Source: Parvibaculum sp.
GTDB lineage: Bacteria; Pseudomonadota; Alphaproteobacteria; Parvibaculales; Parvibaculaceae
NCBI GenBank assembly: GCA_030645235.1
Contig: JAUSMV010000030.1
Coordinates: 868,001-932,000, forward strand
DNA: 64,000 nt
Direction: 5' to 3'
Below are positions 1 through 64,000 of this stretch, one piece after another. Made by a program: the position numbers and the translations under genes. The notes below the pieces were generated by a model, which made no database searches, was not told where the DNA came from, and was given only the letters and a program-made list of their open reading frames with translations. Positions within the stretch are counted from its first letter, which is position 1. Each line of letters starts with the position of its first letter.

Positions 1-530
1 CGTCGGAAACGCAAGAAATCAAAGAGATGAATGCTTTGATGGAATGGTTGCCCGCCAGCATTCCGCCCGACGACACGGTCAGCGTTGTCCATGGCGACTA
101 CCGCCTCGACAATACCGTGCTGCACCCGACCGAACCGCGCGTCATCGCCGTGCTCGACTGGGAACTCTCCACGCTCGGCCATCCGCTCGGCGATTTCACC
201 TATAGCTGCATGCAATGGGTGATGCCGGGTCAGGGCACCGGCGGCGGCACAGGTTCAATTGCCACGGCGGACCTCAAGTCGCTCGGCATCCCGACGCTGG
301 ATGAATATATCGCCATGTATTGCAAGAGCACCAATCGCTCCGGCATCGACAATCTCGACTTTTACTTTGCCTATAATTTCTTCCGCCTCGCGGGCATCCT
401 GCAAGGCATTGCAGGCCGTGTGCGCGACGGCACAGCCTCAAGCGAACATGCCAAGGCCATGTCTGAAAATGTACGTCCGCTTGCCGAAGAAGCATGGAAA
501 TATGCACTACGCGCGGGCGCCGGTTCCTGA
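1..530 (+). CDS. Phosphotransferase family protein (APH/ACAD10-like), 5' truncated by window edge
   Basis: The frame is open to the left edge (first full codon at base 3), so the N-terminal lobe lies outside the window. The visible 175 residues carry the kinase-like catalytic loop HGDYRLDN at visible residues 30-37. Shortly after comes VLDWELS, whose Asp is the usual metal ligand of the aminoglycoside-phosphotransferase/choline-kinase fold. The wording of both motifs is that of the ACAD10-like 'phosphotransferase family' enzymes, often found near acyl-CoA dehydrogenases and ligases in fatty-acid degraders. The substrate is unknown. It ends with TGA at 528-530, and a same-strand acetyltransferase gene begins 47 bp later. 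Family call is firm; function is inference. Confidence 0.88.
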   Translation, partial: SETQEIKEMNALMEWLPASIPPDDTVSVVHGDYRLDNTVLHPTEPRVIAVLDWELSTLGHPLGDFTYSCMQWVMPGQGTGGGTGSIATADLKSLGIPTLDEYIAMYCKSTNRSGIDNLDFYFAYNFFRLAGILQGIAGRVRDGTASSEHAKAMSENVRPLAEEAWKYALRAGAGS

Positions 531-577
531 TAAGAATGTAAGTAGGTACAAGAACCCTAAAGAATCGGGACTGTAAA

Positions 578-1018
578 ATGAGTTGGTTGCGTCAAGGATT
601 TGAGATCAATACCGATAAGACAAAGCTCGACAAAGAATCTATCCTGCGCATGTTGCGCGCCACCTATTGGGCGAGCGAAGTTCCTCCCGCTGATCTCTGG
701 GAGAGCATTCTCAATTCACGCGCCTATGGCATGTTCTCGCCCGACGGCGAGCAGGCAGGCTTTGCCCGCGTCGTCACCGACGGCACGCGCTTTGGCTGGT
801 TCTCGGACGTCTATATCCTTCCCGTCCATCGCGGGCGCGGGTTGGGCAAATGGCTCATCGAAACCGTGATCGGCGACCCGGCCCTTGCCAAAGTCCATCG
901 CTTCCTTCTCAGCACCAATGATGCTCATAATCTGTATGAGGAACATGGCTTCAAGCTCGTCGAAGGCGAAGAAGCCACCAAACTGATGATGCTGATGCGC
1001 AAAAGAACGACTGAATGA
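578..1018 (+). CDS. GNAT family N-acetyltransferase
   Basis: A 146-residue cytosolic protein with the GNAT acetyl-CoA binding signature HRGRGLG (residues 84-90, the Q/R-x-x-G-x-G/A motif A). It is preceded by the usual beta-4 segment (FSDVYILPV) and followed by the late NDAHNLYEEHGF stretch typical of small GNATs. Length matches single-domain family members. The ATG at 578 opens a compact protein, but no strong Shine-Dalgarno is visible. It lies 47 bp after the phosphotransferase gene on the same strand and may be co-transcribed with it. The acceptor substrate cannot be told from sequence. Confidence 0.85.
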   Translation: MSWLRQGFEINTDKTKLDKESILRMLRATYWASEVPPADLWESILNSRAYGMFSPDGEQAGFARVVTDGTRFGWFSDVYILPVHRGRGLGKWLIETVIGDPALAKVHRFLLSTNDAHNLYEEHGFKLVEGEEATKLMMLMRKRTTE

Positions 1019-1106
1019 GACACCCTTTCTAAGTCCTCTCCCGCTTGCGGGGTCGCTCTTGCGACGGTTGGGTGAGGGTCTTTCTTCCTCCTTTCTTTTA
1101 CGCCTT

Positions 1107-1179
1107 GGCCCGACTTGATCGGGCCATCCATCTTTGCCACTCCCGCTGTAGAAGATGGATCCCCCGGTCAAGCCGGGGG
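1107..1179. repeat. Nested inverted repeats (REP-like) between convergent genes
   Basis: Three stems are nested here. GGCCCGA-N5-TCGGGCC lies at 1107-1125. ATCCATCTT near 1126 pairs with AAGATGGAT near 1152. CCCCCGG-N5-CCGGGGG lies at 1161-1179. The region separates the convergent acetyltransferase and phosphofructokinase genes. Similar GC hairpins with a TCAAG loop are common extragenic palindromes in Alphaproteobacteria, and they may also stop transcription from both sides. No T-run follows, so a terminator role is inference. Confidence 0.6.
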
Positions 1180-1217
1180 AAGACGGAACGTGTAGGTGCG
1201 TCGATACCCGACACCCC

Positions 1218-2372
1218 TCAATAAAAAAACATCGGCTTGCCGTTCACTTCCGCCACACGCGGGCGATAGGCTTTGGTGTCGTAAAACGCCTCAATGTCCA
1301 CGCGCTTGCGCCCCGTCACGCAGGTATCCGCCGGCACGGTCGCATAATTGCCGTCGCGCAAGACAGTCATGAATCCCGTCTTGCCTTCCTCAATCATTTG
1401 CACCGCCAGCGCGCCATAGCTTTTGGCCACCATCTGATCGAGCGCGTCCGGCGTACCGGCGCGCATGAGATAGGCCAGCGACTGATGGATCGTGCCGACG
1501 CCCGTGAGCTTCGTAATTTCTTCGCCGAGAATTTCGCCGATGCCGCCGAGACGACGGCGACCATGCTCGTCGGCCTCGCCATGTTCAATGACGCCCTCGC
1601 CTTCAATCGACGCACCTTCGGAGACAACCAGCATCGCATAGCGCGATGGATTTCGCGCGCGGTCGCCCGCGATCAGATCAGCTAGACGCGGCAGATCAAA
1701 CGGCACTTCGGCAATCAGCGCACGGTCCACGTCAGCGAGATAGCTCGCGATCAGTGCCGTCTCGCCGGAATGGCGGCCAAAGAGTTCAACCACCGCAATG
1801 CGTTCATGGCTGCTCGTCGATGTCCTGAGCGCATTGATATGTTCAACCGAGCGCGACACGGCGGTTGAAAAACCGATGCAATAATCGGTGCCGAACACGT
1901 CATTGTCCATGGTCTTCGGGATCGAGACGACCGGGAAGCCCTGGATGTGCAGATGCGCGCTGTAACTCAGCGTACCGTCGCCGCCGATCGTCACCATGAC
2001 GTCGATGCCGAGATGCTCCATCACGCGCAAAATATGCGGCGTGCAATCGACCATGCCATTGGCATCGGGCTTGAACTTGCCTTTCAGAAAATCGGGCAAC
2101 ATATCTTCGCGCATGAAACGCGGATTGGTGCGCGAGGTGTGCAGCACGGTGCCGCCCATACGGTCAATCGTGCGCACGCGCTCATGCGTGAGCCGCATCA
2201 GATGCGCTTCGCCGCCTTCAGGATCATCGGGGTTGAACGCAAGCGGCCCCAGCCAGCCACGGCGAAAGCCGATGACCTCCCAGCCGCGCTCGCCCGCGCG
2301 CCATGTCACCGCCTTGATGCAGGGGTTCAGTCCCGGCACATCGCCGCCGCCTGTGAGAATCCCGATCCGCAA
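1218..2372 (-). CDS. 6-phosphofructokinase (PfkA family, mixed ATP/PPi signature)
   Basis: Catalyses phosphorylation of fructose 6-phosphate to fructose 1,6-bisphosphate in glycolysis. The N-terminal MRIGILTGGGDVPGLN matches the family's phosphate loop. GGDGT (residues 130-134) and PKTMDND (152-158, with the catalytic Asp) are the donor and active-site motifs, followed by the fructose-phosphate-binding stretch containing ELFGRHSGE. The residue equivalent to E. coli position 104 is Gly (ATP-type) and that equivalent to 124 is Lys (as in PPi enzymes and some ATP enzymes), so donor choice is open. Start: a TTG at 2372 with AGGGAG eight bases upstream fits the family N-terminus. A GTG at 2381 would add three residues but leaves the ribosome site abutting it. 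Divergent from the dehydrogenase at 2445. Confidence 0.9.
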   Translation of the reverse strand: MRIGILTGGGDVPGLNPCIKAVTWRAGERGWEVIGFRRGWLGPLAFNPDDPEGGEAHLMRLTHERVRTIDRMGGTVLHTSRTNPRFMREDMLPDFLKGKFKPDANGMVDCTPHILRVMEHLGIDVMVTIGGDGTLSYSAHLHIQGFPVVSIPKTMDNDVFGTDYCIGFSTAVSRSVEHINALRTSTSSHERIAVVELFGRHSGETALIASYLADVDRALIAEVPFDLPRLADLIAGDRARNPSRYAMLVVSEGASIEGEGVIEHGEADEHGRRRLGGIGEILGEEITKLTGVGTIHQSLAYLMRAGTPDALDQMVAKSYGALAVQMIEEGKTGFMTVLRDGNYATVPADTCVTGRKRVDIEAFYDTKAYRPRVAEVNGKPMFFY

Positions 2373-2444
2373 TTCGCGCACTCCCTAAAGCACAGTCTAT
2401 GGGTTAGGCTTTCCGTGCCTCGTCATTTCAGCAGAAGTCTAGCC

Positions 2445-3617
2445 ATGTCCTCGTCCAAGTCACTCACCATCGCCGTTGCCGGTCTCGGCCAGCGCATCGC
2501 GGTCGTCCTGCGCAATCTCATCGCCGCCGCGCCGCAGGCCCGCATTGTCGCCTATGCCGATCCCGAACCTTACGGCCTGCCCTCGCTCACCAAACGCGGC
2601 ATCGGGACAGGGCGTGTCTATAGCGATGTTGCAACGATGCTCGCCGAGACAAAACCCGATCTCTTTGTCATAGGTTCACCTAATCACCTGCATCTCGGCC
2701 ATATTAAGGCAGGACTTGCCGCAGGTGTTCGTATCTTCACCGAAAAGCCCATCGTGCGCACCGAAGACGAGACCTGGGAGCTGGCGCGGTTGTTGGCGAA
2801 ACACGGCGAGACCTCCGTGCTTGTCGGGCTTGTGATGCGCTCATCGCCACTCACCAAAGCCGTTTCGTCTCTCATCGCAGACGGCCGCGTCGGCCAACTT
2901 ATCAGCATGGATGGCAACGAGCACCTCCATCCCGAACACGGCGCGTTCCTCATGCGCGACTGGCGACGACGCGAAGAGTTCGGCGGTTCATTTCTCTTGG
3001 ACAAATGCTGCCACGACTTTGATATTTACCGCAGCTTCATCGGCAGCTTACCCAAGCGCGTCGCAAGTTTCGGTGGCCGCACAATTTTCACATCCGAAAA
3101 CGGCGCGCGTCTCAACGGCCCGAAATACGAAGACGGTACAGCCGCCTATACCGTCTGGCGCAAAGGCTGGAACACATCGAACGCCACGTTCGGCTCCGAC
3201 GCTGACGTCAATGATCATCAGGTCGCGATTGTCGAATATGAAAACGGCGTGCGGCTTTCGTTCCACGCCAACACCCATGCGGGTCTGCCGCAACGCCGCT
3301 GGTATTTCGCAGGCACCGAAGGCGCAATCGAAGCCGACCTTGTCTCCGATCATCTCGTGGTGCGCGATGCGTTAGGTTTGAAACCCGCCAAGACAGTGCC
3401 GATTGAAACAGGGGCCGGAGCCCATGAAGGCATGGACCCCGCCATGGGCCGCGACCTCGCCGCGCATCTTCTTGAAGACAAACCCTTTCCGGTCAACGCC
3501 TACGACGCCATCGTCGCGGGTCTCACCGTCATGGCGATTGATAAAGCGATGCGTGAGAATGTCGTCGTCGAGTGTGCGCCGCTGTGGGATCGTCTGCATA
3601 CAGAGTTGGGGCGGTGA
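2445..3617 (+). CDS. Gfo/Idh/MocA family oxidoreductase
   Basis: A 390-residue NAD(P)-dependent dehydrogenase. The N-terminal Rossmann segment is AVAGLGQRIAV (residues 11-20), in which the usual third glycine is replaced. The family hallmark EKP is at residues 100-102 and is followed by an alpha/beta C-terminal domain. The FLLDKCCHDFDIYR stretch carries the catalytic-type His of the family. Length is normal for sugar or inositol dehydrogenases of this group. The ATG at 2445 is preferred because the reading frame upstream of it overlaps the divergent phosphofructokinase gene. Substrate unknown. The gene is followed by hairpin-rich repeats. Confidence 0.9.
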   Translation: MSSSKSLTIAVAGLGQRIAVVLRNLIAAAPQARIVAYADPEPYGLPSLTKRGIGTGRVYSDVATMLAETKPDLFVIGSPNHLHLGHIKAGLAAGVRIFTEKPIVRTEDETWELARLLAKHGETSVLVGLVMRSSPLTKAVSSLIADGRVGQLISMDGNEHLHPEHGAFLMRDWRRREEFGGSFLLDKCCHDFDIYRSFIGSLPKRVASFGGRTIFTSENGARLNGPKYEDGTAAYTVWRKGWNTSNATFGSDADVNDHQVAIVEYENGVRLSFHANTHAGLPQRRWYFAGTEGAIEADLVSDHLVVRDALGLKPAKTVPIETGAGAHEGMDPAMGRDLAAHLLEDKPFPVNAYDAIVAGLTVMAIDKAMRENVVVECAPLWDRLHTELGR

Positions 3618-3628
3618 AGTTCTCACTT

Positions 3629-3730
3629 CCCCTTGAGGGTCGTAGGCGGAACAGAAATTGGTCCGGTGGACCAATTTCCCGCCGTAGCTCAAAAAATCAC
3701 CTTTGATTTTTTGACCCTCCCTCAAGGGGG
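3629..3730. repeat. Hairpin repeat, family 2, copy 1
   Basis: Outer arms CTTGAGGG (3632-3639) and CCCTCAAG (3719-3726) enclose a perfect 11-bp stem GAAATTGGTCC (3654-3664) / 3668-3678 and a 10-bp stem TCAAAAAATC (3689-3698) / GATTTTTTGA (3705-3714). A second region with the same outer arms and the same AAAAAATC/GATTTTTT stem lies at 16186-16300. Both lie downstream of a stop codon in convergent settings. Likely an extragenic palindromic repeat that also terminates transcription. Confidence 0.7.
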
Positions 3731-3762
3731 TAGGATCAAGAGAGGATATTTAATTTCTCTCT

Positions 3763-3935
3763 CTATCCCCGCCTGATGATTATTTTCTAAACGATAAATC
3801 TTCGGAAAATAATACCTATCCCCGCCTGAGGATTTCCCTCGGCGGCGAAAACTCGCACCCTCAACGAACCAAGCAACGATCTCTGCATGGAAACCTCGAT
3901 TCTCTTGCAAGAAATGCTAACTGCTTCGTGTCAGT
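3763..3935 (+). repeat. Three-copy structured intergenic element, copy A
   Basis: Starts with CTATCCCCGCCTGATGATTA, has a stem ATTATTTTC / GAAAATAAT, repeats CTATCCCCGCCTGAGGATT (3817-3835), then a spacer, then the conserved core from 3876 that includes GATCTCTGCATGGAAAC and CTCTTGCAAGAAATGCT. Copies B (31442-31610) and C (46085-46253, opposite strand) share this order. In the core, copy A has lost one base and gained one relative to B and C. Together with copy 1 of the family-2 hairpins it fills the 328-bp gap between the dehydrogenase and the PLP enzyme; no gene is seen there. Confidence 0.8.
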
Positions 3936-3945
3936 TTCGAGCTCA

Positions 3946-5085
3946 TCAGGCGCTCTTGCCGCGTGCCTCAATGGGCCAGATGGCGACCAGCGTGTCGCCG
4001 CGCACCACATGATAGGCGTCATAAAGGTTCACAGTCGGGTCGCAATGCGGCGTGATCGCGGTCAAGGACGCACCCAATGGAAGCTTGCCGCCACCGGGCA
4101 AAGCGATGCCGCCCTGCTCGTCACCGAAGAAGAAATATTTAGCGCCTTCAGGTGCTCCCGACAGCAGCACCGGCGGCTCCGCGTCGGTTGAAAAAGCCTT
4201 GAAGCCCGCATCTGTTGTGGCGAGACCCGCCGTGTTGTTCGACACGACACTCATCTGTACAAAGAGCGATGTTTCAAAAGGCGCCGCGCCGCCGTTCGGT
4301 GCTTTCACGTCATTATATTGCTTGTCCATGAACGCGTATGAGCCGCCCTGCAATTCGGTCAGCACATGGGCTTCGGGGTCAATGTCAAAGCTCCCCGTGC
4401 CGCCGCCCGAAATAATATCGGTCGGCAGGCCCGCCGCTTTGAACGCGTCACGCGTTTCACCCAAGAGTTTCATCGCGACGAGTGAGGCCTCGCGGCGCTC
4501 AGCGAATTCTTCAATATGCATGACGTGACCGGCATAGCATTGCAGTCCGCGAAGCACGAGATTGTCGTCAGCATGGATTTGTTTGGCCAGCGCCAGAACA
4601 GGTTCGCCGGGCGCAATGCCGGTGCGATGCAGGCCCGGATCGAGATCAACCAAAACTTTAAGCGGCTTGCCCGATGCTTTTGCGGCGGCAGCCAGCGCGG
4701 TTGCATTTTCCGGATTGTCCACCGTCAGCATGAGGTCCGAAACCTTCGCGTTCAATGCCATCGCACGCGCGATGCCTTGTTGTGTCACAACAGGCGATGT
4801 GATGATGAGGCTTTCAATGCCGCCCGCGCCCATCGCTTCCGCTTCGCCCAGCTTGGCGCAGCATTGTCCCACAGCGCCTGCCGCGATTTGCAACTTCGCG
4901 ATTTCAACGCATTTGTGCGTTTTGGCATGCGGGCGGATGCTCATGCCGTTGCGCCGCACATGGTCGGCCATCTTGGCGATATTGCGCTCAAAGGCGTCAA
5001 GGTCGATGACGAGGGCGGGGGTGGCGAGCTTGGCGCGCGAACCGGCGATCCCCACCAGAGCTTCATTGACGAACCGACCGGACAT
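3946..5085 (-). CDS. DSD1-family PLP enzyme, D-threonine aldolase-like
   Basis: A 379-residue fold-type III PLP enzyme with an N-terminal alanine-racemase-like barrel and a C-terminal D-serine-dehydratase-like domain. The PLP lysine is Lys55 in RPHAKTHK. GGGTGSFD further on matches the phosphate-binding loop. The metal site near the C-terminus is HCDPTVN, with His347 and Asp349. In characterised D-threonine aldolases these are the divalent-metal ligands, whereas eukaryotic-type D-serine dehydratase has His/Cys. I therefore favour D-threonine (or other D-3-hydroxy amino acid) aldolase over dehydratase, though a Cys lies between the two. The start has GAGGTG upstream. It is divergent from the TetR gene at 5217, which might control it; that is only positional inference. 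Confidence 0.85.
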   Translation of the reverse strand: MSGRFVNEALVGIAGSRAKLATPALVIDLDAFERNIAKMADHVRRNGMSIRPHAKTHKCVEIAKLQIAAGAVGQCCAKLGEAEAMGAGGIESLIITSPVVTQQGIARAMALNAKVSDLMLTVDNPENATALAAAAKASGKPLKVLVDLDPGLHRTGIAPGEPVLALAKQIHADDNLVLRGLQCYAGHVMHIEEFAERREASLVAMKLLGETRDAFKAAGLPTDIISGGGTGSFDIDPEAHVLTELQGGSYAFMDKQYNDVKAPNGGAAPFETSLFVQMSVVSNNTAGLATTDAGFKAFSTDAEPPVLLSGAPEGAKYFFFGDEQGGIALPGGGKLPLGASLTAITPHCDPTVNLYDAYHVVRGDTLVAIWPIEARGKSA

Positions 5086-5216
5086 AGACGCACCTCATTT
5101 TGAACAATTATGGTCGCCATCCTAGTCGGGCAGGCCGATTCCGCAACAGCAGGAGCGACATGACTTTTGGGGGCGGCTGGTGTATTCGATAGAGGAACAA
5201 GACAGGTTTTCATATT

Positions 5217-5894
5217 GTGGGTATCGCGCGATCAGTGATGACGGCCAAGAAAGCAGCGGGTGCAAAGTCGCCGCGCGCGAAGCCTGCTGTGCCGCCGCCC
5301 GCGTTGAAAAATCCCGCGTCGGACAAGCCCGGTCTCATTCTCGACGCCGCGCTCGATCTCTTCCGTCAGCACGGCTATCGCCGCACCTCGATGGAGGACA
5401 TAGCCAACGCCGCCAATGTCGCCAAGGGCACGCTCTATATCTATTTCAAAAGCAAAGACGAACTCTTTGAAGGTCTCGCGCGCCGCCTCTCCGCCCAGAT
5501 CGCGCAGGATGTGAAAGCAGCCCTTGCCCGCAAGCTGCCCTTTGAAGACAAGGTGCTCGCCGTCCTCGATGCCAAGCTCGGCTTTGTCTATCGCTGGGTG
5601 CTCTCAAGCCCCCATGCGTCGGAGCTCACCGACCCCACGAGCCAATTGCCCGACGATGTGTTCGGTCCCGTCGATCAGGCCTTGCGCGCGAGCCTCGCCG
5701 ATCTCTTCAAGACAGAAGTCAAAGCCGGAAAGATCGATCTCAAAGGCGCAGGCCTCACGCCCGAAACCGCCGTCGATACTTTGCTCGCCGCCGCCCACGG
5801 CGCGGAGATGGGTGCCACAGGCGAAGAGCATTTCCATGAGCGGCTCACCCGTATCGGTCGTCTGACCCTTCGTGGTTTGCGATCCGGACTATGA
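5217..5894 (+). CDS. TetR/AcrR family transcriptional regulator
   Basis: A protein of about 225 residues with a TetR-type helix-turn-helix at about residues 38-85 (ILDAALDLFRQHGY, then RTSMEDIANAANVAKGTLY and IYFKSKDELFE). The Ala/Lys/Pro-rich N-terminal tail is unlike a core TetR domain. The C-terminal ligand domain is not recognisable. The start is uncertain: the GTG at 5217 has CAGG nine bases upstream, and the ATG at 5238 (218 residues) has no clear ribosome site. The gene is divergent from the D-threonine-aldolase-like gene (131 bp between starts), the likeliest target by position. Its tail is followed by the groES promoter region. Confidence 0.9.
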   Translation: MGIARSVMTAKKAAGAKSPRAKPAVPPPALKNPASDKPGLILDAALDLFRQHGYRRTSMEDIANAANVAKGTLYIYFKSKDELFEGLARRLSAQIAQDVKAALARKLPFEDKVLAVLDAKLGFVYRWVLSSPHASELTDPTSQLPDDVFGPVDQALRASLADLFKTEVKAGKIDLKGAGLTPETAVDTLLAAAHGAEMGATGEEHFHERLTRIGRLTLRGLRSGL

Positions 5895-5968
5895 TAAATT
5901 CCGGATTCAATTCAGTCTCTTAACTATAATTTACCATGGATTATTTCGATCAATTTTGCCGCAGTCTC

Positions 5969-6000
5969 CTTGACAGTAGCAGGGGGGAGGCCTATCTGTG
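5969..6000 (+). promoter_or_regulatory. RpoH (sigma-32)-type heat-shock promoter of groESL
   Basis: CTTGAC at 5969-5974 and CCTATCTGTG at 5991-6000, with 18 bases between CTTG and CCTAT. This fits the alphaproteobacterial heat-shock consensus CTTG-N17/18-CYTATNTNNG at every defined position. It also reads as TTGACA-N17-TATCTG for the housekeeping sigma factor. Transcription should begin just before the CIRCE element. Confidence 0.8.
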
Positions 6001-6009
6001 CCCCAGCTG

Positions 6010-6036
6010 TTAGCACTCCTCGTCGTTGAGTGCTAA
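6010..6036 (+). promoter_or_regulatory. CIRCE element (HrcA operator)
   Basis: A perfect TTAGCACTC-N9-GAGTGCTAA (6010-6018 / 6028-6036), the binding site of the HrcA repressor. It lies ten bases after the -10 box, in the transcribed leader 58 bp before groES. HrcA itself is not in the window. Confidence 0.98.
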
Positions 6037-6093
6037 GGCGCTCAATCCAAACGTTTCCCGCATAAAGCGGTTTTCGAAACAGGAGACCTCAAG

Positions 6094-6411
6094 ATGAAAT
6101 TTCGTCCTTTGCATGACCGCGTTGTCGTACGCCGTCTCGACGAAGAAACAAAGACAGCGGGCGGGATCATCATTCCCGAAACCGCGCAGGAAAAGCCCTC
6201 GCAGGGCGAAATCGTCGCTGTTGGCGTCGGTGCACGCGGCGAAGACGGCAAGATCGTCCCCCTCGACGTTAAAGTCGGCGACAAGGTGATCTTCGGCAAA
6301 TGGTCCGGCACGGAAGTCAAAATTGACGGCCAGGATCTGCTGATCATGAAAGAATCCGACATCATGGGCGTCGTCGAAGGCGCCAAGAAGTCGAAAGCTG
6401 CTGCTGAATAA
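6094..6411 (+). CDS. groES: Co-chaperonin GroES
   Basis: The 105-residue lid of the GroEL folding chamber. It begins [14 protein letters not shown], the canonical start, and has the mobile-loop region [20 protein letters not shown] and the later [13 protein letters not shown] roof segment. It is a few residues longer than the usual 95-97 because of a lysine/alanine-rich tail. Shine-Dalgarno CAGGAGA precedes the ATG. First gene of the groESL operon, with groEL starting 94 bp later. Controlled by the heat-shock promoter and CIRCE site upstream. Confidence 0.98.
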
Positions 6412-6493
6412 GGCTTGGGAAGTTCCATCGGAATTTCGCGGGCCTTTTTTGTTGGTCCGCACCCTCAAAGTCTTATGCATACGAATTTAATAA

Positions 6494-8161
<1,668 letters not shown>

Positions 8162-8191
8162 GCCATTCGCTCTGCACTCTGACAAATTGGA

Positions 8192-8226
8192 AACGGCCGG
8201 TGGAAACACCGGCCGTTTTTTGTTTC
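8192..8226 (+). terminator. Intrinsic terminator of groESL
   Basis: A perfect 11-bp stem AACGGCCGGTG / CACCGGCCGTT (8192-8202 / 8207-8217) with a GAAA tetraloop, followed by a run of six Ts. The same stem core and loop recur after the next gene at 8918. Confidence 0.95.
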
Positions 8227-8306
8227 ACCACAGCCAAAACCTGCGATGGCTTTTTTGTGGCCCACCTGCTCTAATTTTTTTGAAACTAAAAATGGGGGAA
8301 CGAACA

Positions 8307-8894
8307 ATGAAGTTTTTGAATTCAGTATTTCTAACGATTACGCTTCTTGGCCTCACCGCTTGTGGCGGTGGTGGCCATCAAGGACCGGCTAATCCCATTC
8401 CGCAGATGACCGGAGCATTTGATCCATCCAAAGAAGCATTAGTTTTTTTCAAAGCTGTCGAAGGAGAAGATGCAGAAGATGCGAGCCTTTTAAAAATTTA
8501 CATTCAGAAAGAAGGCACCTCGCAGATTCAAGAGTACATTTGCGCCGATCCGGAAAACAACGCACCGATTGCTGAACGTCTGGCTCCTGGTCGATACTTA
8601 ATTGTTGTCGTTTCGGGAAACATTCTCGCGACAGTTACCGAACCGGTTCCTGTCGTAACCTTTGATCCTGCAAAGGGCCTCCCACTCACACCGATTGACG
8701 TCAAAGCCGGCGATGTACTTTATGTCGGCAACATCTTCGTTGATGGCATCAACAATAATGCAGCACGCGGACGCGCAGACGGCATAACCTATAAAGTCGA
8801 AGACCACAGTGATCTAGCTAAACAAGCTGTCACCACCTATTACCCCGATCAGGCATCGAAGCTTCAGACAAAGCTCATCAAAGTTTTGCCCTGA
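8307..8894 (+). CDS. Putative lipoprotein, AT-rich, function unknown
   Basis: A 195-residue exported protein. A hydrophobic N-terminal segment is followed by the lipobox LTAC (Cys19) and a glycine stretch, so it should be lipidated and anchored to the membrane. The mature part has no family I recognise. It looks like a compact beta-rich domain, with a central stretch APGRYLIVVVSGN reminiscent of carboxypeptidase-regulatory-like or DUF2846-like lipoproteins; that comparison is weak. GGGGGAA precedes the ATG. Base composition is visibly more AT-rich than the flanking genes. The gene lies between two near-identical terminators, so it is transcribed alone and was probably acquired. Confidence 0.8.
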   Translation: MKFLNSVFLTITLLGLTACGGGGHQGPANPIPQMTGAFDPSKEALVFFKAVEGEDAEDASLLKIYIQKEGTSQIQEYICADPENNAPIAERLAPGRYLIVVVSGNILATVTEPVPVVTFDPAKGLPLTPIDVKAGDVLYVGNIFVDGINNNAARGRADGITYKVEDHSDLAKQAVTTYYPDQASKLQTKLIKVLP

Positions 8895-8917
8895 ACAAGT
8901 TTGCGATAGATCAAAAT

Positions 8918-8946
8918 AGCCGGTGGAAACACCGGCTGTTTTTTTG
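8918..8946 (+). terminator. Intrinsic terminator, look-alike of the groEL terminator
   Basis: Stem AGCCGGTG / CACCGGCT (8918-8925 / 8930-8937) with a GAAA loop, then GTTTTTTTG. It shares CCGGTGGAAACACCGG and the T-tract pattern with the terminator at 8192, suggesting a duplicated element. Confidence 0.93.
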
Positions 8947-9029
8947 TTTTGCAAAGACCCATCCACCGATTGACCAATCAACGCGACATCCTCATGCTGA
9001 CGATCAGGGGAAATCGGGTTGAGGGTGCT

Positions 9030-10133
9030 ATGAGTCATTCAGACATGCGGCCGGAGTGGTCTCATCAGGCCGCAGAGCGCAACTATGTGTTGCTCGCGGC
9101 TATCCTATTGGCGCTTGTCGGGGGCGCGGCCTACGCGGTCTATTACTTCATGCAGCCCAAACAGACTTACGCGATCTCATCAGACACATTCTCGCGCCTC
9201 ACCAGTTCAGGCAAAGACCTCGCCCTTCGTCTCAACAAAGAGCCGTGCAATCGCGACATTGCGGCCAAGCTTGCCAATGCGCTTGCCAACGGGTCGGAAT
9301 ATGCCGCCACCATTTCCTTCGTCACGTATACCGAGAAAAAATGCGGTGACAATGAAGACCTGTGGTTGCCGCTTTACGCCGCGCAATCAGGCTCGTCGGA
9401 TTATGCCGCCGCCGAAGCAACGATTGAGCGCGTGCTGAAGGTCTATCCTTATGCGTCGAAAGCCTATTACGCGCGCGGCAACACACGCACCAAGCGCAAA
9501 GACTATGCGGGCGCCTATGAAGACTATCAAAAGTCGATCTATGTCTATGACGATCCGGCGTCCTTCAATGAAAAACCCTTTCTCGGCATGGCAGAAGCCG
9601 CTGTTCAACTCGGTCGCCCCTGCGAGGCCGTGTCGATCATGCAAGACTATGTCGCCTTCGATAATCTTGAGCGCCGCACACCTGCGATGCGCGGGCTCAT
9701 GCGCGATTGGCAGCGCCAGGGCAAATGCGCCGATCCCTTTGGCAGTGGTAAAGCACGCCTCAAATATGAGCGCCTCGGCGGCGGTATTATTCTCCCCGTC
9801 ACGATAAACGGCATCACCGGCAATATGGTCATCGACACAGGTGCCTCGCGCACCGCGCTGACGCAGAAATTCGCCGAGCGTGCAGGCATCAAACCCTCGC
9901 TCGCCGACGGCTCGATGGTGCACACGGCCAACGGCACCGTCTGGGCGATGGGCGGTCGCGCCGATAAAATTTCGCTGGGGACTGCAAGCTCCGGCAATGT
10001 GCCGGTCTTCATCCAGACCGAAGGCGACAAAGGCTTCGGCCCCGGCATTGACGGCCTTCTTGGTCTTTCGTTCCTTGGCAATTTCAAATTCACGCTGAAT
10101 AGCGGTGTTCTGGAATTAACGCCGTTGAAGTGA
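9030..10133 (+). CDS. Membrane-anchored retropepsin-like aspartic protease with TPR-like repeats
   Basis: A 367-residue protein. One transmembrane segment lies at about residues 19-40 after a polar N-terminus. A tetratricopeptide-like helical region spans roughly 100-190 (including YYARGNTRTKRKDY). The C-terminal 110 residues form a retroviral-type aspartic protease domain with MVIDTGASRTAL near residue 270 (catalytic Asp-Thr-Gly) and the second hallmark GIDGLLGLSFLGNF. This matches the bacterial clan AA (TIGR02281-type) proteases, probably periplasmic. The ATG at 9030 follows GAGGGTGCT; an earlier in-frame ATG at 8994 is less well placed. It stands alone after the lipoprotein terminator. Substrate unknown. 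Confidence 0.85.
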   Translation: MSHSDMRPEWSHQAAERNYVLLAAILLALVGGAAYAVYYFMQPKQTYAISSDTFSRLTSSGKDLALRLNKEPCNRDIAAKLANALANGSEYAATISFVTYTEKKCGDNEDLWLPLYAAQSGSSDYAAAEATIERVLKVYPYASKAYYARGNTRTKRKDYAGAYEDYQKSIYVYDDPASFNEKPFLGMAEAAVQLGRPCEAVSIMQDYVAFDNLERRTPAMRGLMRDWQRQGKCADPFGSGKARLKYERLGGGIILPVTINGITGNMVIDTGASRTALTQKFAERAGIKPSLADGSMVHTANGTVWAMGGRADKISLGTASSGNVPVFIQTEGDKGFGPGIDGLLGLSFLGNFKFTLNSGVLELTPLK

Positions 10134-10203
10134 GCCAACTCCCCTCTTGCCACCCGCCCCTCGCCGCGCTTAATCTCACCTTCGTTACCGGTCACACATA
10201 TCC

Positions 10204-10300
10204 TTCGCGCGACTGGCGATAATCAGATGGGCAACCATCGGGGAGCGCGGAGACCGATCTACCAGCCGATCGCCTGGGCAGCATTTCAATGCTGGCCGGG
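10204..10300 (+). ncRNA. ZTP riboswitch (pfl motif) with expression-platform hairpin
   Basis: The aptamer at 10204-10280 has P1 TTCGCG (10204-10209) with CGCGGA (10246-10251). GACTGGCG follows P1, P2 is GATGG-GCAA-CCATC, then come GGGGAGC and P3 CGATC (10255-10259) with GATCG (10268-10272), ending in the invariant GCCTGGGCA (10272-10280). All signature segments of the ZTP (ZMP-sensing) riboswitch are present in order. A competing hairpin pairs CCTGG and CAGCATT (10273-10285) with AATGCTG and CCGGG (10288-10300), so it would consume the aptamer's 3' conserved segment. That implies ligand binding turns expression on. The next gene is glyA, a known ZTP-regulon member. Confidence 0.95.
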
Positions 10301-10329
10301 CGTTGTCATTTTCAAGCTGGAGATCACAT

Positions 10330-11610
10330 ATGACCCATTCCTCGCTTCTGGCTAATACTCCCGACAGAAGACGGCTTGCCGTCTCCGACCCCGACATTCT
10401 GAATGCGCTGACCGGCGAGGAAGCCCGCCAGCGCGCCGGTCTCGAACTCATCCCGTCAGAAAATTACGCCTTTCCCGAAGTGCTCACGCTTCTCGGTTCC
10501 GTCTTCACCAACAAATATGCGGAAGGCTATCCGGGGCGGCGCTACTATGGCGGGCAGGACTATACCGACGCGATTGAAACGCTCGCGCGCAACCGTGCCA
10601 AAGCTCTCTTTCGCGCCGAGCATGCCAATGTGCAGCCGCTGTCGGGCTCGCCGATGAACCAGGCGGTGTATCTGGGCTTGCTCAATCCCGGCGATACAAT
10701 CCTCGCGATGGACTTGAGCCACGGCGGTCATCTCACGCATGGCGCGCCGGTGAGCCATATGGGACGGCTCTTTAATTTCGTGCGCTACAAAACAGATCCG
10801 ACCAATGGCGCGATTGATTTTGCGGCGCTTGCGCAAGTCGCGCGTGAAACGCGGCCCAAAATGATCGTCTGCGGCTATTCTTCTTATCCGCGTGATTATG
10901 ACTATGCTGATTTCAAACGCGTCGCCGACGAGGTGGGCGCGCTCACCATGGCGGACGTCAGCCATATAGGCGGGCTCATCGCCGCTGACGTCATGCGCAA
11001 TCCGCTCGATGCGGGCTTTGATGTGATGACCACCACGACACACAAATCTTTGCGCGGCCCGCGCGGCGGTCTCATTCTGTGCAAAGAGCAACATGCCAAG
11101 GCGATTGATGCCTCGGTCTTTCCGGGGCTTCAGGGGGGCCCGCATATGAACCAGGTCGCCGCTGCCGCCACCACGTTCCGGCTCGCGGCGCTTCCCGCCT
11201 TCCGCGCTTACGCTCTCAATGTGCTCGGCAACGCCAAGGCGCTGGCGGGCGCACTCACCGCGCGGCAGGTGAGACTTGTCACCGGCGGCACGGATAATCA
11301 TCTGCTCGTCATCAACACGGTGCAGAGCTTCGGCATTGACGGGGCCAAGGCGCAGGCCGCGCTTGACCGTGTGGGTCTCACGACCAACAAGCAAATCATC
11401 CCCGATGATCCGCTGCCGCCCATGCGCCCGTCGGGCATCCGCATCGGCACACCGGCGGCAACCGCGCGCGGTTTTGGTCTCACAGAGATGGATGAAGTCG
11501 CGGCGATCATCACCGAAACACTTATTGCGGATGGCGATGCGGCGACGGAGGCAAACCTTCTCACCCGCACGGAGGCGCTCACCTCGCGCTTTCCGGTGCC
11601 GGGGCTTTAA
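10330..11610 (+). CDS. glyA: Serine hydroxymethyltransferase, divergent GlyA
   Basis: A 426-residue PLP enzyme interconverting serine plus tetrahydrofolate with glycine plus 5,10-methylene-THF. The PLP lysine is about residue 239 in TTTTHKSLRGPRGG. NKYAEGYPGRRYYGG and GGHLTHGAPVS are canonical. Several segments differ from the housekeeping alphaproteobacterial GlyA: LIPSENYAFPE, and FPGLQGGPHMNQVAAAA where housekeeping enzymes have a hydrophobic LMH-type segment. It may be a second SHMT or act on a related substrate such as alpha-methylserine. GGAG sits ten bases before the ATG. The ZTP riboswitch upstream links it to one-carbon/purine demand. Its stop codon overlaps the stop of the convergent TetR gene. 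Confidence 0.92.
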   Translation: MTHSSLLANTPDRRRLAVSDPDILNALTGEEARQRAGLELIPSENYAFPEVLTLLGSVFTNKYAEGYPGRRYYGGQDYTDAIETLARNRAKALFRAEHANVQPLSGSPMNQAVYLGLLNPGDTILAMDLSHGGHLTHGAPVSHMGRLFNFVRYKTDPTNGAIDFAALAQVARETRPKMIVCGYSSYPRDYDYADFKRVADEVGALTMADVSHIGGLIAADVMRNPLDAGFDVMTTTTHKSLRGPRGGLILCKEQHAKAIDASVFPGLQGGPHMNQVAAAATTFRLAALPAFRAYALNVLGNAKALAGALTARQVRLVTGGTDNHLLVINTVQSFGIDGAKAQAALDRVGLTTNKQIIPDDPLPPMRPSGIRIGTPAATARGFGLTEMDEVAAIITETLIADGDAATEANLLTRTEALTSRFPVPGL

Positions 11611-12251
11611 TAGATCAGAAAATTTGAGATTTCCGTCCGCACGACGCGGCGGAATTCTGACACAAGCAAATCGCCCTCCTTGCGGTCAAGTACGATCGCA
11701 AGGCGGACGGTTGCGCCCGCCATCTGCACCATCAGAAAGCAAATCGCTCCCAGACGCTCATGCTCACTTTCGGGCACCATCGACTTGAACGTATCGAACA
11801 GGAGCTGCCCGCAGGCACGACTGTCTTCAAGGTCGAGCATTTGCAGCGCCTTGTCCGCCTGGGCGCCTGACCAGATATCGCGCACAACAGGTGTATTCAT
11901 AAAAGTCAGATAGTGCCCGGCAATCAATCCGTCGAGCGTCGCAATCGCCCCTTCTTTGTCCTTCACGCTTTTCAATGCTTCGGTCAACATTTCGCGCGTG
12001 TTCGCCATGAAGCGGCTGATGAGCACTCGCAGGACGGCGGACTTGTCCGGAAAATACTGGTAGAGCGAACCGATCGGAATGCCTGCGCGCACAGCGATCT
12101 CTGTCATACGCACGGCGTCGCTTCCTGTTTCAGCAATCAATTCTGACGCCGCAGCAAGGATGCGTTCAACACGGGCTTTCGCACGTTCTTGTGTCGGCTG
12201 GCGGCGGATTAAACCTTGGTTGGGCGTGGCGGGATCAGGCGGTACACTCAT
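11607..12251 (-). CDS. TetR/AcrR family transcriptional regulator
   Basis: A 214-residue regulator. The helix-turn-helix lies at roughly residues 20-68 (RVERILAAASELIAETGSDA, then RMTEIAVRAGIPIGSLYQYF and PDKSAVLR). The remainder is a helical ligand domain consistent with the TetR_C family. The ATG at 12251 (MSVPPD) is chosen; longer in-frame starts to 12299 run into the intergenic region shared with the divergent monooxygenase. It is divergent from the flavin monooxygenase at 12341 with an inverted repeat between them, so it probably represses that gene, and its tail overlaps glyA's stop by three bases. Confidence 0.9.
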   Translation of the reverse strand: MSVPPDPATPNQGLIRRQPTQERAKARVERILAAASELIAETGSDAVRMTEIAVRAGIPIGSLYQYFPDKSAVLRVLISRFMANTREMLTEALKSVKDKEGAIATLDGLIAGHYLTFMNTPVVRDIWSGAQADKALQMLDLEDSRACGQLLFDTFKSMVPESEHERLGAICFLMVQMAGATVRLAIVLDRKEGDLLVSEFRRVVRTEISNFLIY

Positions 12252-12310
12252 TATCTCAACATGAACTTTCTTGCTGTCATCGCAGGTTCGGTTTAACAAG
12301 TTTACAAATC

Positions 12311-12325
12311 GTGAGTCATCCTCAC
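12311..12325. promoter_or_regulatory. Candidate TetR operator GTGAG-N5-CTCAC
   Basis: A perfect five-base inverted repeat with a five-base spacer in the 89-bp gap between the divergent TetR and flavin monooxygenase genes, 16 bp before the monooxygenase start. Size and position suit a TetR dimer site; assignment is inference. Confidence 0.45.
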
Positions 12326-12340
12326 ATATCGGAGAGCGAC

Positions 12341-13678
12341 ATGGTTGCGGGCACAGATCGTGTATGTGTGGTGGGTGGCGGACCAGCGGGACTGGCGCTG
12401 GCGCGAAGCCTGAAATTTCACAACGTGCCTTTCGACATATATGAACGTCACAACGATGTGGGTGGCCTCTGGGATCAGTCTAACCCCGGCTCGCCGGTTT
12501 ACAACTCCGCTCATTTCATTTCATCAAAAACGCAATCGCATTACCTCGACCATGCGATGCCGGAGAGCTATCCCGACTATCCGTCGAACAAGCAAATCCA
12601 CGCCTATATGCAGAGCTTTGCCGACGCCTATGGCCTGCGCCAACACATCCGTTTCAACACGGGCGTTGAGAGCGCGGTGCGCATCGGTGATAAATGGAAT
12701 GTCACGCTGAGTACAGGTGAAACAAAAATTTACGGTGCAATCATTTGTGCGACCGGCACAAATTGGCATCCGTCAATGCCTTCTTATCCCGGCAATTTCA
12801 CCGGCGAAATGCGCCATGCCAGCACCTATCGCGCGATGGACGAATTTAAAGGCAAGCGCGTCCTCATTATCGGCGCAGGCAATTCCGGCTGCGACATTGC
12901 CTGTGACGCGGCGCAAAGTGCCGATAAAGCCTTTATCAGCATGCGCCGCGGCTATCATTTCCTGCCCAAACATATTTTCGGCATTCCCGCCGACGTCTTC
13001 GCCCATGAGGGGCCGCACCTGCCCATGTGGCTCACACAGCGCGTCTTCGGCGTCATGCTGCGGGTACTCAACGGCGACCTCACGCGGCTCGGCTTACAAA
13101 AACCCGACCACAGGCTTTTTGAATCGCACCCCATTCTCAACACCCAGCTTTTGCACTTCCTCGCCCATGGCGATATCGCGGCCAAGCGCGACGTCGCCCG
13201 CTTCGATGGTAAAATCGTGCATTTTGTGGACGGCACATCGGAAGAGATCGACCTCGTTCTCTGCGCCACAGGCTTCAAATGGAACATTCCTTATGTCGCG
13301 CGCGAAGATTTCAGCTGGAAGGGCGGCAAGCCCGATCTCTATATGAACCTCTTTTCGCGTGAGACGCCGAACCTCTATGCATTGGGCTACATGGAGACGA
13401 ATGGCGGCGCGTATAAGCTCTTTGACGAAATGGCCGATCTCATCACGCAGGCCATCATCGCGCGGGCCAAAGGCGGTGCCGCCAAAGAAAAAGTCGATGA
13501 GATGATTGCGAAGGACCGACCCGACCTCAGCGGCGGCATCAAATTCGTCGCCTCCGACCGCCACGCCACCTATGTCGAAATCGACGCCTATCGCCGCCAC
13601 ATGAAAAAACTGCGAAAAGTTCTTGGCTGGTCGGATGTCACAGACGGCAGTTTCGAACGCATGCGTGTAACAGCCTGA
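12341..13678 (+). CDS. Flavin-containing monooxygenase (FMO/Baeyer-Villiger type)
   Basis: A 445-residue FAD/NADPH monooxygenase. VVGGGPAGLALA at residues 10-21 is the FAD dinucleotide fold. FTGEMRHASTYR is the FMO-identifying F-x-G-x-x-x-H-x-x-x-Y pattern, followed directly by the NADPH fold VLIIGAGNSGCDIA near residue 175. A late LVLCATGFKWNIPY is the typical ATG motif. Such enzymes oxygenate soft nucleophiles (N or S) or ketones. GGAGAGCG precedes the ATG. The DUF4336 gene follows 11 bp later, so the two are probably one operon under the divergent TetR. Substrate unknown. Confidence 0.93.
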   Translation: MVAGTDRVCVVGGGPAGLALARSLKFHNVPFDIYERHNDVGGLWDQSNPGSPVYNSAHFISSKTQSHYLDHAMPESYPDYPSNKQIHAYMQSFADAYGLRQHIRFNTGVESAVRIGDKWNVTLSTGETKIYGAIICATGTNWHPSMPSYPGNFTGEMRHASTYRAMDEFKGKRVLIIGAGNSGCDIACDAAQSADKAFISMRRGYHFLPKHIFGIPADVFAHEGPHLPMWLTQRVFGVMLRVLNGDLTRLGLQKPDHRLFESHPILNTQLLHFLAHGDIAAKRDVARFDGKIVHFVDGTSEEIDLVLCATGFKWNIPYVAREDFSWKGGKPDLYMNLFSRETPNLYALGYMETNGGAYKLFDEMADLITQAIIARAKGGAAKEKVDEMIAKDRPDLSGGIKFVASDRHATYVEIDAYRRHMKKLRKVLGWSDVTDGSFERMRVTA

Positions 13679-13689
13679 GAGGGTCTTCT

Positions 13690-14382
13690 ATGTTGAAATC
13701 TTTCGGCACCGACATCTGGATTGCGAGCGGCCCCGATGTCATTGCCTTTGCCGGATTTCATTTCCCGACGCAGATGGCCGTCATCCGGCTCGCCAATGGC
13801 GATCTGTTTGTCTGGTCCCCGATAGAGCTTACCGACGCGTTACGCACCGAAGTCGATCAACTCGGCCCCGTTGCTTACATCATCGCACCGAACAATCTGC
13901 ATCATCTGTCCGTGCCGGACTGGAAACGCGCTTATCCGGCGGCGAAACTTTATGCAGCGCCCCTCCTCAGCGACAAGCGCAAAGACATTGCCTTTGATGC
14001 GGAACTTGGCGACGGACCGGACGCCGCTTGGGCCGGTGAAGTCGATCAGGTCGTAATGTTCGGCAATGTCATCACAACGGAAGTTGTCTTCTTCCACGTA
14101 AAAAGTGGCACGGTGCTTTTCACTGACCTCATTCAGCATTTCCCAGTCGGTTGGTTCTCCGGCTGGCGCGCGCTCGTTGCAAAACTCGATCTCATGTCAG
14201 CGCCGGAGCCTGCGGTCCCGCGCAAATTCCGCCTCGCCTTCACCAACCGCCGCGCGGCACGCATCTCGCTCACTAAAATTCTGAACTGGTCCGCGAAGTC
14301 GGTGCTGATGGCCCATGGCGCACCGGTCACAAAAGATGCTCAGGCTTTTTTGAAGCGCGCATGGAAATGGCTTGAGCGTTAA
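13690..14382 (+). CDS. DUF4336 domain-containing protein
   Basis: A 230-residue protein of the DUF4336 family, related to the metallo-beta-lactamase fold. The region LGPVAYIIAPNNLHHLSVPDWKRAYP carries the family's NxHH-type segment, but a full HxHxDH metal site is not visible, so catalysis is doubtful. There is no signal peptide. It begins 11 bp after the flavin monooxygenase stop and is probably translated from the same mRNA. Its 3' end overlaps the convergent TSUP gene by four bases (14379-14382). Function unknown. Confidence 0.8.
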   Translation: MLKSFGTDIWIASGPDVIAFAGFHFPTQMAVIRLANGDLFVWSPIELTDALRTEVDQLGPVAYIIAPNNLHHLSVPDWKRAYPAAKLYAAPLLSDKRKDIAFDAELGDGPDAAWAGEVDQVVMFGNVITTEVVFFHVKSGTVLFTDLIQHFPVGWFSGWRALVAKLDLMSAPEPAVPRKFRLAFTNRRAARISLTKILNWSAKSVLMAHGAPVTKDAQAFLKRAWKWLER

Positions 14383-15149
14383 TCCAGCAACAACGCCAAT
14401 CCCTGCAACAACAGCACTGTGCCAATCGCCAATGTCAGCCGCTGCGACCATAGGCGGAAGTTCGTATCCGTCATCCGGTCGAGCACTTTCTTGCCGACCG
14501 TCGTGCCGAGCATCGAAAGCGGAATGACCACGGCAAAAATCCACCAGGGCAGAACCTCCGGATCGTAATGCGCTGACGTATCGCCTGTCACCGCGCCGAC
14601 AATCACACCGAAATAAACGAGCTTCAGAATATGGCTCAATGTCTGCGTCACCGCTTTGGTGGCGACCACCTGATGCCTCGTCAATGTCGTGCGCACGAAG
14701 AACACATCGAGCAGCGCGCCCGCAACACCCGCCGTGAGATTGAGGAGTGTCACGGCAAGACCGCAAATCTCGGCGGCCCCCGTTTTCGTTACATCCAGCG
14801 CCCATTTCTGCGGCACGGCGGCAGCGATGAAAGGCACGATGCCGAGGAGCAGATACATCATCACTTTGCTCGGCACGAAAGCGATCGCCGACAAGATCGC
14901 CAGCGCAATCATCGAGCCTATGAGATAGCGTCCAAAAATCTTCCACTCAATATCGGCGCCGTTCAGGTAAGCGCGGTAGCCATTGGCGACCGCCTGCGTC
15001 GCGCCATGCATGATCATCGCGGCGCTCACCGGCAGCACAAAAGCGAGATAGCCCATCAGGATCATGCCGCCCGACATGCCGAAGACGCCGGAAATGGCCG
15101 ATGTGACAAAGGCGACAAACGCAATGGAGGCACCAAGCAGGAAACTCAT
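14379..15149 (-). CDS. TSUP family transporter (TauE/SafE)
   Basis: A 256-residue integral membrane protein with about seven to eight hydrophobic segments. The internal glycine-rich repeats typical of the family are present (ISGVFGMSGGMILM near the N-terminus and LTAGVAGALLDVFFVRT in the middle). TauE/SafE members export or import sulfite, sulfoacetate or related small anions. A GAGGA ribosome site precedes the ATG. It is divergent from the LysR regulator at 15259, with three copies of TCACAAG in between, so it is the likely regulated gene. Substrate not determinable. Confidence 0.9.
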   Translation of the reverse strand: MSFLLGASIAFVAFVTSAISGVFGMSGGMILMGYLAFVLPVSAAMIMHGATQAVANGYRAYLNGADIEWKIFGRYLIGSMIALAILSAIAFVPSKVMMYLLLGIVPFIAAAVPQKWALDVTKTGAAEICGLAVTLLNLTAGVAGALLDVFFVRTTLTRHQVVATKAVTQTLSHILKLVYFGVIVGAVTGDTSAHYDPEVLPWWIFAVVIPLSMLGTTVGKKVLDRMTDTNFRLWSQRLTLAIGTVLLLQGLALLLD

Positions 15150-15184
15150 CGGAAATCCTCAGAAAACGAGAGAGAAACATCTGG

Positions 15185-15257
15185 TCACAAGATCATCCAG
15201 AAAATATCACATAACAATGGAGTTTTACTGGTTCGTCTTGTGATCTATAGTCACAAG
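15185..15257. promoter_or_regulatory. LysR operator cluster (three TCACAAG half-sites)
   Basis: TCACAAG at 15185-15191, plus a perfect inverted repeat CTTGTGA-N7-TCACAAG at 15237-15257. The latter contains a T-N11-A LysR-type core and ends one base before the regulator's own ATG (15259), occupying its ribosome-binding region. This suits autoregulation plus activation of the divergent TSUP gene. Confidence 0.7.
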
Positions 15258-15258
15258 C

Positions 15259-16167
15259 ATGAGCAACGCCCCGCACCGCCCCGTCTATCCGCCGCTTGGC
15301 ACCTTGCGTGCCTTTGAAGCCACCGCGCGGCTTGGCAGCGTCACGGCAGCCGCTGACGAGCTTTGCGTGACGCATGGCGCGGTGAGCCGCCATATCCGCA
15401 CGATTGAAGACTGGTCCGGCGTTCAGCTCTTCGAGCGCATCGGCAAGCGCCTCAAACTCACCGACCAAGGACGCGCTTACCGCGACACGCTGACACCCGC
15501 GTTCGATGCCATCGCCACGGCGTCGGTGCGGCTCAAAGATGCGTCCCGGCAAAAGCGTATCCTCATCATCAACGCGCTGCCGACACTCGCGATGCGGTGG
15601 CTATTGCCGCGCCTCGGTGTATTCCAATCGCGCGACGCGGGCATCGAACTCAGACTGCAAACATCAGACGAACCTCTCGCGCGCATGGCCAAAGGCTCGT
15701 TCCACATCGCGATCCGCCGCGAAATGTCCCCCATGCCCAAGGGTTATGTGGCGGCACCTTTTCTCTCTGAAACCGAAACGCCTGTCTGTTCGCCGAAGCT
15801 CGCGCGCGCCCTGAAACTGAAAACACCCGCCGATCTCATCCGCGCAACGCTCCTCCACGCCGACACACGCCCCGCAGCATGGTCACGCTGGTTTGAAGCG
15901 GCAGGCGTTCCGAAGCTTGAACTCAAATCAACGCAGCAGCGCTTTGATCATTTCTATCTGGCGCTACAAGCTGCCAGCGACGGGCTAGGCGTGGCGCTTG
16001 GTCCCCTGCCGATCATTGCGGATGATCTTGCCAGCGGCCGCCTCGTCGCGCCGATCAAAGGACCGGCGCTCGCGTCGCCCAGCTATTGTTGGGTGGTCGC
16101 CGATGACATGAAAGACGATCCGGCTGTCACAAGCTTTTGCGCATGGCTGGAGGAGGAAGGCAGATAG
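15259..16167 (+). CDS. LysR family transcriptional regulator (GcvA-like)
   Basis: A 302-residue LTTR. The winged HTH at about residues 14-70 is LGTLRAFEATARLGSVTAAA then ELCVTHGAVSRHIRTIEDWS and VQLFER, the wording typical of the GcvA/AmpR-like branch. A periplasmic-binding-protein-like effector domain begins at about residue 95. The start at 15259 lacks a Shine-Dalgarno because the operator abuts the ATG, so translation may be leaderless or weak. It is divergent from the TSUP transporter, and a hairpin repeat separates it from hisG. Confidence 0.93.
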   Translation: MSNAPHRPVYPPLGTLRAFEATARLGSVTAAADELCVTHGAVSRHIRTIEDWSGVQLFERIGKRLKLTDQGRAYRDTLTPAFDAIATASVRLKDASRQKRILIINALPTLAMRWLLPRLGVFQSRDAGIELRLQTSDEPLARMAKGSFHIAIRREMSPMPKGYVAAPFLSETETPVCSPKLARALKLKTPADLIRATLLHADTRPAAWSRWFEAAGVPKLELKSTQQRFDHFYLALQAASDGLGVALGPLPIIADDLASGRLVAPIKGPALASPSYCWVVADDMKDDPAVTSFCAWLEEEGR

Positions 16168-16185
16168 AGCTCTACTCTAAATCCC

Positions 16186-16300
16186 CTCCCCCCTTGAGGG
16201 GGAGGGCTAGGGAGGGGGGTCTGCTTCGCAAAACTTCTACCAGCGACCCCCACCCAAAAAATCCAAGAAGATTTTTTGACCTCCCCTCAAGGGGGAGGTG
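16186..16300. repeat. Hairpin repeat, family 2, copy 2
   Basis: Palindromic CCTTGAGG arms near 16193-16205 and CCTCAAGG near 16283-16296 enclose AAAAAATC (16256-16263) paired with GATTTTTT (16270-16277). This is the same plan as 3629-3730. It lies between the convergent LysR and hisG genes and probably also acts as a two-way terminator. Confidence 0.7.
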
Positions 16301-16309
16301 GATTTCATT

Positions 16310-17290
16310 TTACTTCTTCAACCGCTTTTTCAGCCGCGTCATCAGCGCATTTTCCGCGTGGAAAATATATTCCGATGTTCGCACCGTCACGGTTTCGACA
16401 CCGGCCTCGCGCAGACGTGTCGCCACAGCTTGCAAATGTTCGCGCGGACAGAGCAGAGACAAAGCCCCGTCACTCCCCGACATCGCCGTGCAGGAAAACT
16501 CTACGCTCAGTTCCTTGACGAGTTTCGCACGGTTGAGTTCGCCATGTGCAATCACAACAACCTGCGCTTCGGCGCTCAGTTTCGCGTCGATCCGGTCGAG
16601 CATGACGCCCGCCGCTTTCAGCGCCGCAGCGCTCCAGTCCGCCGTGAGGCTCGCGACAAGATTAGCCTGGCTTTTCAGCATCACGCCATCGTCAAGAATC
16701 TTCAGGTTATTGGCTGCCAGCGTCGATCCCGTTGTCGTGATATCGACAATGGCTTCCGCCGTGCCCGCCGCCGGTGCGCCTTCGGTCGCGCCCGCGCTCT
16801 CAACAATGCGATAGTCCGCAATGCCGTGATCGGCGAAGAAACGCCGTGTGAGATTGAGATATTTCGTGGCGATGCGCAGACGACGCCCGTGACGGCGATG
16901 AAAGGCAAGCGCCACATCATCAAGGTCCGCCATTGTCTCCACATCGATCCAGCTCTGCGGCACAGCGACGATCACGTCGGCATAGCCAAAACCGAGCGGG
17001 AGCACGAGTTCCACCACGCGGTCGGCATCGGAGAGATTTTCGCGGATCAGGTCTTCGCCGGTGACGCCGAAGTGAATGGACCCGTCTTCGAGCCGTGCGA
17101 CAATTTCCGACGCCGAGAGAAAGGCGACAGCAACATTCGGCAGACCCGACAAGCGGCCCACATATTCGCGCCCGCCCGGTGCCTGTTTCACTTTGAGGCC
17201 CGCATTGGCAAAAAACGCATTGGCGTTTTCCTGCAAGCGGCCTTTGGACGGAATGCCGATGATGAGCGCGTCTGACTGTTTCTTGCTCAT
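16310..17290 (-). CDS. hisG: ATP phosphoribosyltransferase, catalytic subunit HisG
   Basis: First step of histidine synthesis: ATP + PRPP to phosphoribosyl-ATP. At 326 residues it has the periplasmic-binding-like catalytic domain (IGIPSKGRLQEN at the start; AGTAEAIVDITTTGSTLAANNL is the PRPP-binding loop). A C-terminal extension of about 100 residues makes it the size of the long-form enzyme. It overlaps the hisZ stop by four bases (17287-17290), so translation is coupled and the HisG-HisZ complex is expected. hisS lies upstream in the same direction. A lysine-rich tail ends the protein. Confidence 0.95.
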   Translation of the reverse strand: MSKKQSDALIIGIPSKGRLQENANAFFANAGLKVKQAPGGREYVGRLSGLPNVAVAFLSASEIVARLEDGSIHFGVTGEDLIRENLSDADRVVELVLPLGFGYADVIVAVPQSWIDVETMADLDDVALAFHRRHGRRLRIATKYLNLTRRFFADHGIADYRIVESAGATEGAPAAGTAEAIVDITTTGSTLAANNLKILDDGVMLKSQANLVASLTADWSAAALKAAGVMLDRIDAKLSAEAQVVVIAHGELNRAKLVKELSVEFSCTAMSGSDGALSLLCPREHLQAVATRLREAGVETVTVRTSEYIFHAENALMTRLKKRLKK

Positions 17291-18450
17291 TTGGCAGCCC
17301 TCCCTTTCGGGCCAGCAATTGCAGCGGTCAAACGCTCCAGCGTGATCGCGCAGCCAACAGCGGGCACGCGCGATTTGGCACCGAGGCTTTGCAGCAAACC
17401 GTCATAGCGTCCGCCACCGGCAACGCCGTTGCCGCCCGCGCTCAACTCAAAGACGAAGCCCGTATAATATTCAAGCGTGCGGCCAAAGCCTGTCTCGAAA
17501 GTCGCGCGGGACAAATCAACGCCCCTTTTGTCAATCAGGTCAAAGCGACGCTCAAGTGCTGCAATCGGCGCATCGAGTTTGATGCCTGCGCTTTTTGTGA
17601 GGTCACGAATGCGCTTGGCAGCGTCTTTGGGTTTCAGTGACAGGTGCAAAAACGTGTCGATGAGTTTCGCTGTGTCTTTGGAAAGTGGTGCGGCGCTTTC
17701 GTCCGCTGCGCGTTCCAAAAAGCGTTCGGCGATTTCGGCGACGCTGCGTCCGCCGACCGGCGCGATTTTTGCCAGATCCAACACGTCTTCAATGACGCTC
17801 AAGGCGTTCTTTTCATCAAGCGCGCCCAATGCGGCGATGAGGCCAATGCGCTCGTCGGCGCGGGCACCTGCGCCTTTCGTTGAAAGCCGTGCCAGCAGTT
17901 CTTTGAAGTAATCAGGCCGCCAGAAGTGACGCTTCAGCCTTGTGCGCCAGCCCGCCGGAATGTCGAGTGCATCAACCAGCGTGTCGAACAGCGCGAGATC
18001 GCCGAGCTTGATGTCGAAGGATGAAAGCCCGCCCGCGCGCACAGCGTCAACGGCAAGGCTGAGCATTTCAGCGTCGGCGGCTTCCGCATCCTTGCCGCCG
18101 AAAAATTCAGCGCCCGTCTGCACAAGCTCATTGGCTTTGCTCGCGCCTGCTTCTTCGTAGCGGAACACCGGACCCGAATAGCAAAACTTCGCGTCGCCCT
18201 TACCCGCATTGCCGTCGAGATAAAGACGGCAGGTCGGAATCGTGAGGTCAGGCCGCAGGCACAGCTCTTGGCCCCCCGGATCGTTGAACACGAAGAGGCG
18301 GCGACGGATATCCTCGCCGGAGCGGTCCAGAAACACATCCGCAGGCTGAAGAAGCGGCGGATAGACATTCAAAAAGCCCGCGCCTTCAAAAACAGAGCGC
18401 ATGGCATCTGTCTTTGTGACGTCTCGTTTTGGCGTTTTCACAGGTGCCAT
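17287..18450 (-). CDS. hisZ: ATP phosphoribosyltransferase regulatory subunit HisZ
   Basis: A 387-residue paralogue of the histidyl-tRNA synthetase catalytic core that serves as regulatory partner of HisG and carries histidine feedback. It shows class II synthetase-like segments (RPDLTIPTCRLYL; PVFRYEE; FETGFGRTLEYYTGFVFEL; GGGRYDGLLQSLG). It lacks the C-terminal anticodon-binding domain of HisS, as expected. It overlaps hisG by four bases at its 3' end and follows hisS by 97 bp. Confidence 0.93.
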   Translation of the reverse strand: MAPVKTPKRDVTKTDAMRSVFEGAGFLNVYPPLLQPADVFLDRSGEDIRRRLFVFNDPGGQELCLRPDLTIPTCRLYLDGNAGKGDAKFCYSGPVFRYEEAGASKANELVQTGAEFFGGKDAEAADAEMLSLAVDAVRAGGLSSFDIKLGDLALFDTLVDALDIPAGWRTRLKRHFWRPDYFKELLARLSTKGAGARADERIGLIAALGALDEKNALSVIEDVLDLAKIAPVGGRSVAEIAERFLERAADESAAPLSKDTAKLIDTFLHLSLKPKDAAKRIRDLTKSAGIKLDAPIAALERRFDLIDKRGVDLSRATFETGFGRTLEYYTGFVFELSAGGNGVAGGGRYDGLLQSLGAKSRVPAVGCAITLERLTAAIAGPKGRAAK

Positions 18451-18547
18451 TTTGATCGACCTTTGTGGGGCGCGCGGAGCGAATGTCTCGTCGCGCCCTT
18501 ATTAGCATGATTTGGTGGAAATTTGGGAGTGCGAAGGCAGAAGCTAA

Positions 18548-20062
18548 TCAGCTCCGATGGAGCAGCCCGTGGCGATGCAGAATCACCTTCACAGCTTCGA
18601 CCATTTCGCCGCGTGGCACAGTGATCTGCGCCGCCTGACTTTCGCGCCATTCCGTATTGTCGGTGATCTCGCGTGAGACTTCCGTGCCGAGGATGAGATC
18701 CTTGAGCGTCACTTGCCCTGCGGCGCGTTCGTCCTCGCCTTCGATGACGGCAACAGGCGAGCCGCGACGATCGGCATATTTCATCTGGGCGCGCATGCCC
18801 GAGCCGCCGAGATACATTTCGGCGCGCATACCGGCGGCGCGAAGCTCGCGTGTCATCGCCTGATAGTCGGCCATGTTGGCGGGATCGAGCGTCAGCACCA
18901 CGACCACATCGGATTGCGTGTCATCATTGGCACCGGGCAACATCGCCAGCGCCGCCTGCAGGCGCGAGACGCCAACCGAGAAACCGGTGGCAGGTACCTT
19001 GATGCCTTTGAAACGTTCGATCAGCCCGTCATAGCGCCCGCCGGAGCCGACCGATCCGAAACGCACGGCATTGCCTTTTTCGTCCTGCGCTTCGATCAGC
19101 AATTCAGCTTCAAAGACAGGGCCGGTGTAATAGCCAAGGCCACGCACGATCCATGAATTGAACTCAATGCGATCCGTGCCATATCCCGCAGCGGTGAAAA
19201 GCGCGTCCATTTCGGCAAGCTCGTCAATGCCTTCGTTGCCGATGGCGCTTTGGCCCACCACTTTGCGCCAGCCTTCAAGCACTTGCGCGCGTGACGCGCC
19301 TTCCTGTGCGAGACCGCTTTCAACATAGTCGAGCACGACAGAAATTTGTTCTGCTTTGAGGCCTGCGCCTTTGGTGAAGTCGCCGCTCTCGTCCTTGCGT
19401 CCGTCACCGAGCAGAAATTCCACGCCGCGACGGCCGAGCTTGTCGAATTTATCGATGGAGCGCAGCACCGTCATGTGCGTGCGATCGTCCGCGTCGGCTG
19501 AAATGCCGATGGTTTCAAGAAGACCGTCGAGCACTTTGCGGTTGTTGACGCGGATGCGGTAAAGCCCGCGTGCGATGCCTAGGGCTTCCAGCACGTCCGC
19601 GCCCATCATGCACATCTCGGCATCCGCCGCGATCACAGGCGCACCGACGATGTCAGCATCAAACTGCGTGAACTGACGGAAGCGTCCCGGTCCCGGCTTT
19701 TCATTGCGCCACACCGGACCCGCCTGATATCGACGGAAGGGTTTTGGCAACCCGTCATAATTTTCCGCGACATAGCGTGCGAGCGGCGCCGTCAGATCGT
19801 AGCGCAGCGACAGCCATTGCTCGTCATCATCCTGAAACGAAAAGACACCTTCATTGGGGCGGTCTTCGTCGGGGAGAAATTTGCCCAGCGCATCGGCATA
19901 TTCAAAAGCAGATGTTTCCAGCGGATCAAAGCCATAGCTCTCATAAACGCCACGGATTTTGGCAAGCATCTCCGCCTCCGCGCGCACCTGCGGTGCCGCG
20001 ACGTCACGCAGGCCTTTTGGCACGCGCGCTTTGGGACGGAATGTCTTTGCCGGTTTGGCCAT
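18548..20062 (-). CDS. hisS: Histidyl-tRNA synthetase, alphaproteobacterial/eukaryote-like type
   Basis: A 504-residue class II aminoacyl-tRNA synthetase charging tRNA-His. Motif 2 is [20 protein letters not shown] then RQFTQFDAD. The histidine-specific loop is [12 protein letters not shown], and motif 3 is near [15 protein letters not shown]. It is longer than the 420-430 residues of most bacterial enzymes and the motif-2 wording is eukaryote-like. This is the form found in Alphaproteobacteria whose tRNA-His lacks the usual G-1. A C-terminal anticodon-binding domain is present ([16 protein letters not shown] onwards). First gene of the hisS-hisZ-hisG series. Confidence 0.95.
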
Positions 20063-20529
20063 GACGGGCTCGATCTCTCTATCTTCTGTGCGGGCGCATA
20101 CCTAGCCCATCGCACCCCGTGTCACAAGAGCCCGAAACCGCCCCTCCCGGAGGTCCGGATTTGCCCGTGGGTGACACCTAACCCCCCGTAAAGACTAGAA
20201 ATTCGGTCGAATCATTAAATCTGAAATGTACATTTTCATGACCTCAGGGTCCCGGGTCACGCGTTTGACGTGTAAACGAGGTGTAAAGATAAAAAAATTA
20301 TTCATGGGACTTCAAAAATCACGATCCCGCTCAACCCATTGAAAACGCTCATTTTTTTAAATCGTGGTAAATTCCAATTATGGTGCCTTATCGTCGCCGG
20401 ACCACAACATGCTGCGGTTGTTAACGAACTATTTACCATCGGGGTGGATCGTGAACATCGAACTAGATGGCAGGAGCACGAGCGGGGAGCTCTATCTGTC
20501 TCAATGGGTGGGGGCAGGAAGTGAACGCC
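20063..20529. other. 467-bp gap between divergent hisS and a sensor kinase
   Basis: No convincing gene. The part beside hisS is GC-rich; the middle (about 20200-20370) is AT-rich and should hold the two promoters. A CtrA-like site lies at 20421-20437. Short open frames reaching the kinase start were rejected because their second halves are out-of-frame readings of the kinase gene. Confidence 0.6.
20421..20437 (+). promoter_or_regulatory. Candidate CtrA binding site
   Basis: TTAA-N7-TTTACC, one mismatch from the CtrA consensus TTAA-N7-TTAAC(C), about 90 bp before the sensor kinase start. Weak on its own. Confidence 0.35.
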
Positions 20530-22071
20530 ATGACCGGCAAGGCCCAGGACGTAATGGGACAAACAGGGATTCCAAACAGGGACACAGCGCATGCGCTGAC
20601 TCTGACGCCCCTCTGCGTTCAGGTTGTCAGTGAAAACAAATATCTCCGCCACGACCTGCAATCGGCGGCGGATAGCGGCATTGTCGGCCCGTTTGAATTT
20701 CAGTTCGGCTCGCGCACTGACGGCATTGAGCCGCTGCTTGCGCCCGGCCTTGATGCGCTCATCGTCGATATCGGCGCCGGCACACAGACCGATCTCGCGT
20801 TCCTGCGTCGTGTGAGTGCGCTCGGACCTGATGCGCCGGTGATTGCGCTCGCCTCATCTGACGATCCGCAGGTGCAGCTTCTCGCTATGGCGGCAGGCGC
20901 CGAGGATTGCATCACCTATGAAGCCGAAGCGCCCCGCGCGCTGATGCTGTCACTGCGCCGCGCCATCGCGCGGCATCAGTTGCGCGACACGGAGAAAGTG
21001 CTCCCTGCGCCAAAGCCTGATGTTGATGCCCCTAAAGTCACGGTAGTGCAGGAATCATCCGACGCGATTGTTATTCTCGACAGTCGCGGCAATGTCCGTT
21101 TTGCCAATGCCGAGGCCGCCGATCTCTTTGGTCGTGAGCTTGAAGATCTCATCGGCAAGCCTTTCGGTCTTCCCTCAGACATCGGCGAGCATGAAGTCGC
21201 CGTCATGCGTCCCGATGGTGACAACCGCTTTGCTGAAATGCGCGTCATTGAAACACGCTGGGGCGGCATGCCCGCGCGCGTTGCCGCGCTCACCGATATC
21301 ACGGTCCGCCACATGCTTGAGCAGACCATGCAGAAAGCAACCGCTCAAAGCCTCGACACGGAAAAGCGCAGCCAGCATTTCTTTTCCAACGTGAACCACG
21401 ATCTGCGCACACCGCTCACCCATATCATCGGCTTTGCCGAGCTGATGAAGAACGAACAATTCGGCCCCATCGGTCTGGAGCGCTACCGCGATTATGCCAG
21501 CGACATTCATTCAAGCGGCACGATGCTGCTCGACATGATCGAAGACCTGTTGGGCATCGCCGAGTCCGAATCTGACCATATCAATATCACTGACGAGATT
21601 TGCAATCTCGGCCAGCTTGTCGAGATTGCAGCGGCAAGCCAGCGCGGTGAGGCCATTCACAATAACGTGCGCGTCGAAGTCGATTGCCCCCAGCGCCTGC
21701 CCGGTCTGCGCGGCGATGCGCGGCGTTTGCGTCAGGGTCTGTTCCGGCTGCTCGCTGAAGCGATCCATTGCGCTCATCGCGGGGCGACGCTCAAACTCGC
21801 CGTGCGCGAAGCCGATAGCGGCATCACCATCTCGATCACAGAAGTTTTGTCGGACAGTGACAAGCTCGCGGCGCAAACGCGTCTGCCTCATCTCGCCGAT
21901 GATCCGTTCGTCAGCACCGAAAACAGCGGCATTGCGCGCAGCGAAAGCCTTGCCCTGTCACTCACGCGCAAAGTGATGGAACTGCATGGCGGCACAATGG
22001 ATATCAAACAAAGTGCTGTGGACCCCGTCACCATCTCGCTGAAATTTCCCGCTGAGCGCATGATCCGCTGA
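20530..22071 (+). CDS. Sensor histidine kinase with receiver-like N-terminus, PAS, and degenerate ATPase domain
   Basis: A 513-residue soluble protein. Residues about 35-145 resemble a response-regulator receiver (ALIVDIGAG, then VIALASSDD). PAS is at about 175-260 (AIVILDSRGNVRFANAEAADLF). HisKA has the phospho-accepting His near 289 in NHDLRTPLTHIIGFAELM. The C-terminal HATPase-like region is degenerate: the N-box reads RLLAEAIHCA with Glu where Asn is expected, and no DxGxG box is recognisable, only ITEVLSDSD at its place. It may therefore act as a phosphatase, scaffold or pseudokinase. The ATG at 20530 follows AGGAAG. No cognate regulator is adjacent, and cydAB follows 87 bp later. Confidence 0.85.
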   Translation: MTGKAQDVMGQTGIPNRDTAHALTLTPLCVQVVSENKYLRHDLQSAADSGIVGPFEFQFGSRTDGIEPLLAPGLDALIVDIGAGTQTDLAFLRRVSALGPDAPVIALASSDDPQVQLLAMAAGAEDCITYEAEAPRALMLSLRRAIARHQLRDTEKVLPAPKPDVDAPKVTVVQESSDAIVILDSRGNVRFANAEAADLFGRELEDLIGKPFGLPSDIGEHEVAVMRPDGDNRFAEMRVIETRWGGMPARVAALTDITVRHMLEQTMQKATAQSLDTEKRSQHFFSNVNHDLRTPLTHIIGFAELMKNEQFGPIGLERYRDYASDIHSSGTMLLDMIEDLLGIAESESDHINITDEICNLGQLVEIAAASQRGEAIHNNVRVEVDCPQRLPGLRGDARRLRQGLFRLLAEAIHCAHRGATLKLAVREADSGITISITEVLSDSDKLAAQTRLPHLADDPFVSTENSGIARSESLALSLTRKVMELHGGTMDIKQSAVDPVTISLKFPAERMIR

Positions 22072-22158
22072 TCCCCGCGACTCTTTTACCTGCGAATAGT
22101 ATCTATCTTTCTTCGTCAGAATGGGTGTTACTACGGGGGTCATCACGGAGGAACCCCC

Positions 22159-23556
22159 ATGCCTGTGCTCGACGCTGAAATACTTGCGCGCCTGCAATTT
22201 GCGTTCACGGTATCGTTCCACATTCTCTTTCCCACGCTGACCATCGGCCTTGCCGGGTTTTTGCTCTTTGTCGAGGCGCAATGGCTGCGCACGAATGATA
22301 ATGCCTATTTACGGCTCTATCATTTCTGGGTCCGCATCTTTGCGCTGACCTTCGGCATGGGTGTCGTGTCCGGCCTCGTTCTCTCTTATCAATTCGGCAC
22401 CAACTGGTCTGAATTCTCGCGCATCGCCGGTCCCGTGGTCGGGCCGCTGATCGGTTTTGAAGTGCTCACCGCCTTCTTCATGGAAGCCGGTTTTCTCGGT
22501 GTCATGCTGTTTGGCTGGGACAAGGTGGGGCCGCGCCTGCATTTTCTTGCGACCTTCCTCGTCGCCTTCGGCACAACGCTCTCATCCTTCTGGATTCTCT
22601 CGGCCAACAGTTGGATGCAGACGCCTGCGGGCGCGCATATTGATCCGATCCTCGGCTCTTATATTCCCGACGACTGGATCGCGATCATTTTCAATCCGTC
22701 ATTCCTCTACCGCCTTGCGCATATGCTGACCGCCTCGTTCCTCACCACGGCGATTTTCATTGCCGGTGTGTCGGCCTATTACATGCTGAGCGGCAAGCAC
22801 ACGGCTCTCGCCCGCAAGAGCCAGTCGATTGCGCTCTGGGCGGTTCTCGTGCTCGCCCCTTTGCAAATTTTCATCGGCGATCAGCACGGTCTCAATGTGC
22901 TTGAGCATCAGCCGGTCAAAGTCGCGGCGATGGAGGCCAATTGGGAGCGTCAGGCGGGCGCACCGCTGATCCTTTTCGCGCTGCCTGACTCCAAGCTTGA
23001 GAAAAACCATTTCGAAATCTCGATCCCGAAGGGCGCGAGTCTCATTCTCACGCATGACATCAACGGCGTTGTGCCGGGCCTGAAAGACGTGCCACGCGAA
23101 GACCGCCCGCCCGTCGGTATTGTCTTCTGGTCCTTCCGCGTCATGGTTGGTTTAGGCATGTTGTTTCTGTTGATCGGCGTATGGGGCGCTTATGCGCGCT
23201 ACAAAGGCACGCTTGAAACCAATCTCTGGTTCAACCGCCTTTGCCTCGCCTCCATGCCCGCAGGCTTTATCGCCACGCTGGCCGGCTGGTTCGTCGCTGA
23301 GGTGGGCCGCCAGCCCTACACGATCTACGGCGTCTTGCGCACATCGGACAGCATCTCGCCCATTATCAGCGGCACAATGATCGCGACGACGCTCACGGTC
23401 TTCCTCGTCGTCTATGGCGGCATTTTCAGCGCCTATCTCTACTATCTCGTCAAACTGATCCGCGTCGGCCCCGCTTTGCCCGCGCCTGAAGACGAAGCGG
23501 ACGCGCCGGAGGCCATTCAGGGTGCGCGTCCCGGCCTCATTGTTCCGGCAGAATAG
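22159..23556 (+). CDS. cydA: Cytochrome bd ubiquinol oxidase subunit I (CIO type)
   Basis: A 465-residue membrane subunit of the bd-type quinol oxidase, which reduces oxygen with quinol at high affinity. His21 in FTVSFHILFP is the conserved heme-ligand His. GFEVLTAFFMEAGFLG holds the two conserved glutamates of the proton/heme d site, and LAHMLTASF carries another heme-ligand His. The Q-loop between about residues 250 and 310 is short. GRQPYTIYG near residue 390 follows the wording of the cyanide-insensitive (CioA) subgroup. GGAGGAAC precedes the ATG. First gene of a cydA-cydB-small-subunit operon. Confidence 0.96.
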   Translation: MPVLDAEILARLQFAFTVSFHILFPTLTIGLAGFLLFVEAQWLRTNDNAYLRLYHFWVRIFALTFGMGVVSGLVLSYQFGTNWSEFSRIAGPVVGPLIGFEVLTAFFMEAGFLGVMLFGWDKVGPRLHFLATFLVAFGTTLSSFWILSANSWMQTPAGAHIDPILGSYIPDDWIAIIFNPSFLYRLAHMLTASFLTTAIFIAGVSAYYMLSGKHTALARKSQSIALWAVLVLAPLQIFIGDQHGLNVLEHQPVKVAAMEANWERQAGAPLILFALPDSKLEKNHFEISIPKGASLILTHDINGVVPGLKDVPREDRPPVGIVFWSFRVMVGLGMLFLLIGVWGAYARYKGTLETNLWFNRLCLASMPAGFIATLAGWFVAEVGRQPYTIYGVLRTSDSISPIISGTMIATTLTVFLVVYGGIFSAYLYYLVKLIRVGPALPAPEDEADAPEAIQGARPGLIVPAE

Positions 23557-23566
23557 GGAGAGACAG

Positions 23567-24571
23567 ATGGACCTCGCATTAATTGCAGCCGGCGTCATCG
23601 CAGCCGGTATCCTCATCTATATCGTGCTCGACGGGTTTGACCTCGGCGTCGGCATTCTCTTTCCCTTCGCGCCGGATGACCGTTCGCGCAATGTGATGAT
23701 GAATTCTGTCGCGCCCGTCTGGGACGGCAATGAGACATGGCTCATTCTCGGCGGCGGCGGGCTTCTCGTCTTTTTCCCCATTGCCTATTCCACCGTGCTG
23801 CCCGCCTTTTATTTTCCGGTGATGCTGCTTTTATTCGCGCTGATCTTTCGCGGCATCGCCTTTGAGTTTCGCCACAGCGCCCATACGAGCCAATATCTCT
23901 GGGACCGCGCGTTCTTCGGCGGCTCGCTTGTCGCCACGTTTTCGCAGGGCCTCCTTGTCGGCGGGCTTATTCAGGGCGTCACGATTGTGGACCATCGCTT
24001 TGCCGGCGGCATGTTCGATTGGTTCTCGCCCTTCTCGGTCCTGACAGGTCTCGGCCTCGTCGCGGGCTACGGACTTCTCGGGGCCACATGGATCAACATG
24101 AAATCCGAAGGCGAGACGCAGGCCTGGTCGCGGCGCGCGGCCATCGTCATGGGCGGCGCTGTCCTCATCGCCATGCTGGCCGTCAGCGTGATGACACCGC
24201 TCATCCGTCCTGCCATTGCCGAGCGCTGGTTCGGCGGCGTCAATGCGCTCATTCTCGCGCCCGTGCCCTTGATGACGGCGCTCAATGCGGCCTTGCTCTT
24301 CTATGGTCTTTTCACCAATCGCGAGCGCCTGCCCTTTTTCTCCGCCATCGGATTATTCGTCTGGGGCTATATCGGCATCGGCGTCACCATGTATCCCAAC
24401 ATCGTGCCGCCCGCGCTCACCATCTGGGAGGCCGCCGCGCCGCGCTCCAGCATGATCTTCGCGCTCATCGGCGTTGCGATCACCCTGCCGATGATCCTTG
24501 GTTACACCTGGTACGCCTATAGCGTCTTCAAAGGAAAGGCGAGCGATCATGGCGGCTATGCCAAACACTGA
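23567..24571 (+). CDS. cydB: Cytochrome bd ubiquinol oxidase subunit II
   Basis: A 334-residue integral membrane protein with about eight to nine hydrophobic segments, partner of CydA. FDLGVGILFPFAPDD and VWDGNETWLILGGGGLLVFF near the N-terminus are canonical for CydB, as is FRGIAFEFR in the middle. GGGAGAGACAG precedes the ATG, 10 bp after the cydA stop. Its 3' end overlaps the small subunit gene by 23 bp. Confidence 0.96.
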   Translation: MDLALIAAGVIAAGILIYIVLDGFDLGVGILFPFAPDDRSRNVMMNSVAPVWDGNETWLILGGGGLLVFFPIAYSTVLPAFYFPVMLLLFALIFRGIAFEFRHSAHTSQYLWDRAFFGGSLVATFSQGLLVGGLIQGVTIVDHRFAGGMFDWFSPFSVLTGLGLVAGYGLLGATWINMKSEGETQAWSRRAAIVMGGAVLIAMLAVSVMTPLIRPAIAERWFGGVNALILAPVPLMTALNAALLFYGLFTNRERLPFFSAIGLFVWGYIGIGVTMYPNIVPPALTIWEAAAPRSSMIFALIGVAITLPMILGYTWYAYSVFKGKASDHGGYAKH

Positions 24572-24683
24572 AAGTCCGAAATCGCTGCCGCGCCGTCTCG
24601 CGTGGTTCTTCGGCATCTGGGCGGCAAGTGCGGCGGGGCTCGCTCTTGTCTCCTACGCACTCAAGGCGATTTTCTGGCTTTAA
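24549..24683 (+). CDS. Small single-span cytochrome bd accessory subunit (DUF2474/CydX-like)
   Basis: A 44-residue protein with a basic N-terminus (KSLPRRLAWFFGIW) and one membrane span of about 20 residues ending KAIFWL. Size, position directly after cydB and sequence style match the DUF2474 family of small proteins carried by cyanide-insensitive bd oxidase operons, functional analogues of CydX that stabilise the oxidase. It overlaps cydB by 23 bp in another frame, with AGGAAAGG ahead of the ATG at 24549. A second ATG at 24558 is possible. Confidence 0.82.
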   Translation: MAAMPNTESPKSLPRRLAWFFGIWAASAAGLALVSYALKAIFWL

Positions 24684-24695
24684 CCCGCCTTCAAA

Positions 24696-26135
24696 TCAGC
24701 TTTGCAACACGCCAAAGGGCGAGACGCCACGCACATGGTCTTCGATGCGCAGACGTTGTTTGAGCGGCGGAAACGCACGCTGCGAGCAATCAAGCCGCTC
24801 GCAGAGGCGACAATTGACGCCGATAGGCGTCGCGCCGCGCTCGTCATTCAAATCAAAGCCCTGTGAATAGATAATCTTCTTCGCGTGAGAAATTTCGCAG
24901 CCCAGACCCACCGCATATTGGTCCCCCGGCACGCCGATGCCCGACCCGCCACGGCTCACGGTCCGCGCAATCGAGAAATAGCGCGTGCCGTCTTCCATCT
25001 GGATGACCTGCGTATAGATATTGCCGGGCACACGAAACGCATCATGCACATTCCAGCGCGGGCACGTCCCGCCGAAGCGCGCGAAGTGGAAACCGGCGGC
25101 TGAAAAGCGCTTGGACACATTGCCTGCATTGTCCACACGGATCAGGAAGAAGGGGATGCCCCGCGCGCCGGGTCGTTGCAGCGTCGTGATGCGATGGCAG
25201 ACCTGCTCAAAGCTCGTCCCGAAACGCCGACCGAGAAGCCGCATGTCATAGCGCGTCTCTTCTGCGGTTCTGAGGAACGCCGCATAGGGCATCAGCAGAG
25301 CGGCGGCAAAATAATTGGCGAGCGCGACACGACAAAGCGTCAGCGCCTCATCGCCTTCGAGTTCCGAGCCTTCGACAATGTCTTCAATCGCGCGCGACTG
25401 TTCAAAATAGCCAAGCTGATAGGCCAATTGAAACGAGCGTCCGGGCTGATCGAGTAGTTCCGACAGAAAAATCGTCTGACGATGCCGGTCATAGCGGCGC
25501 AATTCGCCCGACATAAGATCGGCCGGCACCACGCGCGTTGTGACGCCATGCGCGGTCCTGAGATAATTACGCAAGCTCACATAAGGCTCGTCCGCGCCAA
25601 GCTGCGCGCTGCGGTAAAGCTCTTCTGCTGTCTCGTCGAGCTGCGGGAAATGATTGTTCCGGCTGTTGATGAAGTCGCGCACTTCTTCCAGAGGCGCAGA
25701 GAGCGTCTGCCCGCCGTCAAGCAGGTCGCGGTCGGCCAGCCGCTCGGCCAAGAGCGAGGTGTTCACCACCGCCTGCTGATAGGCCCGATAGAGCGTCGCA
25801 ATCGCCTCGGCGCTGGTGGGGCTCGCAGCGGCGACTTCCTGAATGTCTTGCGCGGTGAGACCAGAATCGCGAAACAGCGGATCGGCAAAGACTTCGCGCA
25901 GACCCGTCATCGCGCGGGCCTCGTCGTCGCCGCCAAGGCTTCTCAGTTCAATGTCATAGGTTTCGGCGAGCTTCAGCAGGATCTGGGCCGACATCGGGCG
26001 CTGGTTGCGCTCGATCAAATTGAGGTAACTCGCCGATATGCCGAGATCAGTGGCCATGCGGGCTTGCGTCAACCCGCGCTCGCGCCTTAACCGTCTAATG
26101 CGCGGGCCTGCAAAGACTTTTTTCTCTGCTGCCAT
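24696..26135 (-). CDS. ScfR/RamB-like XRE-family regulator (short-chain fatty acyl regulator)
   Basis: A 479-residue regulator. An XRE-type helix-turn-helix lies at about residues 10-65 (RRLRRERGLTQARMATDLG then ISASYLNLIERNQRPMS). A long middle region belongs to the IrrE/ImmA-like family but shows no intact HEXXH that I can see. The C-terminus carries the Cys cluster CRLCERLDCSQRAFPPL typical of PF09856 members such as RamB and the methylcitrate-cycle regulators, which sense acyl-CoA status. It is divergent from malate synthase, and RamB-type proteins control aceA/aceB in actinobacteria, so control of the adjacent aceBA genes is likely. The ATG at 26135 gives the family-typical N-terminus; a start 39 bp upstream is possible. 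Confidence 0.88.
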   Translation of the reverse strand: MAAEKKVFAGPRIRRLRRERGLTQARMATDLGISASYLNLIERNQRPMSAQILLKLAETYDIELRSLGGDDEARAMTGLREVFADPLFRDSGLTAQDIQEVAAASPTSAEAIATLYRAYQQAVVNTSLLAERLADRDLLDGGQTLSAPLEEVRDFINSRNNHFPQLDETAEELYRSAQLGADEPYVSLRNYLRTAHGVTTRVVPADLMSGELRRYDRHRQTIFLSELLDQPGRSFQLAYQLGYFEQSRAIEDIVEGSELEGDEALTLCRVALANYFAAALLMPYAAFLRTAEETRYDMRLLGRRFGTSFEQVCHRITTLQRPGARGIPFFLIRVDNAGNVSKRFSAAGFHFARFGGTCPRWNVHDAFRVPGNIYTQVIQMEDGTRYFSIARTVSRGGSGIGVPGDQYAVGLGCEISHAKKIIYSQGFDLNDERGATPIGVNCRLCERLDCSQRAFPPLKQRLRIEDHVRGVSPFGVLQS

Positions 26136-26179
26136 GCTCAAACACCCTTTCAGAAGGCTGGTTTCGGGCATCATAATTT

Positions 26180-26226
26180 ACAAAATTTACACACGCAACA
26201 AAAATTACAACAAGTTTTGTGAACTT
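26180..26226. promoter_or_regulatory. Candidate operator region between regulator and aceB
   Basis: An AT-rich stretch with two near-identical 12-mers, ACAAAATTTACA (26180-26191) and ACAAAAATTACA (26198-26209), then AAGTT-N5-AACTT (26212-26226). It lies in the 186-bp gap between the divergent ScfR-like gene and aceB. Likely binding region for that regulator; not proven. Confidence 0.5.
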
Positions 26227-26321
26227 CTTTACTTTAACAATTTCAATAGTTTAGGTTTGTTTTGGACATTTCCTTGTCGCGGATGTATGACCTCGCCGAG
26301 ATCAGACCCCGGAGAGCGCAT

Positions 26322-27929
26322 ATGACGACGACGACCACCACAGGCATCAGGCTTCGCGGCGCCGTGAAGCCCGGCTTTGAACGTATCCTCACCGCCGATG
26401 CGATTGCCTTTGTCGGCCAGCTCGAACAGAAGTTCGGTGCGCGTCGTCGCGAACTCTTGGCCGCCCGCATGGAACGCCAGAAGCGTTTTGATGCCGGCGA
26501 ACTCCCTGACTTCCTCGCCTCGACGAAATCCGTGCGCGAAGGCGATTGGAAAGTCGCTCCGATCCCCGCTGACCTGATGGACCGCCGCGTTGAAATCACC
26601 GGCCCCGTGGACAATCGCAAGATGGTCATCAACGCGCTCAATTCCGGCGCGCAGTCCTACATGACCGACTTTGAAGATGCGGCGTCGCCCACATGGGACA
26701 ACATGATCACCGGCCAGATCAATCTCGCCGACTATTGGGACGGCAAGATCGGCTTCACGGATGAATCAAACGGCAAGACCTACAATGTTGCCGACAAGCA
26801 TGCGGTGCTGAATGTCCGCCCGCGCGGCTGGCATCTGGAAGAAGCCCATCTCGAAGTTGACGGCGCGCCCATGTCCGGCTCGCTTTTCGATTTCGGTCTC
26901 TACTTCTTCCACAACGCCAGGAAACTCAAAGCCCACAAGACCGGCCCGTATTTCTATCTGCCCAAGATGGAAAGCCATCTCGAAGCGCGCTTGTGGAACG
27001 ATGTCTTCGTGTTTGCGCAGAAGGCCCTCGGCATTCCGAACGGCTCGATTAAAGTCACTGTGCTCATTGAGACGCTGCCTGCCGCCTTTGAAATGCACGA
27101 AATCCTGTTCGAATTGAAAGATCACATCGTCGGTCTCAATTGCGGCCGTTGGGATTACATCTTCAGCTACATCAAGCGTCTCGGCAAAAACCCGAACTAC
27201 CTGCTCCCCGACCGCGCCTCGGTTGTCATGGGCAGCGCCTTCCTCAATGCCTATTCGCTTCTCCTTGTGAAGACCTGCCACGAACGCGGTGCATTCGCGA
27301 TGGGTGGCATGGCCGCGCAGATCCCTGTGAAGGGCGATGAAGCCGCCAACACCGCCGCCTTCAATAAAGTACGCGCCGACAAAGACCGCGAAAGCACCAA
27401 CGGTCACGACGGCACATGGGTCGCTCATCCCGATCTCGTCCCCGTGGCGATGGAAATTTTTGGCAAGCTCACCGGCCCCAATCAGCTCACGCGTCAGCGT
27501 CAGGACGTGAATATGGGCCAGAAGGAATTGCTGGAGCCGCATAAGGGCGAACGCACCGAACACGGCATGCGCGAATGTGTGCGCGTCGGCGTGCAATATA
27601 TCGAAGCATGGATCGGTGGCCGTGGTGCCGTGCCGCTCTACAATCTGATGGAAGATGCCGCGACCGCTGAAATCAGCCGCACGCAGATCTGGCAGTGGCT
27701 CTATCACGGTGCGAGCCTTTCCGATGGCCGCAAGGTCACGAAGGAACTTTTCCAAACCGTACTTGATGATGAAATGACAACGCTCCGCGCTTCACTTGGC
27801 GATGAGCGTTGGACCTCCGGCCATTTTGACGAAGCGATCCGTCTCTTTGCTGACATGGCAACTGCTGATGAATGCGAAGAGTTCCTGACCCTTCCGGCCT
27901 ACAAACTCCTGATTTCTCACGACGCTTGA
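26322..27929 (+). CDS. aceB: Malate synthase A
   Basis: A 535-residue enzyme condensing glyoxylate and acetyl-CoA to malate, second step of the glyoxylate shunt. It contains [18 protein letters not shown] (family signature), the catalytic [25 protein letters not shown], and the late [15 protein letters not shown] segment. Length is that of the A isoform (about 530), not the 720-residue G isoform. GGAGAG precedes the ATG at 26322; an upstream start at 26262 would add a low-quality 20-residue tail. It is followed by aceA 58 bp later in the same direction, probably one operon. Confidence 0.95.
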
Positions 27930-27987
27930 ATTTCAAACCTGTTTCAAACCCATCCGACCCGACCCCGTTGATTTAAGGATCAAAACC

Positions 27988-29280
27988 ATGGCGAAGACCT
28001 TTAACGATCTCATCCCCAGCGCGCCCAAGGGCCGCTACGACAACGTGAAGCGCAACTACTCGGTTGCCGACGTTGAAAAACTCCGTGGCTCGTTCCCGAT
28101 TGAGCACACGCTTGCGACACGCGGCGCGAACAAGCTCTGGGAAATGCTGAACTCCGGCGAATATGTCCACTCGCTCGGTGCCATGTCCGGCAACCAGGCC
28201 ATGCAGATGGCGCGCGCTGGTCTCAAAGCCATTTACCTCTCCGGCTGGCAGGTTGCCGCCGACGCCAACACCGCTGGCGCCATGTATCCCGACCAGTCGC
28301 TCTACCCTGCGAATGCCGGTCCGGAACTTGCCAAGCGCATCAACCGCGCTCTGAAGCGTGCTGACGAAATCGAACATTCTGAAGGCGGCGCCAAGCGCGA
28401 TTGGTTCCTCCCCATCGTTGCCGACGCGGAAGCCGGTTTCGGCGGCCCGCTGAACTGCTTCGAAATCATGAAGGCCTATATTGAAGCCGGCGCTTCAGGC
28501 GTTCACTACGAAGACCAGCTCGCATCGGAAAAGAAGTGCGGCCATCTCGGCGGCAAGGTTCTGATCCCGACACGCGCGCATGAGCGCAACCTCAACGCCG
28601 CGCGCCTCGCCGCCGACGTCATGGGCACGCCGACGCTGATCATGGCGCGTACAGACGCCGAATCCGCGAACCTCATCACATCGGACATCGACGAACGCGA
28701 TCACGAGTTCATCGACTTCGACAAGGGCCGCACGGTTGAAGGCTTCTACCGTCTGAAGCCCGGCACAGGCGTTGACCATTGCATTAAGCGCGGCATGGCC
28801 TTTGCGCCTTATGCTGATCTGCTGTGGTGGGAAACATCGGTTCCGAACCTCGACGACGCCAAGCGTTTTGCTGAAGCCGTCCGTAAAGAGCACCCGAACC
28901 AGCTGCTCGCTTACAACTGCTCGCCCTCGTTCAACTGGGAAGCCAAGCTCGACAAGCCGACCATTGCGAAGTTCCAGAAAGAAATCGCAGCGATGGGCTA
29001 CAAGTACCAGTTCGTCACGCTCGCTGGCTTCCACCAGCTCAACCACGGCATGTTTGAATTGGCGTCAGGCTACCGTGACCGTGGCATGGCCGCCTATTCG
29101 GAACTTCAGCAGGCTGAATTTGCCTCGGAAGCCAAGGGCTACACAGCCACACGCCACCAGCGCGAAGTCGGCACCGGCTATTTCGACCTCGTGTCGATCG
29201 CAGCCGCCGGCGGCGAAAGCTCCACAACAGCTCTCGGCGATTCAACCGAAGCCCAGCAGTTCAAAGCCGCCGCTCACTAA
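27988..29280 (+). CDS. aceA: Isocitrate lyase
   Basis: A 430-residue enzyme splitting isocitrate into succinate and glyoxylate, allowing growth on acetate and fatty acids. The signature [11 protein letters not shown] (catalytic Cys near residue 183) is intact, as are [10 protein letters not shown] (metal binding) and [16 protein letters not shown] precedes the ATG. It follows malate synthase by 58 bp. Its 3' end and terminator are duplicated 1.53 kb downstream at 30800-30875, around an inserted two-gene segment. Confidence 0.97.
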
Positions 29281-29303
29281 GCGCGTCGCTTGATTGAAAC
29301 ACG

Positions 29304-29340
29304 AAGCCCGCGGGGAGCGATCCTCGCGGGCTTTTTGTTT
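29304..29340 (+). terminator. Intrinsic terminator of aceBA
   Basis: A 13-bp stem AAGCCCGCGGGGA / TCCTCGCGGGCTT (29304-29316 / 29321-29333, one G-T pair) with a GCGA loop, then TTTGTTT. A diverged second copy lies at about 30838-30875. Confidence 0.93.
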
Positions 29341-29357
29341 TCAAAAAAAGAAGAAAA

Positions 29358-29405
29358 CCCTCTCCCCCTCCTTACTGTTCGCGCCTACGCGCGAGTGGGA
29401 GAGGG
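29358..29405 (-). terminator. Probable terminator of the LLM gene (minus strand)
   Basis: Stem CCCTCTCCC (29358-29366) / GGGAGAGGG (29397-29405). On the minus strand it is followed by TTTTCTTCTTTTTTT. It lies 65 bp past the stop of the LLM oxidoreductase, just inside the left edge of the inserted segment. Confidence 0.7.
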
Positions 29406-29469
29406 AAAAGAGCACTCACCATCGGCTTCAATGGCAGCCCGGACATCGTCGACGGAAACTGCCCGCAGG

Positions 29470-30438
29470 TTAGGCGGCCGGGGCGAGCGCGCGCAGGCTA
29501 TGTTCGGCGGCCTGCGCGTCCATGCCGCCAAAGCGCGACACGAAGGCGAGATGGCGAACGCCGACGGCCGCGTAGCGTTCGATCTGCGCCGCCACCTGTT
29601 CTGGCGTGCCGGCGAGAACCAGATCGCTGGCGCAAAGGTGGCGGTACATCCCATCCGGGTCCGGCAGCTCGATACCCGCCGCAGCCTTGAAGAAGTTCAT
29701 CATCGCGGGAAGTGCGGTGGCCTTGGCCGCGTCTTCCGTTGCAGCAATATACGCAAACACGACGACGACCGACTCCGCGCTTTCCGCCGCGTGGCCGCCA
29801 TCGGCAAGCCCGCGCGCATGCGCCGCGTTGCGCGCCTCCACATCACCCAGTCCCTGCATGGCGGGCGAGACCAGCGTCAGCAGCGAATGCCCGGCCCTGC
29901 CTGCTGCATAGGCACCGTCATCCGTGCCGGTGGCGACATAGATGGGCGGGCGCGGCACCTGCACCGGCGGTATGTTCATACCCTCGGGCCCGCGCACGCC
30001 GTCGCTTGCCGCCTGCCATCGTGCGCAGATTTCCGAAAGCCCCGCATCATAGGCGGCCCGCCTGCCCTCGAAGTCCGCGCCCATGCCCGTGAATTCGACC
30101 TGCTGCGAGCCGGTGCCGACGCCCATGTTGAGGCGCCCGCCGGAAAGCACATCGACGAGCGCATAGTCTTCCGCGATCAGGATGGGATTGCGCATCGGCA
30201 GGACCGCAACTGCCGGGCCCACGCGCAGCCGCGTAGTTGCTTGCGCGATCGCTGCCAGCACCACAGCCGGATTGGGTACAGTGCCCAAAGATGCGAAATG
30301 ATGCTCGGCAAGCCAAAGTGAATGGAAACCAAGCTCGTCCGCCAGCCGCGCCTGCTGAAGTGCTGTGGCATGGATCCGGGCGACCGTTTCACCGGTCTCC
30401 GTATATTGATCAAGCAACCAGAATACCGAACGGCGCAT
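29470..30438 (-). CDS. LLM-class flavin-dependent oxidoreductase
   Basis: A 322-residue member of the bacterial luciferase-like superfamily (TIM barrel using FMNH2 or F420). LGFHSLWLAEHHF near residue 40, then ILIAEDYALVDVLSGGRLNMGVGTGSQ, are superfamily hallmarks, and the C-terminal SDLVLAGTPEQVAAQIERY is typical. GGGGAG precedes the ATG. It follows the small ribbon-helix-helix-like gene by 23 bp, so the two form an operon. This pair sits between duplicated aceA 3' ends and is visibly more GC-rich, with a different codon flavour from aceA, so it is probably acquired. Substrate unknown. Confidence 0.92.
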   Translation of the reverse strand: MRRSVFWLLDQYTETGETVARIHATALQQARLADELGFHSLWLAEHHFASLGTVPNPAVVLAAIAQATTRLRVGPAVAVLPMRNPILIAEDYALVDVLSGGRLNMGVGTGSQQVEFTGMGADFEGRRAAYDAGLSEICARWQAASDGVRGPEGMNIPPVQVPRPPIYVATGTDDGAYAAGRAGHSLLTLVSPAMQGLGDVEARNAAHARGLADGGHAAESAESVVVVFAYIAATEDAAKATALPAMMNFFKAAAGIELPDPDGMYRHLCASDLVLAGTPEQVAAQIERYAAVGVRHLAFVSRFGGMDAQAAEHSLRALAPAA

Positions 30439-30461
30439 CGCGCGTACTCCCCAACAAGTGA

Positions 30462-30731
30462 CTAATTCTCGTCCTGCGGATCGCGTTCGACCATGCGGTG
30501 GCTGGCGCTCGCGTCCAGGTCGAGACCGTAGACGCGCTTCAGCTCCTCGATGGCCTTCAGATGCTCCGGCCGGAACGGAGGCGCCTTGCCCTCGAAGGCA
30601 TGCAGCACGATCCCCTCGAGGAGATCGCCGAGGGACAGGTCGAAATATTCGGCCAGCCCCTTCAGCACCTTGAGGATGCGCTTCTCAATCCGGACGCCCG
30701 TTTGGACGCGCTCTACAACAGGATTTGACAT
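30462..30731 (-). CDS. Small putative ribbon-helix-helix protein
   Basis: An 89-residue protein. The segment TGVRIEKRILKVLKGLAEYF then DLSLGDLLEGIVLHAFEG has the strand-helix-helix pattern of ribbon-helix-helix regulators. The C-terminal part (HLKAIEELKRVYGLDLDASA) is a further helix. I do not recognise a named family. ATG at 30731; a GTG six bases earlier is possible. It is the first gene of the operon with the LLM oxidoreductase. A promoter lies so close that the mRNA may be nearly leaderless, with a partial palindrome inside the promoter that could be its own operator. Confidence 0.65.
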   Translation of the reverse strand: MSNPVVERVQTGVRIEKRILKVLKGLAEYFDLSLGDLLEGIVLHAFEGKAPPFRPEHLKAIEELKRVYGLDLDASASHRMVERDPQDEN

Positions 30732-30738
30732 AGCCACT

Positions 30739-30767
30739 TATGTATCTTGGTACCTTGATAACGTCAA
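30739..30767 (-). promoter_or_regulatory. Promoter of the inserted RHH-LLM operon with internal near-palindrome
   Basis: On the minus strand TTGACG (30767-30762), a 17-base spacer and TACATA (30744-30739). Start of transcription is predicted near 30732, next to the ATG at 30731. The spacer holds GGTACC flanked by TATC and GATA arms (30743-30760), a candidate autoregulatory site. Confidence 0.6.
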
Positions 30768-30799
30768 GCGGAATTCGGGCGCCCCTCCACAAAAAAGAA

Positions 30800-30875
30800 G
30801 CTGCCGCTCACTAAGCGACGCGCTTAACTCAAATGAAGAGCCCGCGTGGAGCGATCCCCGCGGGCTTTTTGTTTT
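30800..30875 (+). repeat. Second copy of the aceA 3' end and terminator
   Basis: GCTGCCGCTCACTAAGCG at 30800 matches the last codons and stop of aceA (29266 onward; 22 of 26 bases in the first block). It is followed by a terminator with the same plan (AGCCCGCG...GGAGCGATCC...CGCGGGCTTTTTGTTTT). The copy is not part of an intact gene. It marks the right edge of a 1.5-kb inserted segment and still works as a plausible terminator. The 214-bp stretch around it contains nothing else. Confidence 0.85.
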
Positions 30876-30951
30876 TGAAATTACATCTGGCGAAACGAAA
30901 CACCGTTCAGCATAGTGATGTACCGTCGGCCCGCTGATCGAAGGAACTTCC

Positions 30952-31410
30952 ATGTCCCCTCGCCCCGCCATCGACATCACGACAATCGTGCCGCGTCCGG
31001 CAGACGAATTATGGACCATCGTCACGAGACCCGAAGGCGTCAATGCCGAGTTGATGCCTCTGGTGCGCATGACTTTTCCGACATCCGATCTCACCATTGC
31101 CGATGCGCCACCGGACGAACCCTTCTTCGTTTCATGGCTTCTGCTTTTCGGATTTCTTCCCTTCGACCGGCACGTCCTCATCATTCACAAAACCGGACCG
31201 CGCTTTTTCATTGAGAGGTCACATAGCCTGATGCAAAAGCTGTGGCAGCACGAACGCTATCTCAGTGATGCGGAAGGCGGCACGGCCGTGCGGGACATCG
31301 TGACCGTGATCCCGCGCCTGATCTTCTTAAGCGCTTTAACAAACACAATCGTCGCGATGATCTTTCGTCACCGGCATCGGCGGCTCGCACGGCGCTACAA
31401 TGCGAATTAG
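30952..31410 (+). CDS. SRPBCC (START-like) family protein
   Basis: A 152-residue protein with an SRPBCC-like opening (IDITTIVPRPADELWTIVTR, then an extended beta-rich middle with GPRFFIERSHSLMQKLWQHE). Length fits the polyketide-cyclase/START-like ligand-binding fold. The C-terminus (LIFLSALTNTIVAMIFRHRH) replaces the usual long final helix by a helix ending in an Arg/His-rich tail. AAGGAAC precedes the ATG. It stands alone between the aceA remnant and repeat copy B. Ligand unknown. Confidence 0.6.
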   Translation: MSPRPAIDITTIVPRPADELWTIVTRPEGVNAELMPLVRMTFPTSDLTIADAPPDEPFFVSWLLLFGFLPFDRHVLIIHKTGPRFFIERSHSLMQKLWQHERYLSDAEGGTAVRDIVTVIPRLIFLSALTNTIVAMIFRHRHRRLARRYNAN

Positions 31411-31441
31411 CCGTAACACAACTTTTTTCCGAATAGATATC

Positions 31442-31610
31442 CTATCCCCGTCCGATGATTACTTTTTTGCGGGATAAGTTCTCAAAGGCGCAAAGTAATC
31501 CCGCCTGAGGATTACTTTTTTTCACCAAAAAAATTGGCTCATCGAACCGACTAACGATCTCTGCATGGAAACACTCGATCTCTTGCAAGAATTGTTGACT
31601 GCTTCGAGCC
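31442..31610 (+). repeat. Three-copy structured intergenic element, copy B
   Basis: CTATCCCCGTCCGATGATTA, GCGGGATAA, a stem AAAGTAATC/GATTACTTT, CCGCCTGAGGATTACTTTTT, then the conserved core from 31554 (ACGATCTCTGCATGGAAACA and onward to TCTTGCAAGAA). The 38-base core is identical to that of copy C. It occupies most of the 282-bp gap between the SRPBCC gene and the RraA-like gene; nothing else is seen there. Confidence 0.82.
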
Positions 31611-31692
31611 TCGCGCGCACCCAAAATTCTTTATCCCCTCCCCTTTCACTCCTCTAAACTCTCCCGACACGCCACCTCAAAACGAGCCTGAC

Positions 31693-32187
31693 ATGACCTC
31701 ACAACCTCCCTCCCTGGCCACCACCGACCTCTCCGACGCCCATGCCGAAGCGCTCCAATATTGCGCGCCGGTCTTCCGCGATTATGGCGGCATCACAGCG
31801 TTTCATGGCCCCGTCAGCACCCTCAAAGTCTTTGAAGACAATGTGATGGTGCGCGCCGCCGTCGAGACAAAAGGTAAGGGCCGCGTGCTCGTTGTCGATG
31901 GCGCAGGCTCACTTAATTGCGCCCTATTTGGCGGTAATCTCGCCACATTGGCAGCGCAGAATGGGTGGGCAGGTGTCGTCGTCTATGGCTGCATCCGCGA
32001 CACGTTTGAGCTCGCCGCAGAGAAAGTCGGCGTCAAAGCTTTGGCCGCACATCCCAAGCGCAGCGCGCGCATGGGTGCGGGTGAAAAAGATGTGCCCGTG
32101 CGCTTTGCAGGTGTCACAATCAATCCGGATGATTGGCTTTATGCCGATGCCGATGGCATCATTATCTCAAAGACGAAATTGATCTGA
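31693..32187 (+). CDS. RraA family protein (RNase E inhibitor / HMG aldolase-like)
   Basis: A 164-residue protein. The family core GSLNCALFGGNLATLA, then GVVVYGCIRDTFEL, contains the GGN and R-D residues that in 4-hydroxy-4-methyl-2-oxoglutarate aldolases bind substrate and metal and in RraA shape the trimer. Length equals that of RraA proper (about 160) rather than the longer aldolases. Both roles, regulation of RNase E or a class II pyruvate aldolase, remain possible. A serine hydrolase gene follows 29 bp later in the same direction. Confidence 0.88.
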   Translation: MTSQPPSLATTDLSDAHAEALQYCAPVFRDYGGITAFHGPVSTLKVFEDNVMVRAAVETKGKGRVLVVDGAGSLNCALFGGNLATLAAQNGWAGVVVYGCIRDTFELAAEKVGVKALAAHPKRSARMGAGEKDVPVRFAGVTINPDDWLYADADGIIISKTKLI

Positions 32188-32216
32188 ACGCATCAGACGT
32201 GAAACGGGAGAGAGAC

Positions 32217-33359
32217 ATGTCGGAAACCACATCAGCCGTTGAAGTTCACGGCACCTGCGCCAAAGGCTTTGAAGCCGTGCGCGAGGTCTTCGCTTCGCAT
32301 TTCTCAACATCGGGCGAAGTCGGTGCCTCCGTTTGCGTCATCCGCAACGGCGAAGTGCTTGTTGATCTCTGGGGCGGTTATGCCGACGAGGCACACACAA
32401 AATCATGGACGCGCGACACGCTGGCGAATGTCTGGTCCACCACCAAAGGCATGGGCGCTCTCGTCATCGGCATGCTCGTGGAGCGCGGGCTTATTTCGTA
32501 CACGGACAAAGTCTCAAAGCACTGGCCGGAATTTGCCGCCGAAGGCAAAGGCAATATCACCATCGGTCAGATGATGTCACATCAGGCAGGGCTTTGCGGT
32601 CCGGCCGTGCCGACGACATCGGAAGAGATGTGCAACCACGCATTGATGGCCGAACGTCTCGCCGCACAAAAGCCCATCTGGGAACCCGGCTCATGCTCCG
32701 GCTATCACGCGCTCACTGTCGGCATCCTTGCCGGTGAAATTGTCGCCCGTGTCACCGGCAAAACCATCGGTACTTGGTTCAGTGAAAATGTCTCGCGCCC
32801 GTATGAAGTTGATTTCTTCATCGGCCTGCCCGCATCGGAAGATTTCCGCGTCGCTGAAATGATCGCATCCAAAGTCTCCGGCATGCCGTCGAGCAACCTC
32901 AACCCTTCACAGAAGGCGGCGCTCGCCAATCCCGCGCCCGACGCCCTCGTGCCCAATGAGCGCTTCTGGCGTGAGGCCGAGCTTTCATCTGCCAACGGAC
33001 AAGGCACCGCGTCCGCCGTTGCGCGTGTCTATGGTGCGCTCGCCTCAGACGGCAAGATCGACGGCAAAGAACTTGTGAAGCCTGAAACGATTGCCGCCAT
33101 GACGGCGCTGCAAATCGAAGGGCCGGACGAAGTGCTCGGCATGCAGTCACGTTGGGGTGCCGGTTACATTCTCAATGTGGGGGGCATGTATGGTCCCAAT
33201 GACGAAGCCTTCGGCCATTCGGGTTGGGGCGGTTCCTTCGGCATGGCTGATCCGAAGACAGGTCTCGCCATCGCTTACACGATGAACCAGATGGGCGCCG
33301 AACTTGCAGGCGACCCGCGCGCCAATGCGCTCGTCGCGGCGACTTACGCGTCGCTCTGA
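32217..33359 (+). CDS. Serine hydrolase, class C beta-lactamase/EstB family
   Basis: A 380-residue protein without signal peptide, hence likely a cytosolic esterase rather than a beta-lactamase. The catalytic S-x-x-K is in NVWSTTKGMGAL near residue 80. The Tyr motif is SGYHALTVG (Y-x-A rather than Y-x-N). The third box is FGHSGWGGSFG (H-x-G type). This pattern is that of family VIII carboxylesterases. GGGAGAGAGAC precedes the ATG at 32217. It follows the RraA-like gene by 29 bp and is probably co-transcribed. A strong hairpin lies just after the stop. Confidence 0.92.
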   Translation: MSETTSAVEVHGTCAKGFEAVREVFASHFSTSGEVGASVCVIRNGEVLVDLWGGYADEAHTKSWTRDTLANVWSTTKGMGALVIGMLVERGLISYTDKVSKHWPEFAAEGKGNITIGQMMSHQAGLCGPAVPTTSEEMCNHALMAERLAAQKPIWEPGSCSGYHALTVGILAGEIVARVTGKTIGTWFSENVSRPYEVDFFIGLPASEDFRVAEMIASKVSGMPSSNLNPSQKAALANPAPDALVPNERFWREAELSSANGQGTASAVARVYGALASDGKIDGKELVKPETIAAMTALQIEGPDEVLGMQSRWGAGYILNVGGMYGPNDEAFGHSGWGGSFGMADPKTGLAIAYTMNQMGAELAGDPRANALVAATYASL

Positions 33360-33371
33360 ACCGAGATTATC

Positions 33372-33403
33372 AACGAAGGCGCGTCTCATAACGCGCCTTC
33401 GTT
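33372..33403. terminator. Bidirectional hairpin between convergent genes
   Basis: A perfect 13-bp stem AACGAAGGCGCGT / ACGCGCCTTCGTT (33372-33384 / 33391-33403) with a six-base loop, between the ends of the serine hydrolase and a small membrane-protein gene. No long T-run on either side. Confidence 0.7.
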
Positions 33404-33410
33404 CGCAGTA

Positions 33411-33584
33411 TCACATGAAAAGCTCGAACAGCTTCCAGAGACCGAGCATGGTGATACAGGCAGAAGCAACCAGTGCCACCCAATAGACCAGATAACCCGC
33501 GACCGTGGGCTGCCGTTCCGACCCCTCATCGGATAAGCCGACAGTCCCCCCCTGCTCATCACTATTTGCCAACAAAATATTCAT
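33411..33584 (-). CDS. Small single-span membrane protein
   Basis: A 57-residue protein with a polar, acidic N-terminal half and one hydrophobic span of about 22 residues near the C-terminus (YLVYWVALVASACITMLGLW). It is preceded by GGGAGGGGCGC ahead of the ATG, a good ribosome site, which supports it as a real gene. No family recognised. A further 63 bp of open frame upstream is less likely to be translated. Confidence 0.6.
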   Translation of the reverse strand: MNILLANSDEQGGTVGLSDEGSERQPTVAGYLVYWVALVASACITMLGLWKLFELFM

Positions 33585-33736
33585 GCGCCCCTCCCACAAC
33601 AAGGCGACCCGCACGGACAGCTTCTGCCGCTCCGCGACTCCTTCCAACTTGGAATCGGTATGACGAGTGAATCAAAATTTTGGGATGACCGCGATATCAA
33701 ACTGCAATACACCCAAAATTAGTGGGCCATATCGCC

Positions 33737-34597
33737 TCAGCCGGGGAAGCAATCCTGCACATAGCGCGGCAATGCAAAGGCCGCAGCGTGGACTTCCGGC
33801 GTGTAATAGCGCGTTTCGAAGCCGGCGAGTGCGAATCGCGCCGCCAAGGTCGCCACGGGCAAGGTGCGCAAGGCGGCATCATCAGTGCCCCAGCCCATCG
33901 CCATCGGCCCGCCCACATAGGTCGGGATGGTCGCGAGATAGCAGGAGGCATCGCCGAAGAGACGGTGGAATTTTGTGATCGTGCTCGTGAGTTCGGCGGG
34001 TTGCAGAAAGGGCACGCCGTTCTGCGTCACAATGATGCCGCCCTCATTAAGGCAACGTTTGACGTTGCGATAAAACGCTTCTTCAAACAGCACAGCGCCC
34101 GGGCCTTCAGGATCGGTCGAATCAACGATCACCACATCGAAGCGATGGTCCGTCTCAGCCACAAACTTTGTGCCGTCGGCAATGACGAGTTCGGCGCGCG
34201 GATCGTTAAACGCACCGGCAGAGATCATCGGCAAATGGAGCTTTGAAAACTCAACGACACCCGCGTCAATCTCAACCATGGTGACACGTTCAATCGTCTT
34301 GTGGCGCAGCGCCTCGCGCAGGATGCCGCCGTCGCCGCCGCCGATAATGAGCAATGACCTTACGTTCCCGTGTGCCAGAACCGGCACATGGGTCATCATC
34401 TCGTGATAGATGAACTCATCGCGCGTCGAGACCTGCGTTGCGCCGTCGAGCGTCATCATCCGGCCAAAGGTCGGATTGTCGAAAATCACCAGATCTTGAA
34501 GGTCAGTCCGTTCTTCGTAAAGAACCTTGTCGGCACGATAGCTGGTCGTGAGACCCCCGTTTTCATGGAGGGTCTCAGCAATCCAGCGCGAGCTCAT
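33737..34597 (-). CDS. speE: Polyamine aminopropyltransferase (spermidine synthase)
   Basis: A 286-residue enzyme transferring aminopropyl from decarboxylated S-adenosylmethionine to putrescine. It has the binding motif GGGDGGILREALRH, then VTMVEIDAGVVEFSK. VVIVDSTDPEGPG holds the catalytic Asp region, and QVSTRDEFIYHEMMTH is the family signature. Its start overlaps the speD stop by four bases (34594-34597), so the two are translationally coupled. Confidence 0.96.
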   Translation of the reverse strand: MSSRWIAETLHENGGLTTSYRADKVLYEERTDLQDLVIFDNPTFGRMMTLDGATQVSTRDEFIYHEMMTHVPVLAHGNVRSLLIIGGGDGGILREALRHKTIERVTMVEIDAGVVEFSKLHLPMISAGAFNDPRAELVIADGTKFVAETDHRFDVVIVDSTDPEGPGAVLFEEAFYRNVKRCLNEGGIIVTQNGVPFLQPAELTSTITKFHRLFGDASCYLATIPTYVGGPMAMGWGTDDAALRTLPVATLAARFALAGFETRYYTPEVHAAAFALPRYVQDCFPG

Positions 34598-35115
34598 ACC
34601 ATGCCCCGACCGCGACGATGCTCGTCAACGCGGATGTCAGAGGGCGTGAAAGCTTCACGCAGCACTTCGATCGACTTGTGCGGCTGAGCTTCGCCGCACA
34701 TGAAGACGTCGAAAGCCGCATAATTGGCTTCCGGCCATGTGTGGACCGAGATATGGCTTTCCGAAAGGACAGCCACGCCCGAGATGCCGCCATTGGGCGT
34801 GAAGTGATGGAGATGGATGTGCAAGAGCGTCGCGCCGGAAACTTCCACGCAGCGGCGCAGCGCGTTTTCCATGTGCTCAAGCTCGTCCAGACGGCTCGCG
34901 CCGATGAGGTCGATGATGAGATGCGTACCGGCAAAGCGTTCGCCGTCGCGCTCGATGAAAAAATCGGTGCGTTCGTCGGTCGTCGTGAACTGACCGGGCG
35001 CTGAGGCGCGCACTTCATGCGTGTCACCACGAAATTTCAGAATGTCAGCCTCGACATGGCAAACCACGTCATTGAGGTCAGTATCCACTTTGTGGAGCAC
35101 ATTGGTTTTGGACAT
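34594..35115 (-). CDS. speD: S-adenosylmethionine decarboxylase proenzyme
   Basis: A 173-residue prokaryotic AdoMet decarboxylase that self-cleaves to form its pyruvoyl cofactor. The cleavage site is Glu119-Ser120 in LSESHISVHTWPE. HIHLHHFTPNGG upstream belongs to the same active site. It is about 40-50 residues longer at the N-terminus than the short SpeH type. It supplies the aminopropyl donor for SpeE, encoded next. No ornithine or arginine decarboxylase is in the window. Confidence 0.95.
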   Translation of the reverse strand: MSKTNVLHKVDTDLNDVVCHVEADILKFRGDTHEVRASAPGQFTTTDERTDFFIERDGERFAGTHLIIDLIGASRLDELEHMENALRRCVEVSGATLLHIHLHHFTPNGGISGVAVLSESHISVHTWPEANYAAFDVFMCGEAQPHKSIEVLREAFTPSDIRVDEHRRGRGMV

Positions 35116-35580
35116 TTTTCGCCACTCTCAATCAGAATAAACACATCATCCGGTCGGCCATGCGAGGGTTCGCATGACGCGCCGGAATACTGAAAAGCGT
35201 TGGCGGAAAATCCGCGTCTGCTTTCAACAATTTTTAGAGGGTGCCGAGTGTGGGGCGATCTCGCCCGACCTGCCCGAACTTAGTCGGAGCGGCTCGGCTT
35301 CATCCGGGGCGTCAGCCCCTCAGACTATAATCCGGCATATGCATTCTCCCCAGAAACCTAGCTGCCGTGCATTGAAGCACCGCCCAACTTTCAAAAAGAG
35401 ACGCGTACGTCGTTACCGAAACCAGTTGACCTGAGGCACGTGCGATTGCGTTCTTGGCGCTGGTGTAAATTGCGCGATGCACCATGTCAATAAAAACCTA
35501 GGATTTCTGCCGAAATGTCACAGTGTGACAAGGGGTATTGAGCTTCCGTACGGCGGAAGGTCAAATTACATCAAAAGTAT
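35116..35580. other. Long gap between divergent speD and an unknown gene
   Basis: No convincing gene. Near speD there is a stem CATGCGA/TCGCATG (about 35159-35176) in its leader. Around 35250-35320 several GC-rich hairpin arms are seen (for example GGGGC paired with GCCCC). These could belong to a structured speD leader, but I cannot match a known riboswitch. A 7-1-7 palindrome and a Fur-like box lie at the far end. Confidence 0.5.
35516..35530. promoter_or_regulatory. Palindrome TGTCACA-G-TGTGACA
   Basis: A perfect inverted repeat of seven bases around one base, about 110 bp before the unknown gene at 35639. A typical homodimeric regulator site; the regulator is unknown. Confidence 0.4.
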
Positions 35581-35602
35581 TTGCGACTAATTCTCAATTG
35601 CG
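35581..35602 (+). promoter_or_regulatory. Fur-like box
   Basis: TTGCG, then ACTAATTCTCAATTGCG, resembles proteobacterial Fur boxes of the form TGC-A-A-T-x-ATTCTCAATTGC. It lies 37 bp before the ATG of the unknown gene, placing it over or just after its promoter. Confidence 0.45.
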
Positions 35603-35638
35603 TTAACGTCTAAGTCCCCGCATTTAGAGGAGACCCAG

Positions 35639-36151
35639 ATGAGACCAGCCGATCTCGCCCAATTCACATCGCTCCCGCCCCGCCCCGCTTTTCACGTTGA
35701 GCAGGCGCTCAGCGAGTTGAGCTTTGCCGCACAGTTCATTGTTTGGGCCATGCGCATCCAGTGGACACATATCGGCGATGGCCGCCAGACGTCGCTCGTC
35801 ATCGACCGTGCCTGCCACTCCGCCGACATGCCCGAGGGGGCCGCACTCATTGCAGAGCTCACGGAAGCGCTGATCGCAGCGACCTCGCGCCCGCTGTCGA
35901 TCCCCTGCCCCAAATGGCGGGTCATCACGGGCGATGAAGCCCGCCTCCTTGGTTTCCTTGCCGCCATGCAAGCGCGCGACGGCACACCACTCAGCGCCTG
36001 TGATGCTGAATGGCGCGCGCCGCGCCATGCCTCATCAGTTTGGGCACCGGCGCAGCGCCTCGCACTCTCTATGACGTCCGCAGGGCTTTATCTCACCACG
36101 CCCGCAACTGATCTCACGCCGCCGCTTGACGCAACAGCGCGCTTTCACTAG
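35639..36151 (+). CDS. Hypothetical protein behind a Fur-like box
   Basis: A 170-residue, probably cytosolic protein with no signal peptide or membrane span and no domain I recognise. It is rich in Ala, His and Arg; its N-terminal part (ELSFAAQFIVWAMRIQWTHI) looks helical. A clear AGAGGAG ribosome site precedes the ATG, supporting a real gene. A Fur-like box lies just upstream, so iron-dependent expression is possible. It ends at 36151, immediately abutting the stop of the convergent nitronate monooxygenase gene (no intergenic base). Confidence 0.65.
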   Translation: MRPADLAQFTSLPPRPAFHVEQALSELSFAAQFIVWAMRIQWTHIGDGRQTSLVIDRACHSADMPEGAALIAELTEALIAATSRPLSIPCPKWRVITGDEARLLGFLAAMQARDGTPLSACDAEWRAPRHASSVWAPAQRLALSMTSAGLYLTTPATDLTPPLDATARFH

Positions 36152-37087
36152 TCAACCAAAGGCCCGCGCCGTCGAGAGCGCACCAAGCCGCGCGGTGATG
36201 GCATAAAATTCGGCGACCGTTTCGTCGATGATGTCTTTTACTGCCTTCACCTCATGGATCAGCCCCGCGCTTTGACCGGCAAGTGCGGGCGCTGCGTCCA
36301 TGTTGCCATCGAAATAGACACCGCGAATGTTCTTGAACACATCGGCAGGCATGCGGCCTTCTTCATAGATCACATCCATCGTGTCTGATTTCAGCGCACG
36401 GATGCAGGGCGTCGCTTTTTTGTTGAGCACATAGGTGCCCGTCTCTTTGCTATCGACGATCTTGAGTTTGTAATTCTTGTGTACGGGGCTTTCGACCGAA
36501 CTCACAAAGCGAGTGCCCATCTGTACCGCTTCGGCCCCCAGCGCAAAGGCTGCCGCCATGCCGCGACCATCGCAAATGCCACCTGCTGCGATCAACGGAA
36601 TGGAGACCTTCTCGCGAATCGCCTGGAGCAAGACCATGGTTGAAACTTCTTCAGGGTTCTTAAAGCCGCCGCCTTCGGCCCCTTCAACCACCAGCCCGTC
36701 AACACCGGCATCAGCGCATTTCACCGCCGCATCGAGCGTCGGCACGGCGTGATAGACAACAATGCCCGCTTCTTTCAGCGGCCCGACAAATTTCGCCGGA
36801 CTGCCCGCCGAGGTCGTCACAAACTTGACGCCCGAATTGCAGACATAGCGCAACATGGCATCGTCGCGCAGGAACATGATCGGCAGGTTCACGCCAAAAG
36901 GCAGACCCAGCGCCAGCATCTTCTCGATCTCAACTTTGCAGGCCTCTGTCTCGCCTGATGACGTTTCGATGATGCCTAGCCCGCCCGCCTGCGACACGGC
37001 AGACGCCAAAGGCGCACGTGCGATCCAGCCCATCGGCGCTTGCACGATCGGATACTTGGCGCCTGTATGCGCGAGAACACGATTCAT
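36152..37087 (-). CDS. Nitronate monooxygenase family protein
   Basis: A 311-residue FMN-dependent TIM-barrel enzyme (2-nitropropane dioxygenase family). YPIVQAPMGWIA at the N-terminus, GGLGIIETSSG, VEGAEGGGF, LIAAGGICDGRGMAAAFALG and AVQMGTRFV follow the family order. Class members oxidise alkyl nitronates, but many homologues act in fatty-acid or aromatic metabolism. GGGGGAAG precedes the ATG at 37087; ten more codons upstream are possible but unlikely. Convergent and abutting the hypothetical gene at 35639. Confidence 0.92.
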   Translation of the reverse strand: MNRVLAHTGAKYPIVQAPMGWIARAPLASAVSQAGGLGIIETSSGETEACKVEIEKMLALGLPFGVNLPIMFLRDDAMLRYVCNSGVKFVTTSAGSPAKFVGPLKEAGIVVYHAVPTLDAAVKCADAGVDGLVVEGAEGGGFKNPEEVSTMVLLQAIREKVSIPLIAAGGICDGRGMAAAFALGAEAVQMGTRFVSSVESPVHKNYKLKIVDSKETGTYVLNKKATPCIRALKSDTMDVIYEEGRMPADVFKNIRGVYFDGNMDAAPALAGQSAGLIHEVKAVKDIIDETVAEFYAITARLGALSTARAFG

Positions 37088-37175
37088 ATGACTTCCCCCA
37101 ATTACTATTGAATTCAACAGTTTTGATTTTTGTTGAGCGCATTATCACTGCGCTTCAGCCCGATGCAAAAGCAAA

Positions 37176-37201
37176 ACGCGGGGTTTGATCAAACCCCGCG
37201 T
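37176..37201 (-). terminator. Terminator of the H1-like gene
   Basis: A perfect 26-bp palindrome with arms ACGCGGGGTTTGA / TCAAACCCCGCGT, followed on the minus strand by TTTTGCTTTTGC, 26 bp after the stop of the gene at 37228. Confidence 0.88.
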
Positions 37202-37227
37202 CTCAAGATTACAATTGTTCAGAGAAC

Positions 37228-37899
37228 TTACTTGAAATGCCCATAGGCTTTAACGACAGCAGCGGACAATTCCTTATATGCGCCTTCAATACCTGTTTTG
37301 ATTTCACCAAAAGCGCCTTCGCCGTTGGCCTTCAGGCCTTTCAGACGCTTTTCGAGATCCTTGCGGTCTGATTTCAACTTACCAAGCACGCCACGATAAC
37401 GCTTCTCGGCCGACTTGAGCGCCTTCTTGGCTTCGCGTTCAGCTTTGTCGATATCACGCGACACGCCCTTCACTTGTTTTTCGAGCGCTTTCTTAACTTT
37501 GGCCTGCTCTTTGGAAATCTTGCTACTGGCCTTAGCAACGGCGGATTTCGCTTTGGGGGCCACTTTTGCTTTCACAGTCTTTGCCTTTGCTTTGGCTTTA
37601 GCCGGTGCTTTGGCAACGGCCTTCTTCGCTTTTGCCACAGTCTTCTTTGCCTTCGCTTTGGCCTTCTTGGCAACCGGCGCCGGGGCGGCGGATGCGGAAA
37701 CTACTGCGGCCACTGGTGTCGTGTCGTCGGTCATTGAATTGTTCCCTGCCATTGGCGCAGCTATGGTTCGTGCTGCGACCGGCGTTGCTGATACGTGAGT
37801 TGTCGCCGCCGCTTTCGTTTTACGTGCGGCAGTTCGTCGTGTCGCTTGAGCCTTACGGGTTACTTTCCCGCGGCCTGGTGTGCGTCGTCTCTCCGTCAT
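37228..37899 (-). CDS. Histone H1-like Lys/Ala-rich protein with C-terminal coiled coil
   Basis: A 223-residue, strongly basic protein. Residues 1-50 are Arg/Lys/Thr-rich; about 75-130 is low-complexity Lys/Ala/Pro in the AlgP/histone-H1 style (KAKAKAKKTVAKAKKAVAK). From about 130 a charged heptad-like coiled coil runs to the end (DIDKAEREAKKALKSAEKRY, then IKTGIEGAYKELSAAV), recalling sll1863-type stress coiled-coil proteins. Likely nucleoid- or polyanion-binding. GAGG precedes the ATG at 37899. A second candidate ATG with AGGGAAC exists near 37735, which would drop the basic N-terminal arm. A strong terminator follows. Confidence 0.78.
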   Translation of the reverse strand: MTERRRTPGRGKVTRKAQATRRTAARKTKAAATTHVSATPVAARTIAAPMAGNNSMTDDTTPVAAVVSASAAPAPVAKKAKAKAKKTVAKAKKAVAKAPAKAKAKAKTVKAKVAPKAKSAVAKASSKISKEQAKVKKALEKQVKGVSRDIDKAEREAKKALKSAEKRYRGVLGKLKSDRKDLEKRLKGLKANGEGAFGEIKTGIEGAYKELSAAVVKAYGHFK

Positions 37900-38039
37900 C
37901 TTGACCTCAATCCGTGCACCTTTCATCAGATGCGACCCCGACGGAGGAAAGATTGCCGCTATTGCATCTTTTGCACAAGGGGAGCGATGCAAGGAACAGC
38001 CTTCATTCTCAAGGAGGCGATTTTAAGGCAGCTTTTTTT

Positions 38040-39074
38040 TCAAACGGAGAAATAGTCAAGAAGCCCTGACGCCCGCAAAACAGGAACAAGCTTTTCACGC
38101 GCCGCACCGCTCAGGTCCGAATAGGCTTCGCGTAAAGCGAAGAGGCATTTGATCTGATACTTAAACGTTCCCTGCTCATAGGAGTGTCCCAAAGCTGAAA
38201 ACGAGAATGTGTCTTTACCTGCCTTCATGGCTTCGGCATTGGCCAGAAGGAACGGAAAATAGACCTCGCCCGCCATTTTCAGGAAGCCCATCACAACAGC
38301 CGGCGGCAACGTGCCCGCAGGTTCGCGCCATTCACCTTCAACACCCGATGCATCATCCAGCAACGACAACCAGCGATAGGTGAAGGGTGCCGTCTCACGC
38401 AACAAATCGTTCGGCGTCGGATCCACCGCCAATTGTGACAGTTGCCCCATCCAGCCGAAATCGGCGAGCGACGGGCGCGAGCCAAAGAGGAACGTCTCTT
38501 CCGTCACATGCGCTTCGAGAAGGGCCAGCACGCGCTTTGCCGTTTCTTCAATGAGCGGGCGGTTGCCCGCCGTGCACCCCACCAGTGCCATGCGCCCGAC
38601 CTGGCGGTCTGAAAAAGCTTGTGCATGTTTGGCAATCGCCGCCGCACCGCGCCCCGGCAAACGGTCAAAGGCGAGCCAAGCGGACATCTGTTTCTGATCG
38701 CGGGGCAGGAACCAGCGATAATGAAACATCATCTTTGTGCCCCACTCATCCGCCATGTCCTCAATGAGAAAGCTTAGGAAGCGCTGCGCTTCATCATCGG
38801 GCAAAACAGAGCGACTGTTGGGAAAACGTTTTTCTAACTCAAAGATTAACGGCGTGCTGTCTGTTTGCATTATTCCATCAGGAAAACGCAGCACAGGGAT
38901 CACCGGCGGGCGGACGTTGGCAATTTCGTAAGCGTTTCTGTCGTTTAATTGTACCCAGACATGCGGCACGCGGCGATAACGCAATACTGCGCGCAGCTTC
39001 ATGGAATAGGGCGATCCAAGCCCGCCGTAGATTTTGTAAACCCCGTTCGCCCCCAAGTCCGGATCATTGCTCAT
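38040..39074 (-). CDS. Glutathione S-transferase family protein
   Basis: A 344-residue protein. An N-terminal thioredoxin-like GST domain lies at about residues 10-95 (YKIYGGLGSPYSMKLRAVLR; IPVLRFPDGIMQTDSTPLIF with the cis-Pro and the Asp-Ser/Thr glutathione-binding pair), followed by a larger all-helical domain from about 105. It is longer than classic GSTs (200-220) because of an extended C-terminal part. A Cys/Ser catalytic residue is not obvious beyond SPYS. GGGAGAGG precedes the ATG. It stands alone and is divergent from the hydrolase at 39159. Confidence 0.88.
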   Translation of the reverse strand: MSNDPDLGANGVYKIYGGLGSPYSMKLRAVLRYRRVPHVWVQLNDRNAYEIANVRPPVIPVLRFPDGIMQTDSTPLIFELEKRFPNSRSVLPDDEAQRFLSFLIEDMADEWGTKMMFHYRWFLPRDQKQMSAWLAFDRLPGRGAAAIAKHAQAFSDRQVGRMALVGCTAGNRPLIEETAKRVLALLEAHVTEETFLFGSRPSLADFGWMGQLSQLAVDPTPNDLLRETAPFTYRWLSLLDDASGVEGEWREPAGTLPPAVVMGFLKMAGEVYFPFLLANAEAMKAGKDTFSFSALGHSYEQGTFKYQIKCLFALREAYSDLSGAAREKLVPVLRASGLLDYFSV

Positions 39075-39158
39075 GGTGTCCTCTCCCTTTCATTCCGCAT
39101 CTTTTCGTTGCGCATGTTTTATGTGCGCAACGGTATCGGTTAATGATTGGCATTAACC

Positions 39159-40055
39159 ATGACGCATGACACAATAATTTTCAAGCCGGACCAGCCCATG
39201 CCCGCATCGGACTCCGCGTCCGCGCCGTCGCGCACCATCATGCTTATTCATGGCATGTGGTCGCGCCCTCATGTCTGGCAGAATTTCCGTCACTATTTCG
39301 AGGCGCGCGGCTACCGTGTGGTCACGCCTACGCTGCGCCACCATGATATCGAACCATGGCAGGCGCCGGATCCCGAACTCGCTACAACGAGCCTGCTCGA
39401 CTATGCCGCCGACCTTGAGCGCGAAATTCGCCTGCTTGATGAAAAGCCGATCCTGATCGGCCATTCCATGGGCGGCACTCTGGCGCAGATTCTTGCCGCC
39501 CGAGATCTTACCAGCGGCGCGATCCTGCTGGCATCAGCCCATTGCGCGCCGGTTTTTGCACTGCCGGGCGCCGTCATTCTTTTTTTCCTGCGCAACCTGT
39601 TCCCAAAACCCTTTTGGCGGCAAACGCAGAAACCGACCTACAATGTTATGCGCCGTATCGGCCTCAACGGCTTCAATGAACGCGATGCGCGCAATCTCTA
39701 TGCGACGCTCATTCCGGAGTCAGGCCGGGCCGCTTTTGAGCTGACGCTTTGGTTTCTTGATCGCCACCACGCGAGCGCTGTCGATGCCCGCACCATCTCC
39801 TGCCCCATGCTGATGCTGACGGGCACACACGACCGGCTGACGCCGCTCTCCGTCGTTGTACGTGCTGCTGAATATTATGGCGACAAGGCGCGGCTCGAAA
39901 CCCTGCCGGGCCATGCGCATTGGCTGCCATTGGAACCCGGTTGGCAGGAAATTGCCGAACGCACTGCCCGCTTCATCGAAACGGAAATTACCACTGCGCA
40001 CATAAAAGCGGGCGCGACCGAAGCCGCGCCCGAATGGGAAAGCCAACTCGCTTAA
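39159..40055 (+). CDS. Alpha/beta hydrolase
   Basis: A 298-residue hydrolase. HGMWSRPHVWQNF is the oxyanion-hole region. The nucleophile Ser is in GHSMGGTLAQ near residue 109, the acid is Asp in GTHDRLTP, and the base is His in LPGHAHWLPLE. All three are in order, so the enzyme should be active on an ester, amide or similar bond. No signal peptide. The ATG at 39159 is chosen over an upstream TTG. It is convergent with the amidohydrolase gene, with four bases between stops. Confidence 0.9.
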   Translation: MTHDTIIFKPDQPMPASDSASAPSRTIMLIHGMWSRPHVWQNFRHYFEARGYRVVTPTLRHHDIEPWQAPDPELATTSLLDYAADLEREIRLLDEKPILIGHSMGGTLAQILAARDLTSGAILLASAHCAPVFALPGAVILFFLRNLFPKPFWRQTQKPTYNVMRRIGLNGFNERDARNLYATLIPESGRAAFELTLWFLDRHHASAVDARTISCPMLMLTGTHDRLTPLSVVVRAAEYYGDKARLETLPGHAHWLPLEPGWQEIAERTARFIETEITTAHIKAGATEAAPEWESQLA

Positions 40056-40059
40056 TCGC

Positions 40060-41784
40060 TTAAGCCGCAGGTGCCGCTTTGTGTCCGCGTACCAGCTTGC
40101 CGGGCAATGCGCCCGTATGCGCACCGTCGCGATAGATCACCTGACCGCTCGCAATTGTCGCCACATAACCGTCGGCTTCCTGCATCAGGCGACGTGCGCC
40201 TGACGGAAGGTCATAGACCATATGCGGCGGGCGCAGTTGCAGGCGCTCAAAGTCGATGACATTGACGTCGGCCTTGTAGCCCACTGCCAAAAGCCCACGA
40301 TCCAGCAGGCCCATGGCTTCAGCCGTATCGCGCGTCTGGCTCTTCACGACGAAAGGCAGATCGAGCTTTTCGCCGCGCGTCCGGTCACGGCACCAATGCG
40401 TTAGCATATAGGTCGGTACGCTCACATCGCAGATAGCGCCGACATGCGCGCCGCCATCGCTCAAACCAAACAAGGTGTTCGGGTTGCGCATCATGGTCAG
40501 CGTGTTGTCGAGATTGAAATCGAAATAGTTATGAAGCGGGAAGAACAGGAAACCCGTGCCGCCGTTTGCAGTCAGCACATCAAACACGATCTCATCGGGG
40601 TTCTGGCCCGTCAGCTTCGCGCGAGCGCCGATGCTTTCTTCGGGTGCAGGTTCATAGTTCGGTGGATTGCCGAGATCGAACATCTTGTGATACGCGCCCG
40701 CCAATGAATTGACGAACGGATGGCCCGCTTCCGGTGCCTCGGCGAGCATCTTGGCGCGGAAGGCCGGTTCCAGCATTTTCTGCACGCGTTCGGCGAGTGG
40801 CAAATGCATGATCGCCACATAGCTTGGACGCGTCACGAAGGGATGCACCGAGCCTTGCAAGCCGAGCATCAGACCAACGGGACGGCCCTGCACCTGCGCA
40901 CGGATCGGTAGGCCTTTGGCGGCAGCTGCATCAAGCCGCCTCGTCAGATCGCGCCACTGGTCCGGCCACACATCAGCCTGTACCATGGAGAAGCTCAAGG
41001 GGCGCCCGGACAATTCAACAAGCTCAGAGATCAGCCCGAACTCATGGTCGATCTCTTTGAAGTCGGAAACCCATTGCAACACGCCGGCGCCCGCATCCTT
41101 GAGGCCGAGCGCAATGGCACGCATTTCAGCGTCCGCCGCGCCGACTGTGGGTGTGAGGTCACCATCTGCTGTGCGATGAACCATTGTGCGTGTGGTTGAA
41201 AAGCCAAGCGCACCTGCCTTGATCCCGTCGCGCACGAGAACACGCATCTGGGCAATTTCGTCGTCGGTCGCTGCTTCGCGTTTCGCGCCGCGGTCGCCCA
41301 TCACGTAAACGCGCAATGCGCCATGCGGGATTTGCGCCGCGACGTCAATGTCGCGCGGGCGCTCATCCAGCGTATCGAGATAATCGCCGAAGCTCTCCCA
41401 GTCCCATGTGAGACCTTCCGCGAGCGCCGCGCCCGGAATATCCTCAACGCCTTCCATCAGGCGGATGAGTGTGTCGTGATCCTTCTTGCGCACCGGCGCG
41501 AAGCCGACACCGCAATTGCCCATGACCACCGTGGTCGTGCCGTGAATGGAGGACGGCGTCATGCGCTCGTCCCATGTCGCCTGACCGTCGTAATGCGTGT
41601 GGATATCGACCCAACCCGGCGTCACGATATGACCCGTCGCATCAATTTCTTCGCGACCTTTGGCACTCACATCGCCGACAGCGACAATGACGCCCTTATC
41701 AATCGCTACGTCGCCTTTGCGGCCTTCGGCTCCCGTGCCGTCATAAAGCGTGCCGCCGCGGATTACGATATCGACTTCAGCCAT
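40060..41784 (-). CDS. N-acyl-D-amino-acid deacylase family amidohydrolase
   Basis: A 574-residue metal-dependent amidohydrolase of the D-aminoacylase group. VTPGWVDIHTHYDGQATWD carries the HxH metal ligands. TTTVVMGNCGVGFAPVR holds the conserved Cys ligand of the family. GGAHVGAICDVSVPTYMLTH has the Asp. The C-terminal beta-sandwich segment (GYKADVNVIDFERLQLRPP) is typical. Length exceeds the 480-500 of classical D-aminoacylases and matches the long subgroup annotated amidohydrolase family protein, whose substrates are uncertain. AAGGTGAGG precedes the ATG. Confidence 0.92.
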   Translation of the reverse strand: MAEVDIVIRGGTLYDGTGAEGRKGDVAIDKGVIVAVGDVSAKGREEIDATGHIVTPGWVDIHTHYDGQATWDERMTPSSIHGTTTVVMGNCGVGFAPVRKKDHDTLIRLMEGVEDIPGAALAEGLTWDWESFGDYLDTLDERPRDIDVAAQIPHGALRVYVMGDRGAKREAATDDEIAQMRVLVRDGIKAGALGFSTTRTMVHRTADGDLTPTVGAADAEMRAIALGLKDAGAGVLQWVSDFKEIDHEFGLISELVELSGRPLSFSMVQADVWPDQWRDLTRRLDAAAAKGLPIRAQVQGRPVGLMLGLQGSVHPFVTRPSYVAIMHLPLAERVQKMLEPAFRAKMLAEAPEAGHPFVNSLAGAYHKMFDLGNPPNYEPAPEESIGARAKLTGQNPDEIVFDVLTANGGTGFLFFPLHNYFDFNLDNTLTMMRNPNTLFGLSDGGAHVGAICDVSVPTYMLTHWCRDRTRGEKLDLPFVVKSQTRDTAEAMGLLDRGLLAVGYKADVNVIDFERLQLRPPHMVYDLPSGARRLMQEADGYVATIASGQVIYRDGAHTGALPGKLVRGHKAAPAA

Positions 41785-41877
41785 GTCTCGTCCTCACCTT
41801 GATATTTTCTGATTGAGGAGAGTTTACCCCCCAAAGTGCCCAAGGTGAAAGACCACAAAAATTCCCGCAGTTTGCCT

Positions 41878-42267
41878 CTACTTAATCGTATCGAGCGTGG
41901 CCTTTGTCGCAGCGGCTTCAGCCTTAGCTTTTTCAAGATCGGTCGCGGCAAGTCCTGCCTTGGCACTCACAATCGCCGCATTGACACCGATCATCTGATT
42001 TTTCCCGGTCGCATCGGCCAGAAGTCCGTTCCCGAGTGCGCTGCACGGATCCATATCTTTGGCGGAATACCCTTCACCGTTCGGGCCCACAAGGCAGTTC
42101 AGCGCGTGATGCAAATGCATATGGACCTGATTGATATCGGGACTTTCCGCTGCAAGCCCTGCATGGGTCGCCGCTGCCGCAATCTCTTTTTCCGGCTGCG
42201 GCGAAGCGGCATAAGCGCTTGTCGCCATCAGCAAAGAACCTGCCGCAAGAATTGAAATGAAACGCAT
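41878..42267 (-). CDS. Small secreted His-rich protein, function unknown
   Basis: A 129-residue protein with a clear signal peptide (MRFISILAAGSLLMATSAYA, cleavage after Ala20), so periplasmic or secreted. The mature part has HMHLHHALNCLVGPNG and a second Cys in DMDPCSALG. The His cluster and two cysteines suggest metal or heme binding plus a disulfide. The C-terminal 45 residues are an Ala/Lys-rich helix. GGGAGG precedes the ATG at 42267. It lies alone between the amidohydrolase and the aldo/keto reductase. I recall similar short exported proteins but no named function. Confidence 0.75.
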   Translation of the reverse strand: MRFISILAAGSLLMATSAYAASPQPEKEIAAAATHAGLAAESPDINQVHMHLHHALNCLVGPNGEGYSAKDMDPCSALGNGLLADATGKNQMIGVNAAIVSAKAGLAATDLEKAKAEAAATKATLDTIK

Positions 42268-42345
42268 GATCGAACCTCCCAAAGAAATTGAAAATGCCTT
42301 ACGGGAAAGCCTACACCCAACGCACTCAATCTGAACACTTACATC

Positions 42346-43290
42346 TCACCAGCGGAAACTAATCTTCCCGACTTCCGCCAGTTCTTCTGCATTCAGTTCC
42401 CATGCGCCTGCCGCGACATTCATTTCCACCTGTTCGGGCTTTGTCGCACCGGCGATGACGCTTGCGACATGCGGTTGACTGGCGAGCCAGCCAAAAGCGA
42501 GATCAAGCATCGAATGGCCGCGCGCTTCGGCAAAGGCTGTGAGTTTTTCGACCAGATCAAAATTCGCATCCGACAACATCTGCTTGCCGCGCTCGCCCCA
42601 GACGGTGAGGCGACCATCATTGGGCAGGTCCGCACCGCGGCGGTATTTTCCGGTCAGCATGCCGCTGGCGAGGGGGAAGTACGGCAAGATGCTTGCGCCA
42701 TAGGCTTTGGCGGCAGGTACGACTTCCTGTTCGATCTTGCGGTCGAGCAGATTGTAATGGTTCTGCGCTGACACAAATTTCGAGGTGCCGAGTTCACGGG
42801 CGATGTACCAGCTTTCGGCGATCTGCCAGCCGGCAAAATTTGAGGAGCCGATATAACGCACCTTGCCTTGGGTGACGAGCGCATCGAGTGCTGAGAGTGT
42901 TTCATCAATCGGCGTTTCGGGGTCAGGGAAATGAACCTGATAGAGATCGATATAATCCGTTCCGAGACGCTTCAGGCTCGCCTCAACCGCGTTCATAATA
43001 TAACGCCGCGACGCGCCCTTCATCAGATCGCCCTCGCCCATCGGCAGGCCGAATTTGGTGGCAAGCACAATGTCTTTGCGGCGTGCGCCCAGCGCCTTGC
43101 CGAGCATCGTCTCCGAACCGCCTTTGTTGCCATAGGCGTCCGCCGTATCGAAGAGCGTGATACCCTGATCCAATGCTTTGGCAACAACAAGATCGGTTGC
43201 TGCCTGATCAATACGCATGCCGAAATTGTTGCAGCCCAATCCCACGACCGAGACTTTGAGCCCAGAACGTCCCAATGATTTCATACGCAT
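42346..43290 (-). CDS. Aldo/keto reductase
   Basis: A 314-residue NADPH-dependent TIM-barrel oxidoreductase. The catalytic tetrad is readable: Asp and Tyr in FDTADAYGNKGGSE, Lys in VLATKFGLPM, His in DLYQVHFPD. The NADPH-binding end includes VIAGATKPEQVEMN. Wording is close to the AKR11/YajO-like general stress or tRNA-mod-adjacent reductases found widely in Alphaproteobacteria. GGGAG precedes the ATG. It is divergent from the LLM-hydrolase operon at 43496, with an inverted repeat in the 205-bp gap. Confidence 0.93.
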   Translation of the reverse strand: MRMKSLGRSGLKVSVVGLGCNNFGMRIDQAATDLVVAKALDQGITLFDTADAYGNKGGSETMLGKALGARRKDIVLATKFGLPMGEGDLMKGASRRYIMNAVEASLKRLGTDYIDLYQVHFPDPETPIDETLSALDALVTQGKVRYIGSSNFAGWQIAESWYIARELGTSKFVSAQNHYNLLDRKIEQEVVPAAKAYGASILPYFPLASGMLTGKYRRGADLPNDGRLTVWGERGKQMLSDANFDLVEKLTAFAEARGHSMLDLAFGWLASQPHVASVIAGATKPEQVEMNVAAGAWELNAEELAEVGKISFRW

Positions 43291-43401
43291 GGCGCGATGC
43301 TCCCAATTTGTATTTTCTTTCCGTCAGCATAACGCCGGTGAGCACAGCGAGGCGAGACAAACGCGTTTGCACCTAAAATAGAAAATCATTAGACTCTGAA
43401 A

Positions 43402-43419
43402 TTAGGGCATTCACCCTAA
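43402..43419. promoter_or_regulatory. Inverted repeat TTAGGG-N6-CCCTAA
   Basis: A perfect six-base inverted repeat in the 205-bp gap between the divergent aldo/keto reductase and LLM genes, 77 bp before the LLM start. A weaker GCCCGC/GCGGGC stem follows at about 43427-43455. Candidate operator; the regulator is unknown. Confidence 0.4.
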
Positions 43420-43495
43420 AATCGCGAGCCCGCATAAAAACAAAATCGCGGGCCGCGCCCATAATTCATTCGGTCCATCCTGGGGAGGAAAGCTG

Positions 43496-44761
43496 ATGAA
43501 GTTTACGTGGTTTAATCTGATGCCGTGGCAGGACTTGCCCGATGACTTCCGCGAGAAGCATCGCTCTGTCTGGGTCGATATTGATTCACGCCTGTTCGAT
43601 CCCGTTCGCGCGCATCATCTTTATAATGAATATATGGACCTGCTGGAATATTCCTCCACGCTGGGTTTTGACGGCATCGGTGTCAACGAGCATCACCAGA
43701 ACGGCTATGGCATCATGCCTTCGCCCAATATCATTGCCGCAGGTCTCGCGCGCCGCACCAAGGACACAGCCCTTGTCGTGCTCGGCAATTCCATCGCGCT
43801 TTACAATCCGCCGGTCCGCGTTGCCGAAGAATTCGCCATGCTCGATTGCATTTCAGGCGGACGGCTCGTCGCGGGCTTTCCCGTCGGCACATCGATGGAC
43901 ACGAATTACTGCTACGGGCAAATTCCGGCACTCACGCGCGAGAAATATATGGAAGCGCATGAACTCATCAAACGCGCGTGGGACGATCCCGATCCCTTCG
44001 CCTTCAATGGTCGCTACAATAAACTGCGCCACGTCAATATCTGGCCACGCCCTGTTCAGAAGAACATGCCGATCCATATTCCGGGCGGTGGCTCTGTCGA
44101 GACTTACGATTTCTGCATCGACAACACATACTCCTATTCCTATCTCTCCTTCTCCGGCTACATCCGCGCCAAGGCCTTGCTGCAGGGCTATTGGGACCGC
44201 GTTGCCGAGCGCAATGCGCCCGATGACAGCCCTTATCGCGCGGGCTTTGCGCAAACGATCTGCGTCGCTGACACGGACGAAGAAGCCGAGCGGCTTTATT
44301 CAGAGCATGTGAGCTATTTCTACAATCGTTGCCTGCATGTCTATGGCGGTTTCGCCGATGCGCCGGGCTATCGCACCATCAAGACGATCCAGACCGGTGC
44401 GCTCTCGCAATATGCGCCACCGATTGACGGCTACGGGCATCTCACCTGGAAGGACCTGATCGAGCAAGGCCATGTGATCGCGGGCAGCCCTGAGACCGTG
44501 CGTCAGCGCATGGAAGAACTCATCAAAGGGCTTCGCGTTGGCAATATTTTCTGCCTCATGCATGTCGGCAATATGCCGAAAGATAAATGCATGTATTCGA
44601 CAAAACTCTTTGCCGAAAAAGTCATGCCGAAACTGCGCGACATGTTCCCTGAATATAAAGACGACAACCGCTTCTGGTGCAGCCCCATCGGCAAACAAGC
44701 CGTGCCGGGCAGCCTGCCGACAGAGCAAATGGTTGCTGCGGCCGTGGGAGGAAAAGACTGA
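43496..44761 (+). CDS. LLM-class flavin-dependent oxidoreductase (monooxygenase-like)
   Basis: A 421-residue luciferase-like TIM-barrel enzyme. LGFDGIGVNEHHQNGYGIMP near residue 60 and FAMLDCISGGRLVAGFPVGT are family landmarks, and VIAGSPETVRQRMEELIKGL is the usual late segment. It is larger than most LLM proteins and resembles the two-component flavin monooxygenase branch. GGGGAGGAAAG precedes the ATG. Its stop overlaps the start of an alpha/beta hydrolase gene (TGATG at 44759-44763). A monooxygenase-hydrolase pair suggests Baeyer-Villiger-type ring opening of a terpenoid or cyclic ketone; this is inference. Confidence 0.92.
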   Translation: MKFTWFNLMPWQDLPDDFREKHRSVWVDIDSRLFDPVRAHHLYNEYMDLLEYSSTLGFDGIGVNEHHQNGYGIMPSPNIIAAGLARRTKDTALVVLGNSIALYNPPVRVAEEFAMLDCISGGRLVAGFPVGTSMDTNYCYGQIPALTREKYMEAHELIKRAWDDPDPFAFNGRYNKLRHVNIWPRPVQKNMPIHIPGGGSVETYDFCIDNTYSYSYLSFSGYIRAKALLQGYWDRVAERNAPDDSPYRAGFAQTICVADTDEEAERLYSEHVSYFYNRCLHVYGGFADAPGYRTIKTIQTGALSQYAPPIDGYGHLTWKDLIEQGHVIAGSPETVRQRMEELIKGLRVGNIFCLMHVGNMPKDKCMYSTKLFAEKVMPKLRDMFPEYKDDNRFWCSPIGKQAVPGSLPTEQMVAAAVGGKD

Positions 44762-45537
44762 TGGAACTCAAGACAATCAAAACCCACGCCGTTCCGGTTC
44801 GCTATATTGAAGCCGGCAAAGGCACGCCGCTCGTCTATCTCCACGGTGCGGGTGGCATTCAACTTGGCGATCCGTTGCTCGCTAAACTTGCCGAGACGCA
44901 TCATGTCTTTGCACCGCTGTTGCCGGGCTATGGTGACAGCGAGGAATGCGCAAACTTGCGCGACATGCTCGACTTCACGTTGCACACGGCCGACGTGATC
45001 GACGCGTTGGGGCTCAAAGACCCGATCCTTGTCGGTCACTCAATGGGCGGCATGATCGCAGCTGAGATGGCCGCTATCGCACCGGCGTCGATCTCACGCC
45101 TCGCGCTTATCTGTCCGGCAGGCCTTTGGCTTGACGATCATCCGATCCCTGATCTCTTTGCGATGCTGCCTTATGAGATGCCGCAATATCTTTTCCATGA
45201 TGTTGAGGCGGGCACCAAGATCATGACGGCGGGTGTTGAACTATCGGACCCTGAATGGCTCAAGGGTTTTCTCGTGATGAATGCGCGGCAGATGGGCATG
45301 GCGGGTAAGATCCTGTTTCCCATTCCGGAGCGCGGGCTGTCGCAGCGGCTCTACCGCATCAAAGCGAAGACCGTGATCATCTGGGGCGACGGCGACAAGC
45401 TCATCCCGCCTGCCTATGCGCATGCGTTCAAGAAAGCGATTGCGGGCGCTGAACTCGTCTCCATCGCGGAGGCAAGCCATATGGTGCCGATCGAGAAGAC
45501 AAATCAGGTCGCCGCCGCGATTTCAAAACTCGGCTGA
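44761..45537 (+). CDS. Alpha/beta hydrolase, coupled to LLM oxidoreductase
   Basis: A 258-residue hydrolase. YLHGAGGIQLGDPLLAKLA is the oxyanion region. The Ser nucleophile is in LVGHSMGGMIAAEMA near residue 97. The acid Asp is in IWGDGDKLIPP, and the base His is in AEASHMVPIEKTNQVA. All are intact. It starts within the stop codon of the LLM gene, so translation is coupled and the proteins probably act in sequence on one substrate (for example hydrolysing a lactone or ester made by the oxidase). A strong terminator follows at 45551. Confidence 0.93.
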   Translation: MELKTIKTHAVPVRYIEAGKGTPLVYLHGAGGIQLGDPLLAKLAETHHVFAPLLPGYGDSEECANLRDMLDFTLHTADVIDALGLKDPILVGHSMGGMIAAEMAAIAPASISRLALICPAGLWLDDHPIPDLFAMLPYEMPQYLFHDVEAGTKIMTAGVELSDPEWLKGFLVMNARQMGMAGKILFPIPERGLSQRLYRIKAKTVIIWGDGDKLIPPAYAHAFKKAIAGAELVSIAEASHMVPIEKTNQVAAAISKLG

Positions 45538-45550
45538 CACACCAAAAGAA

Positions 45551-45586
45551 AAGCCCGCCCCCAGAAATGAGGGCGGGCTTTTTTGC
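45551..45586 (+). terminator. Intrinsic terminator of the LLM-hydrolase operon
   Basis: A perfect 10-bp stem AAGCCCGCCC / GGGCGGGCTT (45551-45560 / 45571-45580), then TTTTG. Confidence 0.95.
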
Positions 45587-45597
45587 GTCTTAAAAAA

Positions 45598-46005
45598 TCA
45601 AATGCCGCTTGCGATAGCCAGCATGACCATCTGATAGACCGAACCGAGAAGCAGCACGGCTGTTGACAGCAAGCCGATTGAGAAGCCGGTGCCGCGCTTG
45701 TCTGCCGCCGCATAGTAACCGCGTGCGTAGAGAAGGCGACCGATCGGATAGATGATGCCGACAACGGCGGCCCAAAGGTCGTGCGATGTCAAAGCAAAGA
45801 GCCAGAGCAACGGCAGGAAGATCAACAGACCTTCCATTGTATTTTCATGCACACGCAACACACGCATGAATTCGTCCGGACCCGTCATATTCGGCGCGGG
45901 GACATTCAGCTTGGTGCGGACGCGGCTAACATTGATGCCCATCCAGAAAAAAACAAGCACAGAGATGACCGTGACAAGGCCGGTCAGAGGGTATGCAAAG
46001 GACAT
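45598..46005 (-). CDS. MAPEG family membrane protein
   Basis: A 135-residue protein with four hydrophobic spans, the architecture of the MAPEG family (microsomal glutathione transferase/eicosanoid enzymes). The conserved RVLRVHENTMEGLLIFLPLL contains the Glu-Asn motif (here HENTME) involved in glutathione binding, and IGRLLYARGYY is the second landmark. Possibly a membrane glutathione transferase. CGGGAG precedes the ATG. Repeat copy C lies just upstream of it, between this gene and the Bcr/CflA transporter. Confidence 0.9.
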   Translation of the reverse strand: MSFAYPLTGLVTVISVLVFFWMGINVSRVRTKLNVPAPNMTGPDEFMRVLRVHENTMEGLLIFLPLLWLFALTSHDLWAAVVGIIYPIGRLLYARGYYAAADKRGTGFSIGLLSTAVLLLGSVYQMVMLAIASGI

Positions 46006-46084
46006 TTCAGGCTCCCGTTATTTTTGTTTTGCCCGTTAGGAGTACAGGGTGCCCGCCCAAAACGGAAGGTCAGGCAGCTATAAA

Positions 46085-46253
46085 AACACTCGAAACACTC
46101 AGCATTTCTTGCAAGAGATCGAGTGTTTCCATGCAGAGATCGTGTGTCAGTTCGTCGAGTGTCATAATCATGCGCGCTGAAGCCTATCCCCGGGTGGGGA
46201 TCGTTTTGGCTTTTTGTGGTTATCCCGCAAAAATAATCCTCATGCGGGGATAG
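46085..46253 (-). repeat. Three-copy structured intergenic element, copy C
   Basis: Read on the minus strand: CTATCCCCGCATGAGGATTA, TTTTTGCGGGATAA, a GGGGATAGG block, then the conserved core (46144-46107) including GATCTCTGCATGGAAACACT and TCTTGCAAGAA, then GAGTGTTTCGAGTG. Within the end AACACTC and GAGTGTT can pair. The 38-base core is identical to copy B. It fills the 255-bp gap between two minus-strand genes. Confidence 0.82.
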
Positions 46254-46260
46254 AGGGTTA

Positions 46261-47466
46261 TTAACGAGCCGCGAGGCGTGAGAGCGTTCCGGCGATGCTC
46301 AAGCCGACGATGACGGCGGCCATCGGGATCGCCGTGCCGTTGTTGAGCGCGCCAACGAGCGCACCGCCACAGGCGGCCATGCCGAATTGGACAACGCCGT
46401 TCAGGGCGGCTGCCGCGCCGATATTGTTGCTGGCGCGCGACATGGCGGCGGCGACCGCATTGGCACCGATGAAGCCACCGCAGGTCAGCAAGACAAAGAG
46501 CGTGGCTATGAAGGGGATGATGGCCATGGGTGCCAGGAGGCTCACCATCAATAAAGTAACGGCGCCGATGAGATGCACGGACATGGCCACCGCCATGATG
46601 TCGCGTCCTGAGAAGCGCCGCAGCAGACGCGCATTGACCTGCGCCCCGATGATGAAACAAAAAGCATTCGCGCCGAAGACGAAGGCGAATTCCTCCGGCT
46701 CCAATCCGAAATGACGGATGAAGATGAAAGACGAGCCGGTGATGTAAGCAAACATGCTTCCTGAGATGAAGGCATTGGCGAGTGTGAAGGCGACGTAAGG
46801 CCGGTCGCCGCATAAAGCGAGATAGGCGCGCAGCACGGAGACGAAATTGCGCTTCACGCGTTTTTGCGGCGGCAGGGTTTCGCCAAGGTAGCGCCAGACG
46901 ACAGCCGAAATGAAAAGTGCGAAAGCCGACATCGAGAGGAAGATGTAGGACCAATCAAAATGCGCGACATAGAACCCGCCGAGGAGCGGCGCGAGAATGG
47001 GCGCGGCCCCCATCACCAGCATTAGCAACGAATAGATCTGCGCTGATTGTTTTTCATCAAACAGGTCACGCACCATTGCGCGCGAAATGACAATGCCTGC
47101 ACAGCCGCTGAAGGCCTGCAGGAAGCGCATCACCGTCATCCATTCAATGCTCGGCGCATAGGCGACACCCGCTGAAGCGGCCGCGAAAGCCAGAATACCG
47201 ATCATCAATGGCGGCAGGCGACCATAGCGGTCGGCCAATGGCCCGATGACGCTTTGACCCAAGGCCATACCGATGAAGTAAGCAGCGAGCGTTCCCTGCA
47301 CCGCGCCGGCACTCGTACCGAAATGCGCGGCAATGGCGGGAAAGGCCGGGAGATACATATCAATCGCAAGCGGTGCGAAAGCGGTGAGCGAACCGAGGAT
47401 CAGCACAAGGCTCAGATGACCGCGATGAATTTCCGTCGGCTTCTCAGGTGTCATTTGGCCCGCCAT
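46261..47466 (-). CDS. Bcr/CflA family drug resistance efflux transporter (MFS)
   Basis: A 401-residue, 12-span major facilitator. IDMYLPAFPAIAAHFG and QSVIGPLADRYGRLPPLMIG (the MFS loop 2-3 signature D-R-x-G-R) plus RFLQAFSGCAGIVISRAMVRDL are typical of the Bcr/CflA subfamily, which exports bicyclomycin, chloramphenicol, sulfonamide or cysteine. GGAGTTGAG precedes the ATG. Repeat copy C lies right after its stop. The acyl-CoA ligase gene upstream is on the same strand, 41 bp away, and may be co-transcribed. Confidence 0.93.
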   Translation of the reverse strand: MAGQMTPEKPTEIHRGHLSLVLILGSLTAFAPLAIDMYLPAFPAIAAHFGTSAGAVQGTLAAYFIGMALGQSVIGPLADRYGRLPPLMIGILAFAAASAGVAYAPSIEWMTVMRFLQAFSGCAGIVISRAMVRDLFDEKQSAQIYSLLMLVMGAAPILAPLLGGFYVAHFDWSYIFLSMSAFALFISAVVWRYLGETLPPQKRVKRNFVSVLRAYLALCGDRPYVAFTLANAFISGSMFAYITGSSFIFIRHFGLEPEEFAFVFGANAFCFIIGAQVNARLLRRFSGRDIMAVAMSVHLIGAVTLLMVSLLAPMAIIPFIATLFVLLTCGGFIGANAVAAAMSRASNNIGAAAALNGVVQFGMAACGGALVGALNNGTAIPMAAVIVGLSIAGTLSRLAAR

Positions 47467-47507
47467 ATCTCAACTCCGTCCGGCGTCAGCCAAATCAAAA
47501 CAGAAAA

Positions 47508-49088
47508 CTAAATCTTCTTTTCACCCTGCCAGTAGCGGTCACGCACAGTGCGGCGCACGATTTTGCCCGACGGCATACGCGGCAGATCGTCGGTGAAGTC
47601 CACCGAGCGCGGCCGCTTATAGCCCGGCAGGCGCTCTGCCGCAAAGGCCACGATTTCTGCCGCGAGCTTATCAGAGGCCACATAGCCTTCGTTCAACTGC
47701 ACCACGGCTTTGATCTCCTCGCCCCATTCTTCATTGGGGACGCCGACCACAGCGACGTCATAGACGGCGGGATGCTCCAGCACTTCCTGATCGATTTCGA
47801 CGGGATAGATATTGACGCCACCGGCAATGATGACTTCGGCGCTGCGACCCGTGAGATAGAGAAAGCCATCCTCGTCGAGATAACCCATATCGCCCATCGT
47901 GTAATCGTTGCCGCGATAAGCGCCTTCGGTTTTTTCCGGTGCCTTGAAATACTCAAAGCGGCCCGTTGCGGGCGCTTCAAAATAAATCGTGCCGACTTCT
48001 TTGGGTTTCGCCAACTCGCCATTGTCGTTGACGACGCGCACGACAACGCCCGGCAAGGGCTTGCCCACGGTGCCTGCCTTGTTTTTCCATTCATGGCTAT
48101 CGACAAAAATTCCGCCGCCCTCAGTCGCCGCGTAATATTCAAACACGACGGGTCCGAACAGGTCGATGGAGCGTTCCTTCACATGCGTCGGGCAAGGGGC
48201 CGCGCCGTGCAGAATCCAGCGCAGGCTGGAGAAATCATATTTGGCGCGCGTCTCAGGCGCGAGCGACAGGATACGATGGAGCATGGTCGGCACAACATGC
48301 GTATGTGTGATCCTGTATTCTTCAACGAGGCGCAAAGTTTCCTCCGCGTCCCATTTGTCCATGACAACACAGCCGATGCCGGAATTGAGCGGGAAGTTGA
48401 GGTTCAGCGCCAAGGGGGCCGCGTGATAGAGCGGGCCTGTCACCAGTGCAATATCACCATCACGGAACTGCGCGGTTTCGGTGAGCTTCACGAGCAAGGG
48501 CGAAACAGGCGCGGCCTCACGACGGAACACGCCCTTGGGGTAGCCCGTTGTGCCGGACGTGTACATCATCTGTGTACCAAGTACGGGATCGGTGATGTCT
48601 TCGGCGGATTCTGCGCTCACCGCCTTGTCGTAATTTGTGAAACCGTCAATATCGCCGCCGACGGAAAGCCCGATCAGGATACCAGGTGACATGGCGGCGG
48701 CCTCAATCGCCGAACCTTTAAAACGTGCATCGGCCACAAAGGCTTTCGCCTCGCAATTGTCCACGATGTAGCCGACTTCGTTGCCCTTCAAATGCCAGTT
48801 GACCGGCGTCAGGCGAAAGCCCGCACGCTGGCAAGCAGAGGCGGTTTCCGCAAATTCGGGGCGGTTGGAACAGAGAAGCGCCACGGCGTCACCCGCTTTC
48901 AGCCCCGCGCGGCGCAGCGCCCGCGTCAACTGATTGGCACGGGCATTGAGTTCGGCGTATGTGCGATTTCCCGCTTCCGACAGAAAGGCCGGGGCTTCGG
49001 GCCTGACGCCTGCATGAAAAGCGATGATCATGCCATTGGCGGCGGCCTCTTCGCGGCTCATGCCTGACCCTATTTGCGACACATTCAT
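47508..49088 (-). CDS. AMP-dependent acyl-CoA synthetase
   Basis: A 526-residue adenylate-forming enzyme. The P-loop is MMYTSGTTGYPKGVF, the A5-type motif is EYYAATEGG, and the hinge/A7-A8 region is GDMGYLDEDGFLYLTGRSAE followed by VIIAGGVNIYP. The final catalytic Lys is in RMPSGKIVRRTV. It activates a carboxylic acid to its CoA thioester via the acyl-AMP; wording is of the medium/long-chain or steroid-acid type. GGGAGGATC precedes the ATG. Another ligase of the same superfamily lies at 51247. Substrate unknown. Confidence 0.94.
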   Translation of the reverse strand: MNVSQIGSGMSREEAAANGMIIAFHAGVRPEAPAFLSEAGNRTYAELNARANQLTRALRRAGLKAGDAVALLCSNRPEFAETASACQRAGFRLTPVNWHLKGNEVGYIVDNCEAKAFVADARFKGSAIEAAAMSPGILIGLSVGGDIDGFTNYDKAVSAESAEDITDPVLGTQMMYTSGTTGYPKGVFRREAAPVSPLLVKLTETAQFRDGDIALVTGPLYHAAPLALNLNFPLNSGIGCVVMDKWDAEETLRLVEEYRITHTHVVPTMLHRILSLAPETRAKYDFSSLRWILHGAAPCPTHVKERSIDLFGPVVFEYYAATEGGGIFVDSHEWKNKAGTVGKPLPGVVVRVVNDNGELAKPKEVGTIYFEAPATGRFEYFKAPEKTEGAYRGNDYTMGDMGYLDEDGFLYLTGRSAEVIIAGGVNIYPVEIDQEVLEHPAVYDVAVVGVPNEEWGEEIKAVVQLNEGYVASDKLAAEIVAFAAERLPGYKRPRSVDFTDDLPRMPSGKIVRRTVRDRYWQGEKKI

Positions 49089-49210
49089 GCTTGATCCTCC
49101 CGCTATTATTTTCGAGGATACGCTGGACCCTCCCCGGCCCTTGCGCTTCCTTCATTCTTGCTTGATGACATTGGACAGCCTCTTCTTTCCCCCCGTCAAG
49201 AAACCTTTCC

Positions 49211-50308
49211 GTGAGCACCCCCAAACCGATGCAAGTTTCACCTAATTCAAGCCCGCGCATCGCGGCACTCACAATTTGCGGCCTGATATGGGCCGGCACC
49301 GCCCAGGCGCAGGATCTTCTGCCCGATCCCGCCATCACGCCGGACAATGGCTTCATCACGCTGCAAGTGGAAAACGATCTCTTTGCCAAGGTCTCCAATA
49401 CAGACCGACACTATACAAACGGTCTCAAGCTCTCATGGCTGTCCGGTCCGACCAATGACATGCCCGACTGGCTCAAATCGCTGTCCGCCCCGCCGCTGTT
49501 TAATCTCTTTACCAATGAGCAAAACATCACCGGCGTTTCACGCCGCGTCGGTGTTTCGCTCGCGCATGTGATCTTCACACCCGATGACACAGACGCGACC
49601 GCGCCGGTCCTCACCGACCGGCCCTATGCCGCATGGCTCCATACGACCTTTTCGCTTGAAAGCGTGCGCTCCAATGATCTCGGCGAAAGCTGGCAGGACC
49701 AGTGGAAGCTCGATGTCGGCGTCGTCGGCCCCTATGCAGGCGGCAAAGGGGTGCAAAACGGCTGGCATAAAGTGATCGGTGCCGACCGATCTGCGGGCTG
49801 GGACAATCAGCTCAAGAACGAGCTTGGCGTCAATCTGAGCTTTGAGCGCGCCTGGCGCTCGAACCTGTTCGAGACGCCCAAATTCCTCGGTCTCTCCACC
49901 GACATCATCCCCTATGGCGGCGTCGCGCTCGGCAATGTGCTCACCTATGCAGGCCTCGGTGCGATATGGCGTATCGGCCCGACACTGCCGGATGATTTCG
50001 GCCCGCCGCGCATTTATCCCGCCTCCGGCGGCTCGCAATGGTTTCACGCCTCCACGGGGTTTGACTGGTATCTTTTTGCCGGTGTCGAAGGCCGCGCCGT
50101 CGCCCGTGATATCTTCCTTGACGGCAACACATTCCGCGACAGCCAGTCGATCGACAAACGACCTCTGGTCGGCGATCTGAAGCTCGGTGCGGTCGCCGTC
50201 CTTGGCGGCGCACGTCTGAGCTTCACCCATGATTTCCGCACCCGCGAATTTTACGGCCAGCCCAAGATGGATCAGTTCGGTTCAGTGACTCTTGGTTTTG
50301 CGCTCTGA
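49211..50308 (+). CDS. LpxR-like lipid A 3'-O-deacylase family protein
   Basis: A 365-residue outer-membrane beta-barrel protein (DUF2219). A signal peptide ends near residue 33 (IWAGTAQA). The active-site stretch VENDLFAKVSNTDRHYTNG (Asn55-Asp56, then TDRHYTNG) matches the catalytic Asn-Asp and substrate region of LpxR. DVGVVGPYAGG is the second conserved block. The C-terminus ends FGSVTLGFAL, a typical barrel end. LpxR removes the 3'-acyloxyacyl chain of lipid A. The start is GTG at 49211, or ATG at 49229, which shortens the N-region by six residues. Divergent from the acyl-CoA ligase; the FkbM methyltransferase follows. Confidence 0.88.
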   Translation: MSTPKPMQVSPNSSPRIAALTICGLIWAGTAQAQDLLPDPAITPDNGFITLQVENDLFAKVSNTDRHYTNGLKLSWLSGPTNDMPDWLKSLSAPPLFNLFTNEQNITGVSRRVGVSLAHVIFTPDDTDATAPVLTDRPYAAWLHTTFSLESVRSNDLGESWQDQWKLDVGVVGPYAGGKGVQNGWHKVIGADRSAGWDNQLKNELGVNLSFERAWRSNLFETPKFLGLSTDIIPYGGVALGNVLTYAGLGAIWRIGPTLPDDFGPPRIYPASGGSQWFHASTGFDWYLFAGVEGRAVARDIFLDGNTFRDSQSIDKRPLVGDLKLGAVAVLGGARLSFTHDFRTREFYGQPKMDQFGSVTLGFAL

Positions 50309-50412
50309 ACAGAATGCGGGTGGGTTTGCCGCCCCGGTGCCAAATAGTCGCCAGCCTGCTTTCCCCATGCTAAACAAGACGATCAGTATTTTCGGGTCTT
50401 TGGGGAGTTTCT

Positions 50413-51237
50413 ATGTCGTTTCGCCAGTTCATCCGCGAGTTCCGCTTGCGGCGCTTTATCTATGCGCGCGGCCACAGAAATCCCATCGTCAAAGCGCTGG
50501 CCAAGCAGGCATGGAAAAACTGGTCGGCCTATGAAAACCAAGACTTCCGTCTGACGCGTAACGGCGAAATCTGGATCGCAGACAATATCGCGCATTGGTT
50601 CGGGGCGAAAAGCGCGGGCGCTTATGTCGATGTCGGCGCAAACATGGGCGAGTGGACCGACCATTTGAGCGCGACCTGCCCGTTTGCAAAAATCCATGCC
50701 ATCGAGATTGCACCGACGACACATGCGGCGCTCGCCAAGAGCCTTGGCCAACGCCCGAATGTCACGCTGTACAATATCGGCTTTGCCGACAAAGCCGGTG
50801 AAATGACGCTCTATCTCAACCGCAGTTCGGAAACGACGGGGCTCTATCACCACCCTGCCGAAGCCAAAGTCGAAAGCGTGACGGCGCAGGTCGTGCGCGG
50901 CGATGATTTTCTCAAATCAAACAATATCGGTCCTGTTCACTTTATGAAGATCGACGTCGAAGGCGCGGAGTTCGATGTGCTGACGGGTCTCGAACAATCG
51001 CTTGCGGGCGGCGTGATTGACGTCATTCAGTTTGAATATGGCATCTTCAACATTGCCTCGCGCAAATTGCTCAAGGATTTTTACGAGAAGCTCGATCAGC
51101 ATTATGTGATCGGCAAACTCTTTCCGCGCTTTGTCGAGTTCCGTCCCTATCACATCAAGCACGAAGATTTCGCGCCTGCCAATTACATCGCAGTGCGTCG
51201 TGAACTCGCACCCCTTATCGCTCATCTTCAAAAATAA
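50413..51237 (+). CDS. FkbM family methyltransferase
   Basis: A 274-residue SAM-dependent methyltransferase. GAYVDVGANMGEWTDHLSA is SAM motif I and HAIEIAPTTHAALAKSL motif II. The family hallmark is HFMKIDVEGAEFDVLTGLE near residue 178. FkbM enzymes methylate hydroxyls on sugars, polyketides or glycans. The basic N-terminus (RQFIREFRLRRFIYARGHR) may contact membranes or phosphate. GGGGAG precedes the ATG. It is separated from the next acyl-CoA ligase by nine bases, so the two are probably co-transcribed. Substrate unknown. Confidence 0.92.
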   Translation: MSFRQFIREFRLRRFIYARGHRNPIVKALAKQAWKNWSAYENQDFRLTRNGEIWIADNIAHWFGAKSAGAYVDVGANMGEWTDHLSATCPFAKIHAIEIAPTTHAALAKSLGQRPNVTLYNIGFADKAGEMTLYLNRSSETTGLYHHPAEAKVESVTAQVVRGDDFLKSNNIGPVHFMKIDVEGAEFDVLTGLEQSLAGGVIDVIQFEYGIFNIASRKLLKDFYEKLDQHYVIGKLFPRFVEFRPYHIKHEDFAPANYIAVRRELAPLIAHLQK

Positions 51238-51246
51238 GAGGCTTCC

Positions 51247-52698
51247 ATGCCCGTCCTTCCCCTCGGTCGTATTCCCGCCTACTGGGCCGCACAACAAGGC
51301 GACAAGCCTGCGATCACGCATGAAGGGCGCATGGTGACGTGGAGCGAATTTGATCGCGCAACGAACCGTCTCGCACGCGCCTATGAAGCGCTCGGCGTCA
51401 AGGAAGGCGATCTCGTCACTATCGGATTGCCCAATGGTATCGGCTTTTATGAATCCTGCTTTGCCACATGGAAACTCGGCGCGACACCGCAGCCGATTTC
51501 AGCTCGGCTGCCGCTGGCGGAACGCGAAATGATTGTTGAGGTGGCGGCACCGTCGCTCGTCGTTGGCGCGGCTCCCGGTGCACATGGCGCTGTCAAATGC
51601 ATCGGTGAAGATTTTGTGCCCGATGCGTCGCTGTCGGATGCTGAACTGCCCGAGAAAACCTCACGCTACTGGAAAGCCCCGACATCGGGCGGCTCAACGG
51701 GTCGCCCCAAGATCATTGTGTCAAATGATGTCGGTGCCTTTGATCCGCTGGAACCGCGCTATCAGCAAGAGATCGGCCGCTCGCAGCTTGTGCCGGGGCC
51801 GCTTTATCACAACGGGCCTTTCGCTTTTTCGATGACGGGGTTCACGCGCGGCAATCACATCATCATTATGACGCGCTTTGATGCCGAAGAAACATTGAAG
51901 CTGTTGGAGAAGCACCGCGTCGATTGGGTGATGCTGGTGCCGACCATGATGCACCGCATCTGGAACCTGCCGGAAGAAGTGCGCAACAAATATGATCTTT
52001 CGGCGCTGCGCATCGTGCTTCATCTCGCGGCCCCCTGCCCCGCATGGCTCAAGGAAAAATGGATTGAATGGCTCGGCGCACCGCGCATCCACGAGCTTTA
52101 CGGCGGCACGGAAGCGCAGGGCGCGACATGGATCAGCGGTGATGAGTGGCTTGCGCATCGCGGCTCGGTCGGGCGTCCGCTTGAACATTGCGAAATGAAA
52201 ATCGTCGGTGAAGACGGCACGACACTCGGTCCGCGCGAAACGGGCGAGGTTTATATGCGCCCCTTTGCCGGTCCCGGCACGTCGTATCATTATCTCGGTG
52301 CGACATCGAAACAGATCGATGGCGGCTGGGAATCCATCGGCGATATCGGCTTTATGGATGAGGACGGCTATCTCTATCTCGCTGACCGGCATACCGACAT
52401 GATCCTTGCCGGTGGTGCGAATATTTATCCCGCCGAAGTCGAAGCGGCGATTGATGCCTTTCCCGGCGTGCGCTCGTCTGCCGTGATCGGTCTGCCCGAT
52501 GATGATATGGGCAACACGATCCATGCATTGGTCGATGCACCTGAAGGCTTTGAAGAAGTGGCATTGCGCGCGCATCTGGCGACGCGGCTGGTGCGTTACA
52601 AAATCCCGAAATCATTTGAGTTGGCGCTTGAGCCTTTGCGCGATGATGCGGGCAAGCTGCGCCGTTCAGCTCTCAGAGCCGAACGTCTCAAAAAATAG
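51247..52698 (+). CDS. AMP-dependent acyl-CoA synthetase, short form
   Basis: A 483-residue adenylate-forming ligase. The P-loop is TSGGSTGRPKIIV (a Gly-Gly-Ser variant of the usual TSGTTG). The A5 motif is HELYGGTEAQGATW, and A7/A8 is GDIGFMDEDGYLYLADRHTD followed by MILAGGANIYPAE. The C-terminal Lys is in DDAGKLRRSAL. Length and the TSGGSTG wording fit the bile-acid/steroid or short aromatic acid CoA ligase group. It begins nine bases after the FkbM gene, and its tail is ten bases from the convergent kup stop. Confidence 0.93.
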   Translation: MPVLPLGRIPAYWAAQQGDKPAITHEGRMVTWSEFDRATNRLARAYEALGVKEGDLVTIGLPNGIGFYESCFATWKLGATPQPISARLPLAEREMIVEVAAPSLVVGAAPGAHGAVKCIGEDFVPDASLSDAELPEKTSRYWKAPTSGGSTGRPKIIVSNDVGAFDPLEPRYQQEIGRSQLVPGPLYHNGPFAFSMTGFTRGNHIIIMTRFDAEETLKLLEKHRVDWVMLVPTMMHRIWNLPEEVRNKYDLSALRIVLHLAAPCPAWLKEKWIEWLGAPRIHELYGGTEAQGATWISGDEWLAHRGSVGRPLEHCEMKIVGEDGTTLGPRETGEVYMRPFAGPGTSYHYLGATSKQIDGGWESIGDIGFMDEDGYLYLADRHTDMILAGGANIYPAEVEAAIDAFPGVRSSAVIGLPDDDMGNTIHALVDAPEGFEEVALRAHLATRLVRYKIPKSFELALEPLRDDAGKLRRSALRAERLKK

Positions 52699-52707
52699 AA
52701 GCGGAGA

Positions 52708-54594
52708 TTAAACTTCCGTCTTGGTGCCGAGTTCCACGACGCGGTTGGGCGGCAGTTGGAAATATTCGGTCGGCGAGAGCGCATAATCCATCAGCAGAAT
52801 GAAGAGCTGCGATTGCCAGCCCGGCATTTTCGATGAGTGTTCATGCACCAGCGTCTGACGGGACACGAAATAGCTCGTTTCCATTGGCGGGAAATCAAGA
52901 CCGAAGGTGCGGCAGCGTTCGAGCGATTCCGGCACGTCAACGGGCTGCATGAAGCCGTGACGGATCTCGATGCGGGCAAAGCCGTTGGGCAGCGTCTCAA
53001 CCGTCATCTGCTCACTCAATGGCACGCGCGGCGTGTCCTCGGTGCTGACACGCAGCAGGGCCACGCGCTTATGCAGGACCTGATTGTGCTTGAGATTGTG
53101 CAACAGAGCTGTCGGCACAGCGTCGAGATTGGCGGTGAGGAAGACGGCGGCTCCCTTCACACGTTGAATCTTTTGATCCGCCGCCATCTTCAGCAACGTC
53201 TCAAGCGGGATCGCGCCGTCAAGGAATTGCTCGCTCAGCGCCTTGCGGCCACGGCGCCATGTTTCCATCACGGCGACAATGACGATGCCGATCATGATGG
53301 GCATCCAGCCGCCTTCGAGAACCTTTGTGAGGTTCGACATCAGGAAGCCCATGTCGAGCACAAAGAAGAAAGCGGCGACAAGGAAGACCGGGATAAGCGG
53401 CCAACCGGCGATAAAGCGATAATAGTAAAAGCCCAGAAGCGTCGTCATCACCATGGTCCCCACCACGGCGATACCATAGGCCGAGGCAAGGTTCGATGAA
53501 TTCTCAAAGCCGAAGACGACAGCAAGCACGCCCACCATCATGGCGGCATTGATCTGCGGCACATAAATCTGTCCGCTCTCGCGCGCCGAGGTGTGACGGA
53601 TACGCACGCGCGGCAACCAGCCGAGTTCAACCGCCTGGCTTGTGACTGAGAAGGCACCTGAAATCACGGCCTGTGAGGCAATGATCGCGGCCATCGTGGC
53701 CAGGAGCAGAAGCGGGATACGCAGCATTTCAGGCGCGAGCAGATAGAACGGATTTTCAATCGCCAGCGGGTCATGCAGGATCAGCGCGCCCTGACCGAAA
53801 TAATTGAGAATGAGCGCAGGCCAGACAAAGGTGATCCAGATGCGGCGGATGGTCGGGCGGCCGAAATGGCCCATGTCGGCATAGAGCGCCTCAGCGCCTG
53901 TGACGGCGAGCACGACAGCGCCGAGCAACAGGAGCGGGCGGACATTGCCACTCAGCAGAAGGTCAATGCCGGGGCGCGGGTCGAGCGCATAGAGAACCTG
54001 CGGTGAATAGCTGATGCCCCACACGCCCATGACGGCGAGCGTCACAAACCACATGAACATGACGGGGCCGAAAAAAGCGCCGACGCGCGCCGTGCCGCTT
54101 TTTTGCGCGAGGAACAGGCCGACGAGCAGAACGGCTGCAATCGGCATGGTCATATCGGCGAAAGCGGGCGAGATCACTTCAAGCCCTTCGACCGCGCCCA
54201 ATACCGAGATGGCCGGTGTGATGATGCCGTCGCCATAGAAAAGCGCCGCGCCGATCATACCGGCAATCATGATGCCGCCGCCGAGCTTGCTATTGGCGCC
54301 TGCGCGTTTCAGCGACAAGGCAGTCAAAGCGAGCACGCCGCCTTCGCCTTTATTGTCGGCCCGCAAAATGAAAAAGACGTACTTCGTCATCACGACCAGC
54401 GTGACAGCCCAGAAGACCAGGGACAAAACACCAATGACACTTGCCGTCGTCGGCTCCAGCCCAACCTTGGGCTCAAAGCATTCGCGGATCGTATAGAGAG
54501 GGCTCGTACCAATATCGCCGAACACGACGCCAAGAGCAGCGACATGGAGAGCCAGCCGCATGGGCTGTTTCTCATCGGATAAAGCAGTGCTCAA
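52708..54594 (-). CDS. kup: Kup-type potassium transporter
   Basis: A 628-residue potassium-proton symporter of the KUP/HAK/KT family with about 12 membrane spans and a cytosolic C-terminal domain. GVVFGDIGTSPLYTIRECF at the N-terminus is the family signature, and GDGIITPAISVLGAVEGLEV contains the transport-pore residues. The tail ends with the KUP domain (ETSYFVSRQTLVHE). Length is normal (620-650). It is monocistronic, convergent with the acyl-CoA ligase and divergent from the enoyl-CoA hydratase-like gene. Confidence 0.96.
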   Translation of the reverse strand: MSTALSDEKQPMRLALHVAALGVVFGDIGTSPLYTIRECFEPKVGLEPTTASVIGVLSLVFWAVTLVVMTKYVFFILRADNKGEGGVLALTALSLKRAGANSKLGGGIMIAGMIGAALFYGDGIITPAISVLGAVEGLEVISPAFADMTMPIAAVLLVGLFLAQKSGTARVGAFFGPVMFMWFVTLAVMGVWGISYSPQVLYALDPRPGIDLLLSGNVRPLLLLGAVVLAVTGAEALYADMGHFGRPTIRRIWITFVWPALILNYFGQGALILHDPLAIENPFYLLAPEMLRIPLLLLATMAAIIASQAVISGAFSVTSQAVELGWLPRVRIRHTSARESGQIYVPQINAAMMVGVLAVVFGFENSSNLASAYGIAVVGTMVMTTLLGFYYYRFIAGWPLIPVFLVAAFFFVLDMGFLMSNLTKVLEGGWMPIMIGIVIVAVMETWRRGRKALSEQFLDGAIPLETLLKMAADQKIQRVKGAAVFLTANLDAVPTALLHNLKHNQVLHKRVALLRVSTEDTPRVPLSEQMTVETLPNGFARIEIRHGFMQPVDVPESLERCRTFGLDFPPMETSYFVSRQTLVHEHSSKMPGWQSQLFILLMDYALSPTEYFQLPPNRVVELGTKTEV

Positions 54595-54765
54595 CAGACC
54601 GAGCCTTAAGTTGTTTCAGGGGTAGCAAAGGCGCGCATGCTGTCGGAACAGGGGGGCCGGGTCAACACATGCCTGTCGCCCCCTCATTGCGGCCAAACGC
54701 CCCCTCTGATAGATGAGGATTAGAGCCATTTTCCTGAAAATTTATCGCGTTATGGAGAAGAAAAA

Positions 54766-55554
54766 ATGACAAGCCCCGCGCCCGAACCCGTCCTGCTCGT
54801 CGAAAAATCCGGCGGAATCGCCACAGTTACGCTCAATCGGCCAACCGCCATGAACGCACTGTCGCGGGAGTTGCGCCTCGCCATTGCCGAGACGTTCCTG
54901 GCGCTGGAAGCCGACGCCGACGTCAAAGCCGTGATCCTGACCGGCTCGGGCAAGGCCTTTTGCGCCGGGCTTGATCTGAAGGAACTGGGCTCCGGCGCGG
55001 CTTCTGTCGGCGGCACCATCGGCGACAAGGACCCTGTGACGTCGATTGCCCAGTTTTCCGGTCCCGTTATCGGCGCGATCAACGGCGTCGCCATTACCGG
55101 CGGCTTTGAGCTGGCGCTGGCCTGCGACCTGCTCATCTGCTCGACCAATGCGCGCTTTGCCGACACCCATGCCCGCGTGGGCATCCTGCCGGGCTGGGGC
55201 CTCTCCCAGAAGCTTTCGCGCGCCATCGGCATCTACCGCGCCAAGGAACTGTCGCTCACCGGCAACTTCCTGTCGGCCGCACAGGCCAATGACTGGGGCC
55301 TCATCAACCGCGTGGTGGAACCTGCCGATTTGCTCGCCACCTGCCGCAAGCTTGCCGAAGACATGCTGACCGTCGTGCCGGACTGTCTGCCTGCTTATAA
55401 GCAGCTCATCAATGAGGGTTTTGCGCAGAGCTTCGGCGAGGCGCTGTCGCACGAGCTGAAATTCTCAGGCGCGCGCAACAAGGCGGTTAATTCGTCCGCT
55501 ATCGAAGAACGCCGCGCGGGCATTCAGGCCCGCGGGAAGAACCAGACGAGTTAA
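54766..55554 (+). CDS. Enoyl-CoA hydratase/isomerase family protein (one catalytic Glu replaced)
   Basis: A 262-residue crotonase-fold protein. The oxyanion hole is formed by KAFCAGLDLKEL and AINGVAITGGFELALACD. Glu115 corresponds to the first catalytic glutamate of mitochondrial enoyl-CoA hydratase, but the position of the second is His135 in FADTHARVGILPGWG. This wording is common in mycobacterial and alphaproteobacterial EchA proteins, so it may be a hydratase variant, isomerase or another crotonase. The ATG follows GGAGAAG. Likely part of fatty or steroid acyl-CoA turnover with the ligases nearby. Confidence 0.9.
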   Translation: MTSPAPEPVLLVEKSGGIATVTLNRPTAMNALSRELRLAIAETFLALEADADVKAVILTGSGKAFCAGLDLKELGSGAASVGGTIGDKDPVTSIAQFSGPVIGAINGVAITGGFELALACDLLICSTNARFADTHARVGILPGWGLSQKLSRAIGIYRAKELSLTGNFLSAAQANDWGLINRVVEPADLLATCRKLAEDMLTVVPDCLPAYKQLINEGFAQSFGEALSHELKFSGARNKAVNSSAIEERRAGIQARGKNQTS

Positions 55555-55567
55555 GACGTTACCTTAA

Positions 55568-55594
55568 AGCTCCTCTCCCTCCGGGAGGGGAGCT
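55568..55594. terminator. Bidirectional hairpin overlapping a stop codon
   Basis: Stem AGCTCCTCTCCC / GGGAGGGGAGCT with a TCC loop and one T-G wobble, between the convergent enoyl-CoA hydratase-like and TIGR03032 genes. The right arm runs into the latter's stop codon. It is followed by TATTTCTT on the plus strand. Confidence 0.75.
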
Positions 55595-56684
55595 ATTTCT
55601 TCCCCGATGTATCCGGTCCGAGAAAGACGAATTTCTTGATCTCGTCGCCCTGCAGACCTACCAGCAGCGGCGAGAAGGAGCCCGGCAGCGTGATGACGTC
55701 GTAAAGCTCGGCGACGGAGCCCGTGATATCAATCCGGTGCTCGATCTCGCCGGTGTTGATATTGACGATATAGACACCGCAGACAGGCTCAACGCCGCGC
55801 GTCGCCAACTCCTGATCGAGCGGCAGGCCTTCAAACACTTTGTTGCGCGGTTTTGAAATGCCGATGATGGCATAGTCGCCGACAAATCTCAGTCCACGGA
55901 CGAAACCGGGACACCAGCTGACTTGTACGAATTTGGATGTCGAGCGGTCCACATAGCCAAACCAGCCTGTGCCGGCTTCCAGCACCCAGAGCTTGTCGCG
56001 GTAGAGCCGCGGCGAATGGGGCATGGACAGCCCTTCGCATACGGGCTTGTTGGTGCGCACATCCATCACGAGACCACCCGCCGCGCGATGTTCGCGCCAG
56101 CCGCCGCGCGTGTTCGACGTGCCGATGATGGTGACGAAAGCGGGCATGCCGTTTTCAAGGCAGAAGCCGTTAAGATGACACCGATCCTCGCCAACGATGC
56201 GGTCGATAAAAGGCGGCCGCCAGATGGGATTGAAACTGCCGCGCATGTCGAGCGAGGCAATGCAATTATAGCCTGTCGCCACAGCAAGCAGACGCTCCTT
56301 GCGGTCGATGGCCAGATCATGCACGTCGACGGCGCCGGTCACATGGGCCTGACGCGGCAGATAGAGCCTGTCCCAGCCTTCATGGATTTGGCCCGGCACC
56401 AGCGAATTGGCAAAGCGCCAGACCGAATGGCGCATCGACAGCATGAAGCCATCATCCGTGGAGGCAATCGCCATCGCCATATCAAACGTGCGCTCGGAGA
56501 CCGCGTATTGTCCGGTGCGGCCGCGCCCGATCATCACGACCTTGCCCGCCGCATAGGTCGAGAAGGCAAGCCCCACATCATGGCGGGCGAGCCAGGCCTG
56601 AAAGTTCGGCGTGAAATTCAGATGGAACGGCGCCACAGGCTCCTTGTTCACATCATCGCCCACCACCATCGGGTTCGTCGCCAT
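55593..56684 (-). CDS. TIGR03032 family protein
   Basis: A 363-residue protein of the uncharacterised TIGR03032 family. It has repeated strands with the style of a beta-propeller: VDVHDLAIDRKERLLAVATGYNCIASLDM, then MPAFVTIIGTSNTRGGWREH and RLYRDKLWVLEAGTGWFGYVD. No signal peptide or membrane span is seen, so it is probably cytosolic. GGAG lies nine bases before the ATG at 56684; a TTG nine bases earlier is less likely. It follows an unknown gene by 56 bp on the same strand, downstream of the autotransporters. Function unknown. Confidence 0.8.
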   Translation of the reverse strand: MATNPMVVGDDVNKEPVAPFHLNFTPNFQAWLARHDVGLAFSTYAAGKVVMIGRGRTGQYAVSERTFDMAMAIASTDDGFMLSMRHSVWRFANSLVPGQIHEGWDRLYLPRQAHVTGAVDVHDLAIDRKERLLAVATGYNCIASLDMRGSFNPIWRPPFIDRIVGEDRCHLNGFCLENGMPAFVTIIGTSNTRGGWREHRAAGGLVMDVRTNKPVCEGLSMPHSPRLYRDKLWVLEAGTGWFGYVDRSTSKFVQVSWCPGFVRGLRFVGDYAIIGISKPRNKVFEGLPLDQELATRGVEPVCGVYIVNINTGEIEHRIDITGSVAELYDVITLPGSFSPLLVGLQGDEIKKFVFLGPDTSGKK

Positions 56685-56740
56685 ATCGCTCAATCTCCGC
56701 CGTCAGATTATGTTTTTGCACTATTCCCGAGCGCGCAGCG

Positions 56741-57742
56741 CTAAGACGGGCGCGTTGCACTATTGATGAAAAGCGTGGTCGGGCCAAGCATCAGATTGAC
56801 TTCATCTATCAACCGCGCCTTGTCATAGTGCCTCACCTCTTCATAGCGCCGCGCAAAGGCTTCGCGACCGTCGGCTTGAAACCAGAGCGGTGCCTTGGGG
56901 TCGGCGCAGCGCGGGTCGGTGGCCGCATAGTCCCGCACGCGCTGCGTATAGGTCTCAAGCTCTTCAGTGCCTGCCGCCTCATGTCGCACAAAGTCATGCG
57001 CGGGCGTCAGACCCTTCACAAGGTTCATCGGGAACATATAGCTCGTGCGGGCTTCAAGCCGCATCGTGCCATCGGGTTTGAACACAATGGCAGGCAGAAA
57101 CGGCGCGAGATTGGGAAACCAGATGTTTGGCAGAATGCGCGCCTTCCAATAGATCTCGCCGACGCGGGCAAATTCGAAATAGGATGTGATATTGTTGAAA
57201 TTGGCGCTCGCCATCGGCAGCATTTCAACCTTGGGCTTGTTGACGTTTACCGTGTCGTTCGCCACGTCGAGATAAAACGTGCCGACCTGAATGGCGTTCT
57301 GGAAATAGCCGCCGCGCAACGCACCCCAAACGCGCTTGACCGGCCCGCCTGCGCGGACAAAATCATGCATCGCTTTGAGGCCTGTCATATGAACCGGAGC
57401 CGGTTCGCGCGACATCAGGCTCAGCATGTGGCGTGTGATCTCAAGGCAGAAGCTCACAGGATAGTTGACGGGCTTTGCATTGGTGCCCGCATCGGCGGCA
57501 AGGATTGCGCCCCGCGCGATCTCAGCCTGGAAATACCTGTCTGCCTCTTTACGCAGTTCAAACATGTCGCGCACGATCTCATCGATATGCGGTGTGATAT
57601 TTGCATCGGTCAGCGCGCGTAAAGCCCCGCTGTCCGGCAGCACACATTCTGCCCGATACATATCGACAAGCGCTTTGAGCGTATATCCCTCAGCCATAGA
57701 AAACCCCGTCACCGGCTTTTCATACCAGTGACGGGGCTCCAT
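56741..57742 (-). CDS. Protein of unknown function, directly downstream of an autotransporter
   Basis: A protein of about 333 residues; I do not recognise the family. No signal peptide or membrane span. Notable segments are NYPVSFCLEITRHMLSLM near residue 95 and NNITSYFEFARVGEIYWKAR near 187, with several His and Glu residues but no clear metal motif. The start is uncertain: ATG 57742 is used, and ATG 57697 (318 residues) is an alternative with no better ribosome site. It begins about 25 bp after the stop of the autotransporter gene with no terminator between, and is followed 56 bp later by the TIGR03032 gene, so the three may share one transcript. Confidence 0.75.
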   Translation of the reverse strand: MEPRHWYEKPVTGFSMAEGYTLKALVDMYRAECVLPDSGALRALTDANITPHIDEIVRDMFELRKEADRYFQAEIARGAILAADAGTNAKPVNYPVSFCLEITRHMLSLMSREPAPVHMTGLKAMHDFVRAGGPVKRVWGALRGGYFQNAIQVGTFYLDVANDTVNVNKPKVEMLPMASANFNNITSYFEFARVGEIYWKARILPNIWFPNLAPFLPAIVFKPDGTMRLEARTSYMFPMNLVKGLTPAHDFVRHEAAGTEELETYTQRVRDYAATDPRCADPKAPLWFQADGREAFARRYEEVRHYDKARLIDEVNLMLGPTTLFINSATRPS

Positions 57743-57766
57743 TTCCAATCAATCAGACGTCACGTG

Positions 57767-60700
57767 TTACCACTCGAAACGAGCACCAACGCGCACGCCG
57801 CCTGACTTTTCATAGTCGCCGCCGACCGCGCCGTCATATTGCGCGAAGGCTGTGATGCCGCCACCGACCACCACGTCCACGCCTGCGCCGACTGCGGCAT
57901 AGGTCTGGTCGCGGCTATCCGTGTTGCCGGAGAAGGCAGCGCCTGAGGTGAGGAAGCGACCGTTGACGGTGCTGTCACCGGAGCGCAGTTCTTTGGCAAG
58001 AGCTGCACGAACCGACGGACGCACGCTCCAGGCCGCGTTCGGGTCTTTGATGGTGAAGCCAAGCTCGGCTCCGACCTGTCCGCGCACTGTGTCGCTTGAG
58101 ACGTCCTGAATGGACATGGCTGCTGTACCGCCGCCCGTTTCCGAGTAACCGTCGCGGGCAAGATGCTGCCAGCCGAGGCTTGCGCGGGGAACAATCGTCC
58201 ATGAACCCTGAATGGGGATCGTGTGGCCGATGCTGAAGCCCGCACCTGCTGTCCATGCTTCAGGTGAGCTGTTCGCCGTTGAGACGGTGCCGAGCACCAG
58301 AACGCGACGAGACACGTCCTGTTCCTGATAGGCACCGGTCACGGCTGCCGTCATGAACGTGTTGCCCATGCCGTAAGACGTGTAAGCCGCCACGTTGTAG
58401 CCCTTGATGCCGGTTTCTGAGCCGCCGCCTTCGGTCGTTGCTGTGGTGTCGATGTAACCACCGGCCACACCCACGCTGAAGCCATCGGAACCGAACACGT
58501 CACCACCCATTGCAAGACCCTGGCTCTGAATGTCAGCGCCGCGTGTCGTGCCCATGCCGGAACGGTTGGTCTGGTTGTAGAGACCCGTGCCCCAGATGCC
58601 TCTGTTCTGGCCGACGCCGTCTTCGGCGTTGCCGATCACGGCGTCGAGGAAGGTGAAGCCCATCGTCGTGCCGCCCGTCATGCCTGTATTGACGGAAGCC
58701 GGTGAGGCGGATGTGAGCGAGACAACGCCCGGGCCGCTGTAATCGAACACGCCGCCATTGAAGGTTGAGAACGTGCCGGTGACAGTGCCGGTTGTCGTGA
58801 TCACGTCGCCGACAAAGCCGTCAACGCCGCCGAGGAATTCCATCGTGATGGCCGTGCCGGGATTAATCGTCACGTTGCCGCCGGTCACGTTGAGCAAGTC
58901 GGCCTGGTTGCCTTCAACCTGAACCTTGAAGCCCGAACCCGGATTGAACGTGACGTTACCAACGACGTTCAACGTGCCGGGCGAGTTGCCCGGCGCGACG
59001 GTGCCGTCAACGTCAACATTGCCGATGACCGTACCGGAGCCGCCGAGTGTGCCGCCGACGCCGACATAGATGTCGTCTGCTGTCAGGATGCCGTTAACGG
59101 CAAGCTCACCGCTGACGATTTCGGCATAGCCGCTGCCGAGATTGAGGTTCGATGTGAGGTTCCAGATGTCGCCTTTTTCACCGGAGACTGACAGATAGTC
59201 GAAATTGGTGACCGTGCTGGCAAGCACGCCCTGACCATTGAGGTAAAGGCGATCATTAGAGATGCTGCTACCGGCGATGCTGCCGATGATTTCCGCGCCT
59301 GTGTTCAGATAAAGCGACGAGTTCATCGCGTCAGAGAAGTCGATCGCCGTGCCGCCCGTGCCGCCAACAAAGCCGGCGACATTGATGGCCGTAAATTGAG
59401 CATCATCCTCAACACGAATACCCGTGCCGCCGACAACGCTGGTGCCTTTGTTGATGTTGATGGTGGTGTTTTGATTGCCAAGATAGACCCACGAATATGA
59501 GTCATTGTCGTAATAAGAGCTTTGGCCCGTTACGAGAATACCGGCACGACCGTTACCAGCCACAATAGAGCTTGAACCATTGAGCGTGATAGTTGTGTCT
59601 TCGCTTCCGTTGATCACAACGCCGTTACCGTAGGCCGCAATGATCATTGCGTTGTCGTTGAGCGTCAGTGAGCTGTATTTCTGCTCATCAAACGAAACGC
59701 CGTTGCCGTCAAGCGAGATAACCGATGCATTATCATTCAATGTGACGGCATTGTTCGCGCCTTCACTCAGTACAATACCATCGTCGTAATTGACGCGGAT
59801 GGTGCTGTTGTCATTGAGCGTGACAGTGGTCCCGACGGTCTCATCCACCACAACGCCGTTGCCATAATAGGCAACACGCACGGAGCTGTCGCCATTCATC
59901 GTCAGTGATGAGTAGTCGTCGCGCAAGCGCACGCCGGTGGCAACGTTGGTGTTCATGTCGATGGAAGCGGTGTCGTTCAATGTGATCGACGCACCCTCAC
60001 CACGCGCATCAATGCCGTAGCCGTAACGGATTTCAAAATCTCCGTCATCTTGTCCGATATTGATCGACGAGGCACCGTTCATCACGACGGTTGTGTTGTC
60101 GCCGTAAATGTTGATGCCTCTGGCCAGGTTCAGGTCGCCTGCCGAATCCACATTGATGCTGGACGTGCCGTTCAGCGTGATTACGCCTTCGTCACCAGCG
60201 ATAAGGATACCTTCGTAGGTTCCGTCTGAGTTGCTATATTCATTGGTGCCGAGAACATTGATGCTCGACGAACCGTTCAGCGTCAGCGACGGCGCGTAGG
60301 ACGCATATTTTGCACGAGCACGGCGCCTGTCACCACCCAGCACAACACCGGCTGCCCAAGGATTATCAACATCTTCGCCGCTCAACGTCACGTTGACGGA
60401 AGAAGAACCGTTCAGCGTCACGAGGCCTGCGGCGGAGCTATCTTCACCATAGCTGCTGACGCTCAAGCCCACATAGCTGCTGTTATGGCTGTCGCCCGTG
60501 CCGTTCACATTGATCGTCGAGGTATCGTTCAGTGTAACCGAGGGATCAAAGCTTTCGATCTGCACGCCAACGGTCTCGCCGGAGCTTTCGCCGCCGTCGG
60601 CATTGACGGTGACTGATGAGCCGCCGTTGAGAGCGAGGCTGGCATAGTCGCCGCGCATGATCACGCCGAAGGTCTCTGAATCCCGGTCGTCATTATATGT

Positions 60701-61573
60701 ATCGACGGTGATCGCCGAACCACTATTGAGCGTCAGCGTGTTGCTCTCGCCATACATGGTGACGCCGGTTGTCTCGCTGTATTTCGCGTCATTATAAGCT
60801 TCGACATTGATGACCGAACCGCCATTGAGCGTCAGCACATTATCTGCGCCGCTCATTTCGACGCCGATTGTCTCGGCATATTTCTGACGATTATAGGTTT
60901 CGACGCTGACGGTCGAACCACCATTAAGTGTCAGAGTGCTGGCCTCACCGCCCATGACAATGCCGGTGCTGCTCGCATATTTATTCTCGTTATAGATGTC
61001 GAGCGAGACTTCCGAGGCACCATTGAGCGTCAGCGTATTGCCTGCGCCATAGGCGTTCACAGCAAAGGTTTGGGCATTGTTGCTGCTGGTTGAGCCGTAA
61101 ATATCAATCGATGAGCCGCCGTTCAGCGTCAGATCGACATTATCGCCGTCAATATCGATCGCCGTGCCGGAGTTGCTTCCGTCGAGACCAAGATAAAGCT
61201 GCGAGCCGCTGTTCAGCGTCATCACATTGTCATTGCCATCGAAATTGACGGCCTTGTTGTCGCCATACACGCCAACAGCGGAGTCAGTTCCGAGCGTTAC
61301 AGTATTGCCATTGCCAAACAGATCAATGACGCGGTCTTCATTCGCATAAACATTGGCATCCGCATTGATCGTGACGGTCACGTCACTGGCATCGCCCTCA
61401 ATCGAATATTCAACATTGCCCGAACAGGTGATCGTCACGCCATCGGCAACCGGTCCGCCGTCGCAGGAACCGCCGATATCCGCATGAGCGGCGCTGGTGG
61501 CCATAAAAAAAGCGCCCGCAACGAGGGCACTTGAGCCGAGCAACTGTCGGCGGAACTTCGAATGAATATGCAC
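57767..61573 (-). CDS. Autotransporter with repetitive beta-helix passenger
   Basis: A 1268-residue type V secretion protein. An N-terminal signal peptide (residues 1-31, ending TSAAHA) is followed by a passenger made of TLNG-type repeats: six units of exactly 33 residues at about 148-345, then shorter 26-27-residue units. These predict a long beta-helix. The last 270 residues form the autotransporter beta-barrel, ending ARFEW as expected for outer-membrane insertion. The start is GTG at 61573 with AAAGGGAATAACC upstream; further upstream starts give no signal peptide. Same orientation as a paralogue at 61711. The passenger's role (adhesion, biofilm) is inference. Confidence 0.93.
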   Translation of the reverse strand: MHIHSKFRRQLLGSSALVAGAFFMATSAAHADIGGSCDGGPVADGVTITCSGNVEYSIEGDASDVTVTINADANVYANEDRVIDLFGNGNTVTLGTDSAVGVYGDNKAVNFDGNDNVMTLNSGSQLYLGLDGSNSGTAIDIDGDNVDLTLNGGSSIDIYGSTSSNNAQTFAVNAYGAGNTLTLNGASEVSLDIYNENKYASSTGIVMGGEASTLTLNGGSTVSVETYNRQKYAETIGVEMSGADNVLTLNGGSVINVEAYNDAKYSETTGVTMYGESNTLTLNSGSAITVDTYNDDRDSETFGVIMRGDYASLALNGGSSVTVNADGGESSGETVGVQIESFDPSVTLNDTSTINVNGTGDSHNSSYVGLSVSSYGEDSSAAGLVTLNGSSSVNVTLSGEDVDNPWAAGVVLGGDRRRARAKYASYAPSLTLNGSSSINVLGTNEYSNSDGTYEGILIAGDEGVITLNGTSSINVDSAGDLNLARGINIYGDNTTVVMNGASSINIGQDDGDFEIRYGYGIDARGEGASITLNDTASIDMNTNVATGVRLRDDYSSLTMNGDSSVRVAYYGNGVVVDETVGTTVTLNDNSTIRVNYDDGIVLSEGANNAVTLNDNASVISLDGNGVSFDEQKYSSLTLNDNAMIIAAYGNGVVINGSEDTTITLNGSSSIVAGNGRAGILVTGQSSYYDNDSYSWVYLGNQNTTININKGTSVVGGTGIRVEDDAQFTAINVAGFVGGTGGTAIDFSDAMNSSLYLNTGAEIIGSIAGSSISNDRLYLNGQGVLASTVTNFDYLSVSGEKGDIWNLTSNLNLGSGYAEIVSGELAVNGILTADDIYVGVGGTLGGSGTVIGNVDVDGTVAPGNSPGTLNVVGNVTFNPGSGFKVQVEGNQADLLNVTGGNVTINPGTAITMEFLGGVDGFVGDVITTTGTVTGTFSTFNGGVFDYSGPGVVSLTSASPASVNTGMTGGTTMGFTFLDAVIGNAEDGVGQNRGIWGTGLYNQTNRSGMGTTRGADIQSQGLAMGGDVFGSDGFSVGVAGGYIDTTATTEGGGSETGIKGYNVAAYTSYGMGNTFMTAAVTGAYQEQDVSRRVLVLGTVSTANSSPEAWTAGAGFSIGHTIPIQGSWTIVPRASLGWQHLARDGYSETGGGTAAMSIQDVSSDTVRGQVGAELGFTIKDPNAAWSVRPSVRAALAKELRSGDSTVNGRFLTSGAAFSGNTDSRDQTYAAVGAGVDVVVGGGITAFAQYDGAVGGDYEKSGGVRVGARFEW
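60539..61132 (-). repeat. Six 99-bp coding repeats in the autotransporter passenger
   Basis: Units of exactly 99 bp begin (minus strand) at 61132, 61033, 60934, 60835, 60736 and 60637. Each encodes L-x-L-N-x-(A/G)-S at its start, and several carry an ET-x-GV motif about 20 residues later. In the middle four units a Tyr-Asn plus charged cluster is shared. The repeats are diverged at the base level, so this is an old expansion retained at protein level, not a recent slippage tract. Confidence 0.9.
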
Positions 61574-61710
61574 GGTTATTCCCTTTACTAATTTCGGGCA
61601 TATGGCACTAACCGGCACAACTAAGCCATCACCCAAAAGAACGAATTCGGGTGAATAGATCGTCTTTGTTTACAATTGCTAAGGTAGTGACAAAGAAGGC
61701 GCAGATTGAC

Positions 61711-64000
61711 TTACCACTCGAATCGAAATCCGCCACGCACACCACCAGATGTCTCGACATCGCCGCCGACACCACCGTCATAACTCACGAAAGCCGTCAC
61801 GCCGTAACCGACGCCGACATCAACACCCGCACCTAACGCAAGGTAAGACTGATCGCGCTGATCAAGCGCTGCAGTGAAACGTGCACCGGATGCCACAAAC
61901 CTACCAGTTGCCGTCGCGTCACCGCCGCGCCACTCCTGCACAAGAGCGGCGTTGATCGCCGGCCGCACTTTCCACGTGGCATCGGGGTCAGCGATGTTGA
62001 GCGACAATTCTGCGCCTGCGCGCGCACGCATGGTGTCGGACGCGATGCCATCCAGCGCAAAAGCACCCGCGCCGCCGCCTGTTTCGCTAAAGCCGTCGCG
62101 CTCCACATGCTGGTAGGTCACACCTGCCTGCGGAGTGAGCGTGAAAGCGCCGTTGAGCGGCAGATCATGGCCGATGCCGAGACCCGCGCCGCCTGACCAG
62201 GCTTCCGGTGCGCCGCGCGCCGTGAGAAGAACGCCGCCCGCCAGCACATTGCGTGACACGGATTGGTCCTGATAGGCCGCTGTCAGTGCGCCCGTCGCCC
62301 ATGTGCTGCCCGTCTTGTAAGAGCCATAGGCGGCTGCGTGATAGCCGTCGATGGTTGAGCGCGAGCCGCCGCCTGCGGTTGTCGCCTTGCCATCGAGATA
62401 GCCGCCTGCGAGGCCGAACTTCATCTCGCCGCTTTGCCAGATGTCGCCGCCGAAGGCGCCGCCCGTATTGCGGCTCTCAAAGCCGCGCGATAAGCCATCG
62501 CCCGCGCGGTCGGAGCGGTCCGAGAGGGTCGTTGCCCAAAGCGTTTGGCCCGTACCGGCGCTGCGGCTCGCCTGACCCAACACCGTGTCGAGAAAGAGGA
62601 AGCCCTGCGATGCACCTGCCGACATTGCACCGTTGAGGCTTGAGGATGATGTTGAAACCAGTGTCAGAACATTGGGATTTGAATAATCAAGCACGCCTGC
62701 ACCGGCGAAAGCGAACGCGCCTGTGATGCCGCCGGTTGCGGTGAGAATGTCACCGGCAAAGCCGTCCGTGCCGCCTGTAAATGTCGCCTGCAAGATCGCG
62801 CCCGGATCAATCGTCACCGTGCCCGGTGCGCCCGACACATTAAGCTGGTCGGCCAGACCACCGGCGATTTCAACATCAAAGACCGAACCCGCCGCCATGG
62901 TGACGGAACCCACGACATTCATCACACCGGGCGACTGGCCGGGCGCGAGCGTGCCGTAGTTGGTGATATCGCCTTCGATGAGTCCTGTGCCGCCCAGCGT
63001 CGCGCCTTGTTCAATCGTGATGCCTGACGACGCATAGAGATTGCCGATCGCGACAAGTTTGCCGGAATTGATTGTGACCGTATCAGCAAACGTGGAGGTC
63101 AGTGTCCCGAGCGTCCATGTGCCTGTGGCATTCACAGTCAGTTCGTCAAAGCCCAAGACATTGTCGATGAGCGTGCCTGCGCCTTGCAGCACCAGACTGT
63201 CGCCATTGCCGCTGCCGCCGCCTTCGATAGAGCCGATGATCGTTGCCGAATTGAGAATGACCGTGTTGCTAAAGCCGCCGTTCATATCAATCGCGGTGCC
63301 GCCCGTGCCGACGACTGTGCCGTTGATGGTGATCGTGTCGAAGGTGTCGCTCACATAGAGGCCGTTGTAGCCCGAGAGATAGGCGTTCTCACCGAGAAAA
63401 ACGGAATTATAGAACCCCCCCGCCATCACAATCGCAGGCGCATCGGCTGCCAATATTTGCGCCTGGCCATTGAGCGTGATGGTGCTGTCGATATTGCCGC
63501 CGAGCAGAAGGCCGACCATACCACGCGGCCCCATTTCGGCATTGGTCGTGTCAATCGTCGCATAGTCGTTGAGCGCAACTTCGTTCCCCAAACCATAAAC
63601 GGCAACGCCCGCACCGCCAGAATTTGCGTAGCCGTTCATCGTCACAGAAGAGTTGCCGTTCAGCGTCAGCTGTCCGTAAGCGCTGTTCATCACGACGCCG
63701 ATGGCGTCTTGCGCTTCGACGAAATTGAGCGTGACGTTCGCACTGTCATTGAGCGTGATGTTGACGTAATCGCCGCCCGCGCCGATGCCGGAAACATAGC
63801 TCGCTACGCCGCCATCGGCATTTACACGCACAAAGCTCGTGCCGTTGAGTATCACGGATGTGTAGTCACCGAACTGGCCGATGCCTGCATAGTCACTGGA
63901 GCCGCCGGTGCCATAGACCCGCACATTGGCCCCTCCGTTGAGCGTGATCGTACCGAAATCGCCGCGCTGCATCGTGCCGACAATCGTGCCGGTGGCTGCA
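61711..64000 (-). CDS. Autotransporter, paralogue of its neighbour; N-terminus beyond window
   Basis: The visible part is over 760 residues and the frame is open through the right edge, so signal peptide and first passenger part are missing. The passenger again consists of TLNG/xLNDxA repeats of about 25-30 residues. A linker with GTLAPGQSPGVMNVVG leads to a barrel domain in the last 280 residues, ending GFRFEW. The linker and barrel are clearly similar to those of the gene at 57767 (for instance PGNSPGTLNVVG and GARFEW there), so the two arose by tandem duplication. There are 137 bp between the genes, enough for a separate promoter. Confidence 0.93.
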   Translation of the reverse strand, partial: AATGTIVGTMQRGDFGTITLNGGANVRVYGTGGSSDYAGIGQFGDYTSVILNGTSFVRVNADGGVASYVSGIGAGGDYVNITLNDSANVTLNFVEAQDAIGVVMNSAYGQLTLNGNSSVTMNGYANSGGAGVAVYGLGNEVALNDYATIDTTNAEMGPRGMVGLLLGGNIDSTITLNGQAQILAADAPAIVMAGGFYNSVFLGENAYLSGYNGLYVSDTFDTITINGTVVGTGGTAIDMNGGFSNTVILNSATIIGSIEGGGSGNGDSLVLQGAGTLIDNVLGFDELTVNATGTWTLGTLTSTFADTVTINSGKLVAIGNLYASSGITIEQGATLGGTGLIEGDITNYGTLAPGQSPGVMNVVGSVTMAAGSVFDVEIAGGLADQLNVSGAPGTVTIDPGAILQATFTGGTDGFAGDILTATGGITGAFAFAGAGVLDYSNPNVLTLVSTSSSSLNGAMSAGASQGFLFLDTVLGQASRSAGTGQTLWATTLSDRSDRAGDGLSRGFESRNTGGAFGGDIWQSGEMKFGLAGGYLDGKATTAGGGSRSTIDGYHAAAYGSYKTGSTWATGALTAAYQDQSVSRNVLAGGVLLTARGAPEAWSGGAGLGIGHDLPLNGAFTLTPQAGVTYQHVERDGFSETGGGAGAFALDGIASDTMRARAGAELSLNIADPDATWKVRPAINAALVQEWRGGDATATGRFVASGARFTAALDQRDQSYLALGAGVDVGVGYGVTAFVSYDGGVGGDVETSGGVRGGFRFEW

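Follow-up and report, generated by a model that had tools for sequence, protein, structure and literature searches.

Why does a genome carry the end of its isocitrate lyase gene twice, once on the gene itself and once, with no gene attached, behind two genes read from the opposite strand? The question is raised by a Parvibaculum sp. sequence of 64,000 nucleotides, the whole stretch of DNA analysed here, which we will call the window. Its aceA gene (positions 27988 to 29280, plus strand) is intact, scoring 721.6 bits against the isocitrate lyase equivalog PRK15063 (cut-off, 562), and is the sole full-length match within its own genome (G000). The repeated 83 nt comprise the last codons, the stop codon, a spacer, the terminator hairpin, and the T-run. 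Copy 1 is located at positions 29264 to 29346 and copy 2 at positions 30798 to 30880, both on the plus strand; they align without gaps, 67 of 83 positions being identical and 16 different, and the two longest stretches of uninterrupted identity cover the stop codon (15 nt, GCCGCTCACTAAGCG) and the hairpin foot with the T-run (17 nt). According to the folding energies, both copies are strong predicted hairpins (−31.2 kcal/mol, z −7.6, for copy 1; −27.6 kcal/mol, z −6.2, for copy 2), and a wobble pair of copy 1 corresponds to a mismatch at the same place in copy 2. The recurrence of the last codons, stop, and terminator in diverged form, claimed in a preliminary description of this DNA, was confirmed, as was the absence of an attached aceA gene at the downstream copy: upstream of copy 2 there is no aceA body, and only about five codons of the tail (eight if read loosely) are left. 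Lying between RHH and orf152, which are divergently oriented, this displaced copy probably persists as a vestigial terminator. As argued below, the duplicated end is probably a scar of recombination with DNA from a related Parvibaculum.

The two genes between the copies are located on the minus strand. The first codes for a luciferase-like flavin monooxygenase (LLM, 29470 to 30438; PF00296, E = 3.2e-46). Its PADLOC match C3a156 (E = 2.5e-22) may merely reflect the width of the luciferase-like family. The second (30462 to 30737, with a start at 30731 being more likely) codes for an RHH-like small protein, a probable regulator recognised by its sequence pattern; it matched no Pfam or NCBIfam family at an E value of 0.001. 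Since its AlphaFold model (mean pLDDT, 75.7; pTM, 0.59) had no PDB match at an E value of 0.001 or better, the name RHH is kept as a sequence-level label. A candidate operator, TATCAAGGTACCAAGATA, is located at positions 30738 to 30765 (minus strand), with the palindrome GGTACC recurring exactly upstream of 8 of the 12 RHH homologues examined (counted by eye; three are close relatives), and the RHH protein is predicted to control its own promoter at this palindrome. LLM and RHH most likely form a regulator-plus-flavin-monooxygenase operon. Their richer G+C content, already remarked upon for this opposite-strand pair, was substantiated, with 65.2% for positions 29470 to 30737 compared to 60.2% in aceA and 57.9% across the window. 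A comparison of 61 genomes turned up close homologues of the two genes in G000, G010, G011, and G028; in the last of these, which belongs to another genus, LLM is 57% identical and the pair immediately follows groEL in the same orientation. An RHH homologue was found near LLM in 7 of the 80 named loci fetched with LLM, lying just upstream of it in two Parvibaculum, a Myxococcota, a Deltaproteobacteria, and two Ktedonobacteraceae records and on the other strand in an Acidobacteriota record. Comparison with plasmids gave 1,230 records for LLM, every one below 60% identity, and one record for RHH; RHH had no match among phages.

The divergence of the pair from its homologues in G010, which like G011 matches named Parvibaculum records, is low. 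Between G000 and G010, dS was 0.24 for LLM and 0.14 for RHH, compared to 0.84 for glcB, 0.60 for aceA, and 0.90 for ScfR in the same two genomes (ScfR rows involving G011 were left out of the table as a wrong match). The pair is so much closer to G010 than the neighbouring genes are that it must therefore have been exchanged horizontally. Homology to G010 covers positions 29417 to 30794 at 92% identity, with none beyond, and its left part is the remnant of a further gene: positions 29417 to 29465 (plus strand) align to the 3′ end of the gene beside LLM on contig C126 of G010, about 16 codons being left and the stop codon lost. In G010 this gene, which matches the beta-helix family PF13229, directly adjoins LLM and is followed by LLM, RHH, and the start of mem; its N-terminal 60 residues had no match in G000. 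The beta-helix gene directly follows aceA and precedes mem in G002 and G013, and G011 has the order aceA-LLM-RHH-mem. A donor order aceA-beta-helix-LLM-RHH was pieced together from these four genomes, being found whole in no single one, and by way of this pieced-together order the homologous border is collinear with the donor locus. From aceA to RHH the window thus appears to keep an order of the donor type in which almost all of the beta-helix gene is deleted, a REP-like repeat marking the place of the deletion. This repeat is a dispersed palindrome between copy 1 and LLM (29359 to 29405; −27 kcal/mol, z −4.0), with 22 matches in its own genome, itself included.

At the other side of the pair, a new join, at which the RHH upstream region abuts the displaced tail of aceA, is located at positions 30790 to 30806: the homology to G010 ends at 30794, and the homology to the aceA end starts at 30798. 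This second border is non-homologous, with at most short homology. The window reads AAGAAGCTGCCGC at the join, and the donor-side DNA in G010 reads GAAAAAGGCCGC where a terminator-like hairpin starts. The motif AAGGCC(G) is found at the matching place in the aceA tails of G001, G015, G010, and G004, with AAGGCCGC in G001 and G015; a short homology of 8 nt, AAGGCCGC, is therefore plausible at the join, as judged from these relatives. Beyond copy 2 follow, all on the plus strand, orf152, of unknown product (30952 to 31410), an RraA-like gene (31693 to 32187; PF03737), and a beta-lactamase-family gene (32217 to 33359; PF00144, E = 1.6e-72), which is next in the resident-type order. None of the 26 other Parvibaculum has a homologue of orf152; homologues were found in four of seven genomes of another genus of the family. 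In these four they lie downstream of aceA and are followed by beta-lactamase-family homologues with 54 to 56% identity (G028 and G062 with the order aceA-orf152-beta-lactamase family, G035 and G032 with extra sequence before orf152), and for this reason the stretch from copy 2 through orf152 and RraA to the beta-lactamase-family gene has the appearance of a second region of the kind found downstream of aceA.

The interval into which the pair is placed is a variable slot between constant flanks. On the downstream side of aceA, 23 of 28 regions contained RraA, the right border of the slot, at a distance of about 10 kb or less, the other five ending early; in these 23 the interval measures 0.1 to 8.7 kb and contains differing genes. 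When the aceA tail of each genome was searched against its own downstream DNA, which was feasible for 25 of the 28 regions (G008, G009, and G021 had no tail in the set), a second aceA end was found in G000 (score, 96) and G006 (89); the other 23 genomes, several with short regions (G010, 217 nt; G023, 1,128; G012, 1,417; G005, 2,272, all cut by contig ends), had none and scored at most 34. On the reverse strand, the maximum of 54 came from the palindromic hairpin of G000. An empty site with a single terminator had been expected in relatives; G003, which is closest as judged by RraA, speE, and the 3′ part of aceA, has one terminator, but its slot is occupied by a different gene, so that it is no empty site in a strict sense. 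The flanking aceA gene itself carries traces of exchange. Its codons after position 28924 show a dS of 0.24 to G003, compared to 0.56 to 0.97 for 14 other tabulated genomes, and it shares an identical run of 130 nt with G003, the longest with any of 23 others being 68 nt, which suggests that the 3′ part was probably exchanged. The near-identical stretch stops before the aceA stop codon and is possibly a separate event; aceA of G003 is known from codon 314 on, its contig starting at the identical run.

The direct basis for reading the duplicated end as a recombination scar consists of the duplication, the low divergence of LLM and RHH, the two gene orders meeting at one join, and the variable slot. 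We infer a mechanism with homology on one side. Incoming DNA that came from a related Parvibaculum and extended from aceA over LLM to RHH would have undergone homologous pairing and a crossover within the resident aceA, while its part upstream of RHH, without long homology, would have been joined inside the final codons of the aceA already present. Copy 1, the new aceA end, would have arrived on the incoming strand, leaving the gene intact, and the old end (copy 2) would have been shoved beyond the newcomer genes. The vehicle may have been, say, a gene transfer agent (GTA) or free DNA; the GTA marker PF13547 is present in 33 of 40 genomes of the family, G000 among them, and DprA is present as well. 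Recombination with the aceA of a related strain, offered as a second choice in the preliminary description, thus gained support, both halves keeping aceA-locus orders of relatives and the pair being anomalously close to a congener. Against the scar reading count that Ku was looked for and not found, that G011 has the pair beside aceA without a second terminator, an arrangement which shows that the pair can do without the second end and which partly contradicts the preliminary description by its own standard, and that G000 and G003 are fragmented assemblies in which a misjoin is possible.

As to direction, we slightly favour copy 1 as the newcomer and copy 2 as the resident end; orf152 following copy 2 corresponds to the order of another genus. 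The mirror image, which we regard as unlikely, would have copy 1 inherited and LLM-RHH acquired earlier, with a later fragment starting in the aceA tail of another strain and carrying copy 2, orf152, and RraA being joined illegitimately on its left. The aceA end of G003 fits this sequence of events and counts against the scar reading, as it is nearer to copy 1 (score, 106.5) than to copy 2 (83.5), which would make copy 1 inherited and copy 2 with orf152 the newcomer; likewise, the flanking genes on either side are G003-like, and orf152 is missing from the 26 other Parvibaculum. The mirror image would nonetheless require two imports versus one, and orf152 does follow an aceA end in another genus of the family. 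As to which copy better fits the relatives, not one of the 29 relatives' aceA ends compared comes nearer to copy 2 than copy 1 does (G036 and G007 had no usable aceA tail).

Integrative elements that insert at the 3′ ends of tRNA or protein genes restore the gene end and leave a partial copy at their far side. An intact gene followed by an insert and a partial 3′ copy has the structure of such elements, and a second genome, G006, has a similar structure, so that a mobile element might have integrated site-specifically at the aceA 3′ end, restored it, and later lost its integrase. We consider this highly improbable. The genes of the segment are LLM and RHH, and no integrase was found among them or in the two proteins scanned in the comparable slot of G006, in agreement with what had been noticed at the outset. 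The identical blocks are placed differently in the two genomes: those of G000 lie over the stop codon (15 nt) and at the foot of the hairpin (17 nt), that of G006 comprises 37 nt of the terminator, and in G011 the pair adjoins aceA without a second terminator. The aceA tail was accordingly rejected as an att site, the segment lacking an integrase and the repeats a common core (blocks of 15 and 17 nt, with 16 mismatches in 83 positions). Of the idea that an incoming segment restored the gene end as at tRNA genes, the outcome stands and the tRNA-like mechanism does not. Equally hard to credit is that a circular molecule with a short aceA end was inserted through one crossover, or that the aceA end was first duplicated locally in tandem and an insertion came later: either yields direct repeats flanking an insert, but the repeat here is only about 83 nt long, its copies differ at 16 of 83 positions, and none of the genomes searched has two full-length aceA copies.

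The likeness of the copies was also compared with that among ordinary terminators. Copy 2 was searched against its own genome and 39 others (14 of the 47 first-look candidates were scored). With a 641-base query from copy 2 onward, the forward matches listed for the own genome consisted of the query itself and copy 1 (E = 4.7e-15, 78.8 bits, 82% identity over 78 nt), and the next-listed match there was the copy 1 hairpin on the opposite strand (E = 9.2e-5). For the copy 2 part of the query, the best match listed in the 39 other genomes, about 20 bits below copy 1, belonged to another genus, where it forms the end of a pyrophosphatase gene (E = 8.1e-9, 58.1 bits, 76% identity over 79 nt). The global alignment of the copies scored 107.5, compared to a maximum of 35 among 2,000 single-base shuffles. 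In a survey of terminator pairs over 1.6 Mb of G000, G013, and G001, for which far pairs were drawn with replacement, nearby same-strand pairs scored at least 52 in 2 of 58 cases in G000 (versus 5 of 14,244 distant draws), 0 of 10 in G013, and 1 of 21 in G001. In the controls from all three genomes, this score was reached by 0 of 296 pairs at 3 to 12 kb, 0 of 90 opposite-strand pairs (1 of 90 at a score of at least 46), and 5 of 41,221 distant draws; the survey was not blind, the G001 stretch having been picked for groEL and the G000 stretch for the window. Although terminators within this bacterial family resemble one another in loops and stems and the pyrophosphatase gene end comes as near as it does, chance likeness of two ordinary terminators was rejected with near certainty on the search scores, the shuffles, and the survey, as the similarity takes in codons and stop and exceeds all other listed matches across the 40 genomes.

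With one homologous border at aceA and one without long homology, the scar fits homology-facilitated illegitimate recombination as described in PMC3240628, in which one end pairs homologously and the other is joined illegitimately with no integrase. The process is reported there for Streptococcus pneumoniae, Acinetobacter baylyi, and Pseudomonas stutzeri, and for E. coli by conjugation, with inserts of about 1 kb; unlike those systems, the present case is a genomic scar alone, between species, at a metabolic gene. A second likeness is provided by the T6SS effector/immunity loci of Vibrio cholerae, where, as the authors propose, old 3′ ends are displaced (PMC5361080): in both, the upstream anchor is conserved and older 3′ ends and genes are shifted behind an incoming module. 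In V. cholerae, a secretion cluster whose effector varies serves as the anchor, whereas here a housekeeping enzyme remains intact and a few codons with a terminator are displaced. Homology-assisted illegitimate joins have further been proposed for many small genome differences (PMC2884548), in within-species comparisons; a displaced gene end is not the subject of the sections considered. That genes are gained by homology-anchored events in slots next to core genes is already known (PMC5635113 and PMC2884548). Hotspots between core genes resemble the present locus in having a variable slot without recognisable mobile elements and exchange traces in a flanking gene, but they are explained by double homologous recombination, whereas one join here has no long homology; integrative elements at gene 3′ ends differ in their integrase and att core, neither of which is present here. 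Literature searches for duplicated terminators with horizontal gene transfer and for integration hotspots at protein genes found nothing.

Similar scars were encountered elsewhere. In G006, the second aceA end consists of a remnant read as NSLEAEQFQ plus stop, followed by a terminator identical over 37 nt; it is closer to the tail of G020 than to that of G006 itself and borders a small gene whose match to an immunity protein is weak (E = 2.5e-5, below the curated cut-off). In G011, a stretch resembling the aceA tail (27 of 32 nt) just before LLM is only suggestive as a scar, 2 of 600 random segments scoring equally. Two of the 28 usable groEL loci (out of 30, with stop codon and downstream DNA, one with only 220 nt) have two copies of the groEL terminator, whose sequence is much alike in most Parvibaculum: in G000 the copies (positions 8191 to 8225 and 8914 to 8950) flank a putative lipoprotein gene, and those of G001, about 0.8 kb apart, agree at 44 of 46 nt. 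It is a tentative idea, as yet rather doubtful, that the 3′ ends and terminators of strongly conserved housekeeping genes (aceA, groEL) in Parvibaculum might be recurrent landing places for GTA-fed cassettes of one or two genes, each landing regenerating the end and leaving a scar. If true, cassettes would be gained together with a terminator between the neighbours and the core gene would remain unharmed. A duplicated, diverged gene end is a readable scar that can show the homologous and the non-homologous side of an insertion, and counts of such scars across genomes could measure the frequency of integrase-free gene gain of this kind; it is their recurrence, beside both aceA and groEL, that deserves to be followed up.

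The stop-codon region forms a near-palindrome in both aceA ends of the window, at 29278-29291 in the copy attached to the gene and at 30813-30826 in the displaced copy. The three-base centre reads CGT in the former and ACG in the latter, so that each 14-mer is the exact reverse complement of the other. Within aceA itself, 130 nt (28925-29054) are identical to the sequence of the nearest relative, G003, where they lie at the extreme end of a contig; this identity may reflect either a recent exchange or an effect of shared assembly. In another relative, G006 (locus L217), two aceA ends flank a gene (9689-10060) that matches an NTF2-fold immunity protein only weakly (24.8 bits, below the cut-off of 26; E = 2.5e-5).

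The groEL terminator is likewise present in two copies in the window (8191-8247 and 8914-8970), which share an identical 18-nt hairpin core and enclose a low-GC stretch (46.9%). Between them lies a putative lipoprotein gene (8307-8894), its lipobox recognized by eye, which matched no Pfam family and whose homologues in G033 and G036 adjoin groEL. A duplicated groEL terminator (44/46 nt, approximately 0.8 kb apart) is also found just 3' of groEL in the relative G001 (L293), where it bounds a cassette with a short ORF. In G028, which belongs to another genus of the family, the LLM-RHH pair itself is located directly 3' of groEL, not aceA (L071, about 5795-7335). Elsewhere in the window, tandem 99-nt repeats and other imperfect direct repeats lie within 58419-63514.

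GGTACC palindromes precede 8 of 12 RHH homologues on the 5' side; in the window the site is at 30743-30760. Such a palindrome may be the operator of an undescribed regulator family.
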